Below, piece by piece: positions 1 through 64,000 of a DNA stretch of 64,000 bases. Both the position numbers and the translations under genes were made by a program. Origin of the DNA: Bacteroidales bacterium. Its GTDB lineage: Bacteria; Bacteroidota; Bacteroidia; Bacteroidales; GCA-2748055. Position 1 is the stretch's first letter. The number at the start of each line of letters is the position of its first letter. The notes under the pieces are model-generated. The model did no database searches. It had not been told where the DNA came from and worked only from the letters and a program-made list of their open reading frames with translations. The DNA lies in NCBI GenBank assembly GCA_021740585.1, contig JAIOZM010000011.1:1-64000 (forward strand), given 5' to 3'.

Positions 1-96
1 AAAGATGTTGATTTTATTCATCATACAACCAACATTACGAGGCACGTAATTAATCAGTACCTTCAAATTATTAACAATTATGTCAAAGAACGATAA
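1..96 (+). CDS. C-terminal fragment of a CDS running in from upstream of the window
   Basis: Frame 1 is open from base 1 to TAA at 94-96 (KDVDFIHHTTNITRHVINQYLQIINNYVKER*). Confidence 0.5.
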   Translation, partial: KDVDFIHHTTNITRHVINQYLQIINNYVKER

Positions 97-223
97 CTTT
101 TTCTATTTATCCCTTGTAATGTCAATTGGCATTATCTTTCAGGGGGAGGCTGGGAGGGGGTTTTACAGGTTGGGTTCAGCTTACATTATTTATTAAAATT
201 ATACACAAAATAAAAACATACTT

Positions 224-838
224 ATGTTCATCATTGGAATCGCCGGGGGTACTGGAAGTGGGAAAACCACAGTGGTTAGAAAAATTATCGATAATTTGCC
301 ACCCCATTCAGTTGCAGTTATTCCTCAGGATTCTTACTATGTTGACAGTGGTCATATTCCGCTGGCTGAAAGGCAGAAGATCAATTTTGACCATCCATCC
401 TCTCTTGAATTTCCATTATTGGTGAAACACATTAAAGCTTTAAAGGCCGGTAAAGCCATTGAACAGCCTACATACTCTTATCTAACCTGTACCCGGAATA
501 CAGAAACTGTAAATGTAAAACCAACGAAAGTAATAATTGTTGAAGGTATTTTAATTTTTACAGATGGTCCGCTTCGCGATTTAATGGATATTAAAGTATA
601 TGTGGATGCGGAGCCAGATGACAGGTTAAGCCGCGTGATTAAACGCGACATTGAAGAGAGGGGCAGGGTTGTTGAACAGGTTCTCGAGCGATATTACGAA
701 ACGGTGAAGCCCATGCACATTCAGTTCATAGAACCAACCAAAAGATATGCCGATATTATTGTGCCACAAGGGGGAAATAATTCGGTTGCCATAAATGTTT
801 TAACCACTATTACAAAAGAAAGACTCGCACTGCAATAA
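224..838 (+). CDS. udk: Uridine kinase
   Basis: P-loop GIAGGTGSGKTTV; DSYY and NFDHPSSLEFPLL motifs typical of uridine kinase. Confidence 0.93.
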   Translation: MFIIGIAGGTGSGKTTVVRKIIDNLPPHSVAVIPQDSYYVDSGHIPLAERQKINFDHPSSLEFPLLVKHIKALKAGKAIEQPTYSYLTCTRNTETVNVKPTKVIIVEGILIFTDGPLRDLMDIKVYVDAEPDDRLSRVIKRDIEERGRVVEQVLERYYETVKPMHIQFIEPTKRYADIIVPQGGNNSVAINVLTTITKERLALQ

Positions 839-882
839 TATTGCAGTAGGATGGATTATTTTTATCGTAAAATTATTCTACG

Positions 883-1599
883 ATGGAACATATTTCACCC
901 GAAAACCTGCTCTTCATCGATATTGAGACCGTACCTCAATCGGCTACATATGAAGAAATGGATGAAACCAGAAAAAAACTCTGGAACAAAAAAGCACAGT
1001 TTTTAATCAAAGAAGGAGAAAGTCCTGAAAAAATTTTCCAGCGTTCCGGTATTTATGCGGAATTCGGGAAAATTATTTGCATTTCTGCCGGATATCTTCA
1101 TATCCGGGATGGGAAACCATCTGTTAGAATCAAATCTTTTTTTGGAGATAATGAGGAGAAGATTCTTCAGGACTTTAAAGAATTGTTGATCAATTACAGA
1201 AAAGTGAGGGAATTCTCGCTTTGTGCACACAACGGTAAGGAGTTTGATTTTCCTTATCTGGCCCGGAGAATGTTGATACATTCCATTTCCCTGCCCGCTG
1301 AATTAGATATTGCAGGTAAGAAACCCTGGGAAATAAAACATGCCGATACCATGGAACTATGGAAATTCGGTGACTTCAAAAACTATACTTCCCTAGAACT
1401 TCTGACCCATGTCTTTGATATCCCGACTCCCAAAGATGATATCGATGGCTCCATGGTTGCCCATGTATATTATGAGGAAAAAAATCTGGAACGCATTGTC
1501 AGGTATTGCGAAAAGGATGTAATTTCAATTATTCAGCTGATGCTTAAATTTAATTGTCGGGATATGATCCCTGAAGAAAATATTGAGATTATCGTTTAG
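883..1599 (+). CDS. 3'-5' exonuclease (PolB-like / DEDD family)
   Basis: DIETVP, AHNGKEFDFPYLARR and YCEKDV exonuclease motifs. Confidence 0.8.
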   Translation: MEHISPENLLFIDIETVPQSATYEEMDETRKKLWNKKAQFLIKEGESPEKIFQRSGIYAEFGKIICISAGYLHIRDGKPSVRIKSFFGDNEEKILQDFKELLINYRKVREFSLCAHNGKEFDFPYLARRMLIHSISLPAELDIAGKKPWEIKHADTMELWKFGDFKNYTSLELLTHVFDIPTPKDDIDGSMVAHVYYEEKNLERIVRYCEKDVISIIQLMLKFNCRDMIPEENIEIIV

Positions 1600-1622
1600 G
1601 TCATAGTTAGTGCCTGCAAAGA

Positions 1623-2432
1623 TTAATTATTCAGAAAATACTTAATATTTTTGAGGAAAAGCTCTGTTTGTTCGGCGTGCACCCAATGACCCGAATTGGG
1701 AATGCTGACAATATCGGCTACCGGAAATATGCTTTTGATTATTGGGTAATCGATGTCGCTGATATAGTCTGAGTCGGCCCCCTTAATAAAGAGTACAGGA
1801 AAACCTGTCACCCCTTTACCATTGTTTATTTCTTTTGGATTCAATCCGCCAAGAATCCCGGGTAAATTGTCGTGAAGACTTTGGAGATTTATTTTCCACT
1901 CAAAATTATTCAGATTCTTCCTGTGTATATTTTTCAGCAGAAATTGTCTTATCCGGGGCGATTTAATGGTGTCTGCAAGAACCATGTCAATATCCATTCT
2001 TGATTCTGCCTTTTTTAAATCTACTTTAATTAATGACTGTATAACATTCATATGATCGAGCGCATGTGGTGCGGGCTGATCAAGACTTATATAGGACCGG
2101 GGTGAGATGTCGACCACAATCAGCGATTGAATTATTTCAGGATAATCAACAGCAAAAAACATGCAGGCCTTTCCTCCCATGGAATGTCCAAGCAGACTCA
2201 CTTTCTTTAAGTTTTGCTGATTAATAAAATCCAAAAGATCTTTTTTTAAGAGATCATAGTTATGTTCAGGAGTATGAGGTGATTTTCCGTGATTTCTCCA
2301 GTCGATAATAAATACTTCATGGGTTTTGGCTAATTCACGACCAATTCCTACCCAATTATCGGAAGCCCCATATAATCCGTGAGCAATAATCAGGGGAGGT
2401 CCTTCACCAAATTTTCGGAATTCCATATTCAT
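1623..2432 (-). CDS. Alpha/beta-hydrolase (YbfF-like esterase)
   Basis: GHSMGG nucleophile elbow, HGLYGASDNW, C-terminal SGHWVHAEQ. Confidence 0.85.
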   Translation of the reverse strand: MNMEFRKFGEGPPLIIAHGLYGASDNWVGIGRELAKTHEVFIIDWRNHGKSPHTPEHNYDLLKKDLLDFINQQNLKKVSLLGHSMGGKACMFFAVDYPEIIQSLIVVDISPRSYISLDQPAPHALDHMNVIQSLIKVDLKKAESRMDIDMVLADTIKSPRIRQFLLKNIHRKNLNNFEWKINLQSLHDNLPGILGGLNPKEINNGKGVTGFPVLFIKGADSDYISDIDYPIIKSIFPVADIVSIPNSGHWVHAEQTELFLKNIKYFLNN

Positions 2433-2492
2433 GAGACAATATTTTTTAGGAGGAATTTATTTAAAGGATATGAAGACGGAGTTTTTTAAAAG

Positions 2493-3206
2493 TCAGGATA
2501 ATTGTTGAAGATAAAGCTGGATGGTATTTTCAAAACCCAGGTAAATCGAATCAGAAATCAGGGCGTGACCTATAGATACTTCTAATAATCCCGGAACGTT
2601 CCGGTAAAAATATTTTAAGTTCTGAAGATTCAGATCGTGACCTGCATTAATACCCAGTCCGAGGGTACCGGCGAATAGTGCAGCCTCTCTGAATGGAGCC
2701 ACAGCAGCTTCCTTATCTGTAGGAAACAATGTGGCGTAGGGTTCGGTATATAGTTCAATGCGGTCGCTTCCACATTTTTTTGCACCTTCAATTAATAAAT
2801 GATTGGTATCGGTGAATACGGAAGTCCTTATTTTATTCGCTTTAAACTCATCAATTACTTCTTTTAAAAAACTATAATGCTTAATGGTATCCCAGCCTTC
2901 CGAGGAGGTAAGTGCTCCCGGAGGATCGGGAACCAGGGTAACCTGATCGGGCTGAATTTCGGTAACCAAATCTATAAATCCACGTGAGGGATACCCTTCA
3001 ATATTAAATTCTGTGGTTATTATTTCTTTAATATCTCTTACATCCTGATACCGAATATGCCTTTCATCGGGGCGGGGATGAACCGTTACACCATCGGCTC
3101 CAAATTCCTGGCAATCGATGGCTGCTTTTAAAACATTGGGAATATTTCCGCCGCGGGAATTTCGGAGTGTTGCTATTTTATTTATATTTACACTTAATCT
3201 GCACAT
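2493..3206 (-). CDS. pdxJ: Pyridoxine 5'-phosphate synthase
   Basis: [42 protein letters not shown] and IGHALISD motifs. Confidence 0.95.
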
Positions 3207-3252
3207 ACAAAATGTTTTTTTGCAAATTTAGGACTTTTAATTCAATTGAAAT

Positions 3253-3918
3253 ATGTTAGCTAAAGATTTAATGTCGGATCTGGTGCCTGCTCTGAAAACT
3301 TCAGATACAGGTTCGCAGGCATTAGCCTGGATGGATATATTTCGCATTTCCCACTTACCCATTGTGAATTTGAGTGAATTTCTGGGATTAATATCAGATA
3401 AGGACATTTACGATTTGAATATGGCAGAGGAAGCAATTGGATCACATAGCCTTTCATTATTTAGTCCGTTTGTTTTTTTGGATCAACATATATATGAGGT
3501 GATTGAATTAGCATCGCGATTAAATCTCAGTGTTGTTCCTGTCCTCGACAGAAAGAATAACTATCTGGGACTTATTACTTTAAATGATCTGGTGGAACAT
3601 TTTGCTGACCTTTCAGCCTTAAAACATCCGGGAGGTATTTTAGTATTGGAAGTGAACCAAAATGATTATTCTCTAACGGAGATTTCTCAGATAGTTGAAA
3701 GCAATGATGCAAAAATATTAAGTTTGTACATATCCTCTTCCGATAGTACCACTCTGATGGAAGTTACATTGAAAATTAATCGTACCGATCTGAGCTCCAT
3801 CATAAAAACTTTTGAAAGGTATGAGTACTCCATAAAAGCATCGTATTTGAAAGATGCAGAAGAGGAAATGATGTATCACGACCGATACGAGTTATTTATG
3901 AAATATTTGAATATTTAG
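3253..3918 (+). CDS. CBS-domain protein
   Basis: Two CBS repeats (HLPIVN...LGLISDKDI; SVVPVLDRKNNYLGLITLNDLVEHF). Confidence 0.85.
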   Translation: MLAKDLMSDLVPALKTSDTGSQALAWMDIFRISHLPIVNLSEFLGLISDKDIYDLNMAEEAIGSHSLSLFSPFVFLDQHIYEVIELASRLNLSVVPVLDRKNNYLGLITLNDLVEHFADLSALKHPGGILVLEVNQNDYSLTEISQIVESNDAKILSLYISSSDSTTLMEVTLKINRTDLSSIIKTFERYEYSIKASYLKDAEEEMMYHDRYELFMKYLNI

Positions 3919-3927
3919 GGAAGCATT

Positions 3928-4809
3928 ATGAGAATTGGCCTCTACGGTAAAGAATTCAGTAAAGATTTCAACGATAGTATCCACGAGATGTTTGGACTTT
4001 TCAGTGAATACAAGTCAGAAATAGTAATACATAATAAATTTAAGGGAATACTTGGGTGTGTTGGTGTTTCAGGATTGGAATCGTTCGAAGTTTTTGACGA
4101 CAATTCAGACTTGTCATCTGATATTGACATTTTAATTTCTCTGGGTGGCGATGGGACTTTCCTTGATACCGTGAGGTTTGTGAGAGACCTGGACATACCG
4201 ATTCTGGGGATAAATACCGGCAGGCTTGGCTTTTTGGCTAATATTTCCAGGGATGAGATTTCAGAATCTGTAAAACTACTTTTAGAAGGTAAATATACCA
4301 CAGAAGAACGGGCGTTAATCAGTCTCACCACCAGTGAAGGTCCATTAAACGGATTTAGTAAGGCTCTGAATGAAATCACTGTCCACAAGAAATACGCAGG
4401 CATGATTTCCATCGACACTTATTTGAATGAGGAGTTTCTCAATTCCTACTGGGCCGATGGACTCATTATATCCACTCCAACCGGTTCTACCGCTTATTCT
4501 ATGGCAGTTGGAGGTCCAATTGTCTTGCCACAGTCCCGGAATTTTATTATTTCACCTGTCTCCCCACATAATTTAACGGTACGCCCGATTGTAGTTCCTG
4601 ACGATGTGGTAATAGAGCTTAAAGTGAATTCGCGAAGCGATACCTTTCTGGTTGCCATGGACTCCCGATCTTATACTTTAGATACAAGGGTAAGGCTTAA
4701 GATTGAAAAAGCTCAGCATGGAATATTAATGGTTAAGTTTCCCGTAAATAATTTTTACAATACTCTGCGTAACAAATTAATGTGGGGAATGGATAGAAGG
4801 AACTGGTAA
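3928..4809 (+). CDS. nadK: NAD kinase
   Basis: GGDGTFLDTVR, GINTGRLGFLA and STPTGSTAYSMAVGGPIV motifs. Confidence 0.95.
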   Translation: MRIGLYGKEFSKDFNDSIHEMFGLFSEYKSEIVIHNKFKGILGCVGVSGLESFEVFDDNSDLSSDIDILISLGGDGTFLDTVRFVRDLDIPILGINTGRLGFLANISRDEISESVKLLLEGKYTTEERALISLTTSEGPLNGFSKALNEITVHKKYAGMISIDTYLNEEFLNSYWADGLIISTPTGSTAYSMAVGGPIVLPQSRNFIISPVSPHNLTVRPIVVPDDVVIELKVNSRSDTFLVAMDSRSYTLDTRVRLKIEKAQHGILMVKFPVNNFYNTLRNKLMWGMDRRNW

Positions 4810-4938
4810 ATCCCTCCAGATACACAAACATTTTCCTGTCTTTTTGGTTAATAATGGTTAAATAAATGTAATAATCCTTTTCATAAACCGGATTTTTGAA
4901 TAAATTTATATCTTTGTTGAATAAATCATAATTATAGG

Positions 4939-5706
4939 ATGAAAAGAATTGCTGGTCTTATCCTTATAGTAATGCTTTTTTTACCGTTTAAGTCAAATGC
5001 ACAACAATGGAAGCTTAGAAGGTATGAGGCAAATTTTGGACTTGCTTTAAACAATTTTTATGGTGATGTGGGTACTCCCATTCCGCCGGGGAAATTTTTA
5101 GGAAGCTTAGGGACATATAACCCTGTGGCAACCCGTCCGTCCTTTGATTTTGGAGTTCGTTATAAGCTGAATGGAGCCATGTCTGTCAAGATGGATTTAC
5201 TATTTGGTTTTATTGCAGCAAAAGATGCCGGCAACCTGGTCGATAGAGGATATGCATTCAGGACAACAATATTTGAACCTACTTTTAAGTTTGAGTATTA
5301 TCTGATTCCTGAAGGGAGGTCCTTTTCTACGGCAGCTTTATTTAACCGAAGGGGGATGGTGAATAATTATTCTAAAGTAAATGCATACCTTTTTGGTGGA
5401 GTTGGTGGAGCATTAACTCATCCTAAAGGTTTAAATGGGCTTGAAAATGATGTAAGATTCCAAAATTTGACTAATTTTGGGGTCGTTTTTCCAGCAGGAG
5501 CCGGCATAAAAATTGCGCTGGATGCACTTTGGTCATTTGGATTTGAATATGGAAGACGTTTTACTTTAACTGATAAAATTGATGGACTTGAAACCGCTAC
5601 CTCTTCATCAAACGATATGTATGAATTTGCAACCTTCTCTGCAATTTATAAGGTCAGAACAGATCGACGGGGAAGACCAATATTCCGTGGTGGATTCGTG
5701 CGATAG
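4939..5706 (+). CDS. Outer-membrane beta-barrel protein (DUF6089-like)
   Basis: Signal peptide, NFYGDVGT pattern, beta-barrel-like alternation; tandem with a related ORF. Confidence 0.65.
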   Translation: MKRIAGLILIVMLFLPFKSNAQQWKLRRYEANFGLALNNFYGDVGTPIPPGKFLGSLGTYNPVATRPSFDFGVRYKLNGAMSVKMDLLFGFIAAKDAGNLVDRGYAFRTTIFEPTFKFEYYLIPEGRSFSTAALFNRRGMVNNYSKVNAYLFGGVGGALTHPKGLNGLENDVRFQNLTNFGVVFPAGAGIKIALDALWSFGFEYGRRFTLTDKIDGLETATSSSNDMYEFATFSAIYKVRTDRRGRPIFRGGFVR

Positions 5707-5731
5707 TTCTTCTGGCAGCTTATATCAATCC

Positions 5732-6388
5732 GTGTTAATTTTTCTTTTCTCAATCCTGATACTTTTTATCTTTAATTTCGATGCCTTTTCTCAAAGAAAG
5801 GCAGATATTGGTTTTTTTGCAGGCACAGCCTATTATATGGGAGATCTTAATCCAAGCAAATTTTTTTATGCACCTTCCGTGGCCATCGGACCAATTTACA
5901 GATATAATTTCGATTTCAGGAATTCGGTCAGGTTAAGCGGCATATATCATAGCCTTAGAGCAAACGACCTTGATTTTGATAATCCTCTTCAGCAATTACG
6001 GGGAGAAAATTTTACTGCCAGTTTTATGGATATGACTGCCGTTTATGAGTTTAATTTCATTCCCTATAAAACGGCCGACCGGAAAAAGAACCAGGCTGTA
6101 TTCACTTCGGTTGGTATAGGATATCATTTGTCATTTTCCGGTGAAAATCATGTCAGTATTCCATTTTCAGCAGGATATAAATTTAATCTGGGTAAGAAAT
6201 TGAGCGCAGGTTTGGAATTGACGTCGAGGAAAACCTTTACCGATAATAAGATAGATGGTTTTATGAACCCTGAAATTCAGGAACCAAAATTTCATTTGGT
6301 TGGTAACAATGACTGGTATACATTTGCAGGTATTTTTGTGACCTATAAAATATTTAATTACAGGGATGATTGCCCTACTTATGATTAA
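5732..6388 (+). CDS. Outer-membrane beta-barrel protein (DUF6089-like), likely GTG start
   Basis: The track ORF starts at 5579 inside the preceding gene; an in-frame GTG at 5732 precedes a signal peptide (LIFLFSILILFIFNFDAFSQ). GTAYYMGDLNPSKFFY motif. Confidence 0.65.
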   Translation: MLIFLFSILILFIFNFDAFSQRKADIGFFAGTAYYMGDLNPSKFFYAPSVAIGPIYRYNFDFRNSVRLSGIYHSLRANDLDFDNPLQQLRGENFTASFMDMTAVYEFNFIPYKTADRKKNQAVFTSVGIGYHLSFSGENHVSIPFSAGYKFNLGKKLSAGLELTSRKTFTDNKIDGFMNPEIQEPKFHLVGNNDWYTFAGIFVTYKIFNYRDDCPTYD

Positions 6389-6393
6389 ACAAA

Positions 6394-7155
6394 ATGGCAT
6401 CAAAGGAACAGGTAAATAGGAATGCATTACCATCGCACGTTGCCGTTATAATGGATGGAAACGGGAGGTGGGCACAAAAACATGGTAAACAAAGGGTTTT
6501 TGGACACCAAAATGGAGTGGTTTCGGTAAGGGATACCGTTGAGGCTGCAGCCGAATTGGGTATAAAATACCTTACTTTATATGCCTTTTCAACAGAAAAC
6601 TGGAACCGGCCTCAGGAAGAAGTCGATGCGCTAATGATGTTGCTGGTTCACTCTATAAAAAGTGAAATGGAAAGTCTTCAGAAAAATAAAGTAAGTCTGG
6701 GGATTATTGGTGATACTGAGAAAATGCCCGAAAATGTCAGAGATGAACTATACAGTGCTATTGACGAAACAAAAAATAATACAGGTCTTAAACTCATTCT
6801 CGCACTGAGTTACAGTGGTAGGTGGGAAATTTTAAATGCCGTAAGAAAATTAGCCCGTGATATTAAGAATAAGGATTTGGATGAAAGTGATTTGTCTTTT
6901 GAACATTTCGAAAATTATTTGGAAACTTCAAAAATTCCTGATCCGGAATTATTAATACGTACCAGCGGCGAGTTTAGAATCAGCAATTTCCTTTTGTGGC
7001 AAATTGCATATACAGAATTATATTTTACAGATGTTCTTTGGCCTGATTTCAGGAAGGCGGATTTCTTTGATGCCATTGTGGATTATCAAAGCAGAGAAAG
7101 GAGATTTGGAAAAATCAGTGCTCAAATAAAAGTGAATAAGGAAAATGAAGAATAA
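6394..7155 (+). CDS. uppS: Isoprenyl transferase (undecaprenyl diphosphate synthase)
   Basis: HVAVIMDGNGRWAQKHG and LTLYAFSTENWNRP motifs; precedes bamA. Confidence 0.95.
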   Translation: MASKEQVNRNALPSHVAVIMDGNGRWAQKHGKQRVFGHQNGVVSVRDTVEAAAELGIKYLTLYAFSTENWNRPQEEVDALMMLLVHSIKSEMESLQKNKVSLGIIGDTEKMPENVRDELYSAIDETKNNTGLKLILALSYSGRWEILNAVRKLARDIKNKDLDESDLSFEHFENYLETSKIPDPELLIRTSGEFRISNFLLWQIAYTELYFTDVLWPDFRKADFFDAIVDYQSRERRFGKISAQIKVNKENEE

Positions 7156-9649
7156 AACGATCCCTAAAAATATCCTCCTATTTCTGTTTTTTAGTATAAC
7201 AGTTTTAAGTTCTGCACAAAATACAGACAATACTAAGCTGAAAGTTATGGATTATTCTTTGCCAAAAGAATATACTATAGCTGATATTCAGGTTTCAGGT
7301 GTGGAATTTTTACAAAAAGAAGTCCTGATAAGCCTTTCAGGATTAAAAAAAGGAAGTAAAATTACCGTACCGGGTGATGAAATTACGGATGTGATTCAGA
7401 AATTCTGGAGTCAGGGTCTTTTTGCAGAAGTGGAGATTACGGCAACCAAAATTGAAGATGGGAAGATTTGGCTGGATATTTATCTGAAAGAACGCCCGAG
7501 AATGTCAGCCATGAAAATAGATGGGGTTAGTAAAACAGAATCTCAGGATCTGATGGACAAGTTAAATATAAGGAATGGGAGTCAGGTTACCGACGATATA
7601 CTTAATAATATTACCCGCATAATAAAAGAACATTTTATTGAAAAGGGATTTCTGAATACAGCCGTCATTATCAGCGAAACCCCTGATAGCGTAAGGGTTA
7701 ATATGGTAAAATTAAATGTTAAAGTTGAAAAGAATGACAAAGTAAAGATTGAAGATGTTATTTTTACAGGTAATCAGGCTTTTACCAGTAAAAAGCTGGC
7801 CAGAGTTATGAAAAATACCAGAAAAAAAGACTGGAATATTTTCAAAGGATCTAAATTAATTAAAGCCGACTTCAAGGAAGATAAAACCAGCCTAATTACT
7901 TTTTATAATGAGAACGGATACAGGGATGCAAAAATTCTCGCTGATTCCATCACCGTTTTAAATGAAGAAAGAATCAATTTATACATAAGTCTGGAAGAAG
8001 GCAGCAAGTATTACTTTGGAGATATTAACTGGATAGGGAATACCATTTATCCGGCGGAGGTTTTATCCAGGGTTCTGGGTATAAAAAAAGGAGATGTATT
8101 TGATCAAACCGTACTTGATGAAAGATTGCAGATCGATGAAGATGCTGTAAATTCACTTTATCTTGATCATGGTTACCTTTTCTTTGATATTCAACCGGTG
8201 GAAATCAGGGTTGAAAACGATACCATCGATTTTGAGATGCGAATGTATGAAGGCAAACAAGCCTATATAAACAATGTAATCATTGAAGGGAATACCAAAA
8301 CCAACGAACATGTAATTCGCAGGGAGATCAGGACCAACCCGGGTGATCTTTTCTCGAAAGGAGATATTATAAGATCGGTACGAGAATTAGCCCAGTTGGG
8401 CCATTTCGATCCCGAACAGATTGAACCCGAGCCCATTCCAAATCAGGCTGATGGCACCGTCGATTTGAAATACAAACTGGTGGAAAAGGCTAACGATCAA
8501 TTGGAGGTTTCCGGGGGATGGGGTATGGGAATGCTCGTTGGAACTATTGGTTTGAGATTTTCAAATTTTTCCATTCGTAATACATTTAAATCTAAAATGT
8601 GGAGGCCTGTGCCTTCCGGCGATGGGCAAACGGTTAGCATCAGGGCACAATCGAACGGAAAATATTATCAGTCATATAACTTATCATTCATAGAGCCATG
8701 GTTTGGAGGAAAGAAGCCTAATTCTTTTTCCGTTTCGTTTTACCATACTATAATGAACAATTCTTATAGCTATTACTATACCAGTGGCTATAATGCCGAT
8801 CAGTTTATGAAGATTTCAGGAGCATCCATTGGTCTGGGCCGGAGGCTTAAATGGCCCGATGATTTCTTCACTCTCTATAATGAATTAAGTTATCAAAGAT
8901 ATAACCTGCAGGATTATACAGGATATTTCTTATTTAGCGATGGAAAATCTAATAACCTGAGCGTCAATACAAAAATAGGCAGGAGTTCTGTCGATCAACC
9001 CATTTATCCGCGTCAGGGATCTACATTTACCCTGGGCTTGCAAATTACACCTCCTTTCTCCTTATTAAACGGGAAAGACTATACCTCCATGGATGATGTG
9101 GAAAAGTATAAGTGGATTGAATATCATAAATGGACCTTTAAAGCAGATTGGTATTTAAGTTTGGCAGGGAATTTGGTATTGTATACCCGAGCTCACTTTG
9201 GATATCTTGGACATTACAACAATGATATCGGACCCTCTCCCTTCGAAGGTTTTGATTTAGGTGGCGACGGGCTTACCGGTTACAACTTATACGGAAGGGA
9301 AACCATCGCTTTGCGTGGATATGAAAACAGTTCTTTGACTCCAATAATAAACGGAAATAAATCGGGTAATGTGTACAATAAATATTCCCTCGAAATCAGA
9401 TATCCTTTTACCCTTAATCCTTCAGCTACGGTTTTCGGACTGTTATTCCTTGAAGGGGGTAATGCCTGGTATTCCTTCGACGATTTTAACCCATTCCTCA
9501 TAAAAAGATCTGCCGGAGTTGGTTTGAGAGCATTTCTTCCTATGTTCGGATTGCTTGGGATTGACTGGGGATATGGATTTGATGATATTCCGGGACAACC
9601 TGATGCAAATAAAGGACAATTCCACTTTACTATTGGGCAACAATTTTAG
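7145..9649 (+). CDS. bamA: Outer membrane protein assembly factor BamA
   Basis: POTRA repeats followed by a C-terminal Omp85 barrel; overlaps the uppS 3' end; followed by OmpH genes. Confidence 0.93.
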   Translation: MKNKTIPKNILLFLFFSITVLSSAQNTDNTKLKVMDYSLPKEYTIADIQVSGVEFLQKEVLISLSGLKKGSKITVPGDEITDVIQKFWSQGLFAEVEITATKIEDGKIWLDIYLKERPRMSAMKIDGVSKTESQDLMDKLNIRNGSQVTDDILNNITRIIKEHFIEKGFLNTAVIISETPDSVRVNMVKLNVKVEKNDKVKIEDVIFTGNQAFTSKKLARVMKNTRKKDWNIFKGSKLIKADFKEDKTSLITFYNENGYRDAKILADSITVLNEERINLYISLEEGSKYYFGDINWIGNTIYPAEVLSRVLGIKKGDVFDQTVLDERLQIDEDAVNSLYLDHGYLFFDIQPVEIRVENDTIDFEMRMYEGKQAYINNVIIEGNTKTNEHVIRREIRTNPGDLFSKGDIIRSVRELAQLGHFDPEQIEPEPIPNQADGTVDLKYKLVEKANDQLEVSGGWGMGMLVGTIGLRFSNFSIRNTFKSKMWRPVPSGDGQTVSIRAQSNGKYYQSYNLSFIEPWFGGKKPNSFSVSFYHTIMNNSYSYYYTSGYNADQFMKISGASIGLGRRLKWPDDFFTLYNELSYQRYNLQDYTGYFLFSDGKSNNLSVNTKIGRSSVDQPIYPRQGSTFTLGLQITPPFSLLNGKDYTSMDDVEKYKWIEYHKWTFKADWYLSLAGNLVLYTRAHFGYLGHYNNDIGPSPFEGFDLGGDGLTGYNLYGRETIALRGYENSSLTPIINGNKSGNVYNKYSLEIRYPFTLNPSATVFGLLFLEGGNAWYSFDDFNPFLIKRSAGVGLRAFLPMFGLLGIDWGYGFDDIPGQPDANKGQFHFTIGQQF

Positions 9650-9670
9650 AAATATTTAATACATAATGTC

Positions 9671-10183
9671 ATGAAGAAATTAGGATTATTATTTATAGGA
9701 GCAATTATGGCGTTCTCGGTGAATGCCCAAAAATTTGCCTTTGTTGATACTGAGTATATACTTGACAGAATTCCTTCTTATAAGGCTGCACAAGATCAGG
9801 TAGATAAGCTTTCTGCAGAATATGAAAAGGAATTGGAAGCTATGTACAGCGAAGTTGAAACTCTTTACAAGAGTTATCAGAATGAAAAGGTTTTGTTAAC
9901 CGAAGAACAAAGAAGTCAGAAGGAAGATGCTATCATTGCCAAAGAAAAAAGCATTAAAGACCTTCAGCAAAAATATTTTGGACCCGAAGGTGCCGTTTTC
10001 CAAAAACGACAGGAATTGGTAAAACCAATTCAGGATGAGGTGTATCTGGCGGTTAAGGAAATTGCTCTCGAAGGGGGCTATGCCGTTATTTTCGATACCA
10101 GTTCGGGAGCCGGAATCCTTTATGAGAATGCACGTTACAATTTGAGTGATGAGATATTACAAAAGTTAGGATATCAGAATTAA
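9671..10183 (+). CDS. OmpH/Skp family periplasmic chaperone
   Basis: Signal peptide, KFAFVDTEYILDRIPSYKAAQ, coiled-coil middle. Confidence 0.88.
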   Translation: MKKLGLLFIGAIMAFSVNAQKFAFVDTEYILDRIPSYKAAQDQVDKLSAEYEKELEAMYSEVETLYKSYQNEKVLLTEEQRSQKEDAIIAKEKSIKDLQQKYFGPEGAVFQKRQELVKPIQDEVYLAVKEIALEGGYAVIFDTSSGAGILYENARYNLSDEILQKLGYQN

Positions 10184-10244
10184 ATATTTACTTTTGTAAA
10201 AATTATTTTTCTTTTAAAATCATTAAAATAAAACAATAAAACCA

Positions 10245-10760
10245 ATGAAAAAGTTCTTTTTTGCATTATTTAGTATTGCTTTACTTAGCTCTGGAATGGC
10301 GTTAAACGCTCAAAATTTGAAATTCGGACATATTGAATCCCAAAGGATAATTGTTCAAATGCCCGAATATACTAAAGCCGGTGACAGTTTAAATGTGGTA
10401 AAAGAAAAATACGATTTGCAACTTGAAAGAATGCAGGTTGAAATAAATAAAAAATACAATGAATTGGTAGAGAATCAGAATGTACTCGATTCACTTATCC
10501 TGGAAAGTATGTTTGCCGAATACCAAAGTATGGGTGAGAGATTGCAGAATTTTCAGGGTCAGGTTCAAACCAAACTCAGAAACCTGGAAGGTGTTCTTTT
10601 AGAAAGCGTAATGGCTAAGCTTGAAACAGCTATTAAATCTGTTGCTGTAGAACTGGATCTTATTTATGTTTTCGACATAAGTGGAAGGAATCCTATATAT
10701 GCTTCACCAAAAAGTGTGGATATCGGACCAATGGTAAAAGAAAAATTAGGTATTCAGTAG
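10245..10760 (+). CDS. OmpH/Skp family periplasmic chaperone (paralogue)
   Basis: Signal peptide, LKFGHIESQRIIVQMPEYTKA, coiled-coil. Confidence 0.88.
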   Translation: MKKFFFALFSIALLSSGMALNAQNLKFGHIESQRIIVQMPEYTKAGDSLNVVKEKYDLQLERMQVEINKKYNELVENQNVLDSLILESMFAEYQSMGERLQNFQGQVQTKLRNLEGVLLESVMAKLETAIKSVAVELDLIYVFDISGRNPIYASPKSVDIGPMVKEKLGIQ

Positions 10761-10779
10761 AACTTAAAAATAATATTAA

Positions 10780-10813
10780 TAAGACCATTTTGTGAAATCA
10801 GAGTGGTCTTTTT
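10780..10813 (+). terminator. Rho-independent terminator-like hairpin after the second OmpH gene
   Basis: AAGACCA...TGGTCTTTTTA. Confidence 0.6.
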
Positions 10814-10913
10814 AGTTTCTGGTTTCAAGTTTGCGACTTACCCAACCTGAAACCTCTTAAACCTAAAACTACTTCAACCAGCAACCATCAATTTTTTCCC
10901 TATCTTTACCTAC

Positions 10914-11717
10914 ATGAACAAAACACAGGCTCCCATTGGATTATTTGATTCAGGTGTTGGCGGATTAACCGTAGCTGCAGCAATTAAGCAGGTGCTGCCA
11001 AACGAAAGTATGATTTATTTTGGGGATACTGCACACTTGCCTTATGGAGATAAGTCGAAAGAAACTATTGTGCAATATTCACTTAACATCGCCCAATTCC
11101 TACTTAATAAGGGTTGTAAGATTATTCTCATTGCCTGTAACTCGGCTTCTGCAAATGCCTTTGAGGAAGTAAGAACTTTTGTAGGTGAAAGAGCTGTGGT
11201 ACTTAACGTTATCGACCCCGTTGTTGAATATGTCGGCAATGAGCCTTCCCTCAAAAACATTGGAGTAATTGGTACAAAAGCAACTATAAATTCAGGAAGC
11301 TATTCTAATGGGATTCAAAGTTTAAGACCCGACGTTAATGTTTCTTCACTTGCAACCCCCTTATTTGTTCCAATGATTGAAGAAGGATTTATTTTTGACG
11401 ATATAAGTAATGGCATAATCAGATCCTATCTCTCGAGACCCGAATTAAAAGAGGTAGACAGCTTAATACTTGCTTGTACGCATTATCCTATAATTATGAA
11501 TCAGATTCATCGTTTCTTTAATTTCAGGGTAAACATTATCGATTCTGCCCAAATTGTTGCAGAAAGACTAAAATTTATACTTTCGGAGAAACAATTATTA
11601 AATACATCTGCAAAAGCCAGTCACCAGTTTTTCGTTTCCGATCATACAGATTACTTCGAGATCATAGCAAAGATGTTTTTTGGAGAGAAAATCGTATTGC
11701 AGAGGACTTCCATTTAG
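10914..11717 (+). CDS. murI: Glutamate racemase
   Basis: APIGLFDSGVGGLTV, ACNSASANA and ACTHYPI motifs. Confidence 0.96.
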   Translation: MNKTQAPIGLFDSGVGGLTVAAAIKQVLPNESMIYFGDTAHLPYGDKSKETIVQYSLNIAQFLLNKGCKIILIACNSASANAFEEVRTFVGERAVVLNVIDPVVEYVGNEPSLKNIGVIGTKATINSGSYSNGIQSLRPDVNVSSLATPLFVPMIEEGFIFDDISNGIIRSYLSRPELKEVDSLILACTHYPIIMNQIHRFFNFRVNIIDSAQIVAERLKFILSEKQLLNTSAKASHQFFVSDHTDYFEIIAKMFFGEKIVLQRTSI

Positions 11718-11764
11718 GTGATACGATCTGTATTTTTTTATTCTGTTCACATTAATTATCTTCG

Positions 11765-13159
11765 TTGAATTCATTAAATAAAATGAAACGAAAAAGTTAT
11801 ATTTTACTTATTATAATTGCCGGGTTTGTTTTATGCTATATGGGTTTTTACAATAATTACCCTTTGTTGCATTCTGATAGCGGAACGTATATAAAATCTG
11901 GCTTTCTTAATCAGGTTCCACCTGACCGGCCATTATTGTACGGACTCTTTATCCGACATATAAGTATGGCAGAATCCTTATACTTTGTCATTCTGGCTCA
12001 GGGAGTCATCCTTTCCTTAGTTGTTTTTTATTATTTCAAATATTTTCTTCCTGAAAAAAAGATTGCCCTTCCTTTCATTTCTTTTATATTCATTATCAGT
12101 TTTTTTACAGGAGCCTCGCTAAATGTAAGTCAACTGATACCCGATATTTTTACCGGAATAACAATACTTAGCCTGGGATTGCTTTTTATGGTCAGGGACT
12201 TGAAAAAAAGGGATCTTATAATCTTATTATTAATCAGTTTTCTGGGCATTGGTGTTCATAATTCTCATCTGCTTATAGCTTTTTCCCTGCTTTTAACATT
12301 TACATTTTTATTTGCAATACCAAAGATCAGGTTGAAATGGACCTTCCTCAGTTGGAGGAGATTACTATTAATGTGGTCACTGATTATCATCACTTATCTC
12401 GGGATGTCAACCATTAATTATTCTTTCGGCAGTGATTTTAAAACTTCGAAAGGAGGTCATGTATTTTTTATGGCTCGTTTGATAGAAATTGGAGTGGTTA
12501 GCGATTATTTAGATAATAACTGCGATAAATACGACTATCGTTTCTGTGAATATAAAGATCAGATTCCATGGGATTTTATCTGGGATTATGAAAACAGCCC
12601 ATTGTATAAGACAGGCGGATGGGAGGCGAATGAAGAGGAATACAAGGAAATTATTCTGGATATTATGACGACACCAAAATATCTTAAAATATTTGTTGTC
12701 AGAGGACTGGAGGCAAGTTTTAAACAGTTTTTCAGTTTTGAAACCGGTAACGCAAAACAAATGTTAGAGGGATCAGCACCTTATGGTGTAATTAGTCGCT
12801 TTTTCCCCGACCAGCTTAAAGAATATGTGGGATCACGACAAAGCGCTAAACAATTGGATTTTCGTTCCCTAAATACATTTCAGTTATACCTAAGCATCTT
12901 TTCTCTATTAGCTGTAATAATATTACTATTTCTTAAATTCCCCTTTAAATGGAAAGTACTTAGTGCTTACATACTCTATTCGGTTTACATAAACGCTGCT
13001 GTATGCGGTGCTATTTCATTCGTTGCACCACGCTACCAGAGCAGAGTAATATGGCTTCTTGTATTGCCGGTAATGCTTACCATTATTGAATTCGGAAAAT
13101 CGGGAAGAGCTATTTTGAATCAGGGAATTGCAGAGTCAGATTCAATAAATAAAGAGTAG
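11765..13159 (+). CDS. Polytopic membrane protein, possibly GT-C glycosyltransferase-like
   Basis: Many TM segments; early luminal-type LHSDSGTYIKSG. Confidence 0.5.
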   Translation: MNSLNKMKRKSYILLIIIAGFVLCYMGFYNNYPLLHSDSGTYIKSGFLNQVPPDRPLLYGLFIRHISMAESLYFVILAQGVILSLVVFYYFKYFLPEKKIALPFISFIFIISFFTGASLNVSQLIPDIFTGITILSLGLLFMVRDLKKRDLIILLLISFLGIGVHNSHLLIAFSLLLTFTFLFAIPKIRLKWTFLSWRRLLLMWSLIIITYLGMSTINYSFGSDFKTSKGGHVFFMARLIEIGVVSDYLDNNCDKYDYRFCEYKDQIPWDFIWDYENSPLYKTGGWEANEEEYKEIILDIMTTPKYLKIFVVRGLEASFKQFFSFETGNAKQMLEGSAPYGVISRFFPDQLKEYVGSRQSAKQLDFRSLNTFQLYLSIFSLLAVIILLFLKFPFKWKVLSAYILYSVYINAAVCGAISFVAPRYQSRVIWLLVLPVMLTIIEFGKSGRAILNQGIAESDSINKE

Positions 13160-13255
13160 GGGATTATGGATTTTTAATTGCAATTCTTTTAGAAATCTAT
13201 TTACTTTTTACTGGAATATGCATTAAACTTACTAAAGAGTTTTAGATTATATTTT

Positions 13256-14710
13256 TTGTATTTAAATAATAAAATGAAAATTGCTGTAATAGGAGCCGGG
13301 CCGGCCGGATTAACTGCCGCTTATGAACTCTCAAAAGGATTGAAATCAGGACTAGTTGATCAGATTGACCTGTTTGAATTATCTCCTCAGGTGGGAGGGC
13401 TTTCAAAATCTATTGATTTATGGAACCAGCGAGTAGACTTAGGCCCCCACAGGTTTTTTAGTCACGACAGAAGAATCAATGAATTGTGGTTGGAAGTGGT
13501 TGAAAAGGAATATGATATTGTAAACCGGCAAACAAGAATCTTTTACAGGAATAAGTTTTACGATTACCCTTTAAAAGCGACAAATGCACTCAAGAATTTA
13601 GGAATTTTTGAGGCCATACTCTGTGTAATAAGCTATTTTATTCAGAAGCTATTCCCGGTTAAAAATACCGATACTTTTGAATCATGGGTTACCAGGCGCT
13701 TCGGGAAAAGATTATACAAACATTTTTTCAAGTCGTATAGCGAAAAACTTTGGGGCATTAAGTGCGATCAGCTTGATTCAGATTTTGCTTCCCAGAGAAT
13801 TAAAAAATTATCCCTTTTTGAGGCAGTAAAAAATTCACTCTTAAGTTCAAAAAAGAACGTTCATAAAACTTTGGTTGATGAGTTTGCTTTTCCTTTGAAA
13901 GGCACTGGATTTGTTTATGAGAAAATGGCTGCTCTTTTTAAAGAAAATGGAGGAAATATTCATTTTTCAAAGGGTGTTGAGAGGGTTCTTGTTGTTGATA
14001 AAGTTGTGAAAGGTATTGAACTCATAAGTGGTGAGAAACTGGAGTATGAGCATGTAATTTCTACAATGCCACTATCCTTATTGATAAACACCCTTCCCGA
14101 AACTCCATCCCAAATAAGGGAATTGGCGAATAGTTTGAAATTCAGGAATACCATTCTCATATATCTTAGAATCAATAAAACCGATTTGTTCCCTGATCAG
14201 TGGTTGTATATCCACTCTGCTGAATTAAAGACAGGTAGAATTACCAACTTCAGGAATTGGGTCCCTGAACTGTATGGTAATGATGAACATTCTATTGTTT
14301 GTTTGGAATACTGGTTCAATTTTGAGGATAAAGAGTGGAGCATGTCAGATGAAGAACTTATTGAAACTGCTAAACACGAGTTTTCAAATACTGGACTATT
14401 AAAAGATGGTGAAATTCTTGATGGGAAAGTTATCCGCTTACCCCGATGCTATCCGGTTTATTATAAAAATTATAAACAGCAACTAAAGCCCATAGAAACC
14501 TATCTTGACACCATCGGAAACCTTCAGGCAATTGGAAGGTATGGTTCTTATAAGTACAACAATCAGGATCATAGCATTTTTATGGGAATACTTGCTGCTG
14601 AGAATGTGTTGAAGAAAGCCAATCATAATCTTTGGAATATTAACACAGATTATGAATCGTATCAGGAAGAATCTGTTATTACGAAGACCGGTCTCGCCAA
14701 GAATAAATGA
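13256..14710 (+). CDS. NAD(P)/FAD-dependent amine-oxidase-type oxidoreductase (UDP-galactopyranose mutase-like)
   Basis: N-terminal KIAVIGAGPAGLTAAYELSKG; VGGLSKSI; DLGPHRFF. Confidence 0.75.
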   Translation: MYLNNKMKIAVIGAGPAGLTAAYELSKGLKSGLVDQIDLFELSPQVGGLSKSIDLWNQRVDLGPHRFFSHDRRINELWLEVVEKEYDIVNRQTRIFYRNKFYDYPLKATNALKNLGIFEAILCVISYFIQKLFPVKNTDTFESWVTRRFGKRLYKHFFKSYSEKLWGIKCDQLDSDFASQRIKKLSLFEAVKNSLLSSKKNVHKTLVDEFAFPLKGTGFVYEKMAALFKENGGNIHFSKGVERVLVVDKVVKGIELISGEKLEYEHVISTMPLSLLINTLPETPSQIRELANSLKFRNTILIYLRINKTDLFPDQWLYIHSAELKTGRITNFRNWVPELYGNDEHSIVCLEYWFNFEDKEWSMSDEELIETAKHEFSNTGLLKDGEILDGKVIRLPRCYPVYYKNYKQQLKPIETYLDTIGNLQAIGRYGSYKYNNQDHSIFMGILAAENVLKKANHNLWNINTDYESYQEESVITKTGLAKNK

Positions 14711-14885
14711 TAAGATTACAGGATAAGTTATATCTGAAATTGGTTATTCCGGTTTAAATTCAATCCTGATACATTTTAGAGCATAATTATAATAAGGGCT
14801 TAACTTTGGAGATGAATTATATATTCAAAAATCGAATAAATTTGACTTGAATAATTGAGAGCTTCCACCCAGACATCCGGTTAAG

Positions 14886-15401
14886 CTATTCATCATACCA
14901 CTTGGCATAAAAAACATAATTATTAGCGATTTTTTCAATCATCTCTTTTGATTGGTCGGGCTCAACTGATTTTATTCTTTTTGCAGGCACACCGGCATAC
15001 AAACTTCCGGGCTCCACTATGGTTCCTGCCAATACCACCGAACCGGCTGCAATTATCGACCCTTCACCAATAACGGCATTATCCAGAATTACAGATCCAA
15101 TACCCAGCAGGCAGTTTTTTTCAATTTTCGCTCCATGGACAACCACATTATGCCCAACCGATACATTATCTCCTATGTCAATAACAGATTTTTCATATAA
15201 AGTATGCAGGGTTGAACCATCCTGAATGTTTACTTTATTTCCTATGCGAATAGAATTTACATCACCCCTGATTACTACTCCATACCAAAGGGAACAATCG
15301 TCGCCCATTACCACGTCGCCAATGATTACTGCATTCTCTGCAAGGAAGCAGTTTTTGCCAAAAACAGGGGTAAAATTCCTTAAGGTTTTAATGATTGCCA
15401 T
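14886..15401 (-). CDS. Gamma-carbonic anhydrase family protein (left-handed beta-helix)
   Basis: Hexapeptide repeats; NVSVGHNVVVHGAKIEKNCLLGIGSVI; AGVPAKRIK. Confidence 0.9.
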   Translation of the reverse strand: MAIIKTLRNFTPVFGKNCFLAENAVIIGDVVMGDDCSLWYGVVIRGDVNSIRIGNKVNIQDGSTLHTLYEKSVIDIGDNVSVGHNVVVHGAKIEKNCLLGIGSVILDNAVIGEGSIIAAGSVVLAGTIVEPGSLYAGVPAKRIKSVEPDQSKEMIEKIANNYVFYAKWYDE

Positions 15402-15637
15402 ATTTTTTTTAGTTAGTCGAAAAAAAATAGTAAATTATCTAAATATATCTATGTATTTTAAAAACAAAAACTTAGTTTTACTATGTTTTAAAAATGTAAA
15501 ATTAACAGAAATAGCTTAATGATATTAATTATTTTTGTGAAGAAAAAAATTAAATAGTTGAATGATAACTTCCAATAGGACATAAATTTGGAGAGTAAAT
15601 CTGAAAATAAATAGTTTTATTATAGAAATAATCACGG

Positions 15638-15664
15638 ATGCATATAGGCAGATCTTATATGCAT
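15638..15664. promoter_or_regulatory. Inverted repeat upstream of korA (possible operator)
   Basis: ATGCATATA (15638-15646) / TATATGCAT (15656-15664), perfect 9-bp arms ending 35 bp before the ATG. Confidence 0.4.
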
Positions 15665-15698
15665 TTAATATATACATTCATTTATTTAAATACCTGTT

Positions 15699-17546
15699 AT
15701 GGGGAAAAAACCAAATATTGTTGAATTAGAGGAGGTTGTTGTAAAATTTGCCGGTGATTCCGGTGATGGTATGCAATTAACCGGCAGCCAGTTTTCTGAC
15801 ACATCTGCTTTTATTGGAAATGATCTGTCCACATTTCCTGATTATCCATCAGAGATAAGGGCCCCACAAGGTACCATTGCAGGAGTATCCGGATTTCAGG
15901 TTCATATCGGACATAAAAATGTTTCCACTCCGGGCGATTTGGCCGACGTGTTGATAGCAATGAATCCTGCTGCTCTCAGAACAAATATGAAATGGGTTAA
16001 GCCGGAAGCCACGATAATTATTGATATCGATAATTTTGACGATAAAAACTTCAAGAAAGCCGGATATGCTGATGATCCCTTAAATGATGGGAGTCTTGAA
16101 GGCTTTAACGTTATTCAGGCTCCTATTACCGAGCTTACACGAGCCACGACCAGTGAATTAGGACTTGACTCCAAAACTGCTGACAAAACAAAAAACCAGT
16201 TTGTTGCAGGTATATTGTTTTTCTTGTTTAACCGGGATATTTCAATAGGGGAGAAGTTTTTAAAAGATAAGTTTAAAAGTAAGCCAGAATTGGTTAAAGC
16301 AAATATTGCAGTGCTACAGGCAGGATTCAATTATGCCGAGACCATTGAGGCTTTCTCCACCACTTTTTTAGTCAACCCTTCGAAAAATAAAAAAGGCCTA
16401 TTCAGGAATATTAGTGGAAATCAGGCGACAGCCTGGGGACTTTTAGCCGCTTCGGAGAAAGCTGATATTGGAATTTTCCTGGGTTCCTACCCTATTACTC
16501 CGGCAACAGAGATATTGCAGGAATTGGCAAAAATGAAGCATTTAAATGCGTTGACTTTTCAGGCCGAAGACGAAATTGCCGGAATCTGTTCCGCCATTGG
16601 AGCTTCTTTTACGGGTAGATTGGCTGTTACAACCACTTCGGGTCCCGGACTTGCTCTAAAAGGTGAGGCTATAGGATTGGCTGTTATTACAGAGCTCCCT
16701 CTTGTTATCGTAAACGTTCAGAGAGGAGGCCCTTCCACTGGTTTGCCAACAAAAACAGAGCAAAGCGATTTAATGCAAGCCTTATATGGCAGAAACGGAG
16801 AAAGTCCCTGCATTGTAATTGCAGCCAGTAGCCCGGCAAATTGCTTTGATTATGCATATAAAGCCGCAAAACTTGCCTTGGAACATATGAGCCCTGTTAT
16901 ATTACTTACTGATGGTTATCTTGCCAACGGCTCGGAACTTTGGCATATCCCGGAAGTGAAAAATATGGAGGAAATCCATACAAATAAAGTTGAAGATAAT
17001 CATGCAGATTATTACCCCTATGTAAGAAATGAAGAGACACTCGCCAGACTTTGGGCTGTACCCGGACAGGAAGGTATGAGGCACCGTGTCGGAGGACTTG
17101 AAAAAGCTGATATCACCGGTGAAGTTTCTCATGATCCTATGAATCATCAGGTAATGGTTAATAAAAGACAGGCAAAAGTAGACCGGGTAGTGAACTATAT
17201 CCCTGAGCAGGAAATTATAGGCGAAAAAGAAGCTGATTTGCTTGTTATTGGTTGGGGAGGTACGTTTGGAGCTTTGTTTACTGCCGTTACTGAGTTGCAG
17301 GATGAAGGTCTCTCCATTAGCCTGGCACAGTTTAATTATATTAATCCTCTGCCAAAAAATACCGAGGAGGTATTGAAGAATTTCAAAACACGTGTTGTTT
17401 GTGAGTTAAATATGGGACAATTTGTAAATTACCTGAGATCAAAATTTCCTAATTACGATTACAAACAATACAATAAGGTACAAGGATTACCATTCATGAT
17501 TTCGGAATTAAAACTAAAGTTTAGGGAACTTCTTGAAAATAAATAA
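15699..17546 (+). CDS. korA: 2-oxoacid:acceptor (2-oxoglutarate:ferredoxin) oxidoreductase, alpha subunit
   Basis: Fused gamma domain (FAGDSGDGMQLTGSQF) and alpha domain (GSYPITPATEI, TTSGPGLALKGEAIGLAV). Confidence 0.92.
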   Translation: MGKKPNIVELEEVVVKFAGDSGDGMQLTGSQFSDTSAFIGNDLSTFPDYPSEIRAPQGTIAGVSGFQVHIGHKNVSTPGDLADVLIAMNPAALRTNMKWVKPEATIIIDIDNFDDKNFKKAGYADDPLNDGSLEGFNVIQAPITELTRATTSELGLDSKTADKTKNQFVAGILFFLFNRDISIGEKFLKDKFKSKPELVKANIAVLQAGFNYAETIEAFSTTFLVNPSKNKKGLFRNISGNQATAWGLLAASEKADIGIFLGSYPITPATEILQELAKMKHLNALTFQAEDEIAGICSAIGASFTGRLAVTTTSGPGLALKGEAIGLAVITELPLVIVNVQRGGPSTGLPTKTEQSDLMQALYGRNGESPCIVIAASSPANCFDYAYKAAKLALEHMSPVILLTDGYLANGSELWHIPEVKNMEEIHTNKVEDNHADYYPYVRNEETLARLWAVPGQEGMRHRVGGLEKADITGEVSHDPMNHQVMVNKRQAKVDRVVNYIPEQEIIGEKEADLLVIGWGGTFGALFTAVTELQDEGLSISLAQFNYINPLPKNTEEVLKNFKTRVVCELNMGQFVNYLRSKFPNYDYKQYNKVQGLPFMISELKLKFRELLENK

Positions 17547-17548
17547 TT

Positions 17549-18574
17549 ATGAGCGAAAATAGTGTAAGTATAACAGCTGCTGATTTTAAGGTTGATGGTT
17601 CCGTTAAATGGTGTGCCGGATGCGGTTCATTTTCTGTTTTGGCAACCATTAAAAACACTCTCCCACTTATTGGAGTTAAAAAAGAAAATATTGTTTTTGT
17701 GTCAGGAATCGGTTGTTCCTCCCGCTTTCCATACTATCTCAATACCTATGGATTTCATAGTCTGCACGGAAGAGCAACAGCAATAGCTTCCGGAGTTAAG
17801 GTGGCAAACCCCGATTTATCAGTATGGGTAGTTACAGGCGATGGTGATTCCATGGCAATCGGAGGAAACCATTTTATTCATATCGTCCGCAGAAATATTG
17901 ATGTGAACATTCTTCTTTTCAACAATAAAATTTACGGACTAACCAAAGGTCAATATTCACCAACCACTCCTATTGGAAGTGTTACCAAAACCTCTCCTGA
18001 CGGAACTATTGAGAGTCCTTTTAGTCCGGGAGAACTGGTTATGGGAGCCCAGGGTACTTTTTTTGCCAGGGTGGTAGATACCGATCCGAAAATGATGAAG
18101 GAAGTTTTTGTTGAAGCAGCAAATCATAAAGGCACAGCTGTGGTGGAAGCGCTTCAGAATTGTGTGATATTTGCCAATCAGATTCATAATGAAATTACCG
18201 GTCCTGATGTAAAACACGATCATCAGATTTATCTCAAGCATGGTGAGCCAATGATTTTTGGCAAAAATCGTGAGAAAGGCCTGATTCTAAAATCTAATAA
18301 ATTTGAAGTGGTTACTATAGGTGAAAACGGAATCACAGAAGCAGATATAGCTGTTCACGATGCGCACGACCCCATGCATTCTAATCATCATATGCTTGCC
18401 CGCATGGGATTACCAGAGTTTCCTGTTGCTTTGGGTGTTATCAGAGCCATTAAACAACCTGTTTACGAGACTATGTTGTATGAACAGGTAGCAATGAAAA
18501 AAGCCTCCGCGAAGATTAAAAGTGTAGATGAATTAATGAGAAGCGGTAATACTTTTATGATAAACGGAGAATAA
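17549..18574 (+). CDS. korB: 2-oxoacid:ferredoxin oxidoreductase, beta subunit
   Basis: KWCAGCGSFSVL, SGIGCSSR, TGDGDSMAIGGNHFIH (TPP-binding). Confidence 0.93.
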   Translation: MSENSVSITAADFKVDGSVKWCAGCGSFSVLATIKNTLPLIGVKKENIVFVSGIGCSSRFPYYLNTYGFHSLHGRATAIASGVKVANPDLSVWVVTGDGDSMAIGGNHFIHIVRRNIDVNILLFNNKIYGLTKGQYSPTTPIGSVTKTSPDGTIESPFSPGELVMGAQGTFFARVVDTDPKMMKEVFVEAANHKGTAVVEALQNCVIFANQIHNEITGPDVKHDHQIYLKHGEPMIFGKNREKGLILKSNKFEVVTIGENGITEADIAVHDAHDPMHSNHHMLARMGLPEFPVALGVIRAIKQPVYETMLYEQVAMKKASAKIKSVDELMRSGNTFMINGE

Positions 18575-18608
18575 GGAGCATTAGCTTTAAGATATTAAAA
18601 AAGTTTGA

Positions 18609-18664
18609 AAAACAGGGATTTGTTTAGTGAATAATTTTTCGCTGGATGAATCTCTGTTTTTTTT
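18609..18664 (+). terminator. Terminator-like hairpin after korB
   Basis: AACAGgGATT...AATCtCTGTT followed by a T run. Confidence 0.45.
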
Positions 18665-18698
18665 TCATTAAATTTACTCGGTACCAAAAATCATTTCA

Positions 18699-21600
18699 AT
18701 GGATCTGCCAAAGAATGAAAATGATATTCAACGCCTGATGGAGGAGAAGCATGAGAGACTTAAAGAACTTTCATGCATAAATATAACGAATCAAATTATT
18801 CGTGAGGGGAAGGAAATTGAAGAAACACTCAGACGAATTGTACATATCTTACCCAAAGCATGGCAGTATCCCGGGAGTACCGTTGCACGAATATCCTTCA
18901 AAAACGGAGAATACAGATCGGCAGGATTTAAGGAGACCGAATGGAAGCTTTCACAATCTTTTACAACCATCGACAATTTCATTGGCGAAATAGATATCTT
19001 CTATCTGAAAAAGTTTGCCGATTCAGATGAAGGACCTTTTTTGCTCGAAGAGAGAAATTTAATAGATAATCTTGCCACTATTATTTGTAATTACCTCAAT
19101 ACTCTGGAAGCAAAGAAAATTTTACGGCAATCCAATCTGGGTGCACAAGTTGATCCTGAAGTAGGCGAATTTAAAAAGCCTGCAGATTTGACCAACAGGA
19201 AGTTGCTTCAAAAATTTTTGAATAAACAAAATGCCAATCGTGATATTTTTCATGATCTTATGCCATATAAAGTTAAGGAGATACTGTTAGTAGCCACACT
19301 TTACGATGCTTTTTCTATTGAGAAAGAAGGTAGATTTTCAGAGCATATTCTTGGAGAGTACCACCAGCTGAATTTAACTTCCATGCCCAGAGTAACAGGA
19401 GTTTCAAATTACGACGAGGCATTGATTCAACTAAATAAAAGGCATTACGATCTGGTTATACTCATGATTGGCAGTGACAGGGTAACGCCTTTAAAGCTTG
19501 CTAAAACAATAAAAAGTGAGTTTACCTATATACCGGTATATGTGCTATTGAATAACAATCTTGAGGTAAGTACTTTTAAATCTAAGAAAGAAAACTTTTA
19601 TTACATAGATAAACTTTTCGTTTGGAATGGTGACTCAACCATATTCTTTGCCATGGTCAAGCTTTTGGAAGATCGGGTAAATGTTGAGAACGATACCCAG
19701 ATTGGACTCGTTAAGGTAATTCTGCTGGTTGAAGATTCAGAAAAGTATTATTCGCGCTACCTGCCCTTATTATATAATTCTGTTATGGATCAGACCAAAC
19801 GAATTATTGATGACGTTTCTACCGATGACCTGTTCAAGGTTTTAAGACTGCGGGCACGCCCCAAAATTCTTTTAGCAACAAGCTATGAAGAGTCAATGGA
19901 AATTATAAAAAATTATGGTGAAAGCATATTATGTTTAATTACCGATGTAAAATTCTTCAAGGAAGGGAAATTAGACGATCAGGCAGGATTTCAACTGGTA
20001 AAACAAGTAAAAAGTCAATACCCGGCATTGCCCACAGTTATTCAATCATCCGATAATCAAAATTCAAAATTGGCTTTTGAGTTGAAGTCTATTTTCATCA
20101 ATAAAAATTCCGATACTTTAATCCAGGATATAAAAAGCTTTATCAGTCATCATCTCGGATTTGGGAACTTTGAGTACAGGGATCCGGGTGGAAGAAAAAT
20201 TGCAGAAGCCAGATCATTAAGGGAATTTGAAAAACAGATAGAAACTGTTCCTCTGGAATCCTTAATTTACCATGGAAAAAGAAATCATTTTTCGCTGTGG
20301 CTTATGGCCAGGGGCGAAATAAAAATAGCGAAGCTGATTAATCCTGTAAAAGTTTCTGATTTTGAAGATCCGAATGAATTCAGAAATTATCTGAAATATG
20401 CTATCAAAAAATACAGGAACGAATCCAATACGGGAAAAATAGTAAATTTTGAAGAATCGGCCCTTTTGGATGAAACAAATATTGTAAGTCTTGGAATGGG
20501 AGCTCTGGGTGGAAAGGGGAGAGGACTGGCATTTATTAATACCTTAATCTATAATCTGAATTTTTCAGATTTGATTGAAAACATAAATATACGTACCCCA
20601 CGAACTTCCTTCATTGGAACAGATGAGTTTGATATATTCCTGGAAAAGAATAACCTACATGACATTATTCATGGAGATTACAGCTATGAAGAGATAAAAG
20701 AAATGTTTATTAAAGGGGAATTGTCCTATCATCTGGAAAAAAAGTTGAAGGCACTTTTGAAAATTGAAACTAAACCTTTGGCCATAAGGTCCTCAAGTTT
20801 GTTGGAAGATAGTACCACTCAACCTTTTGCAGGAATTTTTGAAACATTCTTTTTGCCAAATAATAATGTTGATTTCGACATTAGATTTTCACAACTGACC
20901 GATGCCATTAAATTAGTTTATGCCTCCATATATTCGAATGAATCAAGATCCTATTTTACCGCAATAAATTATAAGCTGGAAGAAGAAAAAATGGGAATCG
21001 TAATTCAGGAAGTCGTAGGAAATCAATACGAAAATTATTTTTATCCTCATATTAGCGGAACGGCACAGTCGCATAATTATTATCCTGTAGCTCATATGGA
21101 GCCTGAGGATGGCTTTGCCATTGCGGCTCTCGGACTTGGTCACTATGTGGTTAGTGGTGAAAAGGCCCACCGTTTTTCACCTAAATATCCCAATCTGGAG
21201 ATCAATACACCCAAAATTTTGCTTCGCGATACACAGGTTGATTTTTTTGCTCTCGATTTACATAAACAGAATCTTGACCTTTTGCATGGCGGTTCTGAAA
21301 ATAATTTATCTCGCTTAAGCATTTCTGAAGCTGAAAAGCACGGAACTTTAAATCATATAGCATCTGTCTACGATCCTGATAATGATAGAATTATGCCCGG
21401 GCTAGATACCTACGGGCCAAGAATTATCGATTTTGCTGATATCCTAAAATACAATTATGCACCTCTGTCTGAAACCATAAATTTTATTCTCGATATAGGT
21501 AAAGAAGCTTTAGGTTGTCCGGTAGAAATAGAATATGGCTTAGATCTGAATAAATCGTTGAACGGAAAACCTTCTTTTTATCTTCTTCAAATTAAACCTT

Positions 21601-22187
21601 TACTTGGCAGTAGCGAAGAATATTCAATCGATCTTGACTCATTAAAAAAGGAAGAACTTATTGTTTTTGCTGAAAAAAGCATGGGAAATGGCAAGCTTAA
21701 TAACATCAGCGACTTGGTATATGTAAGAGAGGAGCATTTTGATAAGATGAAAACGAAAGACGTAGTGACAGAGATTAACCGCATAAATAATAAACTTCTA
21801 AACGAAAATCTCAGATATATACTCATTGGTCCCGGCAGATGGGGAACGAGGGATCCTTTTATTGGGATTCCGGTAGGTTGGGCAGATATTTCCGGAGCAA
21901 GAATTATTATAGAAACAAGTTTGCCAAATTTCCCATTAGATGCGTCCCTTGGCTCTCACTTTTTCCATAATGTCACTTCAATGAATATTGGTTATTTATC
22001 AATCCAATATTCTGCTGTAAATGAGTTCATTGACTGGGATTACATTAAACAACAGGAATTGGTTGAAGAAAGTAAGTATTTAAGACATGTACGCTTTAAA
22101 GAACCTCTCTGTGTACTTATGGATGGTAAGAAACGGATTTCAGTAATATATAAAGATATTTATTCAAAAAAGATTTCAGAATTGTAA
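18699..22187 (+). CDS. Receiver-like / PEP-pyruvate-binding (PPDK_N ATP-grasp) fusion protein
   Basis: LLVEDSEKYYSRYLPLL...LITDVKF...QSSD (receiver-like); GGKGRGLAFIN, LAIRSSSLLEDSTTQPFAGIFETF (ATP-grasp); C-terminal LIGPGRWGTRDPFIGIP...GSHFFHN. Confidence 0.75.
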   Translation: MDLPKNENDIQRLMEEKHERLKELSCINITNQIIREGKEIEETLRRIVHILPKAWQYPGSTVARISFKNGEYRSAGFKETEWKLSQSFTTIDNFIGEIDIFYLKKFADSDEGPFLLEERNLIDNLATIICNYLNTLEAKKILRQSNLGAQVDPEVGEFKKPADLTNRKLLQKFLNKQNANRDIFHDLMPYKVKEILLVATLYDAFSIEKEGRFSEHILGEYHQLNLTSMPRVTGVSNYDEALIQLNKRHYDLVILMIGSDRVTPLKLAKTIKSEFTYIPVYVLLNNNLEVSTFKSKKENFYYIDKLFVWNGDSTIFFAMVKLLEDRVNVENDTQIGLVKVILLVEDSEKYYSRYLPLLYNSVMDQTKRIIDDVSTDDLFKVLRLRARPKILLATSYEESMEIIKNYGESILCLITDVKFFKEGKLDDQAGFQLVKQVKSQYPALPTVIQSSDNQNSKLAFELKSIFINKNSDTLIQDIKSFISHHLGFGNFEYRDPGGRKIAEARSLREFEKQIETVPLESLIYHGKRNHFSLWLMARGEIKIAKLINPVKVSDFEDPNEFRNYLKYAIKKYRNESNTGKIVNFEESALLDETNIVSLGMGALGGKGRGLAFINTLIYNLNFSDLIENINIRTPRTSFIGTDEFDIFLEKNNLHDIIHGDYSYEEIKEMFIKGELSYHLEKKLKALLKIETKPLAIRSSSLLEDSTTQPFAGIFETFFLPNNNVDFDIRFSQLTDAIKLVYASIYSNESRSYFTAINYKLEEEKMGIVIQEVVGNQYENYFYPHISGTAQSHNYYPVAHMEPEDGFAIAALGLGHYVVSGEKAHRFSPKYPNLEINTPKILLRDTQVDFFALDLHKQNLDLLHGGSENNLSRLSISEAEKHGTLNHIASVYDPDNDRIMPGLDTYGPRIIDFADILKYNYAPLSETINFILDIGKEALGCPVEIEYGLDLNKSLNGKPSFYLLQIKPLLGSSEEYSIDLDSLKKEELIVFAEKSMGNGKLNNISDLVYVREEHFDKMKTKDVVTEINRINNKLLNENLRYILIGPGRWGTRDPFIGIPVGWADISGARIIIETSLPNFPLDASLGSHFFHNVTSMNIGYLSIQYSAVNEFIDWDYIKQQELVEESKYLRHVRFKEPLCVLMDGKKRISVIYKDIYSKKISEL

Positions 22188-22189
22188 AT

Positions 22190-25100
22190 ATGAAAGAGCC
22201 TCTTCATTTAAAACATAATGCTTTTGATTTGCCCTCATTGGATTTTAGTATGACTGAGTTCGGTGGCTTAATGCAAAAACGTATCCGAACCGTATTAATT
22301 ATCAGCAGTAATTACGACTTCTTTATGTTGGAGGAGGATGGTAGAATCGATGAGCAGATTTTTAATGAATATGTATCGCTTAATCTTAGATACCCCCCTG
22401 TTTTTGTGAAAGCCAGCAGTGCAAAAATGGCATTCGAAGTTCTTGAGCGCGAGGAAGTGGATCTCATCCTCGAGATGTTAAATATTGGAGATGTAGATAC
22501 TTTTGATCTGGCCAAACTGATAAAAGAATCATTTCCTAAAATTCCAATTGTAGTGCTTACCCACTACAACAGGGAGGTGTCTTTGAAGTTACAGAATGAG
22601 GACCTTTCAGGGATTGATTATGTTTTCTGTTGGCTGGGGAATGCCGATCTTCTGCTGGCAATCATAAAACTGATAGAAGACAAAATGAATGCAGAGTACG
22701 ATGTTGATGTAGTTGGGGTACAAACAATTATTCTTGTTGAAGATTCTATTAGATACACCTCTGTATATCTTCCATTGCTTTATAAAATTATTCTGAAGCA
22801 ATCGAGGGAATTTATGAAGGAGGCTTTAAATGAACACCAGAAAATGTTACGTATGAGGGGAAGACCAAAAATTCTCCTTGCCAAAACATATGATGAGGCT
22901 CTGGCTCTTTATAAAAAGTATAAAGAAAATGTACTTGGGATTATTTCAGATGTAAGTTTTAAGGTGAACAATGAGCGGGATGCCAGAACCAAAGAAGGAC
23001 TAAAGTTATGTAAGGTGGTAAGAGAAGAAGATCCATATATTCCCTTCCTTTTGCAATCATCGGATGTGTCTAATCAAATTGCTGCCCAGGAGTTAAACGT
23101 TGGTTTCCTTCACAAATACTCCAAAACGCTTTCTATAGAATTGAGAAATTTTATTATCAGGAATTTTGCATTTGGTGAGTTTATATTCAGAGACCCTAAT
23201 ACTTTTAAAGAATTAAGTCGCGCTGCAGATTTGCAAGCATTGCAGCAACTAATACTTGAAATTCCCGACAATGTTTTGGAATATCATATCTCAAAGAATG
23301 ATTTCTCAAAGTGGCTAAACGCGCGGGCAATTTTTCCTGTGGCTCAGCTTCTTAAATATTTGAGAGCGGAAGATTTTAAGAAACTTGACGATATCAGGAA
23401 TTACATTTATGAAGCTATTGCAAGTTTCAGAATAAGCAAGGGCAGAGGTGTAATTGCTGAGTTTGATAAATCTAATTACGATGAATACCTTACATTTACA
23501 AGAATCGGCGAGGGCTCAATTGGTGGAAAAGCAAGAGGTCTGGCATTCGTGAATTCCGTTATTAAAAAACATAATCTGTTTAATAAGTTTAATAATGCTT
23601 TAATTACCATTCCCCGCACCGTGGTTCTTAGTACAGATGTTTTCGATGAGTTTATGGAAAATAATGATTTGTACAAAATTGGACTTTCCGATTTAAGTGA
23701 TGAGGAAATCCTGAATCATTTTATTAAAGCGAAATTGCCCGGATGGCTTCATCAGGATTTATATGCATTTGTATCTGTAATAAGTAATCCTATTGCCATA
23801 CGATCCTCATCCAAACTTGAAGACAGTCATTATCAGCCTTTTGCCGGAGTTTATTCAACTTACATGATCCCTTGTGTCAAGTCTGACCATGCGCTTACCA
23901 TCAGAATGCTTTCTGATGCGATAAAGTCTGTTTATGCTTGTGTCTATTACAGATCGAGTAAAGCATATATGGAGGCAACTTCTAATGTTATCGACGAGGA
24001 AAAAATGGGTATTATTCTTCAGGAAGTATGTGGAACTACCACCGATAATTTATTTTATCCTACCATATCCGGAGTAGCCCGATCCATTAATTTTTATCCA
24101 GTTGGACCTGAAAAACCAGCCGATGGGATATGCAATATCGCCTATGGTTTGGGTAAATATATTGTTGACGGAGGTATATCCCTAAGGTTCTCGCCCCGTT
24201 TCCCAAGAAATATTTTACAACTTTCTTCACCCGAAACTATTCTTAGGGATACCCAGAAGTATTTCTATGCTCTCGACCTAAACTCCGATAGTTTTGTTAC
24301 CTCAACAAATGATGCAATAAATCTCAAAAAGTTGAGGATAAGAGAAGCTAAAAATGATCCTTCCCTGAAGCATGCCATATCATATTATGATTACGATACA
24401 AATATGGTTCGCGATGGTTACTCAGATAAGGCCAAAAAGGTGATTTCTTTTTCCAATGTATTAAAGCATGAAGTGTTTCCCCTGGCAGAAATTTTATCAA
24501 CGCTTTTGGAAGTAGGACAAAAAGAAATGAATCTGCCCATTGAAATTGAATTCGCGGTGGATTTGAATGTTAAAAAAGGACTGCCCGGGATATTTAACTT
24601 TTTGCAAATCAGACCCATCGTGGAGAATGATCAGACCAAAATTTTTGAGATGGGGGATATAGACGAGTCCGAAGCATTAATATTTTCAAATTCAGCACTT
24701 GGAAACGGCGAATTCACAGGTATTTTCGATTTTGTTTATGTAAGGCCCGAGAAGTTTGAGGCAGCAAATAATTCTAAGATCGCTTCGATAATTGATAACA
24801 TTAACGATAAATTTAAGGAAATGGGCCGGAATTATGTTCTGGTAGGTCCGGGAAGATGGGGCTCTTCTGATCCCTGGTTGGGGATTCCGATTAGTTGGGC
24901 GCAGATTTCTGAGGCTCGCATCATAGTTGAATCAGGGCTGGCAAATTACAGGATTGATCCGAGTCAGGGTACCCACTTTTTCCAAAACCTTACCTCCTTC
25001 GGTGTAGGCTATCTCACCATTAATCCATTTATTAATGATGGCGTTTATGATATCGACTTTCTGAATAGTAAGAAAGCTTGTTATGAGGATCAGTATGTAA

Positions 25101-25195
25101 GACATATTCGTTTTGAAAAGGAAATGAAGATAATTATTGACGGCAGAAATACCAAGGGAGTAATTTATAAACCTGATTGTGGGGAAATTGAATAA
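22190..25195 (+). CDS. Receiver-like / PEP-pyruvate-binding (PPDK_N ATP-grasp) fusion protein, tandem paralogue
   Basis: Same architecture: ILVEDSIRYTSVYLPLL...ISDVSF...QSSD...HKYSK; GGKARGLAFVN, IAIRSSSKLEDSHYQPFAGVYSTY; LVGPGRWGSSDPWLGIP...GTHFFQN. Confidence 0.75.
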   Translation: MKEPLHLKHNAFDLPSLDFSMTEFGGLMQKRIRTVLIISSNYDFFMLEEDGRIDEQIFNEYVSLNLRYPPVFVKASSAKMAFEVLEREEVDLILEMLNIGDVDTFDLAKLIKESFPKIPIVVLTHYNREVSLKLQNEDLSGIDYVFCWLGNADLLLAIIKLIEDKMNAEYDVDVVGVQTIILVEDSIRYTSVYLPLLYKIILKQSREFMKEALNEHQKMLRMRGRPKILLAKTYDEALALYKKYKENVLGIISDVSFKVNNERDARTKEGLKLCKVVREEDPYIPFLLQSSDVSNQIAAQELNVGFLHKYSKTLSIELRNFIIRNFAFGEFIFRDPNTFKELSRAADLQALQQLILEIPDNVLEYHISKNDFSKWLNARAIFPVAQLLKYLRAEDFKKLDDIRNYIYEAIASFRISKGRGVIAEFDKSNYDEYLTFTRIGEGSIGGKARGLAFVNSVIKKHNLFNKFNNALITIPRTVVLSTDVFDEFMENNDLYKIGLSDLSDEEILNHFIKAKLPGWLHQDLYAFVSVISNPIAIRSSSKLEDSHYQPFAGVYSTYMIPCVKSDHALTIRMLSDAIKSVYACVYYRSSKAYMEATSNVIDEEKMGIILQEVCGTTTDNLFYPTISGVARSINFYPVGPEKPADGICNIAYGLGKYIVDGGISLRFSPRFPRNILQLSSPETILRDTQKYFYALDLNSDSFVTSTNDAINLKKLRIREAKNDPSLKHAISYYDYDTNMVRDGYSDKAKKVISFSNVLKHEVFPLAEILSTLLEVGQKEMNLPIEIEFAVDLNVKKGLPGIFNFLQIRPIVENDQTKIFEMGDIDESEALIFSNSALGNGEFTGIFDFVYVRPEKFEAANNSKIASIIDNINDKFKEMGRNYVLVGPGRWGSSDPWLGIPISWAQISEARIIVESGLANYRIDPSQGTHFFQNLTSFGVGYLTINPFINDGVYDIDFLNSKKACYEDQYVRHIRFEKEMKIIIDGRNTKGVIYKPDCGEIE

Positions 25196-25223
25196 AAACC
25201 AATTTGTTTTTTACTAAAAAGAA

Positions 25224-25260
25224 ATGATTTTAATCACATTTTTAACATGCTTAAAATCAT
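25224..25260. promoter_or_regulatory. Inverted repeat between the tandem fusion genes and gdhA (terminator or operator)
   Basis: ATGATTTTAA (25224-25233) / TTAAAATCAT (25251-25260), perfect 10-bp arms. Confidence 0.4.
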
Positions 25261-25370
25261 ATATTTATTAGGCTGTATAATTTGGATATCTTCACTAATA
25301 AATTCAATTTTACATGGCCGTTTAGACCTGATTTATTTCTTTAAAAAGTAATTCTTAAAAAAAATAAGCT

Positions 25371-26708
25371 ATGAATGTTGATCTTTTAATGAATGAGCTA
25401 ATCAAAAAATCTGCTGGTGAAACAGAATACCATCAGGCTGTAAAAGAAGTGCTGGAATCAATTGAAGAAATTTATAATGATAACCCACAATTCGAGTCAG
25501 CAAAAATTATCGAAAGATTAGTCGAGCCCGACAGGGTATTGATGTTTAAAGTTCCCTGGGAAGATGATCAGGGAAAGATTCATGTGAACAGGGGATACAG
25601 AATCCAGTTTAATAATGCCATCGGTCCCTATAAAGGCGGACTGCGATTTCACCCAAGCGTAAACTTAAGTATTCTGAAATTTCTTGGTTTTGAACAAATA
25701 TTTAAGAATAGTCTTACTTCCCTTCCTATGGGAGGAGCTAAAGGTGGATCAGACTTTAATCCAAAAGGTAAGTCAGATCGTGAAGTAATGCGTTTCTGTC
25801 AGGCCTTTATGATGGAATTATGGCACATAATCGGCCCGGATACTGATGTTCCTGCAGGAGATATCGGTGTGGGTGGAAGAGAGATCGGATACCTATACGG
25901 AGCCTATCGCAAACTTGCCAGAGAAAATACAGGTGTTTTAACGGGTAAAGGGATTAACTGGGGTGGATCATTAATCAGACCTGAAGCTACAGGATTTGGC
26001 GTAGTTTATTTTGCTCAGGAAATGTTGAAGACCATTAATCAGGATCTGAAAGGGAAGAAAGTTGCTATTTCCGGTTTTGGGAATGTTGCCTGGGGTGCGG
26101 CTCAAAAAGTTACTGAACTTGGAGGGAAAGTCATTACTATTTCTGGTCCCGATGGTTATGTTCATGATCCTGAAGGTATAAGCGGAGAAAAAATTGAATA
26201 TATGTTGGAGCTGAGAGCTACCAACGAAGATATAGTAAAGCCTTATGCTTATGAATTCGAAGGAGTGGAATTTGTTCAGGGCAAGCATCCATGGGAAGTT
26301 CCTTGCGATATAGCACTGCCTTGTGCCACACAAAACGAACTCAATAAGGAAGACGCTGAAATGCTGGTTAAGAATGGTTGTCTCTGTGTTACTGAAGGCG
26401 CAAATATGCCTTGTACTCCTGAAGCTATTGAAGTGCTTCAGAAAAACAAAGTATTATTTTCACCAGGTAAGGCTTCAAATGCCGGAGGGGTTGCAACCTC
26501 TGGTTTGGAGATGGCTCAAAATTCAATGAAAATAAACTGGCATAGTGATGAGGTTGACTCAAGACTGCATCATATTATGACTAACATTCATGAAAACTGC
26601 GTGAAATACGGTACTCAACCCGATGGTTATGTCGATTATGTAAAGGGTGCCAATATTGCAGGATTTCTTAAGGTGGCCAATTCAATGCTCGATCAGGGCT
26701 TGTATTAA
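25371..26708 (+). CDS. gdhA: NADP-specific glutamate dehydrogenase
   Basis: GYRIQFNNAIGPYKGGLRFHPSVN, LPMGGAKGGSDFNPKGKSD, PAGDIGVGGREIG. Confidence 0.95.
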   Translation: MNVDLLMNELIKKSAGETEYHQAVKEVLESIEEIYNDNPQFESAKIIERLVEPDRVLMFKVPWEDDQGKIHVNRGYRIQFNNAIGPYKGGLRFHPSVNLSILKFLGFEQIFKNSLTSLPMGGAKGGSDFNPKGKSDREVMRFCQAFMMELWHIIGPDTDVPAGDIGVGGREIGYLYGAYRKLARENTGVLTGKGINWGGSLIRPEATGFGVVYFAQEMLKTINQDLKGKKVAISGFGNVAWGAAQKVTELGGKVITISGPDGYVHDPEGISGEKIEYMLELRATNEDIVKPYAYEFEGVEFVQGKHPWEVPCDIALPCATQNELNKEDAEMLVKNGCLCVTEGANMPCTPEAIEVLQKNKVLFSPGKASNAGGVATSGLEMAQNSMKINWHSDEVDSRLHHIMTNIHENCVKYGTQPDGYVDYVKGANIAGFLKVANSMLDQGLY

Positions 26709-26737
26709 CAATTGAACTTAGGAAAAGCTTACAAATT

Positions 26738-26774
26738 CAACACCGGACCATCCCTCAGATAGTCCGGTGTTCTT
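26738..26774. terminator. Terminator between convergent gdhA and thrC
   Basis: ACACCGGAC...GTCCGGTGTTCTTTT. Confidence 0.7.
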
Positions 26775-28073
26775 TTATGCCAGTGTCTTTAAATATTCTT
26801 TGAAATCTTTATAATTATTGCTTAGTGGGATGGAAGACTTTTCTCTGCTTAAAAATAATTTGAGTCTTTGGGGAATTTCAGGTTGTCTGTTGATTTCTGG
26901 CGCTACATTTTCTGCGAACTTAGCCGGGTGGGCTGTCTCAAAGAAAATAATTTCATTTTCAGGATTGTTTTTCAAATATTCCTGAGAAGCTTTGAATCCT
27001 ATGGCTCCATGCGGATCTAAAATGTAATTATAATCCTTATAGACCTTTTTAATGCTTGCCCTGATCTCCTCGTCTTTATAAGAGAAAGCACTGATAGAAC
27101 CGGCCATTTTCTCCTGAGATGAATCGAATAAATCGAGCATGCGGGAGAAATTTGACGGATCACCCACATCCATGGCATTTGCTATGGTAGATACCGATGC
27201 CCGGGGTTCATATTTTCCTTTAATCAGGTAGTTGGGAACTATATCATTTATATTGGTAGCTGCAATAAAGTGCTTTGCTGGCAATCCCATTCGTTGAGCA
27301 ATAAGACCGGCTGTTAAATTTCCAAAGTTTCCACTAGGTACACAAAAAACCGTATTCTCATTATTTGCCAGCTGTTTCCACCCATGCCAGTAATAAAAAG
27401 ATTGAGGAAGGAGCCTGGCCAGATTAATAGAATTAGCTGAAGTTAATGAAACAGCACCCTCCATATCCTTGTCGTTGAAGGCCGTTTTTACCAGTCGCTG
27501 ACAGTCGTCAAAATTCCCTTCAACTTCAATGGCTCTGATGTTTTGCCCCAGGGTGGCAAATTGCTTTTCCTGCATTTTGCTAACCTTATTTTTTGGATAT
27601 AATACGTGCACAGTAATACCTTCCACTCCAAGAAAACCATTTGCCACCGCACTTCCGGTATCGCCTGAGGTGGCTACGAGTACATGGATATCGTTTTCGT
27701 TTTCAGCTATAAAATGAGAAAGTATCCGTGCCATAAACCGGGCGCCAACGTCTTTAAAAGCAAGGGTAGGACCATGAAAAAGCTCAAGACTGTGAATATG
27801 GTCGCATACTCTTATAAGGGGTATCTCAAAATTCAGGGCTTCATCAACGATTTCTTTAAGTTTTTGTGATGGAATATCATCCCCAAAAAGCTTCTTGCTT
27901 AGCTCGAAAGAAATTTCCTGAAGGCTGAGTTTTTTTATGGAATGTATGAATGCCTTCTCCATTACAGGAATTACCATGGGCATAAAAAGCCCTCCGTCAT
28001 CGGGTAATCCTTTAAAAATGGCTTCTTTCAGACCTACCGTATTATTTTTGTTTTTTGTGCTGTAATAGTTCAT
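26775..28073 (-). CDS. thrC: Threonine synthase
   Basis: FHGPTLAFKDVGARFMAR, ATSGDTGSAVA, VPSGNFGNLTAG. Confidence 0.95.
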   Translation of the reverse strand: MNYYSTKNKNNTVGLKEAIFKGLPDDGGLFMPMVIPVMEKAFIHSIKKLSLQEISFELSKKLFGDDIPSQKLKEIVDEALNFEIPLIRVCDHIHSLELFHGPTLAFKDVGARFMARILSHFIAENENDIHVLVATSGDTGSAVANGFLGVEGITVHVLYPKNKVSKMQEKQFATLGQNIRAIEVEGNFDDCQRLVKTAFNDKDMEGAVSLTSANSINLARLLPQSFYYWHGWKQLANNENTVFCVPSGNFGNLTAGLIAQRMGLPAKHFIAATNINDIVPNYLIKGKYEPRASVSTIANAMDVGDPSNFSRMLDLFDSSQEKMAGSISAFSYKDEEIRASIKKVYKDYNYILDPHGAIGFKASQEYLKNNPENEIIFFETAHPAKFAENVAPEINRQPEIPQRLKLFLSREKSSIPLSNNYKDFKEYLKTLA

Positions 28074-28166
28074 GGTCTTTGTCTTTACTTTCTTTTTGTA
28101 AACTTTGAATCATTTTGCGTCCAATAATCAGGATCTCAAATTCAAAATTTCAACACATTTTAATCC

Positions 28167-28321
28167 GCCTTCACATTCGCTTCGGTGGACGCGAAGGCAG
28201 TGGTTTAATTGGCTGCGCCGAGCTCGTAAACTCGGTTCCCCGATGCTCTGCATCGTAAAAAAGTGTCCAGAGTTCTACTCTGGGGTTTAATACCATATAT
28301 TAAACCCTGTTTTTATCAGGG
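28167..28321. repeat. Cluster of consecutive hairpins (REP-like) in the thrB-thrC intergenic region
   Basis: GCCTTC/GAAGGC; CCGAG/CTCGG; CGATGC/GCATCG; CCAGAG/CTCTGG; GGGTTTAATA/TATTAAACCC; CCCTG/CAGGG. Confidence 0.7.
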
Positions 28322-28322
28322 A

Positions 28323-29249
28323 TTAATCCAGCACCCGGGTCCCCACTTGCGAAACGCCGGATACGTATGTTACTGATTTTATGTTATTTTCAAGAAATGT
28401 ATCTTCCATTATTTTCGCTGCTTTCGCTGCTGTTTCAGGATTGTCTGACAAGGCAAAAACCGAGGGTCCTGATCCTGAAATATTCATTCCCAAAACTCCA
28501 CAATCACTCAGACGTTTTCTTAATATATCGTAGCCCGGAATAAACTTTGACCGGTGTGGTTCTGCAATTTTATCAATCAATGATCTGCCAATCAGGGCGT
28601 AATTGTTGGTGTTTAGTCCGGCAACAAGAGCCGCGATATTACCCGATTGTGCAATGCTTGCATTAAGTTCAATTTTTTCGGGGATAAGTTTACGACTTTC
28701 CTTTGTATTTATTACCAGATCGGGGTGAACCAGAGTGCAAACAAGATTTTTAGGGTAAGTAAGTTTAATTATGTCTATCGGATTATAGGAACGGATTAAA
28801 ATAAATCCGCCTAGCAATGCAGGTGCAATATTATCGGCATGCAAACTCCCGCTGGCAATAAATTCGCCGGCAAGAGCAGAATCGATAAGGCTTTCAGTCT
28901 CCATTGGCTTCCCAAGAAGTTGATTTACTCCGTAAACGGCTGCTGTACAGCTTGCTGCACTTGATCCTATTCCTGACCCGGGATTAATTTTCTTTTCAAA
29001 AATAAGATCGAAGCCCTCATTAATTTGCAGCGTATCGAGCAGAGACTTTATTGCGACTGATGATACATTCTTGAAAGGATCTAATGGAATAGTTGCATCA
29101 CTTTCATTGAAAATTCGAATGGTATTTTGCTTATTTCGCTTTACTTTCAGAATATCAAGAGGCTGTTCTAAAGCAAAACCCATCAGGTCGAATCCGGGTC
29201 CAACATTCGACACCGTTGCCGGGGCAGCTATTCTTATGGAATCACTCAT
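28323..29249 (-). CDS. thrB: Homoserine kinase (GHMP family)
   Basis: PATVSNVGPGFDLMGFAL, NPGSGIGSSAAS, GMNISGSGPSVFAL. Confidence 0.93.
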   Translation of the reverse strand: MSDSIRIAAPATVSNVGPGFDLMGFALEQPLDILKVKRNKQNTIRIFNESDATIPLDPFKNVSSVAIKSLLDTLQINEGFDLIFEKKINPGSGIGSSAASCTAAVYGVNQLLGKPMETESLIDSALAGEFIASGSLHADNIAPALLGGFILIRSYNPIDIIKLTYPKNLVCTLVHPDLVINTKESRKLIPEKIELNASIAQSGNIAALVAGLNTNNYALIGRSLIDKIAEPHRSKFIPGYDILRKRLSDCGVLGMNISGSGPSVFALSDNPETAAKAAKIMEDTFLENNIKSVTYVSGVSQVGTRVLD

Positions 29250-29252
29250 TTC

Positions 29253-29921
29253 CTATATCTTATGGTTGTTAATGCTATTAAATTCCTTTTCACCAAGTTC
29301 ATTCAGACTTTTTAGCTTTAGGTCGGCTATTACGTATTCAGGATAATGATAATGAACTTTATCAGGAATAGCAACCACTTTCATCCTGGCGGCTTTTGCC
29401 GAAATTACACCGTGAATACTGTCTTCAATGGCCATACAGTTCATTGGATTAATACTCAGTCTTTTTGCCGTTCCAATATAAACTGCAGGGTGTGGTTTGG
29501 CATATTCCTCATTCTCTGCAGAATGAATTACATCGAAGTAATGGCCTAAATTAAAACGCTTCACAAAGGCTTCGATAAGAACCAGATTGGAAGAAGAAGC
29601 CAGGGCAATTTTAAGACCCTTCTTTTTGAAAAAATCAAGAATATATGTAACACCGGGCATTAGTTCCAGCCGGGTATTAAAATAATTCAGCATTATTCCA
29701 TCATAGTTTTTTTCTATTTCTGCAAAATCAGGATTCGGCCAGGGTTTATAATTATACCAAAAAGCAATTTGCTCGGCGGTACACAATCCAAAGCTGTCCT
29801 TTTGCATCTCTTTTTTTATCTCAATACCATAATCTTTCATAATGGTGCGTTCTGTTTCCTGCCAGAAAGTTTCAGAATCGATCAAAATCCCATCCATATC
29901 AAATATTACTGCCTCGATCAT
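29253..29921 (-). CDS. HAD-superfamily hydrolase (beta-phosphoglucomutase / HxpB-like)
   Basis: FDMDGILIDSE, ALASSSN, KPHPAVY, AIEDSIHGVISAKAA. Confidence 0.88.
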   Translation of the reverse strand: MIEAVIFDMDGILIDSETFWQETERTIMKDYGIEIKKEMQKDSFGLCTAEQIAFWYNYKPWPNPDFAEIEKNYDGIMLNYFNTRLELMPGVTYILDFFKKKGLKIALASSSNLVLIEAFVKRFNLGHYFDVIHSAENEEYAKPHPAVYIGTAKRLSINPMNCMAIEDSIHGVISAKAARMKVVAIPDKVHYHYPEYVIADLKLKSLNELGEKEFNSINNHKI

Positions 29922-29930
29922 AATTGTTTT

Positions 29931-32357
29931 TTAAACTTTAGCGATTCTGATTATATCTGCAAAAATTCCAGCTGCAGTTACTTCCGCACCAGCTCCGTAT
30001 CCCTGTATCATCATAGGATCGTCTTTATATCTTTCTGTGGTTATTAGTATAATGTTGTTACTGGCCTCCAGGCGATGAGCAGCATGATTATCACTCAACT
30101 CAACCAATTCAACGGAGCCTTTTCCTTCTTTCAGACTGGCCACAAACCGCCATTTCTTATTCTCCTTAACCAGAGCTTTTCTTTTTTCTTCAAACTGTGG
30201 ATTAAGTTTTTCAATTTCAGACCAGAAAGTATCAAGATTACCCATAAAACACGATTTTGGAAGAAAAGGCATTAAATTGACATCCTTCTCTTCCATTTTA
30301 TAACCGGAGACCCGGCTAAGAATTAAAAGTTTACGCATCACATCTTTGCCGCTCAAGTCTATCCTGGGATCGGGTTCTGAAAAACCCTTTTCCATAGCTA
30401 GTTTTACGGCATCGCTCAGACTAATTTTTTCAGACAAGGTATTGAAAATGAAATTCAATGTACCGGAAAGCACAGCCTCCAATCCAATAATTTTATCCCC
30501 GCTTTTTATAAGATCGTTAAGGGTGCTAATGATGGGAAGACCTGCTCCCACATTGGTTTCAAATAAAAACCTTACACCCTTTTCTCTTGCTTTTGCCACC
30601 AGACTTTCATACTGTGAATAATCGGAAGAACATGCTATTTTATTTGCGGTAACTATAGATGCGTACTGATTAAAGATATGTATATATTGTGCTGCAATTT
30701 CCTCGCTGGCAGTGCAATCAACAAATACTGAGTTTCTGAGATTTAGCTCCTTAATTCGTTTGATGAATGTATTAATGTCGGCTTTTTCGCCCCGGTCTAA
30801 TTCAGTAAGGCAATTTTTTAAATCGACACCATCCTCAGTAATTAACATTTTCCTTGAATTACTCAGACCAACCAATTTAATATTCAGGCTGAGGTTCTCC
30901 AACAGATTCTTTTTTTGGGCTTCCATTTGGTTTAGAAGTTTTTGTCCCACATTTCCGGTCCCTACAAAAAATAAGTGTAATTCCTTAATATGACTGAGGA
31001 AGAAACCTTCATGGATAGAATTCAGTGCTTTTTTAAGTTCTGAAAACCGTATCACAACCGAGATGTTAAGCTCTGAAGAACCCTGAGCCGTAGCCACCAC
31101 AGAAATACCATTTTTTCCCAGAGAGGAAAACAGATTGGCAGAAATCCCTGGGGTATTTTTCATCTTTTCACCTACAATGGCGATAATGGACAGCCCCATT
31201 TCGATTTTCAGATCAATGATTTTCTTAATTTCAATTTCCATCTGGAATTCGTTAAAGATGGCTTTTTCAGCTTTTGCTGTATCTGCCGGACTCACCGCAA
31301 AACTTATGGAGAACTCGGATGAAGCCTGTGTAATAAGAATGATATTGATGTTTTCTTTAGCCAGAGCTGTAAATAACCTCATTGAAGTGCCTGTGGTACC
31401 GGGAAGACCGCTTCCCTGAAGGCTGATAAGATCGACCTGGTCTATCGATGAAATTCCCTTAATCAGGCTGCCGTTATTGTTTCCGCCTTTTTGGCTGATA
31501 AGCGTACCTTTGGCTCCCGGATTAAAAGTGTTTTTTATTTTAATGGGAATATTGTTAATGTATGCCGGATGAAGCGTAGGGGTATAGAGAACCTTTGCTC
31601 CAAAATGAGATAATTCCAATGCTTCAGAATAGCTGAGTTCGTCAATAACATAAGCTTTACTCACTTTTCTCGGATCGGCGGTCATAAATCCGTCAACATC
31701 AGTCCAAATTTCCAGAATTTCGGCCTTAACTGCGGCGGCAACGATGGCCGCAGTATAATCAGAGCCTCCTCTTCCAAGGGTGGTGATCTGTCCTTTTTTG
31801 TTTGAAGCTATAAATCCCGGTAAAACGGCTATTCCTGAGAAATTCTTAAATGATTCAGTGATGTTTTTATTCGTAGTTTCAAAATCTACCTGAGCATTTC
31901 CGTGTTTGCTGTTTGTTGAAATGCAATTACGCATATCAATGCATTGGGCATTTTCAAAGGCATTAGCAATGATAAAGGAAGAAAGTCGTTCTCCAAAACT
32001 AAGTAAATGGTCTTTCGTCTTAAGACTAAGGTCTCCCACCAGAAAGACTCCGTACAACAAATCGTTCATTTCATTAATGAGCCGGTTGGTGTGCTGACGT
32101 ACTGCATCTAATTTATCTTTCGATACCAAACGTTCAACAGCAGTAAGATGTCTTTGCCGGATGTTTTCTGCTTCACTTTTATAACTTTCTATTCCTTGAA
32201 CAGCATCTTCACTTATCTTAAGGATTTGGTCTGTAATCCCCTGAAAGGCAGAAACAATAACAATAGTATCAGCTTGTTGTTTGTTTACAATATCAATAAC
32301 CTTCATTATCGATTCGGGAGAACCGACCGAGCTGCCACCAAATTTTAGAACTTTCAT
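29931..32357 (-). CDS. thrA: Bifunctional aspartate kinase / homoserine dehydrogenase
   Basis: KVLKFGGSSVGSPESI, GRGGSDYTAAIVAAA, HSD domain ANKIACSS / FETNVGAGLPIISTLNDLI. Confidence 0.95.
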   Translation of the reverse strand: MKVLKFGGSSVGSPESIMKVIDIVNKQQADTIVIVSAFQGITDQILKISEDAVQGIESYKSEAENIRQRHLTAVERLVSKDKLDAVRQHTNRLINEMNDLLYGVFLVGDLSLKTKDHLLSFGERLSSFIIANAFENAQCIDMRNCISTNSKHGNAQVDFETTNKNITESFKNFSGIAVLPGFIASNKKGQITTLGRGGSDYTAAIVAAAVKAEILEIWTDVDGFMTADPRKVSKAYVIDELSYSEALELSHFGAKVLYTPTLHPAYINNIPIKIKNTFNPGAKGTLISQKGGNNNGSLIKGISSIDQVDLISLQGSGLPGTTGTSMRLFTALAKENINIILITQASSEFSISFAVSPADTAKAEKAIFNEFQMEIEIKKIIDLKIEMGLSIIAIVGEKMKNTPGISANLFSSLGKNGISVVATAQGSSELNISVVIRFSELKKALNSIHEGFFLSHIKELHLFFVGTGNVGQKLLNQMEAQKKNLLENLSLNIKLVGLSNSRKMLITEDGVDLKNCLTELDRGEKADINTFIKRIKELNLRNSVFVDCTASEEIAAQYIHIFNQYASIVTANKIACSSDYSQYESLVAKAREKGVRFLFETNVGAGLPIISTLNDLIKSGDKIIGLEAVLSGTLNFIFNTLSEKISLSDAVKLAMEKGFSEPDPRIDLSGKDVMRKLLILSRVSGYKMEEKDVNLMPFLPKSCFMGNLDTFWSEIEKLNPQFEEKRKALVKENKKWRFVASLKEGKGSVELVELSDNHAAHRLEASNNIILITTERYKDDPMMIQGYGAGAEVTAAGIFADIIRIAKV

Positions 32358-32412
32358 TTCCTTGTATTTTTCTTAGTTATAATGTTGTTTTTGCACCCTT
32401 TGTGTATTCAAA

Positions 32413-32438
32413 CAAAAAAAGGGGCAAAAAGCCCCTAT
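32413..32438 (-). terminator. Terminator-like hairpin downstream of fabD
   Basis: GGGGC/GCCCC with T run on the minus strand. Confidence 0.65.
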
Positions 32439-32458
32439 ACTGTTATATGAGGCAGTTT

Positions 32459-33334
32459 TTATATTCCTGTTGTTGTAGTAGTTCTGTCAATTTTTTTAAT
32501 TAATCCCTGTAATACACTTCCGGGACCCAATTCTGTAAATGAAAGTGCTCCATCTTTTATCATATTCTGAATGGTTTGTGTCCAGCGGACAGGTGATGTA
32601 AGCTGGCTTACCAGATTTTTACGAATTTCTGCAGGATCGGACGAAGGATGTGCATTTACATTTTGATACACAGGACACACCGGATTATTGAATGGAGCAT
32701 CTTCAATGGCTTTTGCAAGTTCCTGTCTTGCCGGTTCCATAAGGGGTGAGTGAAAAGCGCCACCAACCGGAAGCTTAACGCACCTTCTGGCTCCCGCTTC
32801 ATTTAACTTTTCAATAGCCAGATCAATTCCTTTTATAGAGCCAGAAATTACAATCTGACCAGGGCTGTTATAATTTGCAGGTACAACTACCTCATCAATT
32901 TCCCGGCATACTTTCTCAACTATATCATCATCGAGACCTAAAATGGCAGCCATGGTTGAAGCCTCAATCTCACAAGCTTTTTGCATAGCCAGAGCCCTTT
33001 TTGAAACCAGAATTAATCCATCATCAAAACCTAAGGTTCCATTGGCAACCAATGCTGAAAATTCACCCAAAGAATGTCCGGCAACCATTTCGGGTTTGAA
33101 AGTATTGCCAAGACTTTTAGCCAAAATTACTGAATGCAGAAAAATAGCAGGTTGGGTAACTTTGGTCTGACGCAGATCTTCATCAGTTCCGGAAAACATT
33201 AAGTCGGTAATACGGAAGCCCAGAATATCATTTGCATGCTCAAACATAGCTTTTAATTCAGTACTGCTTTCGTACAAATCTTTGCCCATACCAACAAATT
33301 GTGCCCCTTGACCTGGAAAAACAAATGCCTTCAT
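32459..33334 (-). CDS. fabD: ACP S-malonyltransferase
   Basis: FVFPGQGAQFVGMGKDLYE, AGHSLGEFSALVANG, GGAFHSPLM. Confidence 0.96.
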   Translation of the reverse strand: MKAFVFPGQGAQFVGMGKDLYESSTELKAMFEHANDILGFRITDLMFSGTDEDLRQTKVTQPAIFLHSVILAKSLGNTFKPEMVAGHSLGEFSALVANGTLGFDDGLILVSKRALAMQKACEIEASTMAAILGLDDDIVEKVCREIDEVVVPANYNSPGQIVISGSIKGIDLAIEKLNEAGARRCVKLPVGGAFHSPLMEPARQELAKAIEDAPFNNPVCPVYQNVNAHPSSDPAEIRKNLVSQLTSPVRWTQTIQNMIKDGALSFTELGPGSVLQGLIKKIDRTTTTTGI

Positions 33335-33445
33335 AATTTTTAATTGATTTACAAAAATAAGGGAATAAATATTAATAATGCAGAAAATAATTCAAAAAAT
33401 ACATCAACTGTAAGTATTAAGTCGCGTATTCAATAAAAATGTAAT

Positions 33446-34105
33446 CTAATGTAGTTTTGAATTAATCAAATGAATAAACTCTTCCCGGGTATTCGATTTA
33501 TGTAAAAATTCGCCGGTAAAAGCAGAGGTTGTTGTAATGGAGTTTTGTTTTTGCACCCCTCTCATTATCATACATAAGTGCCGGGCTTCAATTACAACAG
33601 CTACTCCAAGAGGATTAAGAGTTTCCTGTATGCAATCCCTGATTTGAACTGTTAAACGTTCCTGAACCTGGAGGCGCCGCGAAAATGCTTCAGCAACTCT
33701 TGCCAGTTTACTAAGTCCGGTGATATATCCATTAGGAATATAGGCTATATGCGCTTTCCCAAAGAATGGGATCATGTGGTGTTCGCAAAGGGAGTAAATC
33801 TCAATATCTTTTACAATTACCATTTGTTGATACTCCTCCTTAAACATCGCAGACCTTAGGATTTCTGCGGGGTCAATGCTGTAACCATTGGTAAGGAATT
33901 GCATAGCTTTGGCAACTCTTTCCGGCGTTTTTAAAAGTCCTTCACGATTTTTGTCCTCTCCGATATGATCCAAAACCTCGCTATAATTTTTTGCAAGTCT
34001 TTGGGTTGATTCATTATCGAAACGCTCTATTTTTTCATAGCCATTATTTTCGTCGTTTCTTGGTTCTTTTGTTTCAAAATTCATCCTGTTGTATTTATTA
34101 TCCAA
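33446..34105 (-). CDS. folE: GTP cyclohydrolase I
   Basis: [43 protein letters not shown]; start may be the internal Met at 34084. Confidence 0.95.
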
Positions 34106-34508
34106 AATATTCTACAAAATTATTTTCTGTCTCTTGTATTTTTACAGAGTGCAGCTCTACTCCAAGAGCTTCAATGTGGGGCAAAAGTTCATTCCATATT
34201 CCGATGGCAAGGTTTTCAGTCGAAACCATTTTACCTTTCAAAAATTCAACCTCCAGATTCAGATTTTTATGATCGACTTTTGAGATTATATTTTTCTTAA
34301 TAATTTCAGATAATTCTTTCAAATCACAAAGATATCCCAAAACCGGATCAACTTCCCCTTTCACCGTAACCCACATATCATAATTATGCCCATGCCACAG
34401 TGGATTTGAACACAGTCCATAAACGGCTTCATTTTTCTGATCTTCCCAATCCTCGTTATAAAGTCTGTGCGCAGCACTAAATCTTTCGCGACGTGTTATA
34501 TAGATCAT
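34098..34508 (-). CDS. queD: 6-carboxytetrahydropterin synthase family protein
   Basis: [30 protein letters not shown]-rich C terminus. Confidence 0.9.
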
Positions 34509-34625
34509 AATTATTAACTTTCACTTTTAAATAAAAATCATACAAAGAAAAGCTTTTATATAGTAATTTTGACCGATATTAGTAAAAAAAACAAGATTTT
34601 AACGTATTAAGACCCGAATAAATTA

Positions 34626-35321
34626 TTGAAAATGAAGATTCTTATTTTTATGAGCTCAGCTTTGGAGATGAAAGGGGTTTTGGAAAAAATTGATAATAAT
34701 GTGGATGGAAAAGGACGTCTTTCTACAATAAATATAAGTTCCAATAGCATCGATTTCTTTCATTCTGATCCGGGAATCTTTAGCACAAGTTATTTTTTGA
34801 CAAAACAGCTTCAACAGGTTGATTATGACTTGGTTATTAATGCAGGAATAGCAGGAAGTTTTTCTGAGGAATTATTGCCCTGCACCGTGGTTAGGGTAAA
34901 AAAAGATTGTTTTGCTGATACAGGAGTGGATGAAGGCGGTGTATTTAAGGATTTATTTAAAATGGGGCTTATCGATCCTGAGTCCTATCCTTTTAAATCA
35001 GGTTTCCTGCATGAGTCACCGGGATCGTTTTCTGACATTGTTTCTGAACTTCCGGGAGTCACCGCTGTTACAGTAAATAAAATATACTCTGATCCGGATT
35101 CGTTGAATAAGCTTCAAGCTGAAAATAATCCTGATATTGAAACCATGGAAGGAGCAGCCTTTTTTTATACATGTTTGATGGAGAATAAAAAATGTTTACA
35201 ACTCAGATCGGTTTCTAATTTTGTTGGGGAAAGGGATAAAACGAAATGGGATTTGAAAGGGAGTCTGATGACTCTCGGCGAAGAAATTAATAAATTATTG
35301 AATGAGTTACAGGAAATTTAA
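34626..35321 (+). CDS. mqnB: Futalosine hydrolase
   Basis: Nucleosidase fold (NAGIAGSF, ETMEGAAFFYTC); overlaps mqnD. Confidence 0.85.
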   Translation: MKMKILIFMSSALEMKGVLEKIDNNVDGKGRLSTINISSNSIDFFHSDPGIFSTSYFLTKQLQQVDYDLVINAGIAGSFSEELLPCTVVRVKKDCFADTGVDEGGVFKDLFKMGLIDPESYPFKSGFLHESPGSFSDIVSELPGVTAVTVNKIYSDPDSLNKLQAENNPDIETMEGAAFFYTCLMENKKCLQLRSVSNFVGERDKTKWDLKGSLMTLGEEINKLLNELQEI

Positions 35322-36144
35322 TATAGCCTTTTCCACATGTCCGAACGACACTTTTATGTTCGATGCCTTGGTTAATAAGAGGTTGAAGGGAATAGATTTT
35401 TCATTGGATGTACATCTGGCCGATATCGAGGAATTGAATAAAATGGCTGTAGAAGGAAGTCCGGATATTACCAAAATATCTTATGCCGCGTATCCTGCCA
35501 TCTCAGAAAAATACCAATTAATGAGTTCGGGGAGTGCGCTTGGATATAAAAACGGACCCTTAATTATAAGTAAAAGGAAAATTTATCCAGATGAACTGTC
35601 TGATATAAAAATGGCCATTCCGGGGAAAATGACCACGGCAAACTTTCTGTTATCAATACTTTTCCCAGAAGTGAAAAATAAAAGCGAATATCTTTTTTCT
35701 GATATTGAAGAAGCCGTATTAAGCAATGAAGTCGATGCCGGATTGGTAATTCATGAAACACGATTTGTTTATAAGGAAAAAGGGCTTAAACTGGTGAGCG
35801 ATTTAGGTGAACTTTGGGAGAAAAAGTTCGATTTGCCCATACCTTTAGGGGGAATTGTGGTTAGAAGAGATCTTCCCCGGGAAGTCAAGATAAACATTCA
35901 GAAGAAGATTTCTGAAAGCATTCAGTATGCATTTGGCGACAGGCATGCTTCCATGCAATATATTAAGCAACATGCCCAGGATCTCAAAGACGAGGTTGTG
36001 AATAAGCATATTGATTTATATGTGAATGATTTTTCGATCGATTTGGGAAAGAAAGGTCGCGAAGCAGTGGAGAAATTATTTTCAAAAGGGGAGAAGGCAG
36101 GATTGTTTGAGTTGAAGGATAGGGATATTTTTGTGGGGGAGTAG
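35302..36144 (+). CDS. mqnD: 1,4-dihydroxy-6-naphthoate synthase
   Basis: FSTCPNDTFMFDAL, DITKISYAAYP, PLGGIVVRRDL. Confidence 0.93.
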   Translation: MSYRKFNIAFSTCPNDTFMFDALVNKRLKGIDFSLDVHLADIEELNKMAVEGSPDITKISYAAYPAISEKYQLMSSGSALGYKNGPLIISKRKIYPDELSDIKMAIPGKMTTANFLLSILFPEVKNKSEYLFSDIEEAVLSNEVDAGLVIHETRFVYKEKGLKLVSDLGELWEKKFDLPIPLGGIVVRRDLPREVKINIQKKISESIQYAFGDRHASMQYIKQHAQDLKDEVVNKHIDLYVNDFSIDLGKKGREAVEKLFSKGEKAGLFELKDRDIFVGE

Positions 36145-36459
36145 GGAATAGTTTCAGGTTTGATGTAGTTTAGCAGTAAACAAGGGAAGGTCCACTATCA
36201 GGCAGAGATATCATTGACTGAAAAGAGTTACACCAGAATCAAATATTACCCCTTCCTAACCTCGCCCTAAAGTGGGGAGGAACAGATTATGGCTTTGAAG
36301 ATGAGCAATCTATATCACAAATTTTATTGAATAATCAGAATCCAGAATCAAGGAATCATCCAGATTGCTATCAGGGAGTCAACACCCAGTAACTCGGAAC
36401 CAGCAACCAGCCCTCCCTAAAACCTAAAAATTACTAACTTTACAAAAAAAATATACGCA

Positions 36460-37416
36460 ATGATAATCATAACAGGAGCAGCAGGATTTATTGGAAGCAA
36501 TATGCTTGAGACTTTAAATGAAGCGAATTACAAGGATATAGTTTTGGTTGATGATTTTAGCAGAGCTGACAAGCAAAGAAATTATACGGGCAAAACATTT
36601 TCAAAAAAAATTGACCGTGCTGAATTTATTGAATGGCTGGATAAAAATCACACTCTGGTTCAGTTTATCATTCATTTAGGAGCACGCACCGATACGGCAG
36701 AATTCAATACGGCTATATTCGATGAGTTGAATCTGGGATATTCAAAGGAAATCTGGAACAGTTCAGTGAAATACGGTTTACCCCTTATTTATGCTTCTTC
36801 GGCTGCCACCTATGGTAATGGGGAGTTGGGATATGACGATAATGAAGAAATTATACCTGATCTGAAGCCCCTGAATCCTTATGGAGAATCGAAAAATGAT
36901 TTCGATAAATGGGTGCTGAAGCAGGAAAGGAAGCCATTTTACTGGGCAGGACTGAAGTTTTTTAATGTGTATGGTCCGAATGAATATCACAAAGGCAGGA
37001 TGGCATCTGTTGTTTTTCAGGCTTATAATCAGATTAAGAGAAGTGGTGAGATGAAACTTTTCAGATCCCACAATCCAAAATTTAAAGATGGGGAGCAACT
37101 GAGAGATTTCGTATATGTTAAAGATGTTTGCGAGGTAATTTTATTTCTGATGGAGAGCCGTCCCAAATCAGGAATCTTCAATCTCGGAACAGGAAAAGCT
37201 GAATCCTTTTTAGAGTTGGTAAAGCAAACCTTCAAAGCCATGGGTGTGAAGGAGAATATTAGTTTTATTGACACACCGGAGGACATTAGAGATAAATACC
37301 AGTACTTCACCCAGGCAAATATGGAAAAATTGCGATCGGTGGGCTATGCTAAGCCATTCAGGTCATTGGCAGAGGGTGTACCCGACTATGTTGGGAGGTA
37401 TTTGGGTAAGGCTTAA
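36460..37416 (+). CDS. hldD: ADP-L-glycero-D-manno-heptose 6-epimerase
   Basis: IITGAAGFIGSNMLE, HLGARTDTAEF, GLKFFNVYGPNEYHKGRMASV. Confidence 0.94.
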   Translation: MIIITGAAGFIGSNMLETLNEANYKDIVLVDDFSRADKQRNYTGKTFSKKIDRAEFIEWLDKNHTLVQFIIHLGARTDTAEFNTAIFDELNLGYSKEIWNSSVKYGLPLIYASSAATYGNGELGYDDNEEIIPDLKPLNPYGESKNDFDKWVLKQERKPFYWAGLKFFNVYGPNEYHKGRMASVVFQAYNQIKRSGEMKLFRSHNPKFKDGEQLRDFVYVKDVCEVILFLMESRPKSGIFNLGTGKAESFLELVKQTFKAMGVKENISFIDTPEDIRDKYQYFTQANMEKLRSVGYAKPFRSLAEGVPDYVGRYLGKA

Positions 37417-37508
37417 TGATTCTAGATTTTAGAATGAATCTGGTTTTACGTTGGGAATGGTTCCATTATATTAGTTCTATTCCAGCTGGCACCACCATTA
37501 AAAAACAA

Positions 37509-37542
37509 AAACCCGCGTAGAATCGACCTTCCAGGCGGGTTT
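37509..37542 (+). terminator. Terminator-like hairpin downstream of hldD
   Basis: AAACCCGC (37509-37516) / GCGGGTTT (37535-37542). Confidence 0.6.
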
Positions 37543-37680
37543 ACTTTTTACTTGTTGACGGATCAGTAGACGGTTTTTTCGGAAAAGTTGTAATAGTCTC
37601 GTATTCTGAGACTTACAAGGTTGTTTTTTGAGTTAATTTGGGGTTGTAGAACTAAACTTCGTAGTCATACCAGAATAAAT

Positions 37681-38016
37681 TCACCCTAAATATTTCAGGT
37701 TTTGGAGTAGTAGTTTAAGGACGGGGATACTTTCCGAGGCGGTTTTCCATACGATATCCAGATCCACATCAATGTAATCATGAATAAGTACATCCCTCAT
37801 CCCAGCCATATCAAGCCAGGGGACCTGGGGATTCTCCTTTCTGAATTCTATCGAAATCCTTTTAGTCGCTTCTCCAATTATTTCCAGTTGTCTAACGACG
37901 GCATCCTGTGTTAAATGATCATCAGAAAATGAATGATGATCTTTCAAGGATAAATAAGATTCAATTCTCTCAATACTTTTCTGTATATGTTCAATATATA
38001 TCCGGTCGTCTTTCAT
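37681..38016 (-). CDS. hepT: HepT-like ribonuclease (DUF86) toxin
   Basis: QLEIIGEATKRIS, RDVLIHDYIDVDLDIVW (RX4-6HXY-type motif). Confidence 0.88.
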   Translation of the reverse strand: MKDDRIYIEHIQKSIERIESYLSLKDHHSFSDDHLTQDAVVRQLEIIGEATKRISIEFRKENPQVPWLDMAGMRDVLIHDYIDVDLDIVWKTASESIPVLKLLLQNLKYLG

Positions 38017-38303
38017 TAAAGGATGAACTTAAGGTCAGCGTAAATGTATTCCCGGAGCCGTTCATTTTTTAGAGATGGCTCTGTAACCAAATCAACTTTT
38101 TTTCCCAGGATTTGAGAAAGTTCTCTATGAATTTGGGCAAGCTGAAGCAATGTTATGGTTTTCTTAAACTTTACCAGGATATCAATATCACTTCCCGGAT
38201 TTTCCTCCATTCTGGCAAAAGATCCGAATATGCCAATTTTTTCGGGGTCGAATGGCTTAAGGTACTTAACGATCCGTGTATTTATTTCATTGCGATCCAT
38301 CAT
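38016..38303 (-). CDS. mntA: MntA-type nucleotidyltransferase antitoxin
   Basis: GIFGSFARMEENPGSDIDILVKF (GSX10DXD); overlaps hepT. Confidence 0.88.
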   Translation of the reverse strand: MMDRNEINTRIVKYLKPFDPEKIGIFGSFARMEENPGSDIDILVKFKKTITLLQLAQIHRELSQILGKKVDLVTEPSLKNERLREYIYADLKFIL

Positions 38304-38438
38304 AATACAAAGATACGCTTTTTTGGAATACTGTAATCCAGATAATCTTTTTTCTGGTATTACTTTGGATTTTTAATAAATCATAAAACAAAACTGTATG
38401 ATACAAAAAAGCCCTTTATAAACTCACTGCCGAAGTTC

Positions 38439-38690
38439 TTAACAGAATCGTCCTGTTACAGGACATTTCCCAGCTTTACCAAGTATGATTGCTCCATTGA
38501 TTACAGGAACAATTCGACCATCAGGATCGGTATGAAGAATAGGGTTGGCTACATAATTATAAGTAGTCCAATTCAGATAGTTTTCAGCATGAGGATCCTG
38601 GGTATTCCACCTCCCAATTGCAGGATCGTAAAATCGGAAGCCGTAATCATACCAATTGGTTCCCAAAGTTTTTTTTCTTTTTATGAATAC
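38439..38690 (-). pseudogene. RHS-repeat protein fragment 1 (core-boundary region)
   Basis: TNWYDYGFRFYDPAIGRWNTQDPHAENYLNWTTYNYVANPILHTDPDG. Confidence 0.85.
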
Positions 38691-38728
38691 TTGTATTATA
38701 CTAAAATAACACTTTTAAAATTCATTTT

Positions 38729-38820
38729 GTCGCTTATGCCGCGACAGGCAAATACTTTTTTCTTGAAAAAAAAGTATTCAAAAATTCAAGACAAAACGAA
38801 CCCTCGGCCGGGCGTTTTGT
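38729..38820. repeat. Hairpin cluster within the decayed RHS locus
   Basis: GTCGC/GCGAC; AATACTTTTTT/AAAAAAGTATT; ACAAAACG/CGTTTTGT. Confidence 0.55.
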
Positions 38821-38890
38821 CAGGCCCTCGCACTCTCTTCAAGATGATTGTTTTGATTTGATGGAATTCTTATTTCAAGTTTGTTTTTTT

Positions 38891-38940
38891 GCAGCTTTAC
38901 CGGGTTATAAAATTTTACACCATAATCGTACCAATAGGTT
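38891..38940 (-). pseudogene. RHS-repeat protein fragment 2
   Basis: Minus-strand translation YWYDYGVKFYNPVKLQ, matching the RHS WYDYGxRFYDP signature. Confidence 0.75.
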
Positions 38941-38942
38941 TA

Positions 38943-39209
38943 TTACCAAGTTGTAACCCAGTACATTATTTCCTCATTCGAATTATTTATTGAAACACCT
39001 AAGAGGAAACCATGCTTAAGCTGTTTTGGTAGTAAGTTCCATTCATTCTGTTTACCATATGATTCAAAGTCTATTAATGAACTATTACCTGTTTTTAGGA
39101 CTCTTATTTCTATATTTTCTTTAATACAACTATTACTAACATCTGAATACCAATCATCTTCCATAGACAACATATCACAAAAAAATGGAACCAATTGATT
39201 TAATGTCAA
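38943..39209 (-). CDS. Small hypothetical protein, possibly an orphan RHS-toxin immunity protein
   Basis: 88-aa ORF between RHS fragments; no recognised motif, assignment by context only. Confidence 0.35.
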   Translation of the reverse strand: MTLNQLVPFFCDMLSMEDDWYSDVSNSCIKENIEIRVLKTGNSSLIDFESYGKQNEWNLLPKQLKHGFLLGVSINNSNEEIMYWVTTW

Positions 39210-39322
39210 ATTATGATAATTATGTTTTATAATACTTGAGTCATTCAGTTAAGTGGGATAAAACAACCTACGCTTGACATTTATACCAATATTTGGTATA
39301 TTTGAAGAAAAAATAATTAATT

Positions 39323-39574
39323 ATGGATAGAAACACTTCAATATCAATAGGAACCTATTTTGACAATTTTATTAAAAGCAGAATTTCTACTGGACGATAT
39401 AAAAATGCAAGTGAAGTCGTTCGGGCTGGATTAAGGCTTTTAGAAGAGGAAGAAAACAAGATTATGGCGTTAAGAGAAGCTATTCAAGAAGGCATTGAAA
39501 GCGGAATTGCACATGATTTTAATCCTGAGAAACATTTGAGTAAATTAAAAGCAAATAAGAAATTGAATGGCTAA
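39323..39574 (+). CDS. parD: Type II antitoxin, ParD family
   Basis: SISIGTYFDNFIKSRISTGRYKNASEVVRAGLRLLEEEE. Confidence 0.93.
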   Translation: MDRNTSISIGTYFDNFIKSRISTGRYKNASEVVRAGLRLLEEEENKIMALREAIQEGIESGIAHDFNPEKHLSKLKANKKLNG

Positions 39575-39869
39575 ATTCAAATTTACTAATAAAGCTGTTT
39601 ATGACTTAACTCAGATTTGGAATTATACTTTAAATAAATGGTCTGAAGATCAAGCTGACAAATACTATAACATGCTTATAGAAAATTGCAAAGAAGTTGC
39701 AATTAACCCTGACTTAGGTAAATTTTATTCAGGCGTAACTAAAAATCTATTGGGGTTTAAAGCAGGAAGACACATTATTTTTTACCGTATGCTAGAAGAG
39801 AATGAAGTTGAGATCACAAGAATTCTTCATGAGCAAATGGATATTGAAAGTAGAATAAAGGAAAAATAG
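39567..39869 (+). CDS. parE: Type II toxin, RelE/ParE family
   Basis: FTNKAVYDLTQIWNYTLNKWSEDQADKYY...GRHIIFYRM...ITRILHEQMD. Confidence 0.93.
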   Translation: MAKFKFTNKAVYDLTQIWNYTLNKWSEDQADKYYNMLIENCKEVAINPDLGKFYSGVTKNLLGFKAGRHIIFYRMLEENEVEITRILHEQMDIESRIKEK

Positions 39870-39873
39870 CACT

Positions 39874-39931
39874 ACATAACAAACGGTTATTCACTATATT
39901 GGAATCCCCGCTTATTGAGTAACGGTTTTTC
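39874..39931. repeat. attC-like imperfect palindrome downstream of parE
   Basis: ACATAAC...AACGGTTATTCACT / ATTGAGTAACGGTT...GTTTTTC, 58 bp; TAACAAACGGTTATTCACTATA closely matches the site after higA. Confidence 0.45.
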
Positions 39932-39980
39932 CACTAACACCGGATCATAAAACCTCGCCCCTTAATCATATCAATCAAAT
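39932..39980 (-). pseudogene. RHS-repeat protein fragment 3, with stop codons
   Basis: Minus-strand translation FD*YD*GARFYDPVLV, a degenerate RHS WYDYGARFYDPxxG signature. Confidence 0.7.
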
Positions 39981-40006
39981 TCCTGAAACATAATATTTGA
40001 AATATT

Positions 40007-41551
40007 TTAATCAGTCACAGAAAGATCAGCCCAAACTTCTTCATACTTCAATTCCATTTCCTTGAGTTTCTCAGGAAATTGTACTGAAAGATCATGGGTC
40101 TCCGATGGATCTTCTTTAATATTATACAATTGCCATTCTTCTTTATTCACCCTTACTATCTTCCAATCGCCCATTCTAAACATCCGGTGGCGATCAAGTC
40201 CTGAGATAAAGTATTCGGGTTCTTCTCTGGCTTGGTCCTTAAAAACAGGCAAAAGTGAGGTGCCATGCAGTGGAATAGTTGCATATCCATGAATACTGTC
40301 GGGATAATCTATTTTCAAAATATCGAGCAAAGTGGGTTCAATATCAACAATATGTCCGGTTTGAGAAGTGATAGTATTTGGTTTTATTACACCCGGCCAA
40401 TGCGCAATAAATGGAGTATGGCTTCCTCCCTCGTGTCCGTATTGCTTGTAAAAACGGAAGGGTGTATTGCCTAAATTCGCCCAGTTGGCACGTAACGACC
40501 AATAGGAATTGGCTGGCCCCGGCTGAACATCTGTTATTTTATTTGCGTAGTAGGGGCAAGATCCATTATCGACCAAAAACATAATTAAAGTATTTTCAAG
40601 CTTATTGTTTTCCTTTAATTTATTTATAACCCTTCCTATGTTCTGATCCATTCGGTCGATCATTGCAGCAAAAACCGCCATTTCAAGATCGAGGGAGTCT
40701 TTTTGTTCTTCACTCAGGGTTTCCCAGGGGTAATAATCGGAGTAAGCCGGTACATCTGGACCCCTGAACCTGTTAATATTTCCTTCAGGTGGACTAAGAA
40801 TCGTTTTTTCATCAATAATTCCTATTTCTTTCATTTTTTCAAATCGTTCAATTCTTAATTCATCCCATCCTTTTTTATATTTCCCACGGTATTTGGCAAT
40901 ATCTTCGGGCCTCGCTTGCAAAGGGTAATGAGCAGCATGGTATGGGAGGTACAAAAAGAAGGGTTGCTCCCCGGTAAATGCTTCATCCAACCACTTCATG
41001 GCATAATCGGTTATAAAATCTGTTTTGTACATGGGAGACTTTTCATATTCAATCTGAGCAGCATTAAGTTCTTTACCTTCAAGAAAAAAAGGTCTCTCAA
41101 ATTCACCTCCGGGGGGAAGGAAGTATTCTGTTGTAGCCCAGAAATACAGGGAATGATCAAATACATTTTCTGCTTTGCAATATTCGGGAACCCATTCGTC
41201 GAAGTGTTCTTTTCCACTCATTATATTGAAATAGCCTGCCTGCCTTGTAAGATCTGCAATATGAACAGCCCCGTTTCCTCCGGTATATAGTCCTGTTAGA
41301 AGGGATGAGCGGGTTGGATTGCATTTGGCCATATTATAAAATGATTGGAATCGTAATCCATTCTGGGCAAGTCCATCTAAATTAGGGGTCATAATTTCAC
41401 TTCCATAGCATCCGATATCGGAAAATCCTATATCATCAGCCATAATCAGAATTATATTGGGTCTGGAAGCGTTCTGACTTTTATCTGAACAGGATTGCAT
41501 TGCCGGGGTAATTCCAAGACACAATAGCGGTAGGATGGGTTTTAAGTTCAT
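40007..41551 (-). CDS. Sulfatase (arylsulfatase family), Cys-type
   Basis: IILIMADDIGFSDIGCYGSEI, CNPTRSSLLTG active-site motif, lipoprotein-like N terminus. Confidence 0.93.
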   Translation of the reverse strand: MNLKPILPLLCLGITPAMQSCSDKSQNASRPNIILIMADDIGFSDIGCYGSEIMTPNLDGLAQNGLRFQSFYNMAKCNPTRSSLLTGLYTGGNGAVHIADLTRQAGYFNIMSGKEHFDEWVPEYCKAENVFDHSLYFWATTEYFLPPGGEFERPFFLEGKELNAAQIEYEKSPMYKTDFITDYAMKWLDEAFTGEQPFFLYLPYHAAHYPLQARPEDIAKYRGKYKKGWDELRIERFEKMKEIGIIDEKTILSPPEGNINRFRGPDVPAYSDYYPWETLSEEQKDSLDLEMAVFAAMIDRMDQNIGRVINKLKENNKLENTLIMFLVDNGSCPYYANKITDVQPGPANSYWSLRANWANLGNTPFRFYKQYGHEGGSHTPFIAHWPGVIKPNTITSQTGHIVDIEPTLLDILKIDYPDSIHGYATIPLHGTSLLPVFKDQAREEPEYFISGLDRHRMFRMGDWKIVRVNKEEWQLYNIKEDPSETHDLSVQFPEKLKEMELKYEEVWADLSVTD

Positions 41552-41736
41552 ATTGGTATAATTTGCATTAAAGTTAACTTTTTTGTTTTGACCCGGAAAA
41601 AAAGTCCGGATTATTAGAGTAAATTGACCACTAATTTATTCGGGAGGTCGCTAAATAAATACGATTGGTGATATTTGAATTTTGCATATTCAAAATAAAG
41701 TGTTAAAATTGTTATAACTACACTAAAACTAAAATA

Positions 41737-43632
41737 ATGGATAAGGCGTATCTCTACATCAAAAAGTTAATTGCATTAGTGCTTTCTTTTTTTGTTATGA
41801 TTGCGGTTTCCCGCTGGATGATTTCTTTACACATCACCAATTTCGAATATGCAGATGGTATTTATTCTGGAATAAATATCTTTTCAGTGACACCTCTCGC
41901 CCTTTTAATAGGGTTTCTGGTATTGTCGTTTCTTCATTTCAAAATTACAGGTCTTAAGCCCCACTATTTGTATGGCTTAAAAAAGGCCGACGATCACCTG
42001 AATAAAAAGGGAGGCTTCTGGCTACTTTTCAAATGGATATTCAGCCTTTTTGGTCTTGTTTATGATATTCTTGCCTGGTCGGTTAATGGAGTTTATGCTT
42101 TCTTTCTTATAGTAATCGATTTTTTATTGTTGATTAAAACCATTGTTTACTGGATAATACATGCCATTATTTGGTTTTTCCGTCTGTTTGTTCCGCCAAT
42201 AGTTTTTATTTACAAAATGGTTATTTATTATCTTATCCGGTGGCCATGGTGGATATATAAACTCACATTCAGGAATATGTCTCATGCCATTAATAAGAAT
42301 TACTATTATATCTCCTTGTGGGGTGGAGTGCTTACCATCTTTCTAATTGCATTGTTTTATGGTTTGGGGAGTTTGGTTGGGATTGAAGGAGTGGTTTTTA
42401 TTGGATTGATATTTTCTGTGTTACCCCTTGTTTGGAGCTATGCTGAGATATCTGCAATACGGAATGAAAACAGGGCCGAGGATGGTCTTGATAATGTGAG
42501 GATGAAATTCAACAGCGGATTTGAAGCGGTAAGGGCAGTTTTATTTTATGTGGTACTATTTCTGATCGGTATAATTGCCGAGATTCTTCTCAACGTATTG
42601 GGGTGGATTCCAAACATTGGATTCAGTTTGTTGGGCTTAGCATTGAATGTAAATACCTTTATCTCCCTTGTCCTCCTTTTTGTATTTGTTATTCTGGTCT
42701 TTACCAAGGTGCTTATGCCTGCACATATAGTTCATAATCCCGATTATGAAAGCAATTTGGAAAATACAGGAAAATTCCTTGAAGTAATTGGGAAAAAGTT
42801 CCTAAGATATCTGGTTGCTCATATTCCCGGAACAGTCTTTGCTGTATTATTAAGTATCATTCCCGCCGTAGTAGTTTTTTTGGGAGTAAGCCTCACTCTC
42901 GAATTAAAGAATGGTATTATGGAATCGCGTATTCAGACCCTGGAAGCCAGAACCTATACTATTGAATTAAAGGACAAATATATTCTGGAGGAAAGAATTG
43001 ACAGATTTAATTATTATAAAAACTTTCCTCTGAATGTTATGGGTGATTTCATTAATTTGCCTGAATACTCCGACAGGAAAAAAGCCGTAGGCTTGAATAT
43101 AGTTGGACTAAAAAATGAGGTGGGAAGAGTAAGTCAGCTATTTACCCATGATATCGACTCCCTGAGATTTGTGGTGAATCATCTGAGTAGTGCAACAAAT
43201 GAAGAAAGCTTCAGATTACTAAGCTCAGCAAAAATTAAGCTCGAAAATAAGGAAGCTGAATATAAGAAATGGCAGTCTGATAAACTGGATGAGGAATTAA
43301 AAATGACTGCCGAGCTTATGTATGTTAAAGGAATGCTGTATCAGCTGCCTGTTGCTTTTCTTCTGGTGGTTATTTGGATGTCAATTTTTGGGGGACTTGT
43401 TCTCGCTGTATTTATCTCCTATTTTGGAAATATTTATCACGAATTATATGCCTTTAAGGAGAATGATGAGCCAACCTATTTTAAGCGGGTTGCTTTAGAA
43501 TTAAATTCAAAAGACAGGAATCAACCTTTACTGGGATTTACCCTTATAATTATTCTGATTATTCTTTTTGCAGCTGTGCCAATAATTATTCAGGGTGGAT
43601 TACTAAACGAATTTCTTAATTTATTGAACTAA
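41737..43632 (+). CDS. Large polytopic membrane protein of unknown function
   Basis: 631-aa ORF with many TM segments and a soluble charged region between the last TMs. Confidence 0.7.
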   Translation: MDKAYLYIKKLIALVLSFFVMIAVSRWMISLHITNFEYADGIYSGINIFSVTPLALLIGFLVLSFLHFKITGLKPHYLYGLKKADDHLNKKGGFWLLFKWIFSLFGLVYDILAWSVNGVYAFFLIVIDFLLLIKTIVYWIIHAIIWFFRLFVPPIVFIYKMVIYYLIRWPWWIYKLTFRNMSHAINKNYYYISLWGGVLTIFLIALFYGLGSLVGIEGVVFIGLIFSVLPLVWSYAEISAIRNENRAEDGLDNVRMKFNSGFEAVRAVLFYVVLFLIGIIAEILLNVLGWIPNIGFSLLGLALNVNTFISLVLLFVFVILVFTKVLMPAHIVHNPDYESNLENTGKFLEVIGKKFLRYLVAHIPGTVFAVLLSIIPAVVVFLGVSLTLELKNGIMESRIQTLEARTYTIELKDKYILEERIDRFNYYKNFPLNVMGDFINLPEYSDRKKAVGLNIVGLKNEVGRVSQLFTHDIDSLRFVVNHLSSATNEESFRLLSSAKIKLENKEAEYKKWQSDKLDEELKMTAELMYVKGMLYQLPVAFLLVVIWMSIFGGLVLAVFISYFGNIYHELYAFKENDEPTYFKRVALELNSKDRNQPLLGFTLIIILIILFAAVPIIIQGGLLNEFLNLLN

Positions 43633-43670
43633 AAAAAAGCCTGTAAATTTTAATTTACAGGCTTTTTTAT
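43632..43670. terminator. Bidirectional terminator between convergent genes
   Basis: AAAAAGCCTGTAAATT-TT-AATTTACAGGCTTTTT. Confidence 0.85.
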
Positions 43671-43685
43671 TAACTGAATTTTGTT

Positions 43686-43901
43686 TTAATTGTCGAGCTG
43701 ATCCATTAGTTTGTTCAAATCACGAATAAATCCATCTATTTCTGATTTCTCAAAACCTTTTTCTTTGGCTGCTTCTTTAAGAGTGCCCCAAATAGGTTCA
43801 CCACAGGCAATACATTTGATACCTTTTTCAGATAAATACATAACTGAAGCTGGTAATTTGCTTACCAAATCCTCGATTGTTGTTTCTTCCTTTATTATCA
43901 T
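43686..43901 (-). CDS. DUF1858-domain protein
   Basis: TIEDLVSKLPASVMYLSEKGIKCIACGEPIWGTLKEAA. Confidence 0.8.
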   Translation of the reverse strand: MIIKEETTIEDLVSKLPASVMYLSEKGIKCIACGEPIWGTLKEAAKEKGFEKSEIDGFIRDLNKLMDQLDN

Positions 43902-44015
43902 CCTTCAATTTTTTAAAACCGCACAAAATTAACATATTTTTTATTATCTGTGGTCATTTTTGACGTTGTTTTGTTTTAGATTGTTAATTTTATTCAGTTT
44001 TTGATACTAAATTTT

Positions 44016-44570
44016 ATGGAAAGAGAAGAAGCATTTAAGTTACTAAAGGAGTATGTAAAATCGGAAAAGATGATTATTCATTCCCTTAGTTCGGAGGCTG
44101 TACTTAGAAGCATTGCAAGGAAAACAGGCAAGGATGAGGACAAGTATGGACTCGCAGGACTGTTGCATGATATCGATGTTGAAATTACCAATGCCGATCC
44201 GTATACCCATGGTATAAAATGCATTGAAATACTTGAGGAAAAGGGTGTGGATCCAGATATTATCGATGCCATCGCTATGCATAACGAGGTGGCAAGTGGC
44301 AAAGAAAGAGTTACTGAATTTCAGCATGCACTTGCAGCAGGAGAAACGATAACCGGATTAATCTATGCCACAGCTCTCATTTACCCTGATAAAAAAATGG
44401 CAATTGTGCAATATAAGTCAGTCACTAAAAGAATGAAGCAAAAAGCTTTTGCCGCCTCGGTAAGCCGGGAAAATATTATGGAGTGCGAGAAAATTGGAAT
44501 TAGTCTGGATGATTTTGTGCGTTTGTCCGTTGATGCCATGAGAGAAATAAGCGACGACATTGGCTTGTAA
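44016..44570 (+). CDS. HD (HDIG) domain phosphohydrolase
   Basis: AGLLHDIDVEI and AIAMHNE motifs; start chosen at MEREEAFKLL. Confidence 0.85.
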   Translation: MEREEAFKLLKEYVKSEKMIIHSLSSEAVLRSIARKTGKDEDKYGLAGLLHDIDVEITNADPYTHGIKCIEILEEKGVDPDIIDAIAMHNEVASGKERVTEFQHALAAGETITGLIYATALIYPDKKMAIVQYKSVTKRMKQKAFAASVSRENIMECEKIGISLDDFVRLSVDAMREISDDIGL

Positions 44571-44601
44571 TTAATGTAATTTTACACCTGCAATAAAATA
44601 T

Positions 44602-45021
44602 TTATTTGAAGCCTTTAACAAGGGAATGAAACCTGTCATTTAATTCCTTTTCGGTCATTTTTATTGAAAGTAATTCAAGAGCTTTTTTAGTTGTAGTGCA
44701 GTATTGATGTGTCCTTTTATCAGGGAGCGCATTTAAGTATAACTCTGAAAAAACAACCTGATTGGGTTTATCAGTGATGTAAACTACATTAAAATGTTGC
44801 GTTATTTTCATTTGCCTGATAATCATAAGCGCTTTTATATCATCATCAGAGACTTTGTGTGCAATATCTGTAATATCCTGAATCACATTCTGAACATCAA
44901 GAGAAAGTATTTTTTTTGAAAATCCCTCAATGCATGTTATATAATCATTCAAATCCCACGGTCCAACCCACTTTACAATCATCAGTTTGAAATCAGGTAT
45001 ATAATCTTGAAGGGATTCCAT
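44602..45021 (-). CDS. Hypothetical protein
   Basis: 139-aa ORF, alpha/beta composition, no recognised motif. Confidence 0.5.
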   Translation of the reverse strand: MESLQDYIPDFKLMIVKWVGPWDLNDYITCIEGFSKKILSLDVQNVIQDITDIAHKVSDDDIKALMIIRQMKITQHFNVVYITDKPNQVVFSELYLNALPDKRTHQYCTTTKKALELLSIKMTEKELNDRFHSLVKGFK

Positions 45022-45252
45022 AATTTGTTTTTTATGCAGATTATTCCGGCACCGACAGTAAAAAATTATTTTGAAGTCAAATTAAATACTACCTTATTCC
45101 GATTGTAGTGAAGCAATCTTTTTAAGTTAAATAAATTTTAGCGGACATCATTGATTATTAATTTAATACAAACACGGTATAATGCAATTTAGTTCAAAAT
45201 TCCCTGGTATCATCTAAAATACCTATATTTATTTTTTTTTAAAATTAGTAAC

Positions 45253-46746
45253 ATGAGTAAATATATATTAGCAATCGATGCCGGTACAACAAGTAACAGA
45301 GCTGTATTAGTAGACCATTCCGGTAAAATAGTCGGGACTTCCCAACGGGAATTTGAGCAGATTTTTCCCGAGCCGGGATGGGTTGAACACGATCCGGAAG
45401 AAATTTGGGCAACCCAGAAATTTGTGATCCGCGATCTTATGAAGAAGAAGAATGTTACGGCTTCTGAGATTGCCGCCATTGGGATCACAAATCAAAGAGA
45501 AACAACCCTCGTTTGGAACAGGAAAACAGGAAAGCCAATCTATAATGCAATTGTATGGCAGGACAGGAGAACAGCATCGTTTTGCGATCGACTTAAGAAA
45601 GAAGGTAAAGAAAGCATTATTAAAGAGAAAACAGGTCTTTTAGCTGACGCATATTTTTCAGGTACAAAAATTAGGTGGATTCTGGAGAACGTAGCCGGAG
45701 CAATGGAAGAAGCTCAGAAAGGGAATCTGGCCTTTGGTACCGTCGATACATGGTTGGTTTGGCGACTCACCCATGGGAAACGTCATATAACTGAAGTTAG
45801 TAATGCCAGCCGAACCCTCTTATTCAATATTCATACTCTGGAATGGGATTCTGAACTACTGGAAATGTTCGGTATTCCTGTTTCCATGCTTCCTGAAGTA
45901 AAATCGAGCAGCGAACTCATGGGAACTACCGTATCGGAACATTTTGGTGGGGAAATAGCTATTTCGGGTATTGCAGGTGATCAGCAAGCGGCTCTTTTCG
46001 GACAAATGTGTGTGGAAGAGGGTATGGCCAAAAATACCTATGGTACGGGTTGTTTTATGGTTATGAATACAGGAAAAAAAGCTATTTCATCAAAACATAA
46101 TTTGCTAACTACCATTGCCTGGAAAATTAACGATGAAGTTAACTATGCTCTGGAAGGCAGTATTTTCGTTGGAGGGGCCGTTGTCCAATGGCTCCGTGAT
46201 AAACTGCATATTATCAATTCATCGGAAGAAATAGAAAGCCTTGCCGCCGGTGTCAAAGATAATGGGGGTGTTTATTTCGTGCCTGCGTTTGTAGGACTGG
46301 GTGCACCGCATTGGGATCAATATGCCACGGGAACCATTATCGGGCTTTCCCGTGGATCTACAGATGCTCATATTGCCCGGGCCGCACTGGAATCGATCGC
46401 ATTGCAGTCTATGGATGTTATTCATGCAATGGCGGAGGATTCAGGAATCAGCCTCGCTGAACTTAGAGTTGATGGGGGAGCTGTAGCCAATAATCTGCTG
46501 CTCCAGATTCAATCTAACATGATACAAAAAAAAGTGGTGCGCCCCGAAATAATTGAAACTACTGCTCTGGGTGCCGCTTATCTTGCCGGATTGGCAGTTG
46601 GATTCTGGGATAGCATTGAACAGCTTAAACAACAATGGGCAGTTGAAAAAACTTTCGAACCTGAAAAAGATGCCGGCCAGTATAAATCAATAATTGAAAA
46701 TTGGAATAAGGCTCTGTCCAGAAGTAAAAACTGGTACACTAACTAA
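45253..46746 (+). CDS. glpK: Glycerol kinase
   Basis: [52 protein letters not shown]. Confidence 0.96.
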
Positions 46747-46993
46747 AGCACAATTCCTTAGACGGATAATATTGAAAATTTAAGCCTTAGCATGGGTATA
46801 AACCATACTGTTTTCCTTTGTTAAACAGGGTAACAATAATTTCTGTGATAGAAAAAACAAAGCTGTTCTGACCCCATTTCAGGGAGATTTTTTTTATGGA
46901 CTGTAACTTTTGAAGACCATACAGCCATATTGTACTTTCTTTTTGAAAATCCGGATCTTTAAGAAAACAATTTTAGTTGAATACTCCACTTTT

Positions 46994-48298
46994 TCATTTC
47001 CGTAAGGAATTAACCATCTGATAACCAATAAGACGGTCGTAATACCTCCGCTTATCTTTATAATAAACCAAAACGATGTAATCGTTTTCTGTTTCGTAAT
47101 GATTGCCTTCAGAAAAATTAAATTCACCCGGAGAATCCGGAGTTAAGGCAGAACAAATAAGGTAGTTATAATAACCTTGCTTCAGAACCAATTGCAATTT
47201 GTAAGATTGGGAAGATTCATCATAAATCATTTTGTTTTTTTCCGAGAACTCCCAGTTACACAGTCCTCCTAAAACATAAAAATCGCCCTCAAATAATGGC
47301 TCCTCTGAAGGAAACTCAAAATATACTGTTACATAATCGGCATCGGTATCATTATTTTGCTCTTCCTGAATTTCAATATAATACTTACCATTCAGATCCT
47401 CCTCGTAAAAATACTGTTTCCGCGATCTGTCCTCCTCCGGAAATAAGTGAACATGATGGGTATTATCTTCAAAATCGACCGATTTTATGTAGGGCGACTG
47501 GTATCTGAGGCTCTTAATATCAAACCAGCGAAATTCATTTCCACCTTTAAAAACATTCTGCATCTGGTAACTATAATCCAAAAGCTTATTCTGATCAAAA
47601 AGGGGTTTAAGATCCCTGATGGCATTGTCCCACCTGCCATTTTGAAGCACCACGAGTTTTATATCCTGATAGGGATCGTCGAGGGGGAAAGAAGAATAAT
47701 TTACTGAAACATTGATTTGTTGACTATTATCTCTGAAAACAGACAGAACAGGCTTAATTACATCGGCATTCACCATCACTTGTTTTTCGGTAATCATAAA
47801 GCGATGACTCAAAACAAGCTTGTCAGCATTGTAATCTTCAAAAATCTGTATGATATAATTCCCGGATACTTTAAAAAACAGATCTTCATTGGGAAGTTCT
47901 AATTCATAATGAATGTAACTTGTAAATGTGTTAAATGAAAAATTATAATCCTGAATATAATTTTGAAAACTTGATCCTTCAAGGTATTCGAATTCACTAA
48001 GCTCACTCTGTGTCCAGTCTGCATCGCAGTGAATAATTTTGTAATGATAGCTTTTTACCTCGTCATTCAGATCATCAAAAATCAATTTTAAATTTACATT
48101 CGAACCTAATTCTGTAATTGGGTAGCTCAATCTCCATCCTTCCCTGAACATCATTACCGATTTTATATTGTCCTGATGTATCTGTGTTGTTAACACATCT
48201 TTGTTTAAACTTTCCTGAGCATTTAAAACAAAGGCGTAAAACACTACTAATAAAGCGGTTATAAATGATTTGCGTATCTTCGGCATTGTTTTTATCAT
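46994..48298 (-). CDS. DUF5103-domain protein
   Basis: 434-aa secreted protein: IKSVMMFREGWRLSYPITELGS, FDDLNDEVKSYHYKIIHCDADW, LQRYQSP-type motifs. Confidence 0.8.
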   Translation of the reverse strand: MIKTMPKIRKSFITALLVVFYAFVLNAQESLNKDVLTTQIHQDNIKSVMMFREGWRLSYPITELGSNVNLKLIFDDLNDEVKSYHYKIIHCDADWTQSELSEFEYLEGSSFQNYIQDYNFSFNTFTSYIHYELELPNEDLFFKVSGNYIIQIFEDYNADKLVLSHRFMITEKQVMVNADVIKPVLSVFRDNSQQINVSVNYSSFPLDDPYQDIKLVVLQNGRWDNAIRDLKPLFDQNKLLDYSYQMQNVFKGGNEFRWFDIKSLRYQSPYIKSVDFEDNTHHVHLFPEEDRSRKQYFYEEDLNGKYYIEIQEEQNNDTDADYVTVYFEFPSEEPLFEGDFYVLGGLCNWEFSEKNKMIYDESSQSYKLQLVLKQGYYNYLICSALTPDSPGEFNFSEGNHYETENDYIVLVYYKDKRRYYDRLIGYQMVNSLRK

Positions 48299-48488
48299 GG
48301 ATATATCGATTAAAACGAAAAAGATTATTAAAAGTTATGTTCAATAACAGAAATTCCCAAACATCTGCTGTTTACAAGGATAAATGTAAACTTATTTAAA
48401 TAATTATATATTATTGCTTATTTAGACAGATTAAAAATGAAAAATAATTATTTTTGCGTAGTTTTTTTAATAACAATACATATTAATT

Positions 48489-49841
48489 ATGTCAGAAATT
48501 ATCAGGATCAAAAAAGGTCTGGATATAAAATTAAAGGGAAAAGCGGATAAAATCTATCAAAAGGCCGAACGTGCCTCAGAATATTCTGTAAAGCCTACTG
48601 ATTTTATAGGAGTAATGCCAAAGCTTGTTGTAAAAGTAGATGACAAAGTAAAAGTTGGGAGCACTCTGTTTTTCGATAAATATAATCCAAGGGTGAAGTT
48701 TACCTCACCGGTTTCGGGTAAAATCAGTTCTGTTAACAGGGGTGAAAGAAGGAGGATACTCGAAGTGGTTATAGCACCTGACGATACAGATAGCTTTGTT
48801 GATTTCAAAATCGGCGATTTAGGTAAATTATCCAGAGAACAAATAATTGAGTTACTCCTTGAAAGTGGCATGTGGCCTTCAATCATACAAAGGCCATTCG
48901 CAGTAATTGCGAATCCCGAATTAAGTCCGAAAGCAATTTTTATTTCAGGCTTCGATTCTTCGCCACTCGCTCCCGATTATGATTTTATGTTGAAGGATTC
49001 TCAAACTGAGTTTCAAAAAGGAATCGACGTACTTTCTAAACTTACCGATGGTAAAGTTCACCTGAGTGTGGATGCCTCTTATCCTGCCACTGAGACATAT
49101 AGCATGGCGAAAAATGTAAGTCTCCATAAATTTAAAGGACCTCATCCTGCAGGAAATCCCGGTATTCAGATACATCATATTGATCCCGTAAATAAAGGAG
49201 AAGTTGTCTGGCATGTAAACCCTGCTGAAGTTGTAAGAATGGGCAAATTGTTCATGGAGGGGAAAGTTGATAATACCATTAGCATTGCAGTAGCCGGATC
49301 AGAAGTTTTAAAGCCTGCTTATTTCAAAGCTATAAGAGGAGCAGCGGTCGAATCAATAATTAGTGGAAATATCACCGAGGGAAATAACAGGATAATAAGT
49401 GGGAATGTTCTCACTGGAACCCGACTTTCAAAAGCAGGTTTCTTAGGATATTACGACCATATGATAAGTGTTATTCCAGAGGGTGACCATTTCGATTTTA
49501 TTGGATGGGCGAGTCTGGGTATTGGAAAGTATAGCGTTTCCAGAACATTCTGGTCATGGCTTACTCCAAACAAGGAATTTAAAATTGATACCAATCTCAA
49601 AGGAGGGGTCAGGGCTTTCGTTATGTCGGGGGAATATGAAAAAGTTTTTCCAATGGATATACTTCCCGTACACTTGCTTAAAGCCATTATTGTAGAGGAT
49701 ATTGATAAGATGGAGAAACTTGGTATTTATGAACTTGCGGAAGAAGATATGGCTCTTTGTGAATTTGTGTGCACCTCCAAAATTGAAGTGCAGAAAATAC
49801 TCAGGGAAGGATTAAATCTGATGAAAAAAGAAACAGAATAG
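48489..49841 (+). CDS. nqrA: Na+-translocating NADH:quinone reductase subunit A
   Basis: IRIKKGLDIKLKGKA, FTSPVSGKISSVNRGERR; followed by nqrB-F. Confidence 0.96.
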   Translation: MSEIIRIKKGLDIKLKGKADKIYQKAERASEYSVKPTDFIGVMPKLVVKVDDKVKVGSTLFFDKYNPRVKFTSPVSGKISSVNRGERRRILEVVIAPDDTDSFVDFKIGDLGKLSREQIIELLLESGMWPSIIQRPFAVIANPELSPKAIFISGFDSSPLAPDYDFMLKDSQTEFQKGIDVLSKLTDGKVHLSVDASYPATETYSMAKNVSLHKFKGPHPAGNPGIQIHHIDPVNKGEVVWHVNPAEVVRMGKLFMEGKVDNTISIAVAGSEVLKPAYFKAIRGAAVESIISGNITEGNNRIISGNVLTGTRLSKAGFLGYYDHMISVIPEGDHFDFIGWASLGIGKYSVSRTFWSWLTPNKEFKIDTNLKGGVRAFVMSGEYEKVFPMDILPVHLLKAIIVEDIDKMEKLGIYELAEEDMALCEFVCTSKIEVQKILREGLNLMKKETE

Positions 49842-49945
49842 TTCAACCTTATTTTCAAAATGAAAAAGATAAAGAATCTACCTAATTATAAGAAATTCAC
49901 ATTTTAAAGAATGTTTCTTTTGGTACATTAAATCAATAACAGCAC

Positions 49946-51124
49946 ATGAAAATTTTAAGAAATTATATAGACAAGATTAAACCAAAGTTTGAAAAAGGCG
50001 GAAAATACCACATGTTTTTTTCCACTTTTGAAGCCTTTGAAACATTTCTTTTTGTTCCCGATACAGTGACCAAAACAGGCTCACATATCAGAGATAATAT
50101 GGACATGAAGAGAACCATGGCCATTGTTGTGGTTGCTACTATCCCGGCTCTGTTATTCGGAATGTGGAATACAGGCTATCAGCATTTTCTTTCCATTGGC
50201 GAAAGTCCTGAATTCTGGGCGACTTTCTTTTTTGGCTTTCTGAAAGTTCTTCCAATAATTGTCGTTGCATATGTAGTAGGTCTGGGTGTGGAATTTATTT
50301 TCGCCCAAATGAGAGGCCATGAGGTCAACGAGGGATTTCTGGTTTCCGGTATGTTAATCCCCCTTATTGTGCCTGCAGACGTACCACTTTGGATGGTGGC
50401 TGTGGCAACCATCTTTGCTGTAGTTATAGGTAAAGAGGTTTTTGGAGGAACCGGAATGAATATTTTGAATCCGGCACTTACCACAAGAGCCTTTCTGTTT
50501 TTTGCTTATCCAACCATGATGTCGGGCGATAAAGTTTGGATACCCGGACTACTAAAAGGAGAAGGAATTGTTGACGGCTTTTCAGGAGCTACGGTTTTAG
50601 GTCAGGCTGCTCAAAACGTAAGTGAATTTACAAACGGTGTCGGAGAAAAAATTGGGGGTTGGGAAATGTTTTTTGGAAATATCCCCGGATCTATTGGTGA
50701 AACTTCTACTCTGGCCATTTTGCTTGGGGCAGTAATTCTTATATATACCGGTGTTGCCAGCTGGAAAATTATGTTTTCCGTTTTTGCCGGTGGAGCAGTT
50801 ATGGGACTTATCTTAAATGCATTTGCAGTGAATGAATTTATGGCACTTCCTTACTGGCAGCATTTGTTATTGGGTGGCTTCGCTTTTGGAGCTGTCTTTA
50901 TGGCTACCGATCCGGTTTCGGGCACACAAACAGAAAAAGGAAAATGGATTTATGGTTTCCTCATCGGATTCCTTGCTATCCTTATCAGGGTGTTGAATCC
51001 CGCCTATCCCGAAGGAGTGATGCTTGCCATCCTGCTTATGAATGTCTTTGCACCTTTAATTGATCACTATGTAATTGAAGGGAATGTAAGGAGAAGAATG
51101 AAACGTATGAAACTAACAGCATAA
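49946..51124 (+). CDS. nqrB: Na+-NQR subunit B
   Basis: DGFSGATVL (FMN-Thr site), ATDPVSGTQTEKGKWIYGF. Confidence 0.96.
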   Translation: MKILRNYIDKIKPKFEKGGKYHMFFSTFEAFETFLFVPDTVTKTGSHIRDNMDMKRTMAIVVVATIPALLFGMWNTGYQHFLSIGESPEFWATFFFGFLKVLPIIVVAYVVGLGVEFIFAQMRGHEVNEGFLVSGMLIPLIVPADVPLWMVAVATIFAVVIGKEVFGGTGMNILNPALTTRAFLFFAYPTMMSGDKVWIPGLLKGEGIVDGFSGATVLGQAAQNVSEFTNGVGEKIGGWEMFFGNIPGSIGETSTLAILLGAVILIYTGVASWKIMFSVFAGGAVMGLILNAFAVNEFMALPYWQHLLLGGFAFGAVFMATDPVSGTQTEKGKWIYGFLIGFLAILIRVLNPAYPEGVMLAILLMNVFAPLIDHYVIEGNVRRRMKRMKLTA

Positions 51125-51134
51125 TATTTACAAA

Positions 51135-51866
51135 ATGAAGAATTTTAGTAATTTATATATTTTTGGTTTTGCTTCTGTTCTTGTAATAGTAGTTGCGGCT
51201 CTGCTGTCTTTCGTTTCAGAGGGTCTTAAGCCACTTCAGGAACGAAATGTAGAAATCGAAAAGAAATTAGATATCTTAAGGTCGGTTGATATGACGGCCG
51301 GTATTGATGAGGCTGAAAACAAACCGGCTTTCATTGAAGAGATGTTTGCAAAGAATATTTCGGAAAGCTACGTGATAAATGCCAATGGCGATCTTCTTGA
51401 AGGAAGAGATGCATTTGCGATTGCTAAAGCACTTAAGGCTGAGATGCAACAACCAATAGAAACACGGGGATTGCCGATTTTTGTGGCGAATAATCCTGAA
51501 ACGGGCACTAAATATATCATTCCTGTTCTGGGAAAAGGACTATGGGGGCCAATCTGGGGTTATGTAGCATTAAATGATGATTATACAACTTTATATGGAA
51601 CTGTATTTGCCCATTCAAAAGAAACTCCGGGTCTCGGGGCCGAAATCAATACAGATTGGTTTATGGCAGCATTTAAGGGTAAGAAAATATTTGATGAGGA
51701 AGGGAATTTCACTTCCATTACAGTGGTAAAAAGCGGAGCCGATCCTAACGATCCTCACGGAGTGGATGCCATTTCAGGAGGAACAATTACCTCAAAAGCA
51801 CTGGAAGAAATGCTTCGGGATTGCTTAAATCCTTATGTGAATTACTTCAAAAAACAAATGAATTAA
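51135..51866 (+). CDS. nqrC: Na+-NQR subunit C
   Basis: FAHSKETPGLGAEI, DAISGGTITSKALEEML (FMN-Thr site). Confidence 0.95.
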   Translation: MKNFSNLYIFGFASVLVIVVAALLSFVSEGLKPLQERNVEIEKKLDILRSVDMTAGIDEAENKPAFIEEMFAKNISESYVINANGDLLEGRDAFAIAKALKAEMQQPIETRGLPIFVANNPETGTKYIIPVLGKGLWGPIWGYVALNDDYTTLYGTVFAHSKETPGLGAEINTDWFMAAFKGKKIFDEEGNFTSITVVKSGADPNDPHGVDAISGGTITSKALEEMLRDCLNPYVNYFKKQMN

Positions 51867-51883
51867 GAATTGATAATTACGAT

Positions 51884-52519
51884 ATGGAACCATTATTTTC
51901 AACAAAAAACTTAAAGCTGCTCAAAGAGCCGCTTAACGATAATAATCCAATAACCGTTCAGGTATTGGGTATTTGTTCAGCTTTGGCAATAACTGTGCAG
52001 TTGAAGCCTTCCATTGTTATGGCTCTTTCTGTTTTGGTTGTATTAGCTATCTCAAATGTGGTTATATCACTGCTTCGGAAAATGATTCCGCCAAGAATAA
52101 GGATTATTGTGCAATTGGTAGTTATCGCTGCGATGGTAATTCTTGTGGATGAAGTTCTTCAGGCATATGCTTATGATGTTAGTAAACAACTTTCTGTTTT
52201 TGTCGGACTTATTATTACTAACTGTATTATAATGGGCCGACTGGAAGCATTTGCCATGGCAAACAAACCCTGGCCTGCTTTCCTTGATGGTATAGGTAAT
52301 GCTGCCGGATATGGTGTAATATTAATTATTGTTGCCTTCTTCAGAGAACTGCTTGGATCTGGCACCATCTATGGACTTCAGGTAATTCCCGATTCGTTTT
52401 ATGAAGCAGGATATGCAAATAATGGCTTGATGATATTGCCTCCTATGGCTCTCGTTGTAGTGGGATTGATCATTTGGATCCAAAGAGGAAAGAATCAAAA
52501 ACTAATTGAAGAAAACTAA
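51884..52519 (+). CDS. nqrD: Na+-NQR subunit D
   Basis: GLIITNCIIMGRLEAFAMANKPWPAFLDGIGNAAGYG; in-frame ATG at 51884 preferred over the track start at 51821 inside nqrC. Confidence 0.95.
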   Translation: MEPLFSTKNLKLLKEPLNDNNPITVQVLGICSALAITVQLKPSIVMALSVLVVLAISNVVISLLRKMIPPRIRIIVQLVVIAAMVILVDEVLQAYAYDVSKQLSVFVGLIITNCIIMGRLEAFAMANKPWPAFLDGIGNAAGYGVILIIVAFFRELLGSGTIYGLQVIPDSFYEAGYANNGLMILPPMALVVVGLIIWIQRGKNQKLIEEN

Positions 52520-52539
52520 AAAAATAAAGATAATCCATT

Positions 52540-53157
52540 ATGGAAAACTTAGTAAATATATTCGTTAAGTCCATTTTTATCGATAACATGATATTCGCAT
52601 ACTTTTTGGGTATGTGTTCATATCTTGCGGTTTCGAAAACGGTGAAAACCTCCACAGGACTTGGAATAGCAGTGATTTTTGTATTGGGATTTACAGTTCC
52701 GGTCGATTTCCTGTTACAGAAATATGTGTTAGCCGAAGGCGCTTTAGCATGGTTAAGTCCATCTCTGGCCGATGTTGATCTTAGTTTTTTAAGCTTCATC
52801 ATGTTTATTGCTATTATTGCATCTATGGTTCAGTTGGTTGAAATGATTATTGAGAAATTTTCACCTGCACTCTATTCCTCACTTGGGATATTCCTTCCCC
52901 TTATAGCCGTAAACTGCGCTATTCTTGGAGGTTCCCTTTTTATGCAGGAAAGAGAATATGCTAATATTGCTGAGGCAACCTCTTTTGGTCTGGGGTCGGG
53001 CGTTGGCTGGTTCCTTGCTATTGTAGGAATTGCTGCGATTCGCGAAAAAATTAAGTATTCTAATGTTCCCGCTCCTTTGCGCGGACTCGGAATAACTTTC
53101 ATTATAACAGGACTTATGGGCATCGCGTTTATGAGTTTTATGGGAATTAAATTATAG
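52540..53157 (+). CDS. nqrE: Na+-NQR subunit E
   Basis: [45 protein letters not shown]. Confidence 0.95.
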
Positions 53158-53181
53158 TAATAATCAGGAATAATATAGGTT

Positions 53182-54435
53182 ATGATTTTATTAACAACAA
53201 AATTTGGCATCGTAGGAATAAGTATTGCTGTATTCCTTATCGTTATTCTTGCCCTGGTAATAGTACTTCTCTATGCCAGAAAAAAACTTACTCCACAAGG
53301 TGAAGTAAAACTTAAGGTAAACGAAAATGAGTATGAAGTGAATCCCGGATCTACCGTGCTTTCCACTTTGTCAAATCAGGGAATTTTTCTTCCCTCTGCT
53401 TGTGGTGGTGGCGGTACCTGTGGAATGTGCAGCTGCCAGGTGTTAGAAGGTGGTGGTTCAATTTTGCCAACCGAAACCGGATTCTTTACCCGGAAACAAC
53501 AACAACAAAACTGGCGCCTGGGATGTCAGGTTAAAGTGAGAGAAGATATGACCATTAAAATTCCTGAAGAAGTTATGGGGATAAAGAAATGGGAATGTGA
53601 AGTTATTTCTAACGATAACGTGGCGACCTTTATTAAGGAATTTGTGGTACGTCTACCTGAAGGCGAGACTCTGAATTTTAAATCGGGTGGATATGCACAG
53701 ATTGATGTTCCGAAAATCGATGTTGACTTTAAGGATATGGATATCAAGAAAGAGTTCAGAGATGAATGGGATAAGTTTAAAATGTGGGATCTGAAAATGA
53801 AGAATCCGGAAGAAACCTACCGGGCTTATTCAATGGCGAACCACCCTGCTGAAGGAAATATCGTTATGCTGAATATAAGAATAGCCACACCACCTTGGGA
53901 CAGAACCAAAGGCGCCTTTGCAAATGTGAATCCCGGAATTTGTTCATCCTATATTTTCTCGCGCAAGCCGGGCGATAAAGTTACTGTTTCAGGACCTTAT
54001 GGCGAATTCTTCATTAAAGAAACAGATAAAGAAATGATGTATATTGGTGGTGGAGCAGGAATGGCACCTCTGAGATCACATATTTTCCACCTTTTCCATA
54101 CCTTAAAAACAGACAGGCAAGTAACCTATTGGTATGGCGCCAGATCGAAAAGAGAAATTTTCTATGAAGATCATTTCAGAGAAATTGAAAAGAAATTTCC
54201 AAACTTCAAATTTAATATTGCACTCTCCGAACCCGACCCCGCCGATAACTGGAAAGGATATACCGGCTTTATTCATCAGGTTGTGCAGGACGAGTATCTG
54301 AGTAAGCACGAAGAACCGGAAGAAATTGAATATTATCTCTGCGGACCGCCAATGATGAACGATGCCGTTCAGAAGATGCTCTATGATTTGGGCGTTCCTG
54401 ATGAAATGGTCGACTTCGACGATTTCGGGGGATAG
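53182..54435 (+). CDS. nqrF: Na+-NQR subunit F
   Basis: [23 protein letters not shown] 2Fe-2S motif, [12 protein letters not shown] domain, [12 protein letters not shown]. Confidence 0.96.
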
Positions 54436-54447
54436 GGTGAAGGTTAA

Positions 54448-54479
54448 TGTGATGGTGTGATGGTGTGATGGTGTGATGG
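54448..54479. repeat. 4 x 8-bp tandem repeat (TGTGATGG)
   Basis: Direct reading. Confidence 0.95.
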
Positions 54480-54605
54480 GACGCACGGCCCTGCGTCCGT
54501 GCAAGAGCCATAATTTAATAGCCGGCAGGCAAGGATGTAATTCATTTATTTAGAGTTTTCAGCCATCCCGTTATTGTAAGTTTTAGGTCATCGGGATATT
54601 GTGCC

Positions 54606-54738
54606 TTCGTTCCTCCGGTTCTTGAATCTTCGTTCCTCCGGTTCTTGAATCTTCGTTCCTCCGGTTCTTGAATCTTCGTCCATCCGGTTCTTGAATCTTC
54701 GTCCATCCGGTTCTTGAATCTTCGTCCATCCGGTTATT
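54606..54738. repeat. ~6 x 23-bp tandem repeat (TTCGTYCMTCCGGTTCTTGAATC)
   Basis: Five full copies in exact 23-bp register plus a partial sixth; two unit variants (TTCCTCC then TCCATCC). Confidence 0.95.
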
Positions 54739-54740
54739 GA

Positions 54741-54815
54741 GCGGAGTCGAAATAAGCGGAGTCGAAATAAGCGGAGTCGAAATAAGCGGAGTCGAAATAA
54801 GCGGAGTCGAAATAC
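54741..54815. repeat. 5 x 15-bp tandem repeat (GCGGAGTCGAAATAA)
   Basis: Direct reading; abuts the 23-bp array. Confidence 0.95.
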
Positions 54816-54867
54816 CGAAACATTCTGCCAGAAAAGCTCTCTAAACATTTTCATAAAAAATAATACC

Positions 54868-55881
54868 ATGCGCATATTTAGCAGCTTATTAATATTTACT
54901 GTTTTGCTGTTTTCTTCCTGCAATACAGAACGGAAATCTTTGGTTTATTACAAAATCTCCGGCTTTACTCAGGGAACTACCTATCATATGATATATGCCG
55001 TAAAAGACTCATTCAATTTGCAGGATGAGGTGGATTCTCTTTTACACGATTTCGATATGTCACTGTCTTCCTACGAGCCCAATTCAATGCTTTCGAAACT
55101 TAACCGCAATGAAAGTAATATTGTAGATGAGAATTTCATTAAACTATATGAAGCCGCCACTTCTGTTAATGCAGCATCTGAAGGGGCTTTTGATATAACC
55201 GTAATGCCTTTGGTGAATGCCTGGGGATTTGGTCCCGGCTTGAAAACAGAAATTGATTCATTTCTCATTGACAGTTTGTTGCAACTGGTTGGAATGGAGA
55301 AAATTCGGTTGGAAGGAAACCGGCTCATAAAAGCTAATCCTGATATAAGCATCGACGTAAATGCCATAGCACAAGGTTTTTCGGTGGATGTAATTGCCGG
55401 ATATTTTGATCAACTGGAAATTGAAAACTATATGGTGGAAATTGGTGGCGAATTAATTACCAAAGGATTAAATGCCAAAGGAACCGATTGGCGGGTAGGA
55501 ATCGACAGACCTGAATTTGGGAATATTTATCCCGGAGCCGATCTTGAAGCAATTATTTCTCTCTCCGGAAAAGCATTGGCTACCTCAGGGAATTACAGGA
55601 AATTCTATGAAGAAGATGGAGTGAAGTATTCCCATTCCATAAATCCAAAAACCGGCTATCCCGAAAAAAGCGATTTACTTAGCGCTACCATCATTGCCGA
55701 CAACTGCATGCTTGCCGATGCCTATGCAACGGCTTGTATGGTTATGGGCCTGGAGAAAAGTAAATTACTCATCAAAGCAACAGACGGAGTCGAGGCTTAC
55801 CTCATTTATGGCGATGAAGACGGGAAGTACCAGGTTTATTATTCAGAAGGATTTAAGAAGTATATTTTCAAAGAAATGTGA
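54868..55881 (+). CDS. apbE: FAD:protein FMN transferase
   Basis: MSSYEPNSMLSKLNR-type motif, GGELITKGLNAKGTDWRVGIDRP, ALATSGNYRKF, HSINPKTGYP. Confidence 0.94.
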   Translation: MRIFSSLLIFTVLLFSSCNTERKSLVYYKISGFTQGTTYHMIYAVKDSFNLQDEVDSLLHDFDMSLSSYEPNSMLSKLNRNESNIVDENFIKLYEAATSVNAASEGAFDITVMPLVNAWGFGPGLKTEIDSFLIDSLLQLVGMEKIRLEGNRLIKANPDISIDVNAIAQGFSVDVIAGYFDQLEIENYMVEIGGELITKGLNAKGTDWRVGIDRPEFGNIYPGADLEAIISLSGKALATSGNYRKFYEEDGVKYSHSINPKTGYPEKSDLLSATIIADNCMLADAYATACMVMGLEKSKLLIKATDGVEAYLIYGDEDGKYQVYYSEGFKKYIFKEM

Positions 55882-56008
55882 GGATAGTAAGGTAGTGCTC
55901 AGTGAAACTCAACTTTAGGGAGTTTACGAACCGAAAGTTATAAGTTGAACTAGTCCAGAGTATTCTCTCGGGATCAATGCGATAATGTAGTTAAGAGGTT
56001 ATGAGGAT

Positions 56009-56181
56009 TTAACCGCAATGGACGCAAAGGGTTTCGCAAGGTGCGCAAAATAGAATGATGGTGTGATGTGATAATAGCTAAATTTCTTCAATAAACATAT
56101 ACTGCGTCGCTGCAAAAAACAAAATCTTGCGATCTTTGGGGATTTCCTTTGGGTCCCGATAGCAATCGGGATTGCGGTTAA
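56009..56181. mobile_element. MITE-like inverted-repeat element with a nested palindrome
   Basis: Left end TTAACCGCAATGGACGCAAAGG; right end CCTTTGGGTCC[CGATAGCAATCGGG]ATTGCGGTTAA. Confidence 0.6.
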
Positions 56182-56234
56182 AAAATGTCCAGTTAGTTCT
56201 TAATTTTCGTAATGCAGATTCCTACACCACTACC

Positions 56235-56402
56235 CTAACATTCCCCGCCGCAACCACAAGAAACACCCTTATCAGCCAATTCAGGCGAAACAGCTGAACA
56301 TGAGCCTGCTTTGAATTCTGATTTTTTGTTGAATAATAACTTAATCGACAAACCCAGTACAGCAAAAACTAATAATACAGCGGATAATAGCAATACTTTC
56401 AT
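56235..56402 (-). CDS. Short single-TM Cys-rich protein (NqrM-like candidate); not in the ORF track
   Basis: 55 aa read from the minus strand: MKVLLLSAVLLVFAVLGLSIKLLFNKKSEFKAGSCSAVSPELADKGVSCGCGGEC*. Confidence 0.7.
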   Translation of the reverse strand: MKVLLLSAVLLVFAVLGLSIKLLFNKKSEFKAGSCSAVSPELADKGVSCGCGGEC

Positions 56403-56468
56403 GGAAATAGTGTTGGTTTCTTATGAAACAATCCGGAAGGAGAAAGGTTTTCTTAAAAGAGTAAAATT

Positions 56469-56684
56469 TTAACAGCAGGAGGCACAACCTTCACCCTTTT
56501 TACCTTTTCTGTGGCATTTGTATTCATCATGTTTTACACAAGTGATGCCTAATTTGCTCATTTCCTTATTATGGCCAATCATGTATTGTGGAAATCGTCC
56601 CTTTTCTTTAATCAGAATTTTTATGCCCATAAGAAGCATTCCTATGCTCAGAAGAGCGACCGATAATAACAAAATCTTTAACAA
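56469..56684 (-). CDS. Short single-TM Cys-rich membrane protein
   Basis: MLKILLLSVALLSIGMLLMGIKILIKEKGRFPQYMIGHNKEMSKLGITCVKHDEYKCHRKGKKGEGCASCC. Confidence 0.7.
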   Translation of the reverse strand: MLKILLLSVALLSIGMLLMGIKILIKEKGRFPQYMIGHNKEMSKLGITCVKHDEYKCHRKGKKGEGCASCC

Positions 56685-56836
56685 AGCGTGAACAAATTAG
56701 TGGATTTGATTGTCAAATTAACCTGACAAATTTAATTATTTTAACAGGATTAAAGAATGTTTTAAAGAACATTTTTGATTGTGATGTTAAAAGGACTATC
56801 CTTTGTAATTTAGTCCCTCCAAATTACAACGATTAA

Positions 56837-59260
56837 ATGAAAAATTCTCTTAATAATAGTTTACCGGGACACTTATCCAGAAATGAAATTCTTGAGGACT
56901 ATAAACTGGCTCATATTAGCAGACAGTGCAGTCTTCTTGCCAGAAAAGAAGTGCTTTCAGGAAAAGCCAAGTTTGGAATATTTGGTGATGGGAAAGAAGT
57001 TGCTCAGCTGGCTTTAGCCAGAACATTTCGAAAAGGTGACTGGAGATCGGGTTATTACAGGGATCAGACTTTTTTGTTTGCCACAGGAATAGCGGATCCA
57101 AAAGAATTTTTCGCGCAATTATACGGCGATACAGATCTTAGCCGAAATCCCGGAAACGGTGGAAGATCTTTTAATAACCACTTTGCCACCCGTCTGTTCG
57201 ATGGGGATGGACAATGGAAAAATCAACTGGCTATGACCAATACAGCGGCTGATTTATCGCCCACGGCAGGACAAATGCCTCGATTGATTGGTTTGGCCTA
57301 TGCTTCAAAATTATACAGAAACCTTCCCGAATTAAAGAATTCCAAATACTTTTCTGAAAAGGGAAATGAAGTGGCTTTCGGAACCATTGGTGATTCAAGC
57401 ACAGCCGAGGGGCATTTCTTTGAAACAATGAATGCTGCGGCTGTATTGCAGATCCCACTGGCTATGTCAGTGTGGGACGATGGCTATGGGATTTCTGTAA
57501 CCAAAGATCTGCAGATTGTTAAATCAAGTATTTCTGAGGCACTGAAAGGATTTGAGAAGGGAAAAAATACGAATGGAATTTATATTTATTATGCAAAAGG
57601 CTGGGATTATCCTGCTATGCTTAAAATATTTGCAGAAGGTGTTCAAAAAACAAGAGAAGAACATATTCCGGTATTATTTCATATCGATGAGCTAACCCAG
57701 CCCTATGGTCATTCCACTTCCGGGTCGCACGAAAGATATAAATCCAAGGAAAGACTTGAATGGGAAGCCGCTTACGATCCCATTGTTAAGATGAAAGAAT
57801 GGCTGATTAGTGCTGAAATAGCCACAGCAGAAGAACTTATAAATATTGAAGATGCCGCAACGGCTTTTGTTAAAAAAACCCAGCAAACAGCATGGCTTAA
57901 TTATCAAATGCCCATTAGGAAAGAGAAAGAGGAATTCCTGAAGCTGATCTCCGGAAGAGGATGTAATTGCCGCAACGATAAGGTTAACAAAGTAGATCTT
58001 CTGGCTAAAGATTTATCCCGTATTGCCAATCCAATCAGAAAAGATATTGTAAGCACTGCCAAACGGATTATGCGGCATGTTTGTATGGATTGTCCTGTAC
58101 GTACAGAATTACAGAAATCTGTCACCGAATGGATTAAGAATAAGAACAATGAAAACCACAACCGGTATAGCTCAAATCTGTATAATGAAGGACCTGACTC
58201 TGCACTTAAAGTAAAAATTATTGCTCCGGAATACAGGGGAGATGCTCAATTAATTTATGCCCGGGAAATTCTCCAGAAGAACTTCGATCATCTGTTTTCA
58301 AAATACGATAATCTTGTGACTTTTGGTGAAGATTCAGGTAAAATAGGGGACGTGAATAAAGGTCTTGAAGGCTTGCAGGAAAAGTACGGAAACCTGAGGG
58401 TTACCGATACAGGAATTCGTGAGACCACCATTATCGGACAGGGAATAGGATTAGCACTCAGAGGATTCAGGCCCATTGCGGAAATTCAGTATTTCGATTA
58501 TTTGTTATATGGACTTCAAACCATAAGCGACGATCTGGCCACATTGCACTGGAGAACAAATGCAGGTCAGTCTGCACCTTTAATTATCAGAACCCGGGGA
58601 CACCGGCTGGAGGGAATCTGGCATTCAGGATCGCCTTTGAGTATGGTGATTAATTCCATCAGAGGGGTGTATGTTTGCGTTCCCCGCGACATGACCCGGG
58701 CAGCGGGCTTTTACAATACTTTATTACAGGCGAACGATCCGGCACTGGTAATTGAACCCTTAAATGCCTACCGGCTTAAAGAGGCATTGCCCGAAAATAT
58801 TGGCGAGTTTACAGTTCCCCTGGGCATTCCTGAAATATTGGTTGAAGGCAGCGATATCACCCTGGTAAGCTACGGAAGCTGCGTGCGCATTGCACAATCG
58901 GCCATTGAGCAGTTAAAGGAATTTAATATAAGCGTGGAGCTTATCGATGTTCAGACACTTTTGCCCTTCGACACAAACCATATTATTCTCGAATCGATAA
59001 AGAAAACCGGCAGGGTAATCTTTTTTGATGAAGATGTACCCGGCGGAGCCACCGCTTTTATGATGCAAAAGGTAATAGAAGAACAGAAAGCCTTTTATTA
59101 TCTCGATTCAGAACCCAAAACCTTATCGGCCAACGAACACCGGCCTGCTTATGCGAGTGACGGCGATTATTTTTCAAATCCCAATGCAGAAGATGTGTTT
59201 GAGATGGTTTATGGAATGATGAATGAGGCAGATCCGGCGCGGTATCCGGAGATTTATTAA
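56837..59260 (+). CDS. Fused E1 alpha/beta 2-oxoacid (branched-chain type) dehydrogenase
   Basis: N-terminal TPP E1-alpha domain (GDSSTAEGHFFETMNAAAVLQIPL) fused to transketolase-like E1-beta (FGEDSGKIGDVNKGLEGLQEKYG). Confidence 0.9.
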   Translation: MKNSLNNSLPGHLSRNEILEDYKLAHISRQCSLLARKEVLSGKAKFGIFGDGKEVAQLALARTFRKGDWRSGYYRDQTFLFATGIADPKEFFAQLYGDTDLSRNPGNGGRSFNNHFATRLFDGDGQWKNQLAMTNTAADLSPTAGQMPRLIGLAYASKLYRNLPELKNSKYFSEKGNEVAFGTIGDSSTAEGHFFETMNAAAVLQIPLAMSVWDDGYGISVTKDLQIVKSSISEALKGFEKGKNTNGIYIYYAKGWDYPAMLKIFAEGVQKTREEHIPVLFHIDELTQPYGHSTSGSHERYKSKERLEWEAAYDPIVKMKEWLISAEIATAEELINIEDAATAFVKKTQQTAWLNYQMPIRKEKEEFLKLISGRGCNCRNDKVNKVDLLAKDLSRIANPIRKDIVSTAKRIMRHVCMDCPVRTELQKSVTEWIKNKNNENHNRYSSNLYNEGPDSALKVKIIAPEYRGDAQLIYAREILQKNFDHLFSKYDNLVTFGEDSGKIGDVNKGLEGLQEKYGNLRVTDTGIRETTIIGQGIGLALRGFRPIAEIQYFDYLLYGLQTISDDLATLHWRTNAGQSAPLIIRTRGHRLEGIWHSGSPLSMVINSIRGVYVCVPRDMTRAAGFYNTLLQANDPALVIEPLNAYRLKEALPENIGEFTVPLGIPEILVEGSDITLVSYGSCVRIAQSAIEQLKEFNISVELIDVQTLLPFDTNHIILESIKKTGRVIFFDEDVPGGATAFMMQKVIEEQKAFYYLDSEPKTLSANEHRPAYASDGDYFSNPNAEDVFEMVYGMMNEADPARYPEIY

Positions 59261-59434
59261 ATGTGGTATACATCCTATAGATTAAAATTTGCATTATCTC
59301 ATGCACTACCAATATTGAACTAAAATATCGGTTTGAAATATATGTATGATATGGGCAAGTTGAAAGCGGCGCATTAGGTTTGCGTTATACGGATGATATT
59401 ATTATATTTGCACGTACAAATAATATTTTAGATT

Positions 59435-59692
59435 ATGGATACGAAATTGACTTTAAAATTGGATAAGTATGTGATCGAAAAAGCAAAAGAATATGCATCT
59501 TCACATAAAAGGAGTCTTTCGCGATTGATAGAATCCTATCTTAAATCATTAATTGATAAAGAAGAGTCTGATTTAAAAAATGACATAAAGATATCTCCAT
59601 TTGTGAAAAGTATGTCAAGCGGGGTTAGGATACCAGTAGATTTTGATTATAAAAAAGAATATGGTGATTATTTATCAGAGAAATACAAATGA
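59435..59692 (+). CDS. DUF6364-like antitoxin
   Basis: TKLTLKLDKYVIEKAKEYASSHKRSLSRLIESYL; overlaps the PIN gene. Confidence 0.82.
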   Translation: MDTKLTLKLDKYVIEKAKEYASSHKRSLSRLIESYLKSLIDKEESDLKNDIKISPFVKSMSSGVRIPVDFDYKKEYGDYLSEKYK

Positions 59693-60111
59693 AAGATAAG
59701 TTATTCTTAGATACCAATGTAATGTTGGATTTACTTGGAGAAAGACTTCCTTTTTATGATTCTGTCGCCAAAATTGCAACTCTTGCTGATAAAGGGAAAG
59801 TAAAGTTAATTGTTTCAGCCCTTTCGTATTCGACTGTTTTTTATCTGCTTTCAAAATTCGAAGATAGTGAGATTGTTAAAGAGAAGCTTCGGAAATTTAA
59901 AGTGATTTGTGATACATCTGATTTGACGGATATGATTATTGATAAAGGACTTTCTTCAAAATTTTCTGACTTTGAAGACGGATTACAATACCATTGTGCA
60001 CTAAAAGCGGATGCTAATTTCATGATTACCAGAAATGGCAAGGATTTTATAGAATCTGAAATTCCGGTAATGACTCCTGACGAGTATTTAATCAGTATGA
60101 AGGATAGGTAA
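59689..60111 (+). CDS. PIN-domain toxin (VapC-like)
   Basis: LFLDTNVMLDLLGER, DFEDGLQYHCAL, MITRNGKDF. Confidence 0.9.
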   Translation: MKDKLFLDTNVMLDLLGERLPFYDSVAKIATLADKGKVKLIVSALSYSTVFYLLSKFEDSEIVKEKLRKFKVICDTSDLTDMIIDKGLSSKFSDFEDGLQYHCALKADANFMITRNGKDFIESEIPVMTPDEYLISMKDR

Positions 60112-60173
60112 TCAAAAATTCCCAAAGATCAAAGTGATTTAGCCAGATGCGAAACTTTATTGGCTGGTTAACA

Positions 60174-60294
60174 CTCACCCTCCAAAGCCAGCGACGGCGA
60201 TTATTTTTTTAATCCGAATGCCAAAGACGTTTTTGAATTGGCTTTTGCTATGATGAATGGGGTTGATTCGGCATGGTATCCGGAGATTTATTAG
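60174..60294 (+). pseudogene. Diverged second copy of the 3' end of the E1 dehydrogenase gene
   Basis: SDGDYFFNPNAKDVFELAFAMMNGVDSAWYPEIY* vs SDGDYFSNPNAEDVFEMVYGMMNEADPARYPEIY*, 24 of 34 identical by manual alignment. Confidence 0.85.
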
Positions 60295-60576
60295 GGCTTA
60301 AGATTTTGGGTACTTTCAGTTTTTACTTAATTATTGACTGAAAATGGAATCAACTTCTAATTATTTTGATACATGATATCCTTCAGATTTAAATTGCTTA
60401 TTTCTCCTTCAGAATTCAAAACCGGCATCCATCCAATAAGTAAATATTTTAATTTGAACACACCGATTTTAAAGCAAATCTTTCTTAATAATGATATAAG
60501 CCTTGCCTGAAGTAAAAATTTGTTGAACTTTTAAGAATTTCCGGGTAGTTTTTTGTAGCTTTATTTAACAAAGAAA

Positions 60577-60607
60577 AAAGCGATTTCGATAAATCGAAAC
60601 CGCTTTA
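60577..60607. terminator. Terminator-like hairpin
   Basis: AAAAGCGATTTCGATAAATCGAAACCGCTTT. Confidence 0.55.
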
Positions 60608-60770
60608 AATGTTTTCACAACCAATCGGGTATTTTAAGATACTCCTTTAGCTGTGTCAAAGATCGATAAAATACAACTTGAAAGCAATTCATAAATTTGA
60701 AAGTACATATATATATATTTGTTAGCAAAAATGCTGACAAACCTCTTCGCAAATAAAAAGCAAAAATATT

Positions 60771-60785
60771 TTACCAAATTGGTAA
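60771..60785. promoter_or_regulatory. Palindromic operator candidate upstream of higBA
   Basis: TTACCAA-A-TTGGTAA perfect palindrome, followed by TATCTTTG, similar to the Bacteroidota -7 element TAnnTTTG. Confidence 0.6.
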
Positions 60786-60820
60786 CTTATTTATATCTTT
60801 GTCACTTATAATGATCACAA

Positions 60821-61114
60821 ATGAGAGTAATTGCTAAAAAGATACTTCGAGAATTCTGGGAAAAGTATAGTGATTCTGAGGAACATCTGAAAATATGGTA
60901 TAAAGAAGCATCAAAAGCCTCTTGGAAGGATCCGAATGACATAAAAGCTGAATATAGCAAAGCAAGTATCTTAAAAAATAGAAGAGTAGTTTTTAATATT
61001 TGTGGAAATAAATACAGGTTGATAGTGGAGAATAACTACGAAAGGCAATGGGTATTTATAAGATTTATTGGAACGCACAGTGATTATGATAAAGTAGATG
61101 CAAATAAAATTTAA
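60821..61114 (+). CDS. higB: HigB-type mRNA interferase toxin
   Basis: NRRVVFNICGNKYRLIVENNYERQWVFIRFIGTHSDYDKVDA. Confidence 0.92.
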   Translation: MRVIAKKILREFWEKYSDSEEHLKIWYKEASKASWKDPNDIKAEYSKASILKNRRVVFNICGNKYRLIVENNYERQWVFIRFIGTHSDYDKVDANKI

Positions 61115-61475
61115 AATTATGAATATCAAAGCAATAAAAACAGAAGAGGATTATAATCAAGCACTACAAAGACTTGAACTTATTTTCCAAGCCCCTATTG
61201 ATTCTAAAGAAGGTGATGAAGCTGATGTTCTTTCCATCTTAATTGAAAAGTATGAAGATGAACACTACCCTATTGAAGCACCAGATCCGATTGAGGCAAT
61301 TAAGTTTAGGATGGAACAAATGGGAATGACTAATAAGGATTTGGCTCAAGTTATAGGATATAAAAGTAGAGTCTCTGAAATTTTTAGCAGGAAGCGAAAA
61401 CTGACTCTTAAAATGATTCAAAATCTTCATGACAAATTAAAAATTCCCTACGAATCATTGCTAACTAATTATTAA
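61098..61475 (+). CDS. higA: HigA-type antitoxin with HTH
   Basis: YPIEAPDPIEAIKFRMEQMGMTNKDLAQVIGYKSRVSEIFSRKRKLTLKMI. Confidence 0.92.
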   Translation: MQIKFKIMNIKAIKTEEDYNQALQRLELIFQAPIDSKEGDEADVLSILIEKYEDEHYPIEAPDPIEAIKFRMEQMGMTNKDLAQVIGYKSRVSEIFSRKRKLTLKMIQNLHDKLKIPYESLLTNY

Positions 61476-61484
61476 AGCACGTTT

Positions 61485-61614
61485 TGCTAACAAACGGTAT
61501 ACACTATACCTGGTAAATCGTAATAGAGAAAAATTATTTATAAATTAGCTTAAACTTAAAACCCAAAAACCACCCTCCGTACGCCGGTACAGTGCATACC
61601 GCCGAACGTTACCA
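61485..61614. repeat. attC-like imperfect palindrome downstream of higA
   Basis: TGCTAACAAACGGTATACACTATACC (61485-61510) / GGTACAGTGCATACCGCCGAACGTTACCA (61586-61614); terminal AAC/GTT and unpaired bases in one arm. Confidence 0.6.
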
Positions 61615-61727
61615 TTTGGAGAATTTCTAAAAATATAACAAGGCAGAGCACTATTTGGGTGTAAAACATGTACCTTTAACATCTTAAACTATTTCACCTG
61701 ACGAACATTTAGAAACAAAAACAGAAT

Positions 61728-64000
61728 ATGAAATTTATAAAATCATTCTGGTTACTTTGGATTGTAGTTATTGTAACAAACCAGAATTTAAGTTCTCAAG
61801 AATTACTATTTCTGCCCTGGGGAAGCAATGATAATGAAATCGCATTAAGAAAAGCGCCGAACGGACAATTCGGACCCATGTCTTTTGCCGTTAAAGGGAA
61901 TCAGATACTTATCCTGGATACACAAAACAAAAAACTTAAAATATTTCAGAATTCAAAACTGATCAAATCTTTTAGTTTACCATCCTCTTATATTGATGAT
62001 TTTGCCTGGATATCTGAAGACGATTTTTATCTGCTCGAAAACAACCGGGTATACCCTTACAATAATCAAAAATTAAAGAGCTTCAGCAAACCAGATTCTC
62101 CCCGAAACCTTATCACTGAATTAAGAACTGTAAATAATAATGTACAGATAATTCTTAATGAATCGTTTTCAGCACAAGGGGAATCTGATAAAAAGAGTGC
62201 TTATTCTGAAACCAGCGGAATTGAAGACCCAAATGGCCGGCAAATATTAATTAAAAAGCATAACTGGAATAATATTACTGTGAATACGGGTAGTGGAAAA
62301 TCATTTGAAATTACTTCAACTAATAATGATCTTGGTCTGGCACGTTACCTGGGATCGACGCCCTCCGGTGATATGTATATCTACCTTGAAAAAATCATGA
62401 AGCATGTTCCTTTGAGCGTTAAAAGACAAGTATATCTGTATTCCCCTTCAGGCGAAATTAAAAAAGTCATCAACATTCCTCTAAATATGCATAGCTATGT
62501 CTTCTCAGAATTTTATGTTGATGAAACTGGAAATCTTTTTCATATGCTAAGCGCTGAAGAAGGGATATACGTGCTTGGGTGGTATTTAGATTCTAAGAAA
62601 GTGTCAAATAATAAAGTATTTGAATATCCGCCTAAATTTTTAAAAACACATCATTATAATAACATTGTATCTGAAACTCCTGACTTTGAAAATATACCAC
62701 AAACAACCAAATCAACAGCAGCATTCGATACAGTTAGCCGGGCTGAAGCTTTAGCCACCGGCGATACTTATGTTCAGCATGTATGGTATGCTGAAGCGAA
62801 AAACCTTACCAACGGCCGGATTTTGGATCCCAATGGTATTGAAATTGAAACCCCTGCCTGGGTACAAATAGGAGAAAATGCAAAAGTACCCTACCGTTGG
62901 GGAGGATTTAACACCCTCGAAAATTTTGATAGTGGCTTACTTAGCGGTAAATATGCAGGCGACATAGCAACAACCGGTGAAAGTCCGTATTGTGTGGGTG
63001 TTGACTGCTCTGGTTTTGTATCGCAATGCTGGAAATTGCCGGTACAATATTCCACCCGAATGATGGATGATTACATTACGGTAGCTTACGATAATTGGGC
63101 CGATCTTCAAGCGGCAGACGCCATTCATATAGTGGGACACGTGCGTATGTTTGTTGAACAAAATCCCAATGGCTCTTTATTAGTAGTTGAGGCCTCCGGT
63201 GCCGATTGGCGGGTTTCCTACAGATCATATACTTTAAGTCAGCTTACTTCATATACTCCCAGATATTATATTTATATGGAAGGGTCGCCGGCTTATATTC
63301 CAGGCACAGAACTGGCTTCAGTAGCGATTACAGACAGCGTTCACTTAAATTGGAAGCTCGTGGAACCCAATTCCTTTTATGCTTATAATTTATATACCAA
63401 CAAAACCGACGATATATGGGAATTTCCTGCAGGGGGTGAATTAATATCATCCGGTGTTCATTCTGCCAGCCTGCCAATAATTAATGATACGGCAGTGTTC
63501 TATAAAATTACCTGTGTTTCCGATGCCATTGACCTGGAAGAAGGTAATCATTCAGATATATATGGTTACTTTCATTCAGATACCAGTAAAAAGGTATTAA
63601 TTGTAGATGGATTCGATCGTATTGCAGGGAGTTATAAAGCAAACTATCACGATTTTGCCCGAACCCTTGGGAAAACGCTGGCGGCATATAAAGTCGCCTT
63701 TGAAAGTGCCGACAATGATGCAGTTCTGAGAAACGAGATACATTTAGATGATTATGATGCTGTATTTTGGATCCTCGGTGACGAAAGCACAGAAGATGAG
63801 ACCTTTGATACACAGGAACAGTATTTGGTGAAAAAGTATTTATTACAAGGAGGCAAAATTTTTATCTCAGGTTCCGAAATTGCATGGGATCTCGACTATA
63901 AAGGATCTTCTTCCGATAAAGCTTTTATTCAGGATTATCTAATGACTAAATATGATCAGGACGATGCACAGAGTTATACGGTAATTGGTGCTGCAGGTAG
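61728..64000 (+). CDS. Large secreted protein with an NlpC/P60-like domain; truncated by the window end and missing from the ORF track
   Basis: Open from ATG at 61728 to base 64000; signal peptide FWLLWIVVIVTNQNLSSQ; YCVGVDCSGFVSQCW and AIHIVGHVRMFVE match NlpC/P60 Cys and His motifs; later KKVLIVDGFDR...GGKIFISGSEIAWDL. Confidence 0.8.
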   Translation, partial: MKFIKSFWLLWIVVIVTNQNLSSQELLFLPWGSNDNEIALRKAPNGQFGPMSFAVKGNQILILDTQNKKLKIFQNSKLIKSFSLPSSYIDDFAWISEDDFYLLENNRVYPYNNQKLKSFSKPDSPRNLITELRTVNNNVQIILNESFSAQGESDKKSAYSETSGIEDPNGRQILIKKHNWNNITVNTGSGKSFEITSTNNDLGLARYLGSTPSGDMYIYLEKIMKHVPLSVKRQVYLYSPSGEIKKVINIPLNMHSYVFSEFYVDETGNLFHMLSAEEGIYVLGWYLDSKKVSNNKVFEYPPKFLKTHHYNNIVSETPDFENIPQTTKSTAAFDTVSRAEALATGDTYVQHVWYAEAKNLTNGRILDPNGIEIETPAWVQIGENAKVPYRWGGFNTLENFDSGLLSGKYAGDIATTGESPYCVGVDCSGFVSQCWKLPVQYSTRMMDDYITVAYDNWADLQAADAIHIVGHVRMFVEQNPNGSLLVVEASGADWRVSYRSYTLSQLTSYTPRYYIYMEGSPAYIPGTELASVAITDSVHLNWKLVEPNSFYAYNLYTNKTDDIWEFPAGGELISSGVHSASLPIINDTAVFYKITCVSDAIDLEEGNHSDIYGYFHSDTSKKVLIVDGFDRIAGSYKANYHDFARTLGKTLAAYKVAFESADNDAVLRNEIHLDDYDAVFWILGDESTEDETFDTQEQYLVKKYLLQGGKIFISGSEIAWDLDYKGSSSDKAFIQDYLMTKYDQDDAQSYTVIGAAG

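Follow-up and report, generated by a model that had tools for sequence, protein, structure and literature searches.

Proteins of the PEP synthase and PPDK type combine an ATP-grasp domain, bearing GGK, RSSS and E..LQ(R/K) motifs, with a His swivel domain and a PEP/pyruvate TIM barrel. A PPDK_N-type ATP-grasp is also present in rifampin phosphotransferase (RPH) and in HpeHI, CreHI and PpsAB, and these provide a precedent for its use with non-PEP acceptors. HpeHI is a two-component phenol dikinase in which the ATP-grasp and the swivel are split (PMC12167813). Tandem receivers, one of them degenerate, are found in PleD-like proteins, where the output domain is GGDEF.

Two adjacent genes of a Bacteroidales bacterium (contig JAIOZM010000011.1), here termed A and B, share the PPDK_N-type ATP-grasp and its motifs with the above enzymes, but they have neither a detectable swivel His motif, nor a TIM barrel or other substrate domain. 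Instead, they add tandem receivers of the PleD-like arrangement and a well-conserved C-terminal domain whose sequence shows no relation to the swivel. The output is an ATP-grasp with a new domain rather than GGDEF. A direct homologue, WP_041525632.1 of Parabacteroides distasonis, is annotated by domain only (“PEP/pyruvate-binding domain-containing protein”), with no assigned function.

The stretch of DNA analysed (the window) is 64,000 nucleotides long; the features of the locus are shown in Table 1. A and B are full paralogues, with 38% identity across 974 aa in the alignment. This agrees with a preliminary description of the locus from sequence, in which two adjoining open reading frames with a 2-nt gap were proposed to have a common architecture, and the motifs quoted there are present. 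A full-length AlphaFold2 model of B has a mean pLDDT of 84.8 and a pTM of 0.78. In each protein a DUF5752 match to the linker falls short of the Pfam cut-off. The order with korAB upstream and gdhA downstream is also as first described, though a strong terminator-like hairpin intervenes between korB and A. This suggests that A and B form their own transcription unit.

Table 1. Features of the A/B locus (positions in the window; all on the forward strand).
Feature	Position	Strand	Remarks
korA	15699..17546	+	2-oxoacid:ferredoxin oxidoreductase alpha subunit; conserved neighbour
korB	17549..18574	+	beta subunit; conserved neighbour
Terminator-like hairpin	18611..18658	+	20 pairs and T tract; between korB and A
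Gene A	18699..22187	+	1162 aa; sensor-like N-terminus, pseudo-receiver, receiver, linker, PPDK_N ATP-grasp, C-terminal domain
A N-terminal region, residues 1-185	18699..19253	+	conserved; ERLKELxCIN...WQYPExTVARI...GPFLxEER
A receiver, residues 338-485	19710..20153	+	long helical insertion; conserved E345, D416 (phospho-acceptor position), S450, K469
A PPDK_N ATP-grasp, residues 602-974	20502..21620	+	K606, R697, E945, Q964, K966
A C-terminal domain	21630..22184	+	GPGRWG and GSHFFHN
Gene B	22190..25195	+	1001 aa; architecture of A minus the extra N-terminus
B pseudo-receiver, residues 30-165	22277..22684	+	Met96 in place of the phospho-Asp, Trp148 in place of the Lys
B second receiver, residues 176-327	22715..23170	+	E184/D185, D254, S290, K309; long insertion
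B PPDK_N ATP-grasp, residues 443-817	23516..24640	+	K447, R538, E787, Q806, R808
B C-terminal domain, residues 819-998	24644..25183	+	matches no known family
gdhA	25371..26708	+	glutamate dehydrogenase (NF010633)

The PPDK_N assignment made earlier is borne out by E-values of 1.1e-35 and 7.3e-34, far beyond the Pfam cut-off (A and B), and by a motif alignment in which the canonical Lys/Arg/Glu/Gln motifs are kept. A Foldseek search with the full B model gave rifampin phosphotransferase (5hv1, E = 4.9e-13) as the best match, with HpeI (9goj, E = 1.9e-10) also found, i.e. the ATP-grasp fold is of the RPH type.

The C-terminal domain is ~180 aa in length, not ~140 aa as first estimated, and its structure is predicted with confidence (pLDDT 92). 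Its 104 homologues have in common an invariant N, GRWG, D, G, E, S, G, HFF and Y; among complete homologues GPGRWG is kept in 191 of 201 and G[ST]HFF in 200 of 201. Searches of this domain against Pfam, PDB profiles and structures (Foldseek) gave nothing significant. The His swivel (PF00391) has no Pfam match in A, in B or in the 104 C-terminal homologues. A and B likewise show no match to a PEP/pyruvate TIM barrel family, with only ~180 aa present beyond the ATP-grasp. That neither domain is found agrees with the preliminary description.

The presence of a pseudo-receiver followed by a receiver with an insertion was likewise correctly recognised. The first receiver is degenerate yet conserved: the phospho-Asp is replaced by an invariant Met (position 96 in B, where strand 3 ends), and Trp stands in place of the Lys. 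The second displays the acidic pair, phospho-Asp, Ser/Thr and Lys of response regulators. The receiver profile is matched significantly by B (2.7e-8), whereas the match of A (2.4e-4) does not reach the threshold. At two loci (L101 and L105) a PAS histidine kinase gene overlaps or abuts B, a hint, only suggestive, that the kinase may be a phosphate source for the receiver. The phosphotransfer to the receiver Asp raised in the preliminary description is a candidate only, and is not favoured.

The A-type N-terminal region (residues 1–185) is also found at the head of 1065-aa relatives, and at one locus (L135) it is fused to a Crp/Fnr-type regulator adjoining B. It had been suggested that the extra ~150 aa could be a GAF-like sensor; the region is conserved, but its first ~150 aa have no significant Pfam or PDB match, and thus a GAF identity is only suggestive.

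The family was traced across Bacteroidota. B is near-universal in Bacteroidales, present in 171 of the 197 genomes sampled. Twenty-eight weak matches in the phylum (~390–430 aa) were dropped, as all of them match one and the same short stretch and the four inspected are acyl-CoA dehydrogenases matched by chance. “Phage” matches to the family appear to be contigs of bacteria in faecal samples.

A GDH gene is near family members at 55 of 144 loci and directly adjacent in 49 cases. GDH is the most frequent neighbour, though KorAB is equally frequent by locus count. At 42 of 113 well-flanked loci the GDH gene is within 2 kb; as most genomes have 1–3 GDH genes, the proximity expected by chance is <1%. 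Neither GDH nor KorAB is near B at 38 of the 113 loci, and several genomes bear gdhA without the A/B family.

All deep branches of the tree except A show GDH neighbours, i.e. B of Bacteroidales, the B-type copies of other Bacteroidota, and relatives of 913–1066 aa, the last of which adjoin a different, archaeal-type GDH. The two genomes with loci L101 and L105 have two B-type copies each, and every copy is beside a gdhA. Gene order and strand of B and GDH vary across lineages, thus the pairing is not one inherited operon. In P. distasonis and Phocaeicola massiliensis gdhA is divergent from B; in two Bacteroidaceae genomes an NADP-GDH gene is convergent with a directly downstream 3-kb B gene (gaps of 91 and ~300 bp). 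The co-occurrence with korAB and gdhA raised in the preliminary description thus extends far beyond this genome, and the link to 2-oxoglutarate suggested there is supported by the conserved neighbourhood, with GDH as the recurrent partner in the deep branches.

Ammonia assimilation in Bacteroides proceeds largely via GDH. A 1996 study by Baggio and Morrison reportedly found that GdhA activity in B. thetaiotaomicron depends on a trans-acting gene or genes downstream of gdhA, the active fragment being 3 kb, and we know of no later report identifying such a gene. The location of B directly 3′ of the NADP-GDH gene in the two Bacteroidaceae genomes fits this description. The likeness is one of position in these two genomes, and the trans-acting gene may be B. 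Literature searches with putative B. thetaiotaomicron locus tags gave no match.

It is proposed that B, and probably the whole family, controls 2-oxoglutarate-consuming enzymes, foremost GDH, post-translationally and in an ATP-dependent manner; we give this reading a probability of about 45%. A signal, for example a phosphate on Asp254 of the second receiver or a ligand at the N-terminal domains, would gate the ATP-grasp. The latter would then act jointly with the C-terminal domain, through the invariant GRWG/D/E/HFF residues of that domain, to modify or remodel GDH and so set its activity. What is observed is the architecture, an ATP site and a second receiver with intact motifs, the conservation of the C-terminal domain and the gene neighbourhood; GDH as target, the use of ATP in regulation and the nature of any transferred group are inferred. 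A, the paralogue with an added sensor-like N-terminus beside KorAB, may act likewise on the competing 2-oxoglutarate branch. Since KorAB is as frequent as GDH by locus count, the target could be the 2-oxoglutarate node instead of GDH.

The C-terminal domain might instead be a very divergent swivel working with the ATP-grasp, the receivers being merely regulatory. Split ATP-grasp/swivel dikinases have a precedent in HpeHI, and the structural matches of the full B model are the ATP-grasp domains of RPH and HpeI. In every complete open reading frame examined the C-terminal domain is seen solely together with an ATP-grasp. It also contains an invariant His (His929 in B), which the full model places in a low-pLDDT loop. 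When the domain is searched by itself with Foldseek, swivel-type folds (PPDK 2x0s and 1vbh, and aconitase X) take the first three places by TM among the best 50 matches. These matches, however, are all non-significant (E > 0.1, TM ~0.32, rmsd 7–8), and hhalign against 26 His-swivel domains gave a probability of <1%. The swivel motif T/SxxGGxxxH is absent, the context of the invariant His is unlike it, and A and B have no obvious second substrate-binding domain. A divergent swivel is considered rather unlikely. The earlier view that this domain replaces the swivel is tentative: the sequence shows no relation to the swivel, but the top-TM matches, though non-significant, are swivel folds, and the domain has its invariant His. 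Of the proposed ATP-dependent phosphotransfer or sensing system distinct from PEP synthase, the ATP-using receiver protein is supported, and the replacement of the swivel is less secure. A misreading of what is simply a PEP synthase or PPDK might be argued from the PPDK_N domain and the database name, but the His and TIM-barrel domains are missing and the genome encodes a canonical PPDK elsewhere; this is scarcely credible.

The family could also be a non-catalytic ATP/ADP sensor or scaffold, in which the ATP-grasp binds nucleotide and the receivers bind partners, and the protein serves GDH or KorAB as allosteric subunit or as assembly chaperone without any transfer. The conserved yet degenerate first receiver would suit such a role, as would the Lys that replaces the arginine of the ATP-grasp LQxR motif in A. 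The key residues of the ATP-grasp and the polar residues of the C-terminal domain, however, are near-invariant down to ~26% identity, which argues for catalysis and makes a purely binding role improbable. The main target may, on the other hand, be KorAB or the ferredoxin redox state, as hinted in the preliminary description, with GDH proximity secondary. The korAB-(A)-B order is conserved in environmental Bacteroidales, A is seen almost only there, and korAB mainly adjoins A and these environmental members. In contrast, isolate-type Bacteroidales and deeper relatives have no korAB nearby and often keep GDH, and in the window the hairpin separates korB from A. KorAB as main target thus appears quite improbable.

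The proposed regulation of GDH may be extended, with more doubt, to the possibility that the family members are GDH-modifying enzymes of a new class, ATP-dependent and gated by a signal, that their GRWG/HFF domain has a new fold with a catalytic or phospho-relay function, and that B is the trans-acting factor reported for Bacteroides GDH. The family would then be the GDH counterpart of GlnD/GlnE control of glutamine synthetase. The likeness to these nucleotidyltransferases is by proposed role; some distant relatives bear a C-terminal nucleotidyltransferase domain beside GDH, but A and B themselves do not.

Although B occurs almost throughout Bacteroidales, human gut genera among them, it is named by domain only. 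A tie to the 1996 result would make the old question of a GDH factor directly answerable via a defined protein. If the proposal is correct, it would reveal a nitrogen-control switch unlike PII/GlnD, and establish a new domain family whose members are always joined to an ATP-grasp.

Genes A and B, which encode the two proteins with receivers and a PPDK_N ATP-grasp domain, lie 2 nt apart and are paralogous over their full length (38% identity). Both score far over the curated cut-off for PPDK_N, and a Pfam profile search found neither a PEP-utilizers His domain nor a TIM barrel in either; the preliminary description of this pair is upheld in its adjacency, paralogy and domain content. A canonical PPDK with its own His domain is encoded on a different contig of the same genome. 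The hairpin between korB and A, a near-perfect 20-pair stem with a T tract, is likely an intrinsic terminator, and A and B, lying between korAB and gdhA, are therefore probably transcribed as a separate unit.

Features of the window and of homologue loci in other genomes
Feature	Location	Strand	Description
Gene A	18699-22187		1162 aa
Gene B	22190-25195		1001 aa
Hairpin	18611-18658		between korB and A
Threonine pathway genes	26775-32357	minus	fused aspartokinase/homoserine dehydrogenase, homoserine kinase, threonine synthase; HAD-type phosphatase gene between the first two
Locus L101	10425-11858		PAS-PAS-HisKA_3 histidine kinase
Locus L105	5673-7112		PAS-PAS-HisKA_3 histidine kinase
Locus L135	349-1497		A-type N-terminal region fused to Crp/Fnr-type regulator
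Locus L139	365-1486		clustered homologue

An AlphaFold2 model of B (input including 48 homologues; mean pLDDT 84.8, pTM 0.78) was searched with Foldseek. The ATP-grasp region matches rifampin phosphotransferase and HpeI, and the N-terminus matches PleD-like tandem receivers. Receiver 1 is degenerate, with an invariant Met96 at the end of strand 3 and Trp148 in the Lys position. Receiver 2 has a long helical insertion and keeps E184/D185, D254, S290 and K309. An alignment shows that the ATP-grasp residues of PPDK/PEP synthase are kept (K447, the GGK lysine; R538, the RSSS arginine; E787; and Q806); at the position of the last Arg, B has Arg and A has Lys. Judged by sequence, the ATP-grasp sites of A and B are conserved.

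The C-terminal domain (B residues 819-998), modelled alone, gives pLDDT 92.1 and pTM 0.90. Asn, G-R-W-G, D, G, E, S, G, H-F-F and Tyr are invariant in 104 homologues of the domain, down to ~26% identity. Such a pattern is typically seen in active sites. Comparisons with Pfam families, PDB profiles and PDB folds gave no significant match. Ranked by TM-score, the best three of the top 50 Foldseek matches are two PPDKs and aconitase X; these proteins contain swivel-type domains, but the matches are non-significant (E >0.1, TM ~0.32, rmsd 7-8), and hhalign against 26 His-swivel domains gives a probability of <1%. On these results the domain might be a very divergent swivel. The ATP-grasp motif RSSSxxED is found in 199 of 201 complete open reading frames with the C-terminal domain (the other two are likewise ~1000 aa); thus the two domains travel together.

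The family was traced within Bacteroidota. The C-terminal domain is present in 171/197 Bacteroidales genomes and, after weak chance matches are discarded, in about 42 of 247 genomes from a phylum-wide sample; B is present in 55 of 61 genomes assigned to Bacteroidaceae by an 85% match to Phocaeicola massiliensis. Among the relatives in other classes are B-type proteins, a form of ~580 aa that lacks receivers, and forms of 778-1073 aa. In several of the last, the C-terminus is a nucleotidyltransferase domain whose GS...SDxD motif is intact. In five relatives of 913-1066 aa (L098, L099, L100, L102, L110) the C-terminal ~110 aa are a nucleotidyltransferase (Pol-beta/NTP_transf_2); L103 and L104 have a degenerate motif or none. 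An archaeal-type GDH lies within 2.5 kb in 5 of the 7 distant relatives in the tree. B homologues also occur in records labelled phage (MT835811, MT835667, MT839982) and plasmid (OY726056, NZ_OY725790); these labels are probably wrong, as the records look like bacterial chromosomal contigs.

Clustering of all neighbours places GDH at the top (55 of 144 loci, directly adjacent in 49), followed by korB (50) and korA (47). In the 113 loci that have 2 kb or more of sequence on either side, GDH is no further than 2 kb away in 42 and korAB no further than 5 kb away in 45, one or the other being near in 75. Genomes of 2-6 Mb mostly have 1-3 GDH genes, so that the chance expectation of GDH proximity is <1%. 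In a 100-sequence tree GDH neighbours occur in all deep branches but A: the clade of 913-1066-aa proteins (with GDH of the archaeal type), the pair of 580-aa forms, the B-type proteins from other Bacteroidota, and B; the A clade has korAB as neighbour.

The gene order in environmental Bacteroidales is korA-korB-(A)-B, and orientation varies between loci. B and gdhA are divergent in Parabacteroides distasonis and Phocaeicola massiliensis, with a second GDH 3.5-4 kb further on. Two genomes of one Bacteroidaceae genus (L205, L206) show NADP-GDH converging on B, then a prolyl-oligopeptidase-like gene and a second GDH; in L217 a GDH directly flanks B on each side. Two genomes (L101, L105) have two B-type copies, each with a gdhA beside it. 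In one clade (L019, L027, L028, L037, L049, L055) the gene immediately upstream of A, on the opposite strand, encodes a universal-stress protein (UspA), and no korAB was found near A. In several isolate-type Bacteroidales (L145, L146, L151, L155, L158, L161) a long coiled-coil-like protein with no Pfam match is encoded beside B.

The kinase gene in L101 and L105 abuts or overlaps the B-type gene, and its product is a candidate input to receiver 2. The fusion in L135, which has the conserved A-type N-terminal region, is encoded beside B. Both arrangements agree with signal input.

GdhA activity in B. thetaiotaomicron depends on trans-acting gene(s) downstream of gdhA, according to the title of Baggio and Morrison (1996) in the reference list of PMC4539542. 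In two Bacteroidaceae genomes the 3-kb B gene is the next gene downstream of NADP-GDH, a position which suggests that B may be this trans-acting gene. The active segment was reportedly ~3 kb and is said to have worked in trans in E. coli with transcription unchanged; no insertions downstream of gdhA were reportedly obtainable.

The neighbourhood points to GDH as a putative target of B. This reading is limited by gdhA-bearing genomes from which the family is absent and by a few family-bearing genomes without a gdhA match. A model that puts KorAB first may apply instead, and the 38 of 113 loci with neither GDH nor korAB near limit both readings. With respect to the chemistry, the proteins may be divergent small-molecule dikinases, or may act non-catalytically as nucleotide sensors or chaperones.

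The proposed mechanism would make B a post-translational regulator of GDH that depends on ATP. Receiver 2 (D254), perhaps together with ligand binding in the N-terminal domains, would form the gate, and the C-terminal domain would supply the putative acceptor or transfer chemistry. A has a further sensor-like N-terminus and is associated with korAB; its proposed site of action is the competing 2-oxoglutarate branch.
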